The notes under the pieces were generated by a model. It was not told where the DNA came from. It made no database searches and saw only the letters and a list, made by a program, of their open reading frames with translations. Below are positions 1 through 36,211 of a stretch of DNA of 36,211 bases, in pieces. Origin of the DNA: Alphaproteobacteria bacterium CG_4_10_14_0_8_um_filter_37_21 (GTDB lineage: Bacteria > Pseudomonadota > Alphaproteobacteria > Paracaedibacterales > UBA11393); NCBI GenBank assembly GCA_002791835.1, contig PFNE01000044.1, forward strand, positions 1-36,211, in the 5' to 3' direction. Position 1 is the stretch's first letter. The number at the start of each line of letters is the position of its first letter. The position numbers were made by a program, and so were the translations under genes.

Positions 1-1
1 T

Positions 2-151
2 GAAGGCACAGAAATGGTTATGCCAGGTGATAACGTTCGCATTATTGTGAAGTTAATTGCCCCAGTTGCCATGGATGAAGGGCTTCGTTTTGCTATTCGT
101 GAAGGCGGCCGCACAGTTGGTGCTGGTGTTGTTGCGAAAATTGTGAAATAA
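2..151 (+). CDS. tuf: Elongation factor Tu, C-terminal end (partial)
   Basis: The reading frame enters from outside the window and gives the last 49 residues of EF-Tu, the GTPase that delivers aminoacyl-tRNA to the ribosome. The fragment is the end of domain 3, seen in the pieces [27 protein letters not shown] and RTVGAGVV followed by the terminal KIVK. It ends in TAA and a strong terminator follows 21 bases later, so tuf is the last gene of its transcript. The copy number and upstream partners cannot be seen here. Confidence 0.96.
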
Positions 152-172
152 ATCAATTATAATTTTTCATAT

Positions 173-207
173 AAAAAAGCTGTTCTAATTTTGAACAGCT
201 TTTTTTT
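173..207 (+). terminator. Rho-independent terminator of tuf (probably bidirectional)
   Basis: A perfect stem, AAAAGCTGTTC pairing with GAACAGCTTTT around a short AT loop, is followed by a run of eight T. The run of A before the stem means the mirrored transcript also has a U tract. It could therefore also stop transcription arriving from murG on the minus strand. Confidence 0.9.
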
Positions 208-385
208 GACCTTTGAATTTTTCCTTAAAGCACCCTCAAAAAAAATCATTCTTATAAAATTAAATAAAGCGTTAATCATTTAAAAGGTATCTTTATTTTT
301 TCTATGCCAACACATGGTCTTTCAAGAATTTAGCTGCCATCAACAACTCAACCAGTTGGATAGAGTCATTGACGTGTTGGCTGGC

Positions 386-1450
386 CTAAATTGACACAAC
401 TAATTGTGCTAATTTTTTGCTAGAATTGGCTATATGCATTTTTGCCATACTTTTAGATTTTTGCAAAAGTATGTCAGGGGAATCTAGTGCTTCAGATAGA
501 ATGGCTCCTATTTGCGCTGTATTGACTTCGCGTTCTGAAAACAGCCAACATGCCCCTTTTTCATCGAACTGTGCGGCATTTTTTGCTTGGTCTCCCTCTG
601 CTGACGCTGCAAAAGGAATTAAAATTGAAGGCATTTTAAAAGCAGCAAGTTCAAATAAAGAAGATGAACCCGATCTTGAAATAACAAGATGTGCTTGATT
701 ATATTCTTTGGGCATATCATCAAAAAAAGGCTGCATATCTACAGTACACTCAAGGTCTTCATAAGCGGTATTTGCAATCTCTACCATTTCTATGCGGCAT
801 TGATGGCGAATATTAAGGCGTTTTTGTTTGTATTTAGGTAGGGTTCTAACAGCATCTGGGATAAGACGCGCAAAAATTCCTGCGCCTTGGGAACCACCAA
901 TAACTAAGATATTTAACATTTTTTCTTCTGATGGTGGTATATACTTTGCGATGTTGTCACTGATTAATTTTCGAAGAGGTAGCCCTGTTAAAGTTGCGTC
1001 TTCGTGATGCGCAAAATCAGTTTTTTTAAACGATAAGGCTATTTTTTTTGCCCACGGTTGTAGAAATCTATTTGCTTGTCCTAAAAAAGAATTCCCTTCG
1101 TGCAAGATAATGGGGATAAAAAGAATTTTTGCAGCTGCAATACCTGGTATTGTTGTATATCCGCCAAAGCCGACGACAGCTTTTGGCCTGTTTATTATGA
1201 ATAACAGTATGCATCTTAACAATGCTATCATTAATGAAAAGGGATAAAAAAGTTTTCCAAATGGTGGAAAAAGGCGATAAATCGGAATTTCGGTTGCATT
1301 TTTTATTGTATCGGGTATGTAGCGTTTCCCTCTTTGATCGACAATAATGCTAGCCCTATAACCTTGGGATTGTAATTCTTCATACAAAGAAACAGCAGGA
1401 AAAACGTGCCCGCCAGAGCCACCTGTAATGAGTGTAAAATGTTTGGTCAT
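386..1450 (-). CDS. murG: MurG, lipid II synthase (GlcNAc transferase)
   Basis: MurG transfers GlcNAc from UDP-GlcNAc to undecaprenyl-PP-MurNAc-pentapeptide (lipid I), making lipid II on the inner face of the cytoplasmic membrane. The 354 residues match the usual length. Visible motifs are the N-terminal glycine-rich loop GGSGGHVFPA, VVGFGGYTT, HEGNSFLGQANR (the family normally has HEQN), the second-domain loop LVIGGSQGA, and SRSGSSSLFELAAF at the sugar-nucleotide site. The ATG follows ftsW by 2 bases, with AGGAA inside the end of ftsW as ribosome site, so the two are translationally coupled. murC and murB, usual downstream partners, are absent; the convergent tuf lies there instead. The frame stays open for 28 codons after the TAG stop (see findings). 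Confidence 0.96.
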   Translation of the reverse strand: MTKHFTLITGGSGGHVFPAVSLYEELQSQGYRASIIVDQRGKRYIPDTIKNATEIPIYRLFPPFGKLFYPFSLMIALLRCILLFIINRPKAVVGFGGYTTIPGIAAAKILFIPIILHEGNSFLGQANRFLQPWAKKIALSFKKTDFAHHEDATLTGLPLRKLISDNIAKYIPPSEEKMLNILVIGGSQGAGIFARLIPDAVRTLPKYKQKRLNIRHQCRIEMVEIANTAYEDLECTVDMQPFFDDMPKEYNQAHLVISRSGSSSLFELAAFKMPSILIPFAASAEGDQAKNAAQFDEKGACWLFSEREVNTAQIGAILSEALDSPDILLQKSKSMAKMHIANSSKKLAQLVVSI

Positions 1451-1452
1451 AT

Positions 1453-2589
1453 TTATTCCTGTGTACTATGATTTTTTCTGGTGAGTGAAAGGATCATGCC
1501 AATGCCAATGCCGAGCGCAATCATCGAGGATCCACCGTAACTAATAAAGGGCATGGTCATACCTTTTGTTGGGATTAGGTTTAAGGTGGATCCCATGTTT
1601 ACAAAAGTTTGAAAGCCAAATTGGAAGATAAGTCCGCATGCCGCTAAAACTGTAAATAAGCTAGAATTTTCCATTAAGCGTATTAAAGATCTCACGACAA
1701 TAAAACAAAATAGCCCAACTATTATTAAGCATATCAAAAAACCGAATTCTTCTCCTGTTACTGCAAAAACAAAGTCTGCATGGGCATCTGGGACGTGTTT
1801 TTTAACAATACCTTCTCCGGGTCCCCTTCCAAAAAAACCACCACTTTTAAAGGCTTCTAATGACTGTGTTATTTGGTATAGCTCGTTTTTTGCATCGCCT
1901 GCAGCGGGGTATAAGAATTGGTCTATACGTTTTGTAACGTGAGGAAAAAAAACATAGGCTAATATTAAAAATAAAATGCCAATTGTAAATGTGGCACCAA
2001 TCCATAACATAGGAATGCCAGATAAAAATAATTGCGTTACCCAGGTTGCGACAACAACAACGGTCATACCAAGGTCTGGTTGCATCATTAAAACACTAAC
2101 CAGGACACAAAGCAGTGCAAAAGATATAATGAGGCCTGGAAAATTAGGGTTCTTTGCTTTTTCGCAAATCATCCACGCACTAACAACAGCAAAAAATGGT
2201 TTTATAAACTCAGAGGGTTGAATGGAATTGCCTGCAATACTAATCCAGCGCCTAGCACCTTTTATTTCAACGCCGTGTAATATGGTTAAAATAATCAGAG
2301 CAACCCCAACGATATAGCCAACAACACTTAATCGACGTATTTGAAAGGGGTGCAGTAGTGAAATACTTAATATCAGTGCCAGTGTTGGCACGATCATAAC
2401 AATGTGGCGTTTAACGAAGAAAAAAGTATCTAATTTCAATCTGTGTGCGACAGGTGGACTTGCGGCAAAACTCATCACAAGGCCAATGCCAATTAAAATA
2501 AATAGTGAGACAAGCGACCATTTATCAACAGTCCACCACCATCTGCCAACTAGGCTATTGTCTTTACGCGAAATAAAAGCAGTTTTCAT
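1453..2589 (-). CDS. ftsW: FtsW, SEDS peptidoglycan polymerase of the divisome
   Basis: FtsW is the integral-membrane glycosyltransferase that polymerises lipid II at the septum with its partner FtsI. The 378-residue protein is almost entirely hydrophobic segments. SEDS hallmarks are present: MQPDLGMT, the catalytic-Asp loop seen as HADFVFAVTGEEFG, and the C-terminal NLIPTKGMTMPFISYGGSSM. The last block resembles FtsW more than RodA, as does the immediate murG neighbour. It is the first gene of a two-gene operon. Its upstream region carries three TAAG(G)CTTA palindromes that may be control sites. The ATG gives a short charged cytoplasmic N-terminus before the first membrane span. Confidence 0.95.
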   Translation of the reverse strand: MKTAFISRKDNSLVGRWWWTVDKWSLVSLFILIGIGLVMSFAASPPVAHRLKLDTFFFVKRHIVMIVPTLALILSISLLHPFQIRRLSVVGYIVGVALIILTILHGVEIKGARRWISIAGNSIQPSEFIKPFFAVVSAWMICEKAKNPNFPGLIISFALLCVLVSVLMMQPDLGMTVVVVATWVTQLFLSGIPMLWIGATFTIGILFLILAYVFFPHVTKRIDQFLYPAAGDAKNELYQITQSLEAFKSGGFFGRGPGEGIVKKHVPDAHADFVFAVTGEEFGFLICLIIVGLFCFIVVRSLIRLMENSSLFTVLAACGLIFQFGFQTFVNMGSTLNLIPTKGMTMPFISYGGSSMIALGIGIGMILSLTRKNHSTQE

Positions 2590-2607
2590 TTTTGTGTCTC
2601 AATATCT

Positions 2608-2668
2608 ATAAGCTTATTAAAAATTGTATAAGGCTTATCTATAATTTTATCATTTTTGCTTAAGCTTA
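2608..2668. promoter_or_regulatory. Three phased TAAG(G)CTTA palindromes upstream of ftsW
   Basis: Palindromic boxes lie at 2608-2617 (ATAAGCTTAT), 2628-2638 (ATAAGGCTTAT) and 2661-2668 (TAAGCTTA). Their centres are about 20.5 and 31.5 bases apart, close to two and three helical turns, so all three would face the same side of DNA. They lie 19 to 79 bases upstream of the ftsW start, in the divergent region shared with mlaE. A weak minus-strand promoter (TTTCTA, 17 bases, TAAAAT) would overlap the distal box. A role as operator is inference. Confidence 0.35.
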
Positions 2669-2730
2669 GAAAGTGTAGCATTTTTTACTACATCAATACA
2701 ATAATTTTTTCATATATATATTAAATTTAT

Positions 2731-2758
2731 TTGGAAATATTTAAAAAAATAGTATAAA
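2731..2758 (+). promoter_or_regulatory. Candidate sigma-70 promoter for mlaE-mlaF
   Basis: TTGGAA at 2731-2736 and TATAAA at 2753-2758 are separated by 16 bases. The surrounding DNA is very AT-rich, which makes chance matches likely. If real, the leader to the ATG of mlaE is about 95 bases. Confidence 0.35.
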
Positions 2759-2858
2759 ATTTAATTTTTATTTGTTTTTGAATCTCGTAAAATTATTTTT
2801 AGTTTATTTTACCGAGCAATGGTACAATAAATACATCTGTATTTATTTTGGTTTTCTG

Positions 2859-3635
2859 ATGTTTGAGTTTTTACCATCAACAGGGCGTATGGTCATAAGA
2901 TTTGTTCATAAAGTTGGGGCAATATCTTGTTTTTTATTTTCCACATTGTGGAATGGTATTCGTCCACCATATTATGGTAGACAGGTTTTAGAACAATTTT
3001 TAACGATTGGTTTTTATTCACTTCCTGTTGTGGGGCTAACAGCTATCTTTTCTGGTATGGTTTTAGCGCTTCAAAGCTATACTGGCTTTTCCAGATTTTC
3101 AGCGGAAAGTGCTATTGCAACGGTTGTTGTTTTATCCATTACACGCGAATTAGGACCTGTTCTGGCAGGGCTTATGGTAGCAGGGCGAGTCGGTTCGTCA
3201 ATGGCTGCAGAAATTGCAACAATGCGCGTAACAGAACAAATTGACGCTTTGACAACACTTTCTACAAATCCTTTAAAAATGTTGGTGTTCCCACGCATTT
3301 TAGCAGGTGTTTTAATGCTACCCCTTCTTGTCTTCATTGCAGATATTATTGGGGTGTTTGGGGGATATTTGGTTTGTGTTTATAAACTTGATTTTAATTC
3401 AGGGAATTATATTCAAAGCACGATTAAGTATTTAGAATATGATGACGTAATTTCTGGCCTTATAAAGGCCGCAACGTTTGGGTTTGCTATATCTTTAATG
3501 GGTTGTTATCACGGTTATCAATCTGAACGCGGCGCATCTGGTGTTGGGCGCGCTACTATTAACGCTGTTGTATCTTCATCGGTAATAATTCTTATCCTAA
3601 ACTATGTACTAACCTCTGTACTTTTCTCAAAATAA
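2859..3635 (+). CDS. mlaE: MlaE-family ABC transporter permease
   Basis: This is the membrane permease of the Mla (YrbE/MlaE) phospholipid transporter that maintains outer-membrane lipid asymmetry; MlaE proteins work as dimers with MlaF, MlaD and MlaB. Family blocks are FSGMVLALQSY, the conserved ITRELGPVLAGLMVAGRVGSS stretch, AAEIATMRVTEQIDAL and NPLKMLVFPR, followed by three hydrophobic segments. The ATG at 2859 gives 258 residues, the normal family length. An in-frame TTG at 2772 would add a 29-residue tail without a convincing ribosome site, so the ATG is preferred. mlaF follows after 10 bases. No MCE-domain gene (mlaD) is in the window, so the substrate-binding partner must lie elsewhere or be missing. 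Confidence 0.92.
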   Translation: MFEFLPSTGRMVIRFVHKVGAISCFLFSTLWNGIRPPYYGRQVLEQFLTIGFYSLPVVGLTAIFSGMVLALQSYTGFSRFSAESAIATVVVLSITRELGPVLAGLMVAGRVGSSMAAEIATMRVTEQIDALTTLSTNPLKMLVFPRILAGVLMLPLLVFIADIIGVFGGYLVCVYKLDFNSGNYIQSTIKYLEYDDVISGLIKAATFGFAISLMGCYHGYQSERGASGVGRATINAVVSSSVIILILNYVLTSVLFSK

Positions 3636-3645
3636 GGCATAATTT

Positions 3646-4410
3646 ATGACTTCAGCAAAATCATATATAGAAGTTAATTCTTTACACAAGGCATTTGGTG
3701 ACAAAGTTATTTTAAACGATTTTAATGTACAGGTCCATAAGTCTGAATCGTTTGTTGTGATCGGCGGATCAGGAACAGGGAAATCTGTATTTATTAAATG
3801 TATCATGGGCCTATTAAAGCCAGATTCCGGCAAAATTTCCTTAAATAGTCATGACATTACTGACTTATCTCCAAACGATCGCCAACAAATAGCACGATTT
3901 GGTATGCTTTTCCAGGGTGGCGCTTTATTTGATAGTTTAAGTGTTTGGGAAAATGTTGCATTTGGTTTAATGAATGGCCAAAATATGGGTCGAGAAGAAG
4001 CAAGAAAAATAGCTTTAGAAAAAATTGACGCCGTTGAATTGTCTGCAAAAGTGGCTGATTTATACCCGGCAGAGCTTTCTGGTGGTATGCAAAAACGTGT
4101 TGCCTTAGCGCGCGCTATTGCGACAAAACCAGATATTATCTTTTTTGATGAACCTACAACAGGGCTAGACCCTATTGTTAGCGGCAAGATCAACGGCCTT
4201 ATCAGTAAATGCGTTAAGGAACTGGGTGCAACCGCTATTACCATTACACATGATATGCATTCATTACGTGCAATTGCAGATCGTGTGGGTTTATTATTTG
4301 AAGGCAAACTGATTTGGACCGGAACTGTTAGTGAAATGGATACAACAGACAACCCATATGTACAGCAATTTATAAATGGCAACGCATCAGGCCCTTTTAC
4401 AGTTGAATAA
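3646..4410 (+). CDS. mlaF: MlaF, ABC transporter ATP-binding protein
   Basis: This is the cytoplasmic ATPase that powers the MlaE permease. The 254 residues hold a Walker A motif (GGSGTGKS, about residue 42), the Q-loop region LFQGGALFDSLSVWENVAFGL typical of the MlaF branch, the signature LSGGMQKRVALARA, Walker B IIFFDEPTTGLDP and the switch histidine in ITITHDM. The end QQFINGNASGPF is also typical of MlaF. The start has AAGG eight bases upstream, and the 10-base gap to mlaE indicates one transcript. The classical neighbours mlaD, mlaC and mlaB do not follow; ogt does. Confidence 0.94.
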   Translation: MTSAKSYIEVNSLHKAFGDKVILNDFNVQVHKSESFVVIGGSGTGKSVFIKCIMGLLKPDSGKISLNSHDITDLSPNDRQQIARFGMLFQGGALFDSLSVWENVAFGLMNGQNMGREEARKIALEKIDAVELSAKVADLYPAELSGGMQKRVALARAIATKPDIIFFDEPTTGLDPIVSGKINGLISKCVKELGATAITITHDMHSLRAIADRVGLLFEGKLIWTGTVSEMDTTDNPYVQQFINGNASGPFTVE

Positions 4411-4473
4411 AGTACGGCCAGCCAAAAAGAACCTCAAAACATTGGCGAAGATGCGATACATGAAAGTTTCAGT

Positions 4474-5031
4474 ATGGAACAACTTAAACCCCAACTAGTC
4501 GGCATTGTGCTTTATGCTTCTTGGCTAGACACACCAATTGGACCCATGATTGCTATTGGCGATAATGCATATCTGTACATCTTAGAATTTACCAACAGAA
4601 GGGGCTTAGATCAAAAAATTGAACGCCTACGCCTTAAAATGAAAGCCACTATAGTTTCTGGTTCAACAAATTCTGTTGAATCTATTAAAAAAGAACTCAC
4701 CCTATATTTTAAAGATGGATTACAAACATTTAAAACACCGATTCATATGTTAGGCAGTTCCTTTCAGCGTGGTGTGTGGCGTGAATTAATGAATATTCCT
4801 TATGGCGAAACCAGAAGTTACCTCCAGCAGTCGACAGCTATTGGTCAGCCCAAAGCAACGCGCGCTGTTGCAAATGCAAATGGAGCGAACCACTTAGCCA
4901 TTATCATACCGTGTCATAGAATCATCAGAAATAACGGGAATCTTGGTGGATATGGGGGTGGCGTGATGCGTAAAAAATGGCTCATTAACCATGAAAAAAA
5001 ACAAGGTCTTCTAGGCAAAAACAAGTGCTAA
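4474..5031 (+). CDS. ogt: Methylated-DNA--protein-cysteine methyltransferase (Ogt/MGMT)
   Basis: This suicide repair enzyme transfers methyl groups from O6-methylguanine or O4-methylthymine to its own cysteine. The acceptor lies in IIPCHRII (about residue 149), preceded by the DNA-binding helix-turn-helix stretch IPYGETRSYLQQSTAIG and the arginine-finger segment KATRAVANANG. The GGYGGG block after the active site completes the core, and the N-terminal half is the usual divergent ribonuclease-like domain. The 185 residues fit Ogt. The gene is 63 bases downstream of mlaF, possibly on the same transcript. Its last 21 bases overlap the end of ccmF on the opposite strand. It lacks the zinc-binding Ada domain, so it is not Ada. 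Confidence 0.93.
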   Translation: MEQLKPQLVGIVLYASWLDTPIGPMIAIGDNAYLYILEFTNRRGLDQKIERLRLKMKATIVSGSTNSVESIKKELTLYFKDGLQTFKTPIHMLGSSFQRGVWRELMNIPYGETRSYLQQSTAIGQPKATRAVANANGANHLAIIIPCHRIIRNNGNLGGYGGGVMRKKWLINHEKKQGLLGKNKC

Positions 5032-6771
5032 TAATATAACGCCAACACTCAACCAAACACCTTGTATATAAGGCCTATCATAATACATACCTTTTAAGGT
5101 ATGTGTATTGATACTTTCCATGGCAATGGCCGATTGACTTAAAAAATCATTATGAATACTCATACGGCTGTGCGTTGTATGTGTTGTTGTAAAATAATGT
5201 ATTTCAGGCATCAAAGCATAGACCCCCTGCCCCCTTGCCTGCACATCGATGGTTGCTACATGCCCGGTATAATTTGAACTATTTTTTGGCTGCAGGTTCT
5301 TCAATGTTAAGTGAACACCTGATAGCAAAGTAATCTGCCTATTTTTTTCAGTCAATATAAAAGATTCTTCATAACCAAGGTCTGTCGTTAAAACACAACT
5401 CATTATTAACGCGTACCATCCTAAATGCCCAACTAACATAGAACAGTATTTTTTACTGAATCGTTTATCGTAAACAAAATTATAGACACTCACAAACATA
5501 CCAAATGCGCATACACAAAAGCTTAATAAGCTTAAACTTGAAAATTGGTCAGATCCTATTACAAAAAACAGCACAATTCCTGCACCTAAAAACCCTGAAA
5601 TTAAACGTTCAAAAGAATAGGCGCGAAATGGTAATATACTCATCAAAGCCAAAATCGGCAAAATTAATGGCCATACAGTCGCTTTAAAAAAATTAGGGCC
5701 AAAATAAATATCCCTGATAAATAGGGGTATTATAATGGATAGCAATAGAATAGAAAGTATGCCAAACCAGATAATAAGAGGAATTGTTTTAAATATGTAT
5801 AAACGACTGATTTCATGAGAAGTGCTGATTTCAGGAGATGTCGTATTTTTTTGCACACATTTCAAATTAAAAAATATTACCGGCATCAGGGTACATATAA
5901 AAAATACAAAAAAATTCATTAAAAATGATGGGGCCATGGCAAAGCTGTGAACAGAGGATAATACCCCAGATCGCACAAGCGCAAAACAAATTAATACTAA
6001 AGGCCACGCAGCGATAGATAAATAACGTAGCGCTTTTATATGACTTTCATTTTTTAACAGGTGAAAACCCAGTAGATATAGCATCCACGGTATTAAACTA
6101 ATAACTTCAACCGGGTCCCAGTACCAAAAACCACCCCACCCTAATTCATAGTATGCCCAATAACTACCCAACATAATACCAAGGGTTAAAATAAAAAAAC
6201 CTGTCTTATAGGCGCGCTTTAACTGTTTAATATTTTCATTTGCTGCGAAAAAAATATAGCTAAATATTAAATAGCCCGTATATAAAATGGGGGGGTGAAG
6301 AACCATACTTTTGTCTTGCAATAACGGGTTCAAGTCGCCACTAGTCACAAACCCGTAAACTGTTTCAAAGGGTGGATTGACAATAAGTTGAAACAATAAA
6401 AATCCGACCATATGCAATGCAAAAAATTGTCGTGACTGCTTGTTTTTCAAAAATATGCCAGCAAGTGATAGAATACAAATCCATAAATGTAGTGAACCAG
6501 CAGATGCCCCCCAAACACCCACAATCTTATATAAAATGGGCGTATCGACTGACGTATTTTCAAGAACAACTTTTAGTGAAAAATCATTAAATACAAAAGC
6601 GTACGTTAAAATAATATAGCTAATCCACAACACGCACACAGATATCACAATAAATAAATACTGATCGTGTTTATCGCGTTTAAATATTGATGCAATATAG
6701 GATAGTACGCTTAAAAAAACACAGGCTTGCCCAATAAAAGCCAGCTTATAAAGAGAAAGAATTTGAAACAT
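5011..6771 (-). CDS. ccmF: CcmF, cytochrome c maturation haem lyase subunit
   Basis: CcmF is the large membrane component of the system I cytochrome c maturation pathway that attaches haem to apocytochrome c in the periplasm. The protein is a chain of hydrophobic segments with the tryptophan-rich haem-handling WWD motif (GWGGFWYWDPVEVISLIPWM). Conserved HPPILYTGY, SSVHSFA and GHLGWY surround likely haem-ligating histidines. The ATG at 6771 has GAGA at ribosome-site distance and gives 586 residues; a TTG 18 bases upstream is possible. CcmF is usually about 640 to 660 residues, so this one is compact, mostly in the C-terminal periplasmic part. No ccmE, ccmH or other ccm gene is nearby. The related nrfE-type lyases cannot be wholly excluded. 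Confidence 0.92.
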   Translation of the reverse strand: MFQILSLYKLAFIGQACVFLSVLSYIASIFKRDKHDQYLFIVISVCVLWISYIILTYAFVFNDFSLKVVLENTSVDTPILYKIVGVWGASAGSLHLWICILSLAGIFLKNKQSRQFFALHMVGFLLFQLIVNPPFETVYGFVTSGDLNPLLQDKSMVLHPPILYTGYLIFSYIFFAANENIKQLKRAYKTGFFILTLGIMLGSYWAYYELGWGGFWYWDPVEVISLIPWMLYLLGFHLLKNESHIKALRYLSIAAWPLVLICFALVRSGVLSSVHSFAMAPSFLMNFFVFFICTLMPVIFFNLKCVQKNTTSPEISTSHEISRLYIFKTIPLIIWFGILSILLLSIIIPLFIRDIYFGPNFFKATVWPLILPILALMSILPFRAYSFERLISGFLGAGIVLFFVIGSDQFSSLSLLSFCVCAFGMFVSVYNFVYDKRFSKKYCSMLVGHLGWYALIMSCVLTTDLGYEESFILTEKNRQITLLSGVHLTLKNLQPKNSSNYTGHVATIDVQARGQGVYALMPEIHYFTTTHTTHSRMSIHNDFLSQSAIAMESINTHTLKGMYYDRPYIQGVWLSVGVILLALVFA

Positions 6772-6957
6772 AGTAAGATTCTCACACAATCAAATTATAT
6801 GTACAATATGGTTTTTAAAATAAGGCGAACAACATAAAACACACTAAAAGATAAAAATTTAATATATTTTGTCTTCAATATCATATTTTACTTGCATCAA
6901 TTCACGATATTTATTAAATTTAAGATCATATCTTATATTAAAATTACTGGAATCAAT

Positions 6958-8196
6958 ATGATTAAAAAAAGTTCACTTCTAAGCTTATCTGTAGCTTTCA
7001 TTTCTGCTTCACCATCATATGCAGAAGTCAAACCACCAAGTTTAAAAATTTCAGGATATACAGTTGTAAGTGCATCCAGCGTTAGCCAAAAAAATAAAAC
7101 TAGCGGAAAAGGTGGCGGTATTCCTGCAATTGGAATTGGTGCATCTGACCTATATTTTACAGCACAAGGTCAAAGCGAGGGTGGTTTCACTTATAAGTAT
7201 AGAATGAACATTAATGCTGTGCCTTTTGCTAATGATACAGCAATAGACCGTAACTTTATTGAATTTGGTTCAGACTGTATGGGTACCCTACAAGTAGGTG
7301 GCGTAAGTGGTGTTGATGACACAATGACTAAAGGTGGTTTTTCACTCATAGGTGGTGCAGCGGGTATCGATGGAACTTTTGGCGGCGCATATAATATGTC
7401 TAGCGGTGTAAACAGTGGTGTACACCTTCAAGGATATACAAAACGCGCTAATAAAATATCTTACGCAACACCAACATTTTCTGGTTTTCAGGGTGGTATT
7501 TCATTTACCCCTAATACTTCTAACCTAGGACGTAAAAGAAATTATGATAGTCCAAATGTTGTGAACGCAAACGATAGTGGTATTTATGCAAACAAAGATT
7601 ATGCAGCCTTTGGTTTAGCGAATACTGCAGCATCTTTAACTTACAGCAACACATGGCAAGATTGGTCGTTGCAGCTTTCTGCCATTGGTATTACAGAACG
7701 CTCACGCTTAAAGGGCCAAAAGCAACTTGTAAAAGTTAGAAACTTAAAAACATGGCAGGTAAGTAGCACCGTTGGTTATAAAGATTTCAGAGTTGCAACA
7801 AGCTATTTCGACAATGGCAAATCTAGACTTCCATATGATGCAAACCAAGTTCTAGACACAACTAAAAATTTAACCACAACTGATTTAAATGAAGGCAATG
7901 CTGGTAAGGCTTGGGATGTTGCTGGTCAATATACAATGGGAGCCTATCAATTTGCTGTTGGCTACTTTGAAACACTACGTAAAATAAATGCACAAAGCAA
8001 AGCACGTAGCCAAATTCTTACACTAACAGCAGATTTTAACGCTTTGCCTGGTTTGAAATTTTTTGCTGAAGCTGATTTTGCAAAATCAGGAAACACACAA
8101 GCAGCTATAGCCCAGTCAAATGCAATGAAAGCTGATTCAGGATGCGGCAGAAACAGCGGAAATATATTCGTTGTTGGCACAAAAGTTAGTTTCTAA
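6958..8196 (+). CDS. Outer-membrane porin, Gram-negative porin family
   Basis: The protein has a signal peptide (MIKKSSLLSLSVAFISASPSYA, cleavage likely before EVK). After it comes a run of alternating polar/hydrophobic strands rich in Gly, Asn, Ser and Thr, ending in TKVSF with the C-terminal Phe read by the BAM complex. Loop and strand style (FIEFGSDCMGTLQVGG, TPTFSGFQGGISFTP, AWDVAGQYTMGAYQFAVGYF) matches trimeric general porins of alphaproteobacteria. The start at 6958 is preferred because it begins the signal peptide and has TGGA upstream; the in-frame TTG at 6892 would add 22 residues before it. The mature length, near 390 residues, suits a 16-stranded barrel. It is monocistronic, ending at a strong terminator. 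Which solutes it passes cannot be told. Confidence 0.85.
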   Translation: MIKKSSLLSLSVAFISASPSYAEVKPPSLKISGYTVVSASSVSQKNKTSGKGGGIPAIGIGASDLYFTAQGQSEGGFTYKYRMNINAVPFANDTAIDRNFIEFGSDCMGTLQVGGVSGVDDTMTKGGFSLIGGAAGIDGTFGGAYNMSSGVNSGVHLQGYTKRANKISYATPTFSGFQGGISFTPNTSNLGRKRNYDSPNVVNANDSGIYANKDYAAFGLANTAASLTYSNTWQDWSLQLSAIGITERSRLKGQKQLVKVRNLKTWQVSSTVGYKDFRVATSYFDNGKSRLPYDANQVLDTTKNLTTTDLNEGNAGKAWDVAGQYTMGAYQFAVGYFETLRKINAQSKARSQILTLTADFNALPGLKFFAEADFAKSGNTQAAIAQSNAMKADSGCGRNSGNIFVVGTKVSF

Positions 8197-8213
8197 ATTT
8201 TTTACATATCTTA

Positions 8214-8246
8214 TAAAGGGGGGGGGCGTTTTAAGCCCCTTTTTTA
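8214..8246. terminator. Bidirectional terminator between porin and motE
   Basis: A G/C stem (AAAGGGG against CCCCTTT, with a run of nine G at 8218-8226) around a TTTTAA-containing loop is followed by six T on the plus strand. On the minus strand the mirrored stem is followed by TTTAT. It overlaps the stop codon of motE and serves both converging units. The long G run can pair in several registers. Confidence 0.8.
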
Positions 8247-9155
8247 TGTTTTGGGTGCAGGCCTTGCTAGGCTTTTACTTTTAAAAGCTAATTCTTGTGT
8301 AATATCACGTGCACGCTCTGTGGATAGAAATCCCATAATCTCAGATATTTTTTTTTCTTTCATGTGAGAGAGTATTTTCATGACTACAGACAAATTTAAC
8401 AAGTCAAAAACCCGCGCTGCATCTTTTGGCTTCATATTTTCATATACTTTAGATAGTGATTGTTCTTTTGCAATCTCGCCTTTATCTAATTGCCCTAATT
8501 GACGTTTTACTTCTTCTTGTATTGTTTGTAAAGTCTCCCATTTTTCTTGAAGTTTTTTTTCAAAAAGTTCCAACTCTAGCTCTCTTTTATTGGTAGCCTT
8601 ATCTCGTGCTTCTAACTGCATTCTACGCGCACCAAGGGCCTCTAGCAAACGAACTTCACTGGCAGACGTTATGCCTAAGGGGTCAAAAAAATCTTCTTTG
8701 GCTTCTTTAATAGCCTCAGTGCTGACAACATCACCTTCTGTTATGGACGTATCTTTTTTTGCTTCTTTTTTTTCGCCATCAATTATACCAACTATTTTTT
8801 CATCAACTGCCAAATTTTTGTTCGCTACCCCCTCTTCTGCTTGAATAGTATTTTTTTTATCATTATTGGTCGTCTCTTTTGCTGTTAATAACTGTGGCAC
8901 AAAAGGCATCAGAATTTTCTCTATCGCTAACTGTGGCAATATAGTTTCCCCTGTATAGCGATCATGATAATCTAAAATTTTCAGCCCACCATATAAGAAT
9001 ATGATTAAACCTGTTATGTAGAAGAACTTACTAGATTTTAAATTACTGCCTATACCCTGCGTTACATAAACATCACGTAAAACCGAAGAATGATGAGATA
9101 AACTATCTTCCTGCGACCTATTTTGTGTAATATTTTTATATACTTTGAAGGACAT
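8244..9155 (-). CDS. motE: MotE-like flagellar motor protein with MgtE_N-type domain
   Basis: This 303-residue protein has a short cytoplasmic N-terminus, one membrane segment (about residues 45-65, KFFYITGLIIFLYGGLKIL), an acidic linker, a coiled coil (about 170-225) and a C-terminal MgtE_N/FliG-like helical domain. The last reads KVYENMKPKDAARVFDLLNL and ILSHMKEKKISEIMGFLS. In alphaproteobacteria proteins of this architecture are called MotE and stabilise the periplasmic motor protein MotC. The location directly after fliM and the DUF6468 gene supports that. The ribosome site AGAGAG precedes the ATG. It is the last gene of the fliL operon, ending in the shared terminator. A magnesium-channel role is unlikely because the MgtE pore domain is absent. 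Confidence 0.8.
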   Translation of the reverse strand: MSFKVYKNITQNRSQEDSLSHHSSVLRDVYVTQGIGSNLKSSKFFYITGLIIFLYGGLKILDYHDRYTGETILPQLAIEKILMPFVPQLLTAKETTNNDKKNTIQAEEGVANKNLAVDEKIVGIIDGEKKEAKKDTSITEGDVVSTEAIKEAKEDFFDPLGITSASEVRLLEALGARRMQLEARDKATNKRELELELFEKKLQEKWETLQTIQEEVKRQLGQLDKGEIAKEQSLSKVYENMKPKDAARVFDLLNLSVVMKILSHMKEKKISEIMGFLSTERARDITQELAFKSKSLARPAPKT

Positions 9156-9178
9156 TTTAAACTCTCTATAACTTCAAT

Positions 9179-9739
9179 CTAGCGAAGATTTTTCATATTT
9201 TTCATAATAGAATCACTTACAGGCAAACCCTTTGGCATTGATGTCAGTCTGTGCGGTATATTCATTTGTGATGGAGAAGGTGTAATATCCGTCATGTTTT
9301 TTGACATTAACGCATCAAAATCTACAGATATTTCACTATTTTTCAATGTCTCATGAAAATTTTTCGGCAAGGCCCTATGAAGGGAATCAAATACAGTCTT
9401 AATTTCGGTTTCTGTTTGATGCGCCTCTTCAATCAAACGCTCCAGACGGTTCGTTGAGGTTTCAGCATACTCTAGTAATAGCTCTAAATCTTCCTTTAAA
9501 TTTTGTGCTTTAGGCACATCCGTTGTTAATAATGTTTTTGTCTTTTGTGTTTGTTCTTTCAATTGCTGAATACCTAATGAAACTTTTTCAACAATACTAT
9601 TGAACCCCTGAATTGCTGGCGTTACACTTGCACTAATATTTTTAAGAGAGTTCAAACGAATATTTAAGCGCCAGCAAAAACCAATAGCACAAAACAAAAG
9701 CAAAATCATTATACTGTCAAGTAAGAATGTTTCTATCAT
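9179..9739 (-). CDS. pflI: DUF6468 protein, PflI-like flagellar positioning factor
   Basis: The 186-residue protein starts with a single membrane anchor (about residues 5-24, FLLDSIMILLLFCAIGFCW). A coiled-coil-prone region follows (about 30-130), then a Pro/Ser/Met-rich tail. Anchor, helical body and position between fliM and motE match the DUF6468 family, whose Caulobacter member PflI is needed to place the flagellum at the correct pole. Its ATG overlaps the fliM stop by four bases, implying coupled translation. The family assignment rests on architecture and gene order rather than strong motifs, so the name is tentative. Confidence 0.7.
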   Translation of the reverse strand: MIETFLLDSIMILLLFCAIGFCWRLNIRLNSLKNISASVTPAIQGFNSIVEKVSLGIQQLKEQTQKTKTLLTTDVPKAQNLKEDLELLLEYAETSTNRLERLIEEAHQTETEIKTVFDSLHRALPKNFHETLKNSEISVDFDALMSKNMTDITPSPSQMNIPHRLTSMPKGLPVSDSIMKNMKNLR

Positions 9740-10710
9740 GATGATTCCCTTTTCCTTTTATAAAGTTCTTCGATACTAATCGCTACATTTCCAGATTTTT
9801 GACCAACTTTTCCAAGCCCTAAATCATAGCTTCCACATTTTAGCGCAACAGGTGCCGTTGGAGATGAATTTATAGAAAATTGGGAACCTACTTTCCACTT
9901 CAAGACTTCCCTTAAAGACAAAGTTTGATCAGGAAGAACAGCCTCAATAGGAAAATTTGTATCCCAAAGCTGAGATGCCAAGTGATTTTCCCATAAAGTA
10001 TCACGTCCAAATTTCTCGCCCATATAACTTTGCGATAAATTATCTTTAATAGGGTCAATCATCACATAAGGTAATATGATGTCAATTAAACCACCACGTT
10101 CTTTGTCCATACTGATGTCAAGTTTACTTATAATTGCCGTCGTATTGTTTTTTGCAATTGCTGCAAAGTGTGGATTTGTTTCAATACGATTAAATTCAAA
10201 ATCCAGTTTACACACAGGTTCAAATGCTTTGGTCAAATCTTCCATGATAATGCTTATGGTTCTAGATAGCAGTAACTGTTCTATTGTTGTAAATGGACGA
10301 TTTTGTATCTGCAAAGACTTTCCGCTACTGTTGCCAAGTAAAACATCAATAATTGAATAAATCATTCGTGAATTTATGTAAACTAATCCTAAATTCCCCC
10401 ATTTTTTTTCTTTAAAAACACCAATCATTGTTGGCATGGTTATACTGTTAATATAAGGACCAAAACGCACAGCAGATATTTCATTTAAAGAGACATCCAC
10501 ATTATCAGCAGTCAAATTTCTAAGTGAGGTAGACATAAAGCGAATAAGTCTATCAAAAACAACTTCCAACATTGGCAAACGCTGATAACTAACTTGATCA
10601 CCACACATAATGCCTATTGCTGATGATACAGCCGCTTCACTGTTGTGTTTTTTGCCTGTTTGCGTTGCCGCTTTTTTCTGGGAGGGTTTGGCTGTTTTTT
10701 TATCTGTCAT
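9736..10710 (-). CDS. fliM: FliM, flagellar motor switch protein
   Basis: FliM is the middle layer of the flagellar C-ring. The conserved body is visible from about residue 40: FDRLIRFMSTSLRNLTADNVDVSL, the CheC-like middle domain to about 235, and a C-terminal SpoA/FliN-like domain (about 245-324: LSLREVLKWKVGSQFSI, IEELYKRKRESS). The usual N-terminal CheY-P docking peptide (consensus like LSQDEIDALL) is not present. Instead there is a Lys/Ala/Gln-rich leader of about 35 residues. The ATG lies 2 bases after fliL, which excludes a longer upstream start. The gene overlaps pflI by four bases. No fliN or fliG is in the window. Confidence 0.92.
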   Translation of the reverse strand: MTDKKTAKPSQKKAATQTGKKHNSEAAVSSAIGIMCGDQVSYQRLPMLEVVFDRLIRFMSTSLRNLTADNVDVSLNEISAVRFGPYINSITMPTMIGVFKEKKWGNLGLVYINSRMIYSIIDVLLGNSSGKSLQIQNRPFTTIEQLLLSRTISIIMEDLTKAFEPVCKLDFEFNRIETNPHFAAIAKNNTTAIISKLDISMDKERGGLIDIILPYVMIDPIKDNLSQSYMGEKFGRDTLWENHLASQLWDTNFPIEAVLPDQTLSLREVLKWKVGSQFSINSSPTAPVALKCGSYDLGLGKVGQKSGNVAISIEELYKRKRESS

Positions 10711-10712
10711 AA

Positions 10713-11297
10713 TTATCTAATATAAAATTTTTGAACAAGCACATCTGTCACGCTAAAGGGTGCGACAACACGGTTAATTCTAATTAACATTTCTTGGCTC
10801 ACACGTTCTATGCCTGCCATGCCTTCCAAGTCAGAAACATCCATTTCACGTAAAAATGTATGGAATTGATCCTGTATCATAGGTATAAAATGATTGACAT
10901 TTTTTCGAACATTTTCATTTTCTAATGCAAGAACAAAAGATGCCGTTAATGTGCGCGAACGACTGCTTGTCTTTTTAAGGTTTATTGTAAGCTCTGGAAT
11001 AGGCAAATAAGTCACAGATTTTGCCTTCAGCACTTCCGCAGCATTTTTTTCACTATCTGGATTTACGTCACCCATCATTAGGTCAAAAAGAGAGGTGAAA
11101 AATAAAACACCTAATAATGCACATGAAGACACAACAACACCAAAAATGATAAAAAGCTTCTTATGGCTTTTTTCAGGCTTATGACGCCCCCCCTCAGTGC
11201 TTTGCCCTGCTAATAATGGGTCAGTAACAGTTGCTTCTTCATTGTCCTTAGCCTTTTTATTTTCTTTTTCGGTTACTTTTTCTTTGTCTTTTTGCAT
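10713..11297 (-). CDS. fliL: FliL, flagellar basal-body-associated protein
   Basis: FliL is a single-pass inner-membrane protein that forms a ring around the stator and supports torque. The 194 residues show a highly charged Lys/Glu cytoplasmic tail (1-47), one membrane helix (about 48-70, LFIIFGVVVSSCALLGVLFF) and the periplasmic FliL domain. That domain begins at YLPIPELTINLKK and ends with the characteristic basic/aromatic terminus VTDVLVQKFYIR. It is the first gene of fliL-fliM-pflI-motE and is divergent from the Lrp-type regulator at 11423. The intergenic 125 bases are extremely AT-rich and show no unambiguous promoter. The N-terminal tail is longer than in E. coli FliL but normal for alphaproteobacteria. 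Confidence 0.9.
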   Translation of the reverse strand: MQKDKEKVTEKENKKAKDNEEATVTDPLLAGQSTEGGRHKPEKSHKKLFIIFGVVVSSCALLGVLFFTSLFDLMMGDVNPDSEKNAAEVLKAKSVTYLPIPELTINLKKTSSRSRTLTASFVLALENENVRKNVNHFIPMIQDQFHTFLREMDVSDLEGMAGIERVSQEMLIRINRVVAPFSVTDVLVQKFYIR

Positions 11298-11422
11298 TTT
11301 TTACACTAGGCAGAATCGCTCTCTACCTTTAGGATCGACGAATTATATTAAAAAACCCTTAACATTTTATATAAAATAGACTTATTATATAAATATAAAT
11401 TTTAATAATTGAGTTTGACAAG

Positions 11423-11953
11423 ATGGCTATTCAAACACTACAAGTAGATCAGGTGGATCTCAAAATATTATCAGAACTTCAAAAAAATGCATCCCTTTCT
11501 AATAGAGAGATTGCAAAACTTGTTGGCATATCTTTACCGTCATGCCTACGCCGTACAAAAGAATTAAAAAATAATTTTTTTTTGACTGGCGCTCATGCAA
11601 ACATTAATGGTTCTTTACTGAACTTAGATCTTATTATTTATTGCGATGTCACTCTAGAAAAACACACGCATGAAGATTTGATTCATTTTCAAAAATCAAT
11701 GCATACCCTAACATGCGTTCGTGAATGCCATATGGTTACAGGTACATCTGATTTCTTACTAAAAATCATCGTACCGGATATGAACGCTTATACCACTTAT
11801 CTAACTCAATACTTAACCTCAAATAATAATATAAAGAGCGTTCAATCTCGCATGCTTGTACTAACAAGTAAAAAAGAGCCTGGCCTGCCTATTGACTTGC
11901 TACTTTCACCATATAAAAATTCTGTTCATCGCAATAAAGCAAGAATTGCATAA
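11423..11953 (+). CDS. Lrp/AsnC family transcriptional regulator
   Basis: The protein has the standard two-part design: an N-terminal helix-turn-helix (VDLKILSELQKNASLSNREIAKLVGISLPSCLRR is the start, about residues 10-43) and a C-terminal RAM/AsnC ligand domain (about 65-150, with VRECHMVTGTSDFLLKIIVPDM). The VTGTSDFLLK block is the amino-acid-sensing signature. At 176 residues it is slightly longer than E. coli Lrp (164), with a basic tail. It is transcribed alone, divergently from fliL. Target genes and effector cannot be deduced. A link to flagellar genes is only suggested by position. Confidence 0.9.
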   Translation: MAIQTLQVDQVDLKILSELQKNASLSNREIAKLVGISLPSCLRRTKELKNNFFLTGAHANINGSLLNLDLIIYCDVTLEKHTHEDLIHFQKSMHTLTCVRECHMVTGTSDFLLKIIVPDMNAYTTYLTQYLTSNNNIKSVQSRMLVLTSKKEPGLPIDLLLSPYKNSVHRNKARIA

Positions 11954-12149
11954 GAAAGTTTCTAGTTTTTTAGCAGCCTCATTACCAATTAAATTTGGGA
12001 TAGAAAAACACGTTAAAATCTATATAGCCAAGGGATAGCGTAATATGAATTAAAAAATCACGCACCAAAAAAAACAATATTTTCCCATCAAGAAAAAAAC
12101 TTATACTGAGCCTCCCGTTTGGTTACATTAACAAAAAAATATTGAACCC

Positions 12150-12186
12150 AAAAAGCGCTCCTATATTTTAGGTCTATGAAGCGCCT
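12150..12186 (-). terminator. Terminator of dnaJ
   Basis: On the minus strand GCGCT near the dnaJ stop pairs with AGCGC, with an inner CCTA/TAGG helix, followed by TTTTT. The stem overlaps the last codons of dnaJ. Confidence 0.7.
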
Positions 12187-13346
12187 TTTATATCATCAAA
12201 GAAATTTTTAACTTTGGTAAAAAAGCCAGACGACTGGGGGCTATTGCTATTGCCTTTTTCAAGATCTTTAAATTGCGTTAATAAATCTTTTTGTTTTTGA
12301 TTTAAGTGAACGGGGGTCTCTACCTTTATTTCTACAATCAAGTCACCCCTATAAGCGCTTTTAATCGCTGACATGCCCTTATGGCGCAAGCGCAGCTGCG
12401 TTCCACTCTGCGTACCTTCAGGAATGGTTAAAGCGACAGCTTTACTATCAATGGCTGGCAAATCAATACTACCACCCATTGCAGCCGTTACCATTGAAAT
12501 AGGCACTGAACAATATAAGTCTTTTTCTGCACGTTTGAAAAATTTATGTGGTTTAACCGTAATATAAACGTACAAATCACCTTTGCCGCCCCCACGAAGA
12601 CCTGCCTCACCTTCGCCTGTCATGCGAATACGTGTACCATTATCAACGCCAGCAGGAATTTTAACTTCTAGGTTTTTTTGTTGGCGTGTACGCCCTTGGC
12701 CGTGGCATGGTTTACATGGATCAGAAATTGTTTTACCAAGACCGTCACATGTTTGGCAGGTGCGCTCCATTGTAAAAATTCCTTGCTGAAAGTGAACAGC
12801 CCCGTGCCCTTTACATGTTTGACAGTTAATTGTTTTAGAATCTTTAGATCCACCAGATCCCTTGCAAGAACTACATACATCATTTGTCACAAATTGAATT
12901 TTTTCAGACAAACCCTCAAAAGCTTGCTCTAATGTTATTTGTAAATCATACCTAATATCTGAACCACGCAGTTTCTCAGGAGCTGAATTGAAACCACTTT
13001 GACCGCCGCCAAAACCACCAAATCCACGTAACATTTCCTCAAAAATAGAATTGGCATTAAAGTCTCCACCACCTTGATGGAAACCACCAAAACCACCACC
13101 GCGCCCCATACCTGCATTTTGATCAAAAGCAGCATGGCCGTATTGATCGTAAGCGGCACGCTTTTGTTCGTCAGATAAGATTTCATAGGCTTCTGTCATC
13201 GATCTAAATTTATCTTCAGCTACCTTGTCGTTAGGATTACGATCAGGATGATATTTCATTGCATTCTTACGGTATGCTTTTTTAATTTCATCTTTAGATG
13301 CAGTCTTGCTGACATTTAACAATTGATAGAAGTCTTGCTTTGACAT
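12174..13346 (-). CDS. dnaJ: DnaJ, Hsp40 co-chaperone
   Basis: DnaJ delivers unfolded substrates to DnaK and stimulates its ATPase. Domains run in canonical order: J domain (1-70) with the essential HPD in KYHPDRNPND, Gly/Phe-rich region (about 75-120), four zinc-binding CxxCxGxG repeats (CSSCKGSGG, CQTCKGHGA, CQTCDGLGK, CKPCHGQGR, about 155-220), then the two substrate-binding beta domains and C-terminal dimerisation part. At 390 residues it is full length. It lies 102 bases downstream of dnaK with a hairpin in the gap, so dnaJ may be expressed partly from dnaK read-through and partly on its own. Confidence 0.97.
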   Translation of the reverse strand: MSKQDFYQLLNVSKTASKDEIKKAYRKNAMKYHPDRNPNDKVAEDKFRSMTEAYEILSDEQKRAAYDQYGHAAFDQNAGMGRGGGFGGFHQGGGDFNANSIFEEMLRGFGGFGGGQSGFNSAPEKLRGSDIRYDLQITLEQAFEGLSEKIQFVTNDVCSSCKGSGGSKDSKTINCQTCKGHGAVHFQQGIFTMERTCQTCDGLGKTISDPCKPCHGQGRTRQQKNLEVKIPAGVDNGTRIRMTGEGEAGLRGGGKGDLYVYITVKPHKFFKRAEKDLYCSVPISMVTAAMGGSIDLPAIDSKAVALTIPEGTQSGTQLRLRHKGMSAIKSAYRGDLIVEIKVETPVHLNQKQKDLLTQFKDLEKGNSNSPQSSGFFTKVKNFFDDIKGAS

Positions 13347-13388
13347 GATATTTTAAACCTATTAATTTTATTCTTTTACATATGATAT

Positions 13389-13432
13389 AAAAAAAGGGAC
13401 AAACATACAAACTGCATGCAGCCCCTTTTATA
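13389..13432 (-). terminator. Hairpin terminator or attenuator between dnaK and dnaJ
   Basis: Reading the minus strand, AAAGGG after dnaK pairs with CCCTTT followed by a run of T, around a loop that contains the palindrome CTGCATGCAG. The T run makes it a plausible intrinsic terminator that reduces dnaJ relative to dnaK. Confidence 0.65.
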
Positions 13433-13448
13433 TTATTACCTTAAATAA

Positions 13449-15359
13449 CTAACCTTTTTTCTGTTCATCAAGATCCACATAGTCAGCATCTACTGTATTT
13501 TCATTAGATTGCTTATCGGCTGAAGGTGTATCTTTATCGGCTTGTGCACTCGCTTGTGATGCTTTATACATTGCTTCACCAAGCTTCATAGAAGACTGCA
13601 TTAAGGCATCAAGCTTTTCTTTAATCACATCATGGTCTTCAGATTCTAAAGATTCTTTCAATGTTTTTATATCGTTTTCAATAGCTGTTTTTTCTTCTTC
13701 AGAAATTTTATCACCATTTTCAGATAAACTTTTTTCTGTGCTATGAAGCATAGAATCAGCTTGGTTCTTAACATCAATTAATTCTTTACGTTTTTTATCT
13801 TCTTCTGCGTGTGATTCAGCGTCTTTCACCATCTTTTCAATATCATCATCGGATAGTCCACCAGATGCCTGAATTGTAATATGTTGTTTTTTGTTCGTCG
13901 CCTTATCCATTGCAGACACTTCAACGATTCCATTTGCATCAATATCAAATGTTACTTCAATTTGCGGTGTGCCACGTGGTGCTGGTGGAATTTCGTCTAA
14001 GTTAAACTCACCAAGAGACTTGTTATGCGCTGCAATTTCACGCTCCCCTTGAAAAACTTTAATTGTAACAGCTGGTTGGTTATCATCGGCTGTTGAAAAT
14101 GTTTGTGATTTACGTGTTGGAATTGTTGTATTACGGTCAATTAAACGCGTGAAGACACCGCCTAATGTTTCCAAACCAAGTGATAGTGGAGTCACATCAA
14201 GCAAAACAACATCTTTAACATCACCTTGAAGAACACCACCTTGAATTGCGGCACCAATTGCAACAACTTCATCAGGGTTTACACCACGGTGCGGCTCCTT
14301 ACCAAAAAATGCTTTTACAGTTTCAAAGATTTTTGGCATACGTGTTTGACCACCAACCATAATAACTTCATCAATATCTGATGCCTTAAGACCAGCATCT
14401 TTTAATGCAGCTTCACAAGGTGCAATTGTTCTTTTGATATAGTCTTCTACTAAAGCTTCTAATTTTGCACGTGTGATTTTAACATTTAAATGCTTTGGAC
14501 CAGAGGCATCAGCCGTAATAAAGGGCAGGTTGACTTCTGTCTGCTGTGAAGATGACAGTTCAATTTTTGCTTTTTCCGCTGCTTCTTTTAAACGCTGCAA
14601 AGCTAATTTGTCTTTTAGTAAATCAACACCACTGTCTTTTTTAAATTCAGCTACGATATATTCAATAATGCGCATATCGAAATCTTCACCACCAAGGAAC
14701 GTATCACCGTTTGTAGATTTTACTTCAAAGACGCCGTCCCCAATTTCAAGAACAGAAACATCAAATGTTCCACCACCGAGATCGTAAACAACAATTGTAC
14801 CAGAGGATTTTTTTTCTAAGCCGTATGCAAGCGCAGCTGCAGTTGGTTCGTTAATAATACGTTTAACATCAAGACCTGCAATTTTACCAGCATCTTTTGT
14901 CGCTTGACGTTGCGAATCGTTAAAGTAAGCAGGAACGGTAATCACCGCTTCAGTTACTTTTTGACCTAAGAAAGATTCGGCTGTCTCTTTCATTTTTTGC
15001 AAAATACCGGCACTGATTTGGCTTGGCGATTGTTTTTCGCCGCGCACATCAACCCAGGCGTCGCCATTGTCAGACCTTACAATTTTATAAGGAACAAGAT
15101 CCATATCTTTTTTGGTTAAAGGATCGTCAAAACGACGACCAATCAAGCGCTTAATCGCAAAAAATGTATTTTCTGGATTTGTTACAGCTTGACGCTTTGC
15201 CGGCTGCCCCGCCAATTTTTCACCAGATTCTGTGACAGCAACCATAGAGGGTGTTGTTCTAGCACCTTCTGCATTTTCAATAACGACAGCTTTACCGCCA
15301 TCCATTACAGACACGCAAGAGTTTGTTGTTCCAAGGTCAATACCTATAATTTTACCCAT
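13449..15359 (-). CDS. dnaK: DnaK, Hsp70 chaperone
   Basis: This is the ATP-driven chaperone that folds new and heat-damaged proteins with DnaJ and GrpE. The N-terminal nucleotide-binding domain (about 1-385) has [31 protein letters not shown] and the adenosine motif [12 protein letters not shown]. The substrate-binding domain and helical lid follow, and the tail is acidic ([10 protein letters not shown]). At 636 residues it is full length. A very good ribosome site (AGGAGAT) sits before the ATG, a near-consensus promoter lies at 15431-15459, and a CIRCE-like inverted repeat sits across the predicted transcription start. grpE and hrcA are not in the window. Confidence 0.98.
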
Positions 15360-15402
15360 GAAGATCTCCTAGTTTTTAAATTTATTCTGAGTGCACCTGA
15401 AA

Positions 15403-15429
15403 TTAGCAGTCTGCACACGACTCTGCTAA
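15403..15429 (-). promoter_or_regulatory. CIRCE-like inverted repeat in the dnaK leader
   Basis: The 27-base element has the 9-9-9 arm-spacer-arm layout of CIRCE, the HrcA operator (TTAGCACTC, 9 bases, GAGTGCTAA). On the minus strand the arms are TTAGCAGAG and GACTGCTAA. The right arm matches the consensus at 8 of 9 positions, the left at 6 of 9. Seven outer bases pair perfectly. It overlaps the expected transcription start of the promoter just upstream, the usual place for HrcA repression. Confidence 0.55.
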
Positions 15430-15430
15430 T

Positions 15431-15459
15431 ACTATAACCAATTATTTTTAGACATTCAA
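15431..15459 (-). promoter_or_regulatory. dnaK promoter
   Basis: On the minus strand TTGAAT (15454-15459) and TATAGT (15431-15436) are 17 bases apart, a strong housekeeping-type match. The same site reads CTTGAA with a TTAT block, loosely resembling alphaproteobacterial RpoH promoters, so dual recognition is possible. Confidence 0.7.
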
Positions 15460-15578
15460 GTTATTGTGCATTTTTTTCCTAAAGAAATAGAAAAAAATTC
15501 TCTAATATGCCTAACACAAGGTAAATTCTGGATATTCTTTGCAATTTTATTAAGAATGAAAACATAAATACAATAAGG

Positions 15579-16745
15579 TTAATAACTTTGTTGAAATGTC
15601 ACTTCAATGAGTGTTAAGTCGTCACTTAATGCTAATTTTTCATTTTTGTCATCTAGTTTTTTTTCAACATAGGGAATCACAGGTTGACCATCTAACGTTT
15701 TAAAAAAATGATGAATATCATCATCATCAAAACTAAAACCAAGATCGTCTAAACATTCCCAAAGCAAATCGCTGTAAAGCAATAAAGAAGTATCTTTATC
15801 AAATTTAACAGATCTTTCTGCGTACTTTATCCCTGTCTCAATACCCAGGGGTAAACCAGAACTGTCACCTAATGTTATTTTTTTTGTTTTTTTGTTATAA
15901 AATATGGGAGACGTACTTCCGGCTGCAGCGTAAGTAAACGTGTTATGGCGTATGTCAACAACGCCGTATAAAAATGTGGCAAAATTACCAACTGCAAGCA
16001 GGTTTTTTAGTTTGTTATTTAAGGTTTGCAATAACAAACTGGGTGTAAATTGGTTTTTTTCCTGATCTTTTATTAATGTATGAATACGAAATGTGCTAAG
16101 CGCTGCATGTAATCCTTTGCTGACAAAGTCACAAATCCATACACCAAAACGATGCTCATCTAAGGGTAATATCCCCCATAAATCTCCGCTCAAATATTGG
16201 CACGGTTTAAATAAGTACCCAACTTTTACTTGATATTTTTTTTGAATTTCTGTCAGAACTTTTTTCTGTGGCATTAAAGAGTATTGCAAACTTAAAGCGC
16301 TACGTATGTCACCTTTCATCATGCATTCAAAATTTTTTAATCGTTTCAATTCTTGCGCATTATGAATATGAAAGATCAGCCTAGACTTTAGTTCATTTGC
16401 ACGCACGCAGGGTTCAATATAGTCAGAAATATTATGCATCCATGCTTCTTCTCGTGCTGAATAATTATCACTATACATAACGATTGCAAGCTCTGTTTGA
16501 GAGAAATGTTGACGTATTTGCGCTAACAACTTTATCGCATTTTTACCAGGGTTAACGTCATGCACAATCACAAGATCTGGTCGTTCATCTTGAATCTCGT
16601 CCATTAAATCACCGTCACAGTCTATGCACGTAATATTCATAAAAGACAGATTTGTCAAAATTTTAGAAAGGTTGCAAATATTTGTTTGATGATTGCAAAC
16701 TATTAAAATAGATGCATCCTGTGGCTTTGTTTGCTGGTATGCCAT
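15579..16745 (-). CDS. Receiver-like domain fused to PP2C/SpoIIE (RsbU-type) phosphatase
   Basis: The C-terminal half (about residues 170-388) is a SpoIIE/RsbU-type PP2C serine phosphatase, which dephosphorylates STAS anti-sigma-factor antagonists. Metal-binding positions are seen in LSGDLWG (D188), WICDFVSKGLHAA (D206), LLYSDLLWE and ALSDDLTLIEV (D376). The N-terminal 125 residues follow a response-regulator fold with candidate phospho-acceptor D63 (VIVHDVNPG). However, the acidic pair normally ending strand 1 is replaced (LIVCNHQ) and the conserved Lys before Pro is Glu (DYIEPC), so it may be a pseudo-receiver. The gene follows the STAS gene by 7 bases, so the two probably form one module. 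No switch kinase or anti-sigma gene is adjacent. Confidence 0.87.
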   Translation of the reverse strand: MAYQQTKPQDASILIVCNHQTNICNLSKILTNLSFMNITCIDCDGDLMDEIQDERPDLVIVHDVNPGKNAIKLLAQIRQHFSQTELAIVMYSDNYSAREEAWMHNISDYIEPCVRANELKSRLIFHIHNAQELKRLKNFECMMKGDIRSALSLQYSLMPQKKVLTEIQKKYQVKVGYLFKPCQYLSGDLWGILPLDEHRFGVWICDFVSKGLHAALSTFRIHTLIKDQEKNQFTPSLLLQTLNNKLKNLLAVGNFATFLYGVVDIRHNTFTYAAAGSTSPIFYNKKTKKITLGDSSGLPLGIETGIKYAERSVKFDKDTSLLLYSDLLWECLDDLGFSFDDDDIHHFFKTLDGQPVIPYVEKKLDDKNEKLALSDDLTLIEVTFQQSY

Positions 16746-16752
16746 AATAATA

Positions 16753-17058
16753 CTAATGCTCTATTAGAAAAATTGTATCAAACTTACCCAATTCCAGCAT
16801 TTTTCCAACTTGCCCCTGCGGGCTTTTTATCGTGATTTGCACCTTATGTCTAAAGGCTTTATCACGGGCCATGAGTAACATACCCATCCCAGCAGAATCT
16901 ATAAAATCTAACTCTGATAAATCAATAATACATTGTTGGTTTTCATGTTCCCCAACAGCGTTGGTAATATAATTAAAATTATTATAATCAGTGTAAGTAA
17001 GGCGCCCTTTGATGGTAATATGAAGATTTCCTAGTGTACTATCGATAGCATATTTCAT
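16753..17058 (-). CDS. STAS-domain anti-sigma factor antagonist
   Basis: The 101-residue protein is a single STAS domain of the SpoIIAA/RsbV type. The switch loop is IIDLSELDFIDSAGMGMLLMA, with S55 in DSAG as the residue expected to be phosphorylated by an RsbW/SpoIIAB-like kinase and released by the neighbouring PP2C phosphatase. The start at 17058 is chosen because AAGGGG sits five bases before this ATG; an ATG nine codons upstream lacks such a site. It is the first gene of the pair with the phosphatase. A target in general stress, motility or surface control is possible but not shown by the sequence. Confidence 0.9.
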   Translation of the reverse strand: MKYAIDSTLGNLHITIKGRLTYTDYNNFNYITNAVGEHENQQCIIDLSELDFIDSAGMGMLLMARDKAFRHKVQITIKSPQGQVGKMLELGKFDTIFLIEH

Positions 17059-17222
17059 AGAAACCCCTTGTGATTGTTTATTCATATTGATAGCACATAT
17101 TTGATTTTAACATTATAAAGCTTTACATTTGGTTAATATTTACAAATAAGTTATCAGCTAAATTTAAAATCTGTCATCCAATATTTGACATTTTGTTCAA
17201 ACCAGCATGATACAGATAATTT

Positions 17223-17251
17223 TTTACAGATTTTTCACAGTGTGATATAAT
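17223..17251 (+). promoter_or_regulatory. pdhA promoter with palindrome in the spacer
   Basis: TTTACA (17223-17228) and a perfect TATAAT (17246-17251) are 17 bases apart. The spacer contains TCACAGTGTGA (17235-17245), a perfect 5-1-5 palindrome where a bound repressor would block polymerase. The predicted transcript starts near 17258, leaving only about 25 leader bases before the TTG start of pdhA. Confidence 0.75.
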
Positions 17252-17282
17252 TTTACCATATACACTCATTGTAATTTTTATT

Positions 17283-18266
17283 TTGGTACAGAAAAAAAAT
17301 ACAGAAGTATCTAATCAGCTTTTAATAGAAGCTTATGAAAAAATGCTTTTAATTCGGCGTTTTGAAGAACGCTGTGGCCAGCTTTATGGTATGGGGCTTA
17401 TTGGTGGTTTTTGTCATCTTTATATTGGGCAAGAAGCGGTTGTTATGGGGCTACAATTGTCACAACAACCACAAGATACCGTCATTACATCTTACCGTGA
17501 TCATGCACATATGATTGCATGCAATATGGACCCACGTGGCATTATGGCCGAACTTACTGGACGTGCATCAGGTTATTCCAAGGGCAAAGGCGGTTCAATG
17601 CATATGTTTTCTAAAGAAAAGAAATTCTTTGGGGGTCATGGTATTGTTGGTGCACAAGTTTCGCTTGGAACAGGCCTTGCTTTTGCGCATCAGTACAAAA
17701 AAGATAATGGTGTTTGTGTTGCTTATATGGGTGATGGCGCTGCTAACCAAGGCCAGGTCTATGAATCTTTAAATATGGCAAGCCTTTGGAATTTACCGAT
17801 CGTTTATGTGGTTGAAGATAATGAATACGCTATGGGAACTTCCACCAAACGCCACGCAGCTGACACAGACTTTACGAAACGTGGAGATGCTTACGGCCTT
17901 GCTACTAAAAAAGTAAATGGTATGGATTTTGTTGAAATATATGAAGCGGGCCTTTGGGCATTAGAACATGCGCGCACAAAAGGCCCTGTTTTACTTCACG
18001 TAAAAACGTATCGTTACCGGGGGCATTCTATGTCTGATCCAGCAAATTATCGCAGTAAAGATGAAGTAAATGAGATTAAAATTAACAATGACCCTATCCA
18101 ACGCGTTAAAACATTAATTGAAGAAAAAAAATTAATGTCAGCAGAGGACTTTAAGGCATTAGATGCAAAAATTAAAGACATTATGCTAGATACAGTTGAA
18201 TTTGCAAAAACAAGCCCGGAACCAGAGGAACACGAATTGTATACAGATATTTTGGTGGAGGCTTAA
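17283..18266 (+). CDS. pdhA: Pyruvate dehydrogenase E1 component, alpha subunit
   Basis: With PdhB it forms the thiamine-diphosphate-dependent E1 that decarboxylates pyruvate and acetylates the lipoyl group of E2. The 327 residues contain IGQEAVVMGL, the ThDP/Mg motif GDGAANQGQVYESLNMA ending at VEDN, and the loop YRYRGHSMSDPANYRS. The start is TTG, and no better in-frame codon exists between the predicted transcription start and conserved sequence. There is no clear ribosome site. pdhB starts at the next base after the stop. The E2 and E3 genes are not in the window. Branched-chain E1 alpha is less likely given the close match to PDH blocks. Confidence 0.94.
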   Translation: MVQKKNTEVSNQLLIEAYEKMLLIRRFEERCGQLYGMGLIGGFCHLYIGQEAVVMGLQLSQQPQDTVITSYRDHAHMIACNMDPRGIMAELTGRASGYSKGKGGSMHMFSKEKKFFGGHGIVGAQVSLGTGLAFAHQYKKDNGVCVAYMGDGAANQGQVYESLNMASLWNLPIVYVVEDNEYAMGTSTKRHAADTDFTKRGDAYGLATKKVNGMDFVEIYEAGLWALEHARTKGPVLLHVKTYRYRGHSMSDPANYRSKDEVNEIKINNDPIQRVKTLIEEKKLMSAEDFKALDAKIKDIMLDTVEFAKTSPEPEEHELYTDILVEA

Positions 18267-19256
18267 ATGATGAAAACATTAACCGTACGCGAAGCCTTGA
18301 ACGAAGCAATGGTTGAAGAAATGACACGCGATGAATCTGTTTTTTTAATGGGGGAAGAAGTCGCTGAATATAACGGTGCCTATAAAGTAAGCCAAGGGTT
18401 GCTTGATAAATTTGGCAACAAGCGGGTTATTGACACCCCTATTACAGAACATGGCTTTGCCGGTGTTGGCGTAGGCTCTGCATTTTTAGGGTTAAAACCA
18501 ATTGTGGAATTTATGACGTTCAACTTTTCAATGCAGGCCATCGACCAAATCATAAATTCGGCCGCCAAAACGCTTTATATGTCTGGCGGACAATTAGGAT
18601 GTCCTATTGTTTTTCGCGGACCAAACGGTGCAGCGTCTCGTGTGGGGGCCCAACACTCTCAATGTTTTGCTAGCTGGTATGCACATTGTCCTGGTCTAAA
18701 AGTTGTGAGCCCTTATGATGCAGCTAGTGCAAAAGGTTTGTTAAAGTCAGCCATTCGTGACCCAAATCCAGTTGTGTTTTTAGAACACGAACTGATGTAT
18801 GGCCAATCTTTTGATGATGTACCCGACAATACAGAACATTTAGTTCCAATTGGAAAAGCTGCCATCGTTCGCGAAGGAACAGATGTTACCATTACAGCAT
18901 TTTCCATGATGGTTGGTTACGCAATGAAAGCCGCAGAAATTTTAGCGGAACAAGGTATATCTGCAGAAGTTATAGATCTTAGAACCATACGCCCCCTTGA
19001 TACACAGACAATTATAAATTCTGTAAAAAAAACCAACAGAATTGTAAGCGTTGAAGAAGGTTGGCCTTTTGCTGGTATCGGGTCAGAAATTTGCATGTTG
19101 ATTTGTGAACAAGCATTTGATTATCTGGACGCAGAACCCAAACGTGTTTGTGCAAAAGATGTACCCCTACCCTATGCTGCTAACTTAGAAAAACTTGCCT
19201 TACCGCATACCAATGATATTATAAATGCCGTAAAAACTGCTTGCTACAAGGCCTAG
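18267..19256 (+). CDS. pdhB: Pyruvate dehydrogenase E1 component, beta subunit
   Basis: This is the partner of PdhA in the E1 heterotetramer. Conserved pieces are [68 protein letters not shown] and the C-terminal [10 protein letters not shown]-like block ([15 protein letters not shown]). At 329 residues it is the short form. The N-terminal lipoyl domain found on the beta subunit of some alphaproteobacteria is absent. GGAGG five bases before the ATG is an excellent ribosome site, and the start abuts the pdhA stop. Two consecutive ATG codons exist; the first is chosen. Confidence 0.96.
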
Positions 19257-19300
19257 ATCCGAATAAAACAGTATGCGATAAAATAATTCAGCGTAAAGGG

Positions 19301-19372
19301 GAAGGTATAGCCTTTTGGGCGCGTGAAGGTATAGCCTTTTGGGCGCGTGAAGGTATAGCCTTTTGGGCGCGT
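19301..19372. repeat. Three perfect 24-bp tandem repeats
   Basis: Three identical head-to-tail 24-base units fill 19301-19324, 19325-19348 and 19349-19372. Each begins GAAGGTATAGCC and ends TTTTGGGCGCGT. Each can form a small AAGG/CCTT hairpin and carries a GC-rich GGGCGCG block unlike the local DNA. The array sits between pdhB and lysS, ending 47 bases before the lysS ATG. On the minus strand it would encode an HAPKRLYL repeat, but the surrounding frame does not look like a gene. Confidence 0.97.
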
Positions 19373-19419
19373 ATTGTTTATGATGTTTTATGTGTTTCAT
19401 ATCAATAGGTAAGTCGTTC

Positions 19420-20988
19420 ATGTCGATTTCAAAAGATTTAGTTCAGTCTATAAAATCATGGCCCTTTGAAGAGGCACGAAAAATTTTTCAGCATGTAAAC
19501 GGCACAACACCAGATAAAGGATATATATTACTTGAAACTGGTTATGGCCCCTCTGGATTACCGCATATTGGCACTTTTGGCGAAGTCGCTAGAACGTGTA
19601 TGGTGCGTCATGCGTTACAACAAATGACAGAAATTCCAACACGCCTATTTTCTTTTTCAGATGATATGGATGGCTTTCGTAAAGTACCAACAAATCTTCC
19701 CAATCAAGATATGCTAGCGCAACATCTTGGAAAACCGCTAACGATGGTCCCAGATCCTTACGGTGAATGTGAAAGTTTAGGTCACTACAATAATAGAATG
19801 CTGCGTCGTTTTCTTGATTCTTTCAATTTTGATTATGAATTTCAAAGTTCCTCAGATTGGTATAAATCAGGAAAATTTGATGATGTATTAAAGTCGATCA
19901 TAGATCATTATGATGCAATCATGGATGTTATTTTGCCAACACTTGGTCCAGATCGCCGTGCAACATATAGCCCTTTTCTACCAATTTGCCCAACAACAGG
20001 TGTTGTATTGCAAGTACCCGTTATAGAACGTAAATTAGATAGCCATACAATCGTCTATAAAGACCCAAAAACTGAAAAATTAGTTGAAGTTCCTGTTACA
20101 GGTGGCAACGTCAAATTACAATGGAAAGTCGATTGGGGAATGCGCTGGGCTGCTTTTAATGTGGACTATGAAATGTCTGGAAAAGATTTAATTGATTCTG
20201 TTAAATTATCTAGCAAAATCTGTCGTATATTAGGAAAAAAGGCGCCTGTCAATTTAACATACGAACACTTTTTAGATGAAGACGGACAAAAAATTTCCAA
20301 ATCGAAAGGAAACGGCTTAACAATTGATGAATGGCTAAAATACGCGCCAACAGAAAGCTTAAGCTATTACATGTATCAAACCCCAAAGCGTGCAAAACGG
20401 TTATTCTTTGATGTGATTCCTAAAAATGTTGATGAATATTTAACACAAGTTTCTAAGTATTCAAATCAAGATGACGTAAAACGCATTGAAAACCCCGTTT
20501 GGCATATTCATCACGGCAAGCCATCCACGCCTGAAAGTGGCTTAAGCTTTGGCATTTTATTAAACCTTGCGTCTGTTTGTAATACAGAAGATAAATCTGT
20601 TTTATGGAGCTTTGTTGAAAAATACATAAAAGGCGCAACGCCTGAAGCCATGCCTTTTTTAGACAAGCTTATTGGTCATGCACTTACGTATTATCAGGAC
20701 TTCATTAAACCCAAAAAGAAATTTAAAGAACCAAGTGAAGTAGACCAAAAGGCAATAACCCAACTGAAAGAGGGTTTAATTGCGTTACCTAAAAATGCAG
20801 AAGTTGAAACTATTCAAGCACTGGTTTTTGAAGTCGGCAAACAACACGCATATGAAAGCTTACGCGATTGGTTTAAAAGCTTATATGAAGTATTACTAGG
20901 CCAAACTGAAGGACCACGCATGGGGTCATTCATTGCACTATACGGCATCGATAATATGATTGCCTTAATGAAAAAAAAGGGACTTTAA
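19420..20988 (+). CDS. lysS: Lysyl-tRNA synthetase, class I
   Basis: This enzyme charges tRNA-Lys with lysine. It is the class I (LysK-type) enzyme found in archaea and many alphaproteobacteria, not the class II enzyme of E. coli. The HIGH-type motif is GPSGLPHIGTFGEV near the N-terminus and the KMSKS-type motif is GQKISKSKGNG near residue 300. Length is 522 residues. The ATG at 19420 is chosen because AGGTAA lies eight bases upstream and the class I N-terminus (MSISKDLVQS) begins there; an ATG ten codons earlier is less likely. The gene stands alone after the tandem repeats and no terminator hairpin is evident after it. Confidence 0.95.
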   Translation: MSISKDLVQSIKSWPFEEARKIFQHVNGTTPDKGYILLETGYGPSGLPHIGTFGEVARTCMVRHALQQMTEIPTRLFSFSDDMDGFRKVPTNLPNQDMLAQHLGKPLTMVPDPYGECESLGHYNNRMLRRFLDSFNFDYEFQSSSDWYKSGKFDDVLKSIIDHYDAIMDVILPTLGPDRRATYSPFLPICPTTGVVLQVPVIERKLDSHTIVYKDPKTEKLVEVPVTGGNVKLQWKVDWGMRWAAFNVDYEMSGKDLIDSVKLSSKICRILGKKAPVNLTYEHFLDEDGQKISKSKGNGLTIDEWLKYAPTESLSYYMYQTPKRAKRLFFDVIPKNVDEYLTQVSKYSNQDDVKRIENPVWHIHHGKPSTPESGLSFGILLNLASVCNTEDKSVLWSFVEKYIKGATPEAMPFLDKLIGHALTYYQDFIKPKKKFKEPSEVDQKAITQLKEGLIALPKNAEVETIQALVFEVGKQHAYESLRDWFKSLYEVLLGQTEGPRMGSFIALYGIDNMIALMKKKGL

Positions 20989-21213
20989 GTACGGCAGCCT
21001 CTACTTATTGGCTATCGGTTAATTACGTCTATAGAATTAAACACCAATTAAAAGATTACCAACAGCATTTAAGGTGGAAGAAAATTAAGTAAGCTGGTTA
21101 TTAAGACAGATACAGTGCAATTGCTGTTAAAGGCAGTATGCTTGAAAAAACTTTAATATTTAATCCGTTTTATGTTCCTAAAAACATGATCTATAATTCT
21201 GCATTTATTGTGG

Positions 21214-21675
21214 TTATTTTTGAACCTTAATGCTGTTGATGTGTATATCTGTAATTGGCCATTTATGTGTAAAATGTTTTTTGTACACATAAAGCATTCT
21301 TTTTTTTATGGTATCTTTATTTGGTGGTTCATGTGCACACCATAGAAAATTAAGTGCGTAATACAAATCTTTAAATATGTAATGATAAATGTAGGGTACA
21401 TTAAATTTAGCAAGAACCCAGCTGTCTTCTTGAACCTCCAAGGTACAGTTAATCGTCACAGTATGATAGGGATGCAAACTATGAAAAATAGGTATTTTAA
21501 ACTCTGTTAAGCTTAAAAATGGTTTTTCGGGCTGTATAAATTCTTTTTTATCATGTAGTTTTTTTTTTGTTGTGCCACTCAAATTGGCGGGAGCCATAAA
21601 AAACAGAATGGAAAGTAAACCACAAAAAAAATGTTTTATAAAGTTTATATAAGATGCAACAAACACGAAATCCAT
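21214..21675 (-). CDS. Small exported or membrane-anchored protein of unknown function
   Basis: The 153-residue protein has an N-terminal hydrophobic segment (about residues 10-27, INFIKHFFCGLLSILFFMA) that is a signal peptide or anchor. A soluble part of about 120 residues follows. The body has the pattern 'TVTINCTLEVQ', 'NVPYIYHYIFKDLYYALNFL' and a C-terminal 'ITDIHINSIKVQK'. This resembles small conserved alphaproteobacterial envelope proteins with a FliL-like strand-helix-strand arrangement; the similarity is by eye and no family name can be assigned. It has AT-rich native composition, no near partner on its strand except the tRNA upstream, and no obvious ribosome site. Confidence 0.6.
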   Translation of the reverse strand: MDFVFVASYINFIKHFFCGLLSILFFMAPANLSGTTKKKLHDKKEFIQPEKPFLSLTEFKIPIFHSLHPYHTVTINCTLEVQEDSWVLAKFNVPYIYHYIFKDLYYALNFLWCAHEPPNKDTIKKRMLYVYKKHFTHKWPITDIHINSIKVQK

Positions 21676-21730
21676 AACAAAAAAAGTGTCATACTTATAG
21701 CATACAGTACGTACTTTAATATTTCGTTAA

Positions 21731-21805
21731 TGGAGCGGGCGAAGGGATTCGAACCCTCGACCCCAACCTTGGCAAGGTTGTGCTCTACCCCTGAGCTACG
21801 CCCGC
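21731..21805 (-). tRNA. tRNA-Gly (anticodon GCC)
   Basis: On the minus strand the 75 bases fold into a full cloverleaf. The acceptor stem is GCGGGCG with CGCCCGC, the D arm contains GCTCAGGGGTAGAGC, the anticodon loop TTGCCAA carries GCC between ACC/GGT-type stems, and the T loop is GGTTCGAATCC. The discriminator is T and CCA is encoded. Confidence 0.97.
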
Positions 21806-22081
21806 TAAAACATTTCTGTTAAAACTATTCTAAACAATTATAATCTTCGTATCAAGTGAATAATGAAAAAAACTTTCATTTCTTACCATAAAAGCCCATA
21901 TTTATAGGTAATTTAAATAAGAAGGTCTTGAACATCAAAAAAATGGCAGCTCATATGACTTTATTTTTTTCCCAAGAAGTATCTTGTGGCTCTACTACAA
22001 AGCCTTAAAAATGAGATATACAGCCATCTATACACAAACAATAATGCGCTAAAATTTTTTCATCGTTAAAACATTTTTGAC

Positions 22082-22945
22082 CTACATTAAGTTACTAAAG
22101 TCGCCAGCATTAGGGTCTTTTATCAGTATGAATGTGGCCAAAACAGTTTGTTTGGGGTCTATATGTGCGTCTTTAAAGGCATTAAAGAAGGTGTTAACAG
22201 ATTTATAGGCATTCACCCAAAATTCTAAAGGTTGTACCATAACAAATTTTGGTTTTTTTTCTGATAATATCCATTTGTGAAGCTGGTTTAACACACATAC
22301 AAAAAATGGTTTTAACGACTTATCTTGCATAACTATATCTCTTGAGAGTGCCTCTACACCAGAATTATCACCTTGAAGCACTTGTGATAATACTGCTTCA
22401 AACTTTTCATCTAAAATATGATTATCAAAGATTTCAGCATCCCCCTTTAAGGCTAGTACATGGCAGCGAGAGCGTATTGTAGGGAGTATGGTCCCAGGCT
22501 GATGGCACAGTAAAAGCATTAATATTTTAGCAGGTGGGGCTTCTAATATTTTAAGCAAGGCATTTGCACCAAAGCGATTCATATCATCTATGGCATCAAC
22601 AATAATGACCCGCCAGCCTAGTACGGCAGATTTTTTTTCTAAAAACTTTTTAATACTTTTAGCAGTTTCAACATTAATTTCTCGTGAACGTGTACCGTCT
22701 TCTTGCAAGGGGCGTTCAACATACAGATAATTTGGGTAGCACCCCATTTCAATTTGCTTATCTATTAATGAATTAGGCATGCCGTGTTGTTGCAATTCAC
22801 TTGAATACAGCATTGCTTTTGCAAGTTTTTTTGCAAAAGCAGCTTTAGGAACGGTGATATCACCTGTTAGTAACCAGCACGGGGCCAGTGTATCTTCATT
22901 TTGGTGACGTTTAAAATATTCAATATGTTGCGCTGTTTCTATCAT
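22082..22945 (-). CDS. holB: DNA polymerase III delta-prime subunit
   Basis: Delta-prime is the fixed 'stator' of the clamp loader that opens the beta sliding clamp. The recognisable AAA+ core includes DAIDDMNRFGANALLKILEAPP (sensor/Walker B region) and the arginine-finger motif TIRSRCHVL. The P-loop region (LLTGDITVPKAAFA) lacks the classical GxxGxGKT, as expected for a delta-prime that does not hydrolyse ATP. No zinc-finger cysteine cluster is seen. At 287 residues it is slightly short. The ATG overlaps the BON lipoprotein gene by 26 bases with AGGATA just upstream, so the pair is translationally coupled. tmk, a frequent neighbour of holB, is absent. Confidence 0.88.
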   Translation of the reverse strand: MIETAQHIEYFKRHQNEDTLAPCWLLTGDITVPKAAFAKKLAKAMLYSSELQQHGMPNSLIDKQIEMGCYPNYLYVERPLQEDGTRSREINVETAKSIKKFLEKKSAVLGWRVIIVDAIDDMNRFGANALLKILEAPPAKILMLLLCHQPGTILPTIRSRCHVLALKGDAEIFDNHILDEKFEAVLSQVLQGDNSGVEALSRDIVMQDKSLKPFFVCVLNQLHKWILSEKKPKFVMVQPLEFWVNAYKSVNTFFNAFKDAHIDPKQTVLATFILIKDPNAGDFSNLM

Positions 22946-23603
22946 TATCCTGATTTTCTTTGTTTAATGCATCGCCTGTTTCAAGGGTACCCTGTGGTGC
23001 CTCAATTACGGGTTCTATTTCTTTTGGGCTTTCTTTTACTGTAATGTAAATGACAACCTCTTTTACGCCACTAGTTGTTGATAATAACAGCTTAACAGAC
23101 GACATTTCTGCCTTAGATTCAGCTGTTCCCATAATATATACAGTTCCAGCAATTGTTTTCATGAAATAATTTAAACTGTTTACACCTTTTTCTGCTAAAA
23201 ATTTTGTTTTAAGTTTTGCTGTAATCCATGCATCGGCCGTAAAGTCTAACAAAGATGCTGCCTCAGATGTTTGAATATGGTTATAAACGGCTTTAACACC
23301 ATCTGATTTCCAAGCAATTTTTTCAACATCATTTCCAATAGATGGGTCTTTGACAAAGCCCGTTAAAAGCACTTCCCCCATATGAACATCAATATCTACT
23401 TGTGTAAAAATTTCAGATGATTTTTGATGAAGGCGCGCTGCAATCAAGCCATTAATACTGTTGTCGTTTATGGTGCCTGATACACCCTTATCCTTTAAGG
23501 CTAAGGTTCCAACGGCACCGCCACCAACAATAAGAAAGGGTGCTACACAGCCTGTTAAGACGATCGCGCTAAGTGATAATGTTAAAATACTTTTTTTATT
23601 CAT
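22920..23603 (-). CDS. BON-domain lipoprotein (YraP/OsmY-like)
   Basis: The N-terminus (MNKKSILTLSLSAIVLTGC) is a lipoprotein signal with lipobox LTGC, so the protein should be attached to the envelope through Cys19. Two BON domains follow (about residues 45-115, with VDIDVHMGEVLLTGFVKD, and 120-195, with AGTVYIMGTAESKAEMSSV), then an acidic tail. BON proteins of this kind (YraP/DolP) associate with outer-membrane phospholipids and help envelope integrity. It overlaps yraN by four bases (ATGA) and holB by 26. The yraN-BON linkage echoes the yraN-diaA-yraP order in E. coli. Confidence 0.88.
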   Translation of the reverse strand: MNKKSILTLSLSAIVLTGCVAPFLIVGGGAVGTLALKDKGVSGTINDNSINGLIAARLHQKSSEIFTQVDIDVHMGEVLLTGFVKDPSIGNDVEKIAWKSDGVKAVYNHIQTSEAASLLDFTADAWITAKLKTKFLAEKGVNSLNYFMKTIAGTVYIMGTAESKAEMSSVKLLLSTTSGVKEVVIYITVKESPKEIEPVIEAPQGTLETGDALNKENQDNDRNSATY

Positions 23604-23962
23604 AAGGTTTCTCCAAATGCATTTTCTATGTGATGAATAATGCTACTGTCTTTGGATAATAAAACAACGTCAAAGCGAATAAAAGGGTGTTTCTTAATAA
23701 GCTCACTATTATTTGCAATAAAATGTTGTGCAGCAGTCGTTAATCGTTGCCTTTTAAGTAAAGTAATGGATTCAATGGCATCCCTTTTCTTTTTTCGGTA
23801 GCGTACTTCAACAAAAATTAGAAAATCGTCTTTTGTTGCGATAATGTCAATCTCTCCTGAGGCTGCCCGATAGCGTTCAGTTATTAAGGTGTATCCTTTT
23901 TGTTCTAAGAAATGTTTTGCAAAAACTTCTGATTTCAAACCAATATCATAAGCGTTAGACAT
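23600..23962 (-). CDS. yraN: YraN family (UPF0102) nuclease-like protein
   Basis: The 120-residue protein belongs to the UPF0102/YraN family with a restriction-endonuclease-like fold. The core is GLKSEVFAKHFLEQKGY, then the putative metal/catalytic set in SGEIDIIATKDDFLIFVEVRYR (E, D, then ExK-like EVR). Its cellular role is not established; a Holliday-junction or DNA-processing role has been proposed from the fold. It overlaps its upstream neighbour (DUF6898) by eight bases and the BON gene by four, so the four genes are likely one transcript. Confidence 0.92.
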   Translation of the reverse strand: MSNAYDIGLKSEVFAKHFLEQKGYTLITERYRAASGEIDIIATKDDFLIFVEVRYRKKKRDAIESITLLKRQRLTTAAQHFIANNSELIKKHPFIRFDVVLLSKDSSIIHHIENAFGETL

Positions 23963-24149
23963 CTGCGTTATTCTTTTTTAAAACGTAGGCAAGTTTTTGC
24001 AAGGCATTTTTTTGCATTTCTGCTTGTGTTAGGTTCTTAGGGCACGAAATATAAACTTCTGTTCCCGTTACCTGATCAGCAGCTGTAACTTTCACGAAAG
24101 TGGAGAAAGTTTGAAAAACAAATATGACGCCGTTATCATTTGTTTGCAT
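23955..24149 (-). CDS. Small DUF6898-like protein
   Basis: This is a 64-residue protein with the pattern VIFVFQTFSTFVKVTAADQVTGTEVYISCPKNLTQ (first part) and a helix NALQKLAYVLKK at its end. It matches my recollection of the short alphaproteobacterial DUF6898 family (a beta meander plus a helix); function is unknown. Support for a real gene comes from the eight-base overlap with yraN in operon style and the protein-like composition. It is divergent from gapR, with 55 bases between the starts. The ribosome site is weak. Confidence 0.72.
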   Translation of the reverse strand: MQTNDNGVIFVFQTFSTFVKVTAADQVTGTEVYISCPKNLTQAEMQKNALQKLAYVLKKNNADV

Positions 24150-24204
24150 TTTGAGTGTTTTTTGTTTATCCTCTAACCTTAAGAATAATATAAAGGATTT
24201 TAAA

Positions 24205-24480
24205 ATGGAAGTTATGAATATGGGGGGCGTTTCCGCCGACCAACTACGTCTTATTATTGATAAAATTGAAAGATTAGAAGAAGAAAAAGTGCAACTTGGT
24301 GAACATATTAAGGATGTTTACAGCGAAGCAAAAGCAGAAGGCTTTGATGTTAAAACGATTCGAACTGTTGTTCGTATGCGTAAAATGAAGCCTGAAGAAA
24401 TGAACGAGCAAGAAGAAATGCTAGAGATTTATCTGTCAGCACTTGGTATGCGCCGTAGTGAACAACAAGAAGCAAGTTAA
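24205..24480 (+). CDS. gapR: GapR-like DUF2312 DNA-binding protein
   Basis: This 91-residue all-helical protein is of the DUF2312 family. The Caulobacter member GapR is an essential nucleoid-associated protein that binds overtwisted, AT-rich DNA ahead of replication and transcription machinery. The family core is visible: SADQLRLIIDKIERLEEEK, then EAKAEGFDVKTIRTVVRMRKM, then EEMLEIYLSALGM. The ATG at 24205 has AAGGA upstream and matches the family N-terminus; a further 27 in-frame codons upstream are leader, not protein. It is the first gene of the gapR-ychF-cpoB-xseB-pheT run. Confidence 0.92.
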   Translation: MEVMNMGGVSADQLRLIIDKIERLEEEKVQLGEHIKDVYSEAKAEGFDVKTIRTVVRMRKMKPEEMNEQEEMLEIYLSALGMRRSEQQEAS

Positions 24481-24505
24481 TTAATTAATAGAAATTGGTG
24501 TAATC

Positions 24506-25606
24506 ATGGGATTTAATTGCGGTATTGTTGGCCTGCCTAATGTTGGAAAATCAACACTTTTTAATGCGTTAACGCGCACAGCTGCAGCACAGGCTGCCAA
24601 TTATCCTTTTTGCACGATAGAACCGAATACAGGTCGTGTTGGTGTACCTGATGAACGTTTAGAAAAACTTGCAAAAATTGCAAACTCTGCAAAGGTGATT
24701 CCAACGCAATTAGAATTTGTAGATATTGCAGGACTGGTTAAAGGCGCTTCAAAAGGTGAAGGGCTTGGCAATCAGTTTTTAGGTCATATTCGTGCTTGTG
24801 ACGCTATTATTCATGTGCTGCGTTGTTTTGAAGACGATGATATTACCCATGTAGATGGATCTGTTGATCCTTTGCGTGATTTATTAACGATTGAAACAGA
24901 GCTTATGCTATCTGATATGGAATCCTTAGAAAAACGTATGCATGCTTTAGAAAAAAAAGCAAAAGGTGGCGATAAACAAGCAAAAGAAACCTTAGAATGT
25001 ATTTCTATTGTGTTACCAGTACTACAAGCGGGAAAGGCAGCGCGCGTTGCCGAAATGCCTGAATCTTTAGAAAAAAGTTTTCAAGAACTGCAGTTACTAA
25101 CGACAAAGCCAATTCTATATGTTTGTAACGTTGGGGAAGAAGACGCAGCGCAAGGTAATGATTTTTCAAAAAAAGTATTTGATTATGCTAAAGAAACAAA
25201 TGCCAGTGCTGTTGTTATTTCAGCTAACATTGAAGCAGAAGTATCAACACTTGAAAATGACCATGAACAGTTGGAATTTTTAGAAAGCCTGGGCCTTAAA
25301 GAGACAGGCTTAAATCAAATTATTAAAAAGGGGTATGACCTGTTAAAATTGCTGACCTTTTTTACAATAGGCCCGAAAGAAGCGCGTGCATGGACTACTC
25401 ACCAAGGTTATAAAGCGCCACAAGGTGCTGGTGAAATTCATACTGATTTTCAACGCGGTTTTATTTGTGCAGAAACAATTGCTTATCAAGATTATATTGA
25501 TTGTGATGGGGAATCCGGTGCTAAAGCACAAGGTAAAATGCGCGTAGAAGGTAAAGAGTACGATATTAAAGATGGTGATATTTTTCACTTTAGGTTTAAT
25601 GTATAA
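24506..25606 (+). CDS. ychF: YchF/OLA1, ribosome-binding P-loop ATPase
   Basis: YchF is an Obg-family P-loop protein that prefers ATP and binds ribosomes; it influences translation start-site choice and oxidative stress responses. G1 is GLPNVGKST (residues 9-17), G2 region NYPFCTIEPN, G3 DIAGLVKGASKGEGLG, and the G4 position is NVGE instead of NKxD, which explains ATP preference. A helical insert sits mid-protein. The C-terminal TGS domain runs from about residue 282 (LLTFFTIGPKEARAWTT) to the end. At 366 residues it is full length. It lies 25 bases after gapR. Confidence 0.97.
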   Translation: MGFNCGIVGLPNVGKSTLFNALTRTAAAQAANYPFCTIEPNTGRVGVPDERLEKLAKIANSAKVIPTQLEFVDIAGLVKGASKGEGLGNQFLGHIRACDAIIHVLRCFEDDDITHVDGSVDPLRDLLTIETELMLSDMESLEKRMHALEKKAKGGDKQAKETLECISIVLPVLQAGKAARVAEMPESLEKSFQELQLLTTKPILYVCNVGEEDAAQGNDFSKKVFDYAKETNASAVVISANIEAEVSTLENDHEQLEFLESLGLKETGLNQIIKKGYDLLKLLTFFTIGPKEARAWTTHQGYKAPQGAGEIHTDFQRGFICAETIAYQDYIDCDGESGAKAQGKMRVEGKEYDIKDGDIFHFRFNV

Positions 25607-25618
25607 GGTAGATTGAAA

Positions 25619-26578
25619 ATGAATATATCCCTTCTTTGCTGTTTAATAGTTAGCACTGTTTTTTGCTTTTCTGAAGAATATGCAGAAAACTTAGAAGCAC
25701 TGAAAGATGGTATAGAATTAGGCCAAAAAATTTTGGATGAAAAAGTAGTACGTTATAATGATCTCCTTAAACAACACCATAAAAAAAAACAAGGCATAAA
25801 GAACTATCAAAAGATAGGGGTCGTTGCCGATAAGAAAGAAAACAATACACAGCAGCCAAAGGAAACCGCTGATGAGCGTGAATTAAGGCTTTTAAGTTTA
25901 GCAATTGAAGAAGAACAAGCCGTTATTGATAAAAGAGTGGAAGACTACAATAAGACACTACAAAAAAAATCAGATAAAGAAGCACAAGACAAAGAACGTG
26001 ACAATTTATTGGGGCCGCTTCATGAAGAAATTCGTCGTTTAACGCATATAGTTGAACAGTTGCAAAAAGATATAAATGAATTGAAACAACCTGGAATGAC
26101 CCCTTTAAAAGTGGCTATTAGCCCGGAGAGAAAAAACATTCAAAATGCATTTGAACAGGCCTTGGCCGATGTCAAAAACAATGTACGCGAGGGCATTACT
26201 AAGCTAGTAAATTTGATGACAGCCCACCCTGATGAGGTATTAGCGATTGAGGCCAATTTACAACTAGGTAATGCTTATAATCAAATAGGTCGTTGGGATG
26301 ATGCTTATGCTGCCTTTGACAGCGTAATGACAGATAGTCGAACAATTATTCCACAAATCATTGAGGCAAAACTAGGAATGGCAGAAACACAAATAGGTAA
26401 AAATGACCGTGAATCTGCTTGCATGACGTTAATACAATTAGAAAAATCAAACAACCCAATGTCTCAACTACAATTAGATAGATATCAAAGATTGCTTGTG
26501 GACTATCATTGTTCTAGTAAAATGGATCGAGATGAGAGAAAAAAAGAAAAGACTAATAAAAACGTTTTCATTGATTAA
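25619..26578 (+). CDS. CpoB/YbgF-like periplasmic coiled-coil and TPR protein
   Basis: A short hydrophobic leader (MNISLLCCLIVSTVFCFS) predicts export. A long charged coiled coil follows (about residues 20-155, rich in Glu, Lys, Gln), then tetratricopeptide-like helical repeats (about 175-300) with NVREGITKLVNLM, ANLQLGNAYNQIGRWDDAYAAF and AKLGMAETQIGKND. Coiled coil plus TPR is the design of CpoB, which links the Tol-Pal machine to peptidoglycan synthesis at division. The normal tol-pal neighbours are absent, so the name is only architectural. The ATG at 25619 starts the signal peptide; a TTG two codons earlier lies closer to AAGG. The gene is 12 bases after ychF. Confidence 0.7.
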   Translation: MNISLLCCLIVSTVFCFSEEYAENLEALKDGIELGQKILDEKVVRYNDLLKQHHKKKQGIKNYQKIGVVADKKENNTQQPKETADERELRLLSLAIEEEQAVIDKRVEDYNKTLQKKSDKEAQDKERDNLLGPLHEEIRRLTHIVEQLQKDINELKQPGMTPLKVAISPERKNIQNAFEQALADVKNNVREGITKLVNLMTAHPDEVLAIEANLQLGNAYNQIGRWDDAYAAFDSVMTDSRTIIPQIIEAKLGMAETQIGKNDRESACMTLIQLEKSNNPMSQLQLDRYQRLLVDYHCSSKMDRDERKKEKTNKNVFID

Positions 26579-26610
26579 TGACACATTTGTAAAATAATAG
26601 GATTTTAATT

Positions 26611-26832
26611 ATGACAAAAGATATGAAGTTTGAACAAGCTTTAGGTGATTTAGAAGAACTTGTAAAATCATTAGAAAATGGACAGCTGCCTTTAGAAGAC
26701 GCTATTCAAGCATTTGAAAAAGGCGTGGCATTAAAAACAGTTTGTGAAGACAAATTAAAACAAGCCCAACTTAAAATTGAAAAAGTAATGAGCAAAAATG
26801 GTAAAGTAGATATTACACCATTTGAAGCATAA
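26611..26832 (+). CDS. xseB: Exodeoxyribonuclease VII small subunit
   Basis: XseB is the small helical subunit that assembles in several copies on XseA to form exonuclease VII, which degrades single-stranded DNA. The 73 residues match the family closely: FEQALGDLEELVKSLENG, LPLEDAIQAFEKG and KLKQAQLKIEKV. AGGA lies nine bases upstream of the ATG. The usual neighbour ispA (and often dxs) is not here; the gene is embedded between the CpoB-like gene and pheT. xseA is not in the window. Confidence 0.95.
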   Translation: MTKDMKFEQALGDLEELVKSLENGQLPLEDAIQAFEKGVALKTVCEDKLKQAQLKIEKVMSKNGKVDITPFEA

Positions 26833-26859
26833 TTAATAATTAGAAAAAGTACCCTTTAC

Positions 26860-29232
26860 ATGAAATTTTCCCTTTCCTGGTTAAAACAACATTTAAAAAC
26901 AACAGCCTCTACTGATGATATTGCTGTAGCCTTAACAAACATTGGCTTAGAAGTTGAAGAAATTATTGACCCAAGTCAAAGTTTAAAGGGCTTTGTTGTT
27001 GGTTACGTTGAGTCTTGCCAAAAACACCCCGATGCAGATCGGTTGTCGCTTTGTATGATTAACGATGGGTCAGGATCACTTCAGCAAGTTATTTGTGGTG
27101 CGCCCAATGTAAGACAAGGTTTGCATATTGCTTTTGCACGTATGGGGTCTATCGTGCCCTCTACAGGCCAAGTTTTAAAAAGAGGAAAATTACGTGGCAT
27201 TGAAAGTTGTGGCATGGTTTGCTCTGCAAAAGAATTGCTGCTAGGTGAAGAATCAGACGGTATTATGGAGCTTGATAATGCATCTGAACCGGGTACAGCG
27301 CTTGTTGAAACGTTTAAATTAGACAACCCTATATTTGACATTAGTATTACACCCAATCGCGCAGATTGTTTTAATGTGCGCGGTATTGCGCGCGATTTAG
27401 CTGCATATGGTGTAGGAGAGTTTATTGACAATTCAACAGTTTTAAATACGGACGGTTTGCCTTCTGCTTTAAAAATTAATATTCATGATAAAGAAGCCTG
27501 TCCTTATTTTTCTGCCATTAAAATTGACCATGTGAAAAATTGCCCAAGTCCGCTTTGGTTAAAAAAACGTATTGAAGAAGCTGGTCAGCAGTCCATTTCA
27601 GCACTTGTTGATATATCTAATTTTATCATGTTTGACTTAGGTCAACCATTGCATGTGTTTGATGCAAAAATGATTGAAGGCAACATCAATGTACGTTTAT
27701 CTGATGATGGTGAAGAATATGTTGCTTTAAATGAAGAAACATATTCGCTTAAAAACGATATCGTGATCGCTGATGATAAAAAGATACTGGGCCTTGCTGC
27801 AATTAAAGGTGGCTTGCATTCAGGCACACAAATGGACACAACGTCCGTTATTGTTGAAGCTGCGTTGTTTAATAAAATTAATATTGCAAATTCTGGGCAG
27901 CGCTTGAATTTGTTTTCAGATGCACGTGCGCGTTTTGAACGTGGTTTAGATACACAGTTTGTGCATAATGCTTTGTCACGTGCTGTAGAGCTGATTCAAG
28001 AGGTTTGTGGTGGTGATGTTGTCGGTTTTAGTGCAGAAGGTTCAATGCCACAACGTGCGCAACCTTTTGATGTATCTTTATCGTTCTTATCTCAAAAAGC
28101 AGGACAAGCATTCACACAAAAACAAGTCATAACATATTTAGAAAAACTTGGTTGCAGCGTGTCTGTTAAAGATGATGATATTTTTGTCGTGAGCACCCCA
28201 TCCTGGCGCCATGATATAGAAAAACCTGAAGATATTTTAGAGGAAGTGTTAAGGCTGCATGGGTATGATAATATTAAGGAGGAATCGCTTCCTTTAATGC
28301 CCGTTCAGGATAATTTTACCTTAACCCATAAAGCAAAACGTCGCCTAGTGAACGCAGGATTAGATGAAGTGTACACATTTTCAATGATTGATGCAAAAAC
28401 TGCTGATTATTTTAAAGCTGATAAAGTCGTCGTACCCATTTTGGCACCTTTAAATAGTGAGCTTGCTATTTTGCGCCCGAGTCTGATTCCAAGCCTTATA
28501 AAAGTGGCGCAACACAATAAAACAAAAAGTATTGCGAATGTTTCTGTATTTGAAGTAGCGCCCGTTTTTTATATGCACAATGATACACCGTCTCAAAACA
28601 TAAGTTTGGCAGGTATTCGCTTTAATAAAACGCATGATACACACTGGGCTGCAACACCCAGAATTTACGATATTTTTGATACAAAAGCAGATGTACTGGA
28701 GGCACTTGAAGCCTTTAATATTAAGGAATCTAGCTTGCAAATTTCAATAAATACGCCAGATTATTATCATCCAAAACGCTCTGGGTGTTTGATGCAGGGC
28801 AAAAAAGTTATTGCTTATTTTGGTGAATTGCACCCTAAAGTTCTTAAAAATTTGAATATAAAAAATCCCTGCCTGGGTTTTGAAATTCTCATACATAACC
28901 TGCCAAATGTTAAGGCAAAAGTTACCAAAGGGGTAATGTTTTCACAGTATCAGCCTGTCAATCGCGATTTTGCCTTTATTATGGACAAAGCAACGCCTGT
29001 TTCTACTTTAATGAACACAATTAAAAAGGTGGATCAAAACCTTATTCAAGATGTTTTAGTTTTTGATGTGTATGAGGGGGATAAGCTGCCAGCAGATAAA
29101 AAATCTATTGCAATTCGTATTAAGGTACAATCAGATGATAGAACACTCACTGATGATGAAATGATGAATATACAAAATAAAATCATTTCTGAAGCATCTA
29201 AAATGAATGCGCTGATTCGTGACGGTCAGTAA
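26860..29232 (+). CDS. pheT: Phenylalanyl-tRNA synthetase beta subunit
   Basis: PheT is the large subunit of the heterotetrameric class II PheRS. Domains appear in order: the OB-fold tRNA-binding domain (about 40-150, GFVVGYVESCQKHPDADRL), B3/B4 editing region (about 205-375, with DISNFIMFDLGQPLHVFD), B5 (about 400-475), the catalytic-like core (HDIEKPEDILEEVLRLHGYD onwards) and the C-terminal ferredoxin-fold anticodon-binding domain (about 695-790, QPVNRDFAFIMDK). At 790 residues it is full length. pheS, normally immediately upstream, is not adjacent; xseB is, 27 bases away. Confidence 0.97.
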   Translation: MKFSLSWLKQHLKTTASTDDIAVALTNIGLEVEEIIDPSQSLKGFVVGYVESCQKHPDADRLSLCMINDGSGSLQQVICGAPNVRQGLHIAFARMGSIVPSTGQVLKRGKLRGIESCGMVCSAKELLLGEESDGIMELDNASEPGTALVETFKLDNPIFDISITPNRADCFNVRGIARDLAAYGVGEFIDNSTVLNTDGLPSALKINIHDKEACPYFSAIKIDHVKNCPSPLWLKKRIEEAGQQSISALVDISNFIMFDLGQPLHVFDAKMIEGNINVRLSDDGEEYVALNEETYSLKNDIVIADDKKILGLAAIKGGLHSGTQMDTTSVIVEAALFNKINIANSGQRLNLFSDARARFERGLDTQFVHNALSRAVELIQEVCGGDVVGFSAEGSMPQRAQPFDVSLSFLSQKAGQAFTQKQVITYLEKLGCSVSVKDDDIFVVSTPSWRHDIEKPEDILEEVLRLHGYDNIKEESLPLMPVQDNFTLTHKAKRRLVNAGLDEVYTFSMIDAKTADYFKADKVVVPILAPLNSELAILRPSLIPSLIKVAQHNKTKSIANVSVFEVAPVFYMHNDTPSQNISLAGIRFNKTHDTHWAATPRIYDIFDTKADVLEALEAFNIKESSLQISINTPDYYHPKRSGCLMQGKKVIAYFGELHPKVLKNLNIKNPCLGFEILIHNLPNVKAKVTKGVMFSQYQPVNRDFAFIMDKATPVSTLMNTIKKVDQNLIQDVLVFDVYEGDKLPADKKSIAIRIKVQSDDRTLTDDEMMNIQNKIISEASKMNALIRDGQ

Positions 29233-29366
29233 ACAAGACTTTTCCAATCTTCTATCTTGGGCGAATGTAGTGAAAATGCCTGAATAAGCTTACTGCAGTT
29301 TATAAGTAAATTGGTTTGGTGGGGGGTTAAGCTGCATAACTTCACAATGTAAATCCCCAATCAGGC

Positions 29367-30152
29367 TTAGAATTGTGATGATTTCACAATTATTGTTTCT
29401 TTTTCTGTTATTTTCTGTGCTTTATGAATAGCAACTATACCACCTGTTAAATTTTTGTAGGATGCATGTATAAATCCTGTATCCATCATCATATTTTTCA
29501 ATGTTTCTTGGTCTGGAAATTTACGAATACTTTCCACTAAGTATTTATAAGATTCTTGGTCTTGCGCAATCAACTTTCCCATTTTAGGAATAACTGAAAA
29601 TGAATAGCAGTCATAGGCCTGTTTTAACACCCGGGATATTGGCTTAGAAAATTCTAAACAAAAAAAAGACCCGCCTGGCTTTAATACACGCAGTGCATCT
29701 GACAATACTTTTTCTTTATATGTACAGTTGCGCAATCCAAATGATATCGTCACAAGGTCAAATGACGCATCCTCAAAGGGTGTTGATTCAGCATTACCAA
29801 CAGTCCAATTTAGGTTATGTAAAATCCCCTTATTAATAGCACGATTTTGGCCAACTTCGATCATATCGTAAGTTAAGTCACACAGTGTGATTTCTGGAAT
29901 CAAATGGTTGAAATTTTCTACAATACCAAAAGCAATATCACCCGTACCGCCAGCAAGGTCTAACACCTGGCAAGCTGACTTTTCTATGGGAAGGTTTGAA
30001 ATGAAGTAATCCTTCCAATAACGATGAAGCCCACCGCTCATCACATCGTTCATACGATCATAGTTTGATGCAACATTTTTAAAGACGCCCTGTACCAGCT
30101 TCTTTTTAACGGCAGACTCTACATTCTTAAACCCAAAATCGGTAAACATCAT
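29367..30152 (-). CDS. ubiE: UbiE, ubiquinone/menaquinone C-methyltransferase
   Basis: This SAM-dependent methyltransferase carries out the C-methylation in ubiquinone (and, where present, menaquinone) synthesis. The SAM site is VLDLAGGTGDIAF, followed by GNAESTPFEDASFDLVTISFGLRN and LRVLKPGGSFFCLEFSKP, which are diagnostic of UbiE. The N-terminal VFKNVASNYDRMNDVMSGGLHRYWKD also matches the family. TTG-ATG-ATG stand in a row; the first ATG is chosen and gives 261 residues. It ends the tamA-tamB-ubiE run but also has a possible local control region, with a 7-2-7 palindrome just upstream. Confidence 0.96.
   Translation of the reverse strand: MMFTDFGFKNVESAVKKKLVQGVFKNVASNYDRMNDVMSGGLHRYWKDYFISNLPIEKSACQVLDLAGGTGDIAFGIVENFNHLIPEITLCDLTYDMIEVGQNRAINKGILHNLNWTVGNAESTPFEDASFDLVTISFGLRNCTYKEKVLSDALRVLKPGGSFFCLEFSKPISRVLKQAYDCYSFSVIPKMGKLIAQDQESYKYLVESIRKFPDQETLKNMMMDTGFIHASYKNLTGGIVAIHKAQKITEKETIIVKSSQF
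29371..29391. terminator. 8-bp hairpin between convergent pheT and ubiE
   Basis: AATTGTGA pairs perfectly with TCACAATT around a five-base loop. On the plus strand it is followed by T-rich ATTGTTTCTTTTT, so it may be a weak terminator of the pheT operon. It overlaps the last codons of ubiE. The stem is AT-rich, so the call is tentative. Confidence 0.4.
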
Positions 30153-30164
30153 CAAAATTATAGT

Positions 30165-30180
30165 ATAAACTTTAGTTTAT
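30165..30180. promoter_or_regulatory. Palindrome upstream of ubiE
   Basis: ATAAACT and AGTTTAT form a perfect 7-2-7 inverted repeat 13 to 28 bases before the ubiE ATG. It overlaps TATA-rich promoter-like sequence (minus-strand TTGAGC, 18 bases, TATAAA). It could be an operator or a small RNA hairpin at the ribosome-binding region. Confidence 0.35.
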
Positions 30181-30218
30181 ATTAGCATGTTTAAAGTACG
30201 CTCAAACAACTTTTTCAG

Positions 30219-33200
30219 TTAATATCGCTTCGACCAGACAAAGCCAGCAGAACTAGCGGTAGATGATTCTTCATATTCGCTATTATTATTACTTTTACGC
30301 TGTGCAGCAAGCGCTGCTTCAAAAGATAAATTATCTGTAATAGCGGTCTCTATTGCCAATTTACTGGTGCCTTGAGCGGCACCTTGTTCAACAAGAACTT
30401 CCGTATTATCAGTGATTTTTTTGCCAATTCGCACAGCATGATTTGTTGCACTGTTATCACCAACCACTGCATTCGAATCAATTTGTTCCGTAATTTCAAA
30501 TGTATCAAAGCCGAAACCCTTTCGAATATCATCCATAATATTAAAGCCTTTTTTACCCTTTAACCGACCTAAAGCAGCAGCAAGCTGAATACTTTGCCCA
30601 GCACTAACAGAACCAGCAAGCTTTCCAAATAACATCAGTGATAACACTTCGTCTTGTGCATATGACGGTGAGGATTTAAAGGATACTGGCGCGTCTTGAT
30701 TGGTATCAATAATCATTTTAAGCTCTACATCGCGTACTGTCTTACCAGCTGTCATTAAAAGCCAAACATCATTTCGTTTCTGTTTTGAAAATGCAACATG
30801 TGCAGAGTCAATTTTTAAAGCTGAGCCAAAAAAATCAAGAACACCACTTTTTAAGAACAATTTTCCGTCAAGGGACGGCCCAGCAATTGGCCCCACGACG
30901 CCCATTTCTCCTTCCCATACACTGTGGCGAATAATATTACCATGTATCGCCAGCTTACCATGTGTTTTTAACGTAAGGTCTAATGGCAAAATTTCCCGTT
31001 CACTCACCAAATTATGTTCTTTTTGATATTCTTTCGCATATTTGCGCTTTTTCGGATCTTTTAGATGGATCAGCGGAATATCATCACTTGTATCAATTTC
31101 ATTTAAATTAATGGCTATTTTTTCAATATCTGCATGGCCAGTAATTCTTGAATAAATCCCCTCACCTTGAATTTTTAGATCTCCACTTCCTGTGCCCACA
31201 ATGCTGTCACTATTTACAAGCAAGAAATTACGCACAATAAAATTCATATTCACATATGGTTCTAATAAATTTTTAAAATCAATGGATCCAGACATCTTTA
31301 AATGACCAGTATTCCAACGCTTTCCAGGTATAACGAGCGGTTCATCCGTTGCAAAGAGCGATTCAATATTAATCTTTGTACCTTGGGCCTTTAGGTGGGC
31401 ATTGATTTTACTAATAACCGTACCGAATTCAGCCAATTCCACATAGGCATTTTCTGTCCTTATATCACCATTCAGCATTGGATTCAGTACGTTACCACTC
31501 AAGCCTAATTGACAGTCAATTTTGCCACTAAGGCGATCGCCAGTTGCCACAATTGCAGAAATAAGGGAAAGATCAAAATATCCCTTCATGGAAGCATGTA
31601 TTGGTTTTTCTTTAATTTTTGAGATAAAAAAACTACCATCAGCCATAAAGTCTGCCATATTTTTTCCTAAAATTTTTGCTTTCCATTCAACATGATCAGC
31701 TTTTTTCATGACTTGAAAATCACAATCCAGAGTTTCTTCAACACCTGGTGCAAAGACATTTAACTGCCCCCATTGAAGACCTTTTCCCGAAATAGATGCT
31801 TTTACGTTGGGTAAACTGTCTGTTCCAAATAAAGAAATTTCACCGTTAAGTTTCCCAACTAAAAGCGTTTTGTATAAAAACCAATTTATAATACCAACAG
31901 GCAAATTAGATACTTTAATAAGGCCAGTCCATTTTTGTGAATTGCCTTTTATATGGTGTACTATATTTTGAAAACTAATGTCGCCACCATCTGACTGCAA
32001 AACGCCGTTTGTAATTTTTAGCGGCGATAAATTTATGCTAACAGGACTTTGCAAATGAAGCTTTTTCTTTAAATGTTCAATGTGAAAAACATTTAAGTCA
32101 GCCTCATTTTTTTCAGCATTGAACCTACCTTGGACATCTATTATAACAGGTGAACTTAAATAGCCAATTTTATGTGAATTTGCTTTAACAGAAAAAAATA
32201 TGTTATTAAAAATATTACCTTTTAAAGACACATCGCCTGTCTGTGCTATAAATAATTTTCCAATCGCTAACTGTTCAATCGTTTGTGTAAAATTAAGGTC
32301 ACCGTTTCCATTTAAATCACCCTTTATTGTGACAAGCTCTGTTTTTGAACGTGGTGAATTGAAATATTTTGAACGCAAATCAACATTAATTTTTCCCTTT
32401 TTAGATTGGGGGGCATATTTATTAAAATGCACACCACCTTCTAAATGCCCAACTGTTGCAAAATCAAAAAGTGTTGTGATCGGTGCCATATCTTTAATAT
32501 CGACATTAATTTTTCCATTAAATTCACGAAATTGTTCGTCCGTTAACAAGTCTATTTTTATTTTATTATCACCGCGTGGCATGATAGAACCGTTAATAGA
32601 TATTGTATTATTCTGTATCCCGATTGAGATAGAACTATCTTCAAAAAGGGATTCTTCATGACCACTTTTTAAGGTAATGGTATTTTGAGAAAAATCTTCA
32701 TTTGTGTTCAATGTGAACAAATTATTATAATTTAATTTAAATTCAGCTTTGACGCCTTTATCGTAAATAATTTTAATCGGCTGTTTAGCCATTACCACCT
32801 TGTTAAGCATAGTACTGTGCCACATTTCTTCTGGTAATAAGATCTCAGATTCAATTCTATCCTCCGCCCTCTTTGTTTTAAGATCGATTTGACAACTATC
32901 AATATTTAAATATTTTTTAACAATTGGCCCCGATAAACTAAGCGCCCCTTTTGCTTGATCAACCGAGGTTAACATGGACATAAAACTATCAGTTGCACTG
33001 CTTTGTGCTGTACCTGACAAATTCACATTTAATAAAGAAGCATGTACACTTAGGTGGTCTATTTCTAGTGTGTGTTTTTTTGCAAGGAAACCAGCAAAAG
33101 ACATAGTTTCTAGTTTTCCAAAAACGGGTAATGTAAAATCTGCTGTATTGTATGCTTCAATTTTATAAGATTTTCCATCTTGAATCGCAGCTGTTACGTT

Positions 33201-33977
33201 AACCTCTCCGTCACTAAAATTTGCTTGTGCTTTAAAGTCTGCTGTCAAAGATGGCATATTAAAGTTTTTCATCTTTAAAACAAGTGAAAGATTCTTTAAT
33301 TTTTCTGCATACTGCTGCACACTTTTTGGCACACTGCTAAAAACAGAATCAACCATATTTTGCACACAGGAGACATTCTTCGTATCATAATCAAATGTTG
33401 CAATGGCAAAACCATCTTTATGACGAATTTGCGCATCTATAAGCGAACTGTACCCAACTGGCGCTAATGTAAAATGTGAACCGTTTTTAATTGGTGTATA
33501 ACGACATGCAAGAACACAAGTCTCAAAGCCTTTAACCTGGATATGGTCCATTTCAATACGTTTAATATACGTCTGCTTTATGAGCATAAGCATATTTTCA
33601 ATCATCTGTTCAGGGTCAGCTTGTTCCTGTTCTTCTAATTTGTTCACATGATCAACAGTGAATAGACTTTCTTTAACTTGAATAAAATTAATATTAGGCC
33701 TAAACGTAAAAGTAGACCAAATATCTAAAGATATGAAAACTGTCTTTAAATCACTGGTTATATTGTTTGTGCCAACTGTTATTTTGCCAGCTTTAAATGT
33801 GAAAGGCCAAATGCCCCCCATTTCATCCACTTTAAGCGTAACATTATGCGTTGTTTGCAAAAAAACTGCAGCCTTATTCAATATGTTTTTTTGAACAAAA
33901 GGCAACTGCAGACATAAAATTAGCAATACAAAAACAATTAAAAGAAAGCAGGTAATTTTTTTACATATTTTTATCAT
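30219..33977 (-). CDS. tamB: TamB, translocation and assembly module inner-membrane subunit
   Basis: TamB is a very large protein anchored in the inner membrane by its N-terminus (residues 7-27, KITCFLLIVFVLLILCLQLPF). It spans the periplasm as a beta-rich groove that interacts with TamA and takes part in outer-membrane protein insertion and phospholipid transport. The 1252 residues are repetitive beta structure. The conserved TamB/DUF490 C-terminal domain is clear (SYAQDEVLSLMLFGKLAG, AAALGRLKGK, VGKKI-type strands, ending FVWSKRY). It overlaps the tamA stop by one base (TAATG), so the two are coupled. Confidence 0.95.
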   Translation of the reverse strand: MIKICKKITCFLLIVFVLLILCLQLPFVQKNILNKAAVFLQTTHNVTLKVDEMGGIWPFTFKAGKITVGTNNITSDLKTVFISLDIWSTFTFRPNINFIQVKESLFTVDHVNKLEEQEQADPEQMIENMLMLIKQTYIKRIEMDHIQVKGFETCVLACRYTPIKNGSHFTLAPVGYSSLIDAQIRHKDGFAIATFDYDTKNVSCVQNMVDSVFSSVPKSVQQYAEKLKNLSLVLKMKNFNMPSLTADFKAQANFSDGEVNVTAAIQDGKSYKIEAYNTADFTLPVFGKLETMSFAGFLAKKHTLEIDHLSVHASLLNVNLSGTAQSSATDSFMSMLTSVDQAKGALSLSGPIVKKYLNIDSCQIDLKTKRAEDRIESEILLPEEMWHSTMLNKVVMAKQPIKIIYDKGVKAEFKLNYNNLFTLNTNEDFSQNTITLKSGHEESLFEDSSISIGIQNNTISINGSIMPRGDNKIKIDLLTDEQFREFNGKINVDIKDMAPITTLFDFATVGHLEGGVHFNKYAPQSKKGKINVDLRSKYFNSPRSKTELVTIKGDLNGNGDLNFTQTIEQLAIGKLFIAQTGDVSLKGNIFNNIFFSVKANSHKIGYLSSPVIIDVQGRFNAEKNEADLNVFHIEHLKKKLHLQSPVSINLSPLKITNGVLQSDGGDISFQNIVHHIKGNSQKWTGLIKVSNLPVGIINWFLYKTLLVGKLNGEISLFGTDSLPNVKASISGKGLQWGQLNVFAPGVEETLDCDFQVMKKADHVEWKAKILGKNMADFMADGSFFISKIKEKPIHASMKGYFDLSLISAIVATGDRLSGKIDCQLGLSGNVLNPMLNGDIRTENAYVELAEFGTVISKINAHLKAQGTKINIESLFATDEPLVIPGKRWNTGHLKMSGSIDFKNLLEPYVNMNFIVRNFLLVNSDSIVGTGSGDLKIQGEGIYSRITGHADIEKIAINLNEIDTSDDIPLIHLKDPKKRKYAKEYQKEHNLVSEREILPLDLTLKTHGKLAIHGNIIRHSVWEGEMGVVGPIAGPSLDGKLFLKSGVLDFFGSALKIDSAHVAFSKQKRNDVWLLMTAGKTVRDVELKMIIDTNQDAPVSFKSSPSYAQDEVLSLMLFGKLAGSVSAGQSIQLAAALGRLKGKKGFNIMDDIRKGFGFDTFEITEQIDSNAVVGDNSATNHAVRIGKKITDNTEVLVEQGAAQGTSKLAIETAITDNLSFEAALAAQRKSNNNSEYEESSTASSAGFVWSKRY

Positions 33978-35959
33978 TAAAAGGCTTGCCCTACACTAAT
34001 ATAAAATTGGAATGGTGCGTCAACAGTTTTGCCATTTAAGCGCCTTCTTTTTTGTGGTATAGCAACATCTACACGAATCGGCGCAAAGCTTGTAAAATAG
34101 CGTACCCCTATACCATAACCTGAGTAAAAGTGTTTACGGTCCTTCTTTAAGCTTGGCACCTTTTCGCGGCTAACAATTCCACCCTCAATAAAACCGACAA
34201 CACCCCAATCACCACTGGTTCTAAAGCGCACTTCACCACCTAATTCCATCTTAGATCTTCCTCCTAAAGGGGTAAGATTGCTGTCAAGTGGGCCTAGCAT
34301 TTGGTAAGAATACGCACGTATAGACCCTGAACCACCAGCATAGAATCGCTTATTTAAAGGCGCAAAAGCTGCTTTTTTTAAAAACATAGAGCCATATTTC
34401 ATAAAACCAGCCAACACAAAACGTGGTTCACCCGTTTCTGTTCTGCTTAAAGGCAAATACGCAGCTGCTTCTGTAAAAAAGATTCCTAAACTTTTTGCGC
34501 CCTCAAGCTTACCGGCATAGGGCGTAAAGTTGACACTGGCTTTTAACCCTGACGCCGGGTCTAGCCTTGAACTCGTTGTGTCAAATGTAAAGCCAAATGG
34601 CAAACCAGCTAGGGTATGCAAATGATGCACGTCACTTTTTTGAAGGTTTGCTTTTTCAGCAGACACACCTAAATAACCCTTCAATTGAATCATATCAAGT
34701 ATGGGGCGCCTCACAATGACAGATGTGCCAACGGTATCGCCACGATAAGCGCGTTGAATTTCACGACGCATAAAAACTTGTGTATTTAACTCTTGCAAAG
34801 GAATAATAAAATCTCGCAGGTCAAAACTGAGTTTTACGCGTTTAAGACGTCTTGAAACTTTAACGGATGTCCCTAAGTGTTCTTGCCCCCCCAATAGGTT
34901 ATTATGATGCCAAAAAAAATGCCCTCCAAACCCCTCTCCCGTTGCATAGCGAACACCAAGACCAACAAAGCGAGGGGCTGCCTCTGTCATTTTAGCATTC
35001 AATGTAATGGGCTGCGCAACAGGATACCCCTTATCATCTAGTTTGCAGGGCGAACTGTCAAAAAAAGATGGTTCTATTTCTGAAGTCGAGACAAGCTGTG
35101 TACGGGCTAAAGCACTATTTGTTTCTTCAATTGTTTTAATAGAATACTGTTGACCAGGTGTCCACTGAAATCGATTTCTAATAAATTGTTCTTCAACATT
35201 CTTTAAACCTTGTACTTTTGCATTTTTGATAAATACTAAAACGCCCGTTATGATCTTAAAATGAACAATAAGCCCTTTATTTTTATGGTCTATATAACCA
35301 ACAGGTTCTTCAACGACTGCAAAGGGGTAACCTTGTTCTTGTAAGTAATGCTTTAATGCTTTTGCAGATTCTAAAATTTTTTTAAGATCGACATCCTCAG
35401 AAGGGTAAAGATTTAAAACATCGTTTAAAAAAGCTTGTTTTGAACCGCTGAATATAGTGGGATTATCTGCACTTTTAATGTCAAACGTTGAAATTTTATA
35501 ACGTGCGCCTGTGATAATGGTAAATTTAACCACAGCTTGATCTGCCTTTGCACTGATACGAAAGGATACTTTACCGTTTAAATAACCTTGAGAATGTAGA
35601 ACACGCCTAAATTTTTTTTTATCCTCATCTGCACGCTTACCAAGACCCGTTAGCGATGTTGGAAGGCGTTTAGATAACCGCAACAACATGGACGCATTTT
35701 TCAATGCATCAATAACACTGGCACAAGCATCACCTTTAAATCGCAAAGAATAGGGAATACCACTAATGGTGGTATCTTCATTTTCTGCAGCCTCTGCAAT
35801 GACCTGTGTTTCCAAGTTAGATAGATCCTCTACTTTATGAATCTCTATTTCTTCGGGGCTATCGGCACCACATGTATTTATGCCCAAAAGAAAAGCACAT
35901 AGCAAACAATAAAGTTTCGTCTTATTTTTTTTCACAATGACGATACGCAAACATAACAA
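33977..35959 (-). CDS. tamA: TamA, BamA-family outer-membrane protein
   Basis: TamA is the Omp85-family barrel partner of TamB. An N-terminal signal (KTKLYCLLCAFLLGINTCGA) is followed by POTRA domains (about 55-300, e.g. YKISTFDIKSADN, VFIKNAKVQGLKNV) and a C-terminal 16-strand barrel (about 330-660). The barrel includes the lid-loop-like RFYAGGSGSIRAYSYQMLGP (VRGF-type motif as IRAY) and a final strand ending FYISVGQAF. At 660 residues it is slightly longer than E. coli TamA (577). Translation may begin at a GTG eight codons further in, which would leave a tidier signal peptide. BamA itself is less likely because only about three POTRA units fit and tamB follows directly. Confidence 0.94.
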   Translation of the reverse strand: MLCLRIVIVKKNKTKLYCLLCAFLLGINTCGADSPEEIEIHKVEDLSNLETQVIAEAAENEDTTISGIPYSLRFKGDACASVIDALKNASMLLRLSKRLPTSLTGLGKRADEDKKKFRRVLHSQGYLNGKVSFRISAKADQAVVKFTIITGARYKISTFDIKSADNPTIFSGSKQAFLNDVLNLYPSEDVDLKKILESAKALKHYLQEQGYPFAVVEEPVGYIDHKNKGLIVHFKIITGVLVFIKNAKVQGLKNVEEQFIRNRFQWTPGQQYSIKTIEETNSALARTQLVSTSEIEPSFFDSSPCKLDDKGYPVAQPITLNAKMTEAAPRFVGLGVRYATGEGFGGHFFWHHNNLLGGQEHLGTSVKVSRRLKRVKLSFDLRDFIIPLQELNTQVFMRREIQRAYRGDTVGTSVIVRRPILDMIQLKGYLGVSAEKANLQKSDVHHLHTLAGLPFGFTFDTTSSRLDPASGLKASVNFTPYAGKLEGAKSLGIFFTEAAAYLPLSRTETGEPRFVLAGFMKYGSMFLKKAAFAPLNKRFYAGGSGSIRAYSYQMLGPLDSNLTPLGGRSKMELGGEVRFRTSGDWGVVGFIEGGIVSREKVPSLKKDRKHFYSGYGIGVRYFTSFAPIRVDVAIPQKRRRLNGKTVDAPFQFYISVGQAF

Positions 35960-36166
35960 AGGGCCCTATTTTATATTAAACTAGAAATTACAAATACGAT
36001 CAAGGTCAGATGGTAAAGAACAATAAAACGTATAGATATAAATCACACCATCTTTTGCAGGACCTACGCCACAAAAAGTATGAGCCCCCTTTAGGGCAAC
36101 AATAAATCGAAGACTTCCAGACTAAACTATTACGCAAAAAACTAAGCACAAAGAGGTGGTCCTAAG

Positions 36167-36202
36167 AAATCAGACAGGGTGTTAAGGTATAGTATCTGAT
36201 TT
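36167..36202. repeat. 8-bp inverted repeat at the window end
   Basis: AAATCAGA (36167-36174) and TCTGATTT (36195-36202) are perfectly complementary with a 20-base loop containing CAGGGTGTTAAGG. There is no T run, so a terminator is unlikely. It could be an operator, or part of a mobile-element end cut by the window edge. Confidence 0.35.
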
Positions 36203-36211
36203 AAAAAGGAT

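Follow-up and report, generated by a model that had tools for sequence, protein, structure and literature searches.

A predicted variant CIRCE operator of HrcA at the dnaK-dnaJ promoter in the order Holosporales/Paracaedibacterales

The dnaK leader in the stretch of 36,211 nucleotides analysed here (the window) carries a 27-bp element that is very probably a variant-CIRCE operator of HrcA, lying over the dnaK-dnaJ transcription start, through which dnaKJ would be repressed. The decisive evidence for this element is its conservation in the relatives of the source organism, namely, the protist-associated order Holosporales/Paracaedibacterales. The features concerned are the following:

15454 to 15459, minus strand: -35 box TTGAAT, from the sequence; in the RpoH-type reading it is CTTGAA at 15455-15460, and the sigma assignment is ambiguous
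15431 to 15436, minus strand: -10 box TATAGT (TATATT in most relatives), 1 base 5' of the operator, from the sequence and the leaders of relatives
15403 to 15429, minus strand: predicted variant CIRCE operator of dnaK, TTAGCAGAG-tcgtgtgca-GACTGCTAA, from the sequence, its uniqueness in the genome and its conservation in 37 of 37 leaders
15421 to 15429, minus strand: promoter-proximal arm TTAGCAGAG, 6 of 9 to CIRCE, with positions 2-6 invariant and position 1 kept in 36 of 37 leaders
15403 to 15411, minus strand: gene-proximal arm GACTGCTAA, 8 of 9 to CIRCE, with TGCTAA invariant in 37 of 37 leaders
15366 to 15370, minus strand: dnaK ribosome-binding site AGGAG, from the sequence
13449 to 15359, minus strand: dnaK, 636 aa, an open reading frame above the cut-off of TIGR02350 (prok_dnaK)
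12174 to 13346, minus strand: dnaJ, 390 aa, 3' of dnaK and presumed to be in the same operon, an open reading frame above the cut-off of TIGR02349 (DnaJ_bact)

Read on the dnaK strand, the order is CTTGAAT-...-TATAGT-A-TTAGCAGAGtcgtgtgcaGACTGCTAA, followed by 43 bases and then the dnaK ATG, with the element running from window position 15429 down to 15403. The original prediction described a 27-base inverted repeat of 9-9-9 geometry in this leader, and the sequence agrees with it. The arm scores that it gave against the CIRCE consensus, TTAGCACTC-N9-GAGTGCTAA, were reproduced (left arm 6/9, right arm 8/9), which makes 14/18 for the whole, and the promoter that it named, TTGAAT-17-TATAGT, is present, with the element starting 1 base 3' of the -10 box TATAGT and the transcription start itself inferred from the sequence. 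The left arm departs from CIRCE at positions 7-9 and the right arm at position 21, while the outer TTAGCA and TGCTAA are exact. Within the element, TTAGCAG and CTGCTAA form a perfect repeat of 7 bp around a 13-bp loop, and positions 8-9 are non-complementary. In the assembly of 1,266,172 bases the exact pattern TTAGCA-N15-TGCTAA has one match, which is the dnaK site, and there is no match to the backwards control. When one mismatch was allowed, the pattern and the control each had 4 matches per strand; thus, the dnaK site is distinct only as an exact match and a single genome is not decisive. Within the window, 3 sites with up to 2 mismatches were found where 3.6 are expected, which is the chance level, and none but the dnaK site is free of mismatches. 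Directly 5' of dnaK and on the same strand, at 15579-17085 of the window, lie genes for a response regulator-SpoIIE phosphatase and a STAS-domain protein, a pair like RsbU and an anti-anti-sigma factor.

Among 42 genomes of the order, 37 have a readable dnaK leader, and these come from 8 families. The element is present in all 37, always 1-2 bases past the -10 box, with its arms kept over its spacer. Both 6-base outer arms are exact in 36 of them, and in the remaining leader one base differs, at position 1. Columns 2-6 and 22-27 of the aligned leaders reach 2 bits, compared with about 0.1-0.4 bits in the middle of the spacer. Conservation is also seen at positions 7-9 and 19-21, but in a form unlike CIRCE, with G at position 7 in 24 leaders, C in 10, and A in 3. 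The match to CIRCE is 12-15/18 in most relatives. It had also been suggested that the site might be a drifted operator. This idea is not supported, as the variant is conserved in the order and its TTAGCAG half-site recurs before heat-shock genes of other phyla. Outside the order, 12 of 13 outgroup alphaproteobacterial dnaK leaders have nothing resembling the element. The thirteenth outgroup genome (G047) does have a 17/18 CIRCE before dnaK, but it is farther upstream, ahead of a TTGACT/TATATA-like promoter; another 17/18 CIRCE in this genome lies about 35 bp before clpB (L032:1501-1527). When 386 alphaproteobacterial genomes were scanned for the -10 box together with the arms, the combination was found in all 6 members of the order and in none of the 380 others.

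The promoter can be read in two ways. As a sigma-70 promoter, TTGAAT-17-TATAGT scores 9/12 here and 9.1/12 on average in the order. As an RpoH promoter, CTTGAA-16-GTTATAG scores 10/13 here, with CTTGAA exact, and averages 9.7/13 in the order, rising to 11-12/13 in one genus (g6 of family f5), when compared with the Sinorhizobium meliloti (S. meliloti) RpoH1 consensus CTTGAA-N15/16-CCTATAT as quoted in PMC4843759. Since sigma-70 and RpoH fit about equally well, both here and in relatives, consensus scoring was rejected as a means of assigning the promoter class. The clpB leaders were also tried as a yardstick for RpoH and were discarded because they are too varied and show no clear motif. RpoH-family genes are present in 58 of 58 genomes, and most of the genomes listed have two in addition to RpoD. 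These genes, the RpoH1 scores given above, and the departure of the dnaK element from the CIRCE consensus would all suit the explanation that the element is a functionless, decayed CIRCE and that RpoH by itself drives dnaK, as in other alphaproteobacteria. Decay, however, is not expected to leave invariant outer arms in 8 families between unconserved flanks, and we regard this explanation as very unlikely. With the element taken as an HrcA operator, joint control of dnaK by RpoH and HrcA is possible judging from the promoter, and because the promoter fits RpoH too, HrcA could be a minor layer of this control.

An inverted repeat at this place might instead fold into a 5'-terminal hairpin of the dnaK mRNA that affects the stability or translation of this mRNA. 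The element would indeed stand right at the 5' end of the predicted transcript, and nearly all species keep complementarity in its first 6 pairs, but the leader folds no better than shuffled sequences (z = +1.0), 10 of 37 species lack pair 7-21, and pairing is rare at 8-20 and 9-19 even though these positions are conserved. Furthermore, the same arms are found at groESL, clpB, htpG, and hsp20 of other phyla. The hairpin was therefore rejected, and its probability is very small.

What ties the variant to HrcA is found partly in one genus of the order, g8. Three of its species (G030, G035, and G037) have a 17/18 CIRCE at the equivalent dnaK position and in further species a CIRCE-like arm is combined with a TTAGCAG arm before dnaK, which shows that the variant and the CIRCE forms are connected through intermediates. 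Because of these near-canonical sites and the heat-shock neighbours in the scan across bacteria described below, we link the variant to HrcA. The dnaJ gene gives another indication. In two genomes where dnaJ is unlinked from dnaK, a second variant element is situated between accA and dnaJ, 61 bp before dnaJ:

L292:1497-1523 (G006): second variant element before the unlinked dnaJ
L293:1494-1520 (G025): second variant element before the unlinked dnaJ

Two congeners of these species in which dnaJ adjoins dnaK (G013 and G017) have no element before dnaJ. That the unlinked dnaJ genes have their own copy points to HrcA as the reader of the variant. Evidence to the contrary comes from g8, in which dnaJ is also unlinked from dnaK and no element was found at dnaJ in the species checked.

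The source genome has hrcA on contig 18, where it passes the NCBIfam cut-off of the equivalog TIGR00331, and hrcA was found in 54 of the 58 genomes searched. No CIRCE-like site is near hrcA itself in the loci scanned. Altered specificity of HrcA in the order was considered and rejected because the recognition region SPATIRN is common to the order and the outgroup alphaproteobacteria. Taken together, the presence of hrcA, the 37 of 37 leaders, the 0 of 380 other genomes, and the near-canonical CIRCE of the three g8 relatives support the HrcA-type control of dnaK that had been proposed for this leader.

The groES leaders of the order supply the partner site. CIRCE is present in 33 of 33. Its CACTC and GAGTG are invariant, while there is variation at its outermost bases (at position 26, 17 leaders have A, 13 have G, and 3 have T), and GAGTGCTGA is seen in many species. 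Thus, what is fixed in the dnaK sites is the outer TTAGCA/TGCTAA and in the groESL sites the inner CACTC/GAGTG, each being the mirror image of the other. In the congener G001 the groES site is TTATCACTC-N9-GAGTGCTAA. The source assembly, rated 98.7% complete, lacks groES and groEL and contains nothing that corresponds to the congener's groESL region. Since the groES/groEL pair is nearly always essential, this absence is probably an assembly gap, real loss being the alternative. At positions 7/21, 21 of the 30 genomes in which both sites were read have G/C at dnaK and C/G at groES. This difference, C at position 7 of groES and mostly G at dnaK, would be in line with a second regulator, a dimeric repressor other than HrcA that reads TTAGCAG-N13-CTGCTAA at dnaK and leaves HrcA with groESL alone. 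Such a repressor would need to mimic both the geometry and the arms of CIRCE, as the spacing and length are equal to those of CIRCE, and it does not account for the near-canonical CIRCE at the dnaK position of the g8 species or for the TTAGCAG sites that other phyla have before hrcA and groESL, the symmetric TTAGCAGTC-N9-GACTGCTAA included. We consider this repressor unlikely, though less so than the hairpin or decay, and retain HrcA as the protein that would bind at dnaK.

The scan across bacteria was carried out with the pattern TATANNN-TTAGCAG-N13-CTGCTAA over 84,980 species and used no gene information. It returned 95 stretches, compared with a random expectation of about 7-15, which is a rough estimate from base counts. 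Of these stretches, 43 adjoin groES, 17 dnaK, and 6 hrcA; 20 of the remaining ones were checked and 17 of them adjoin htpG, clpB, grpE, hsp20, or the gene for a Clp-N protein. Heat-shock neighbours are therefore present at 83 of the 86 stretches examined, including stretches from Clostridia, Acidobacteria, and Chloroflexi. In these and other groups, symmetric TTAGCAGTC-N9-GACTGCTAA sites stand before groESL, htpG, clpB, hsp20, and hrcA (L162-L256), and they look like an apparent second class of CIRCE. The HrcA proteins at the TTAGCAG-site loci of other phyla mostly have SSATIRN, which is also the form of Bacillus HrcA, where it goes with canonical CIRCE. Two further sites were observed at other genes. 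In an alphaproteobacterium (G051, L035:1501-1527) a 17/18 CIRCE, TTAGCACTG-N9-GAGTGCTAA, is directly upstream of rpoH, and HrcA may there control the heat-shock sigma factor, as has been predicted for Geobacter sulfurreducens. In G024 (L294:1540-1566) a site of the type TTAGCACTA-N9-TGCTGCTAA with exact outer arms is found about 470 bp upstream of an Hsp20-like gene, from which a short ORF separates it.

For the mechanism, we propose that a dimer of the single HrcA of the genome binds the two TTAGCA half-sites just past the -10 box and would thereby block initiation. It is known from other bacteria that HrcA regulation includes a GroEL step. By analogy, heat or folding stress would draw GroEL off HrcA, HrcA would become inactive, and dnaKJ and groESL would be released, while RpoH may act at the same dnaK promoter. 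The two operators probably differ in strength since dnaK keeps only the outer bases and groESL the full inner CACTC/GAGTG. Our guess, from its departure from CIRCE, is that the dnaK operator is the weaker of the two and would be released first. The fuller proposal is that one HrcA serves two distinctly built operators in each cell, an inner-fixed one at groESL and an outer-fixed one with G7 at dnaK, giving an ordered release on top of RpoH, and that TTAGCAGTC-N9-GACTGCTAA forms a wider second class in many phyla; this we put forward tentatively, as somewhat short of an even chance. If the dnaK element is an HrcA operator, then HrcA control includes dnaKJ as well as groESL in an alphaproteobacterial order that keeps RpoH, and one repressor would govern both main chaperone systems. 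The paired dnaK and groESL operators of each genome would also be a natural experiment on which bases of CIRCE are required by HrcA. In addition, judging from the blind scan, a second operator class in many phyla may be overlooked when the canonical consensus is used for searching. A literature search, with subscription papers and regulon databases outside its scope, gave no paper that joins HrcA with Holosporales or CIRCE with GACTGCTAA, and the novelty of a variant operator at dnaK is provisional.

Among known systems, CIRCE has been described at groESL of rhizobia (PMC3989490), and Bradyrhizobium dnaKJ is given as sigma-32 dependent in the title of an article that the same paper cites. The order resembles rhizobia in having a 27-bp 9-9-9 element near the promoter, a single HrcA, and a groESL copy throughout, but differs in that its dnaK has an element of its own with positions 7-9 changed. 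Geobacter and Desulfuromonas have CIRCE at hrcA-grpE-dnaK-dnaJ and RpoH is also present (PMC545781). The likeness is CIRCE at dnaK of a proteobacterium that bears RpoH, whereas their site is the canonical TTAGCACTC-N9-GAGTGCTAA before hrcA of a joint operon; in the source genome hrcA lies apart from dnaKJ, and dnaK has its own variant site. The Bacillus dnaK operon shares an operator at the operon start and HrcA repression with GroEL feedback, which is the arrangement proposed here, but it has canonical arms and no RpoH, and hrcA is inside the operon and autoregulated. The TTAGCAGTC-N9-GACTGCTAA sites of Clostridia, Acidobacteria, and Chloroflexi share G at position 7 in both arms. They are, however, mostly symmetric through position 9 and are mainly at groESL, whereas the dnaK sites of the order are non-complementary at positions 8-9.
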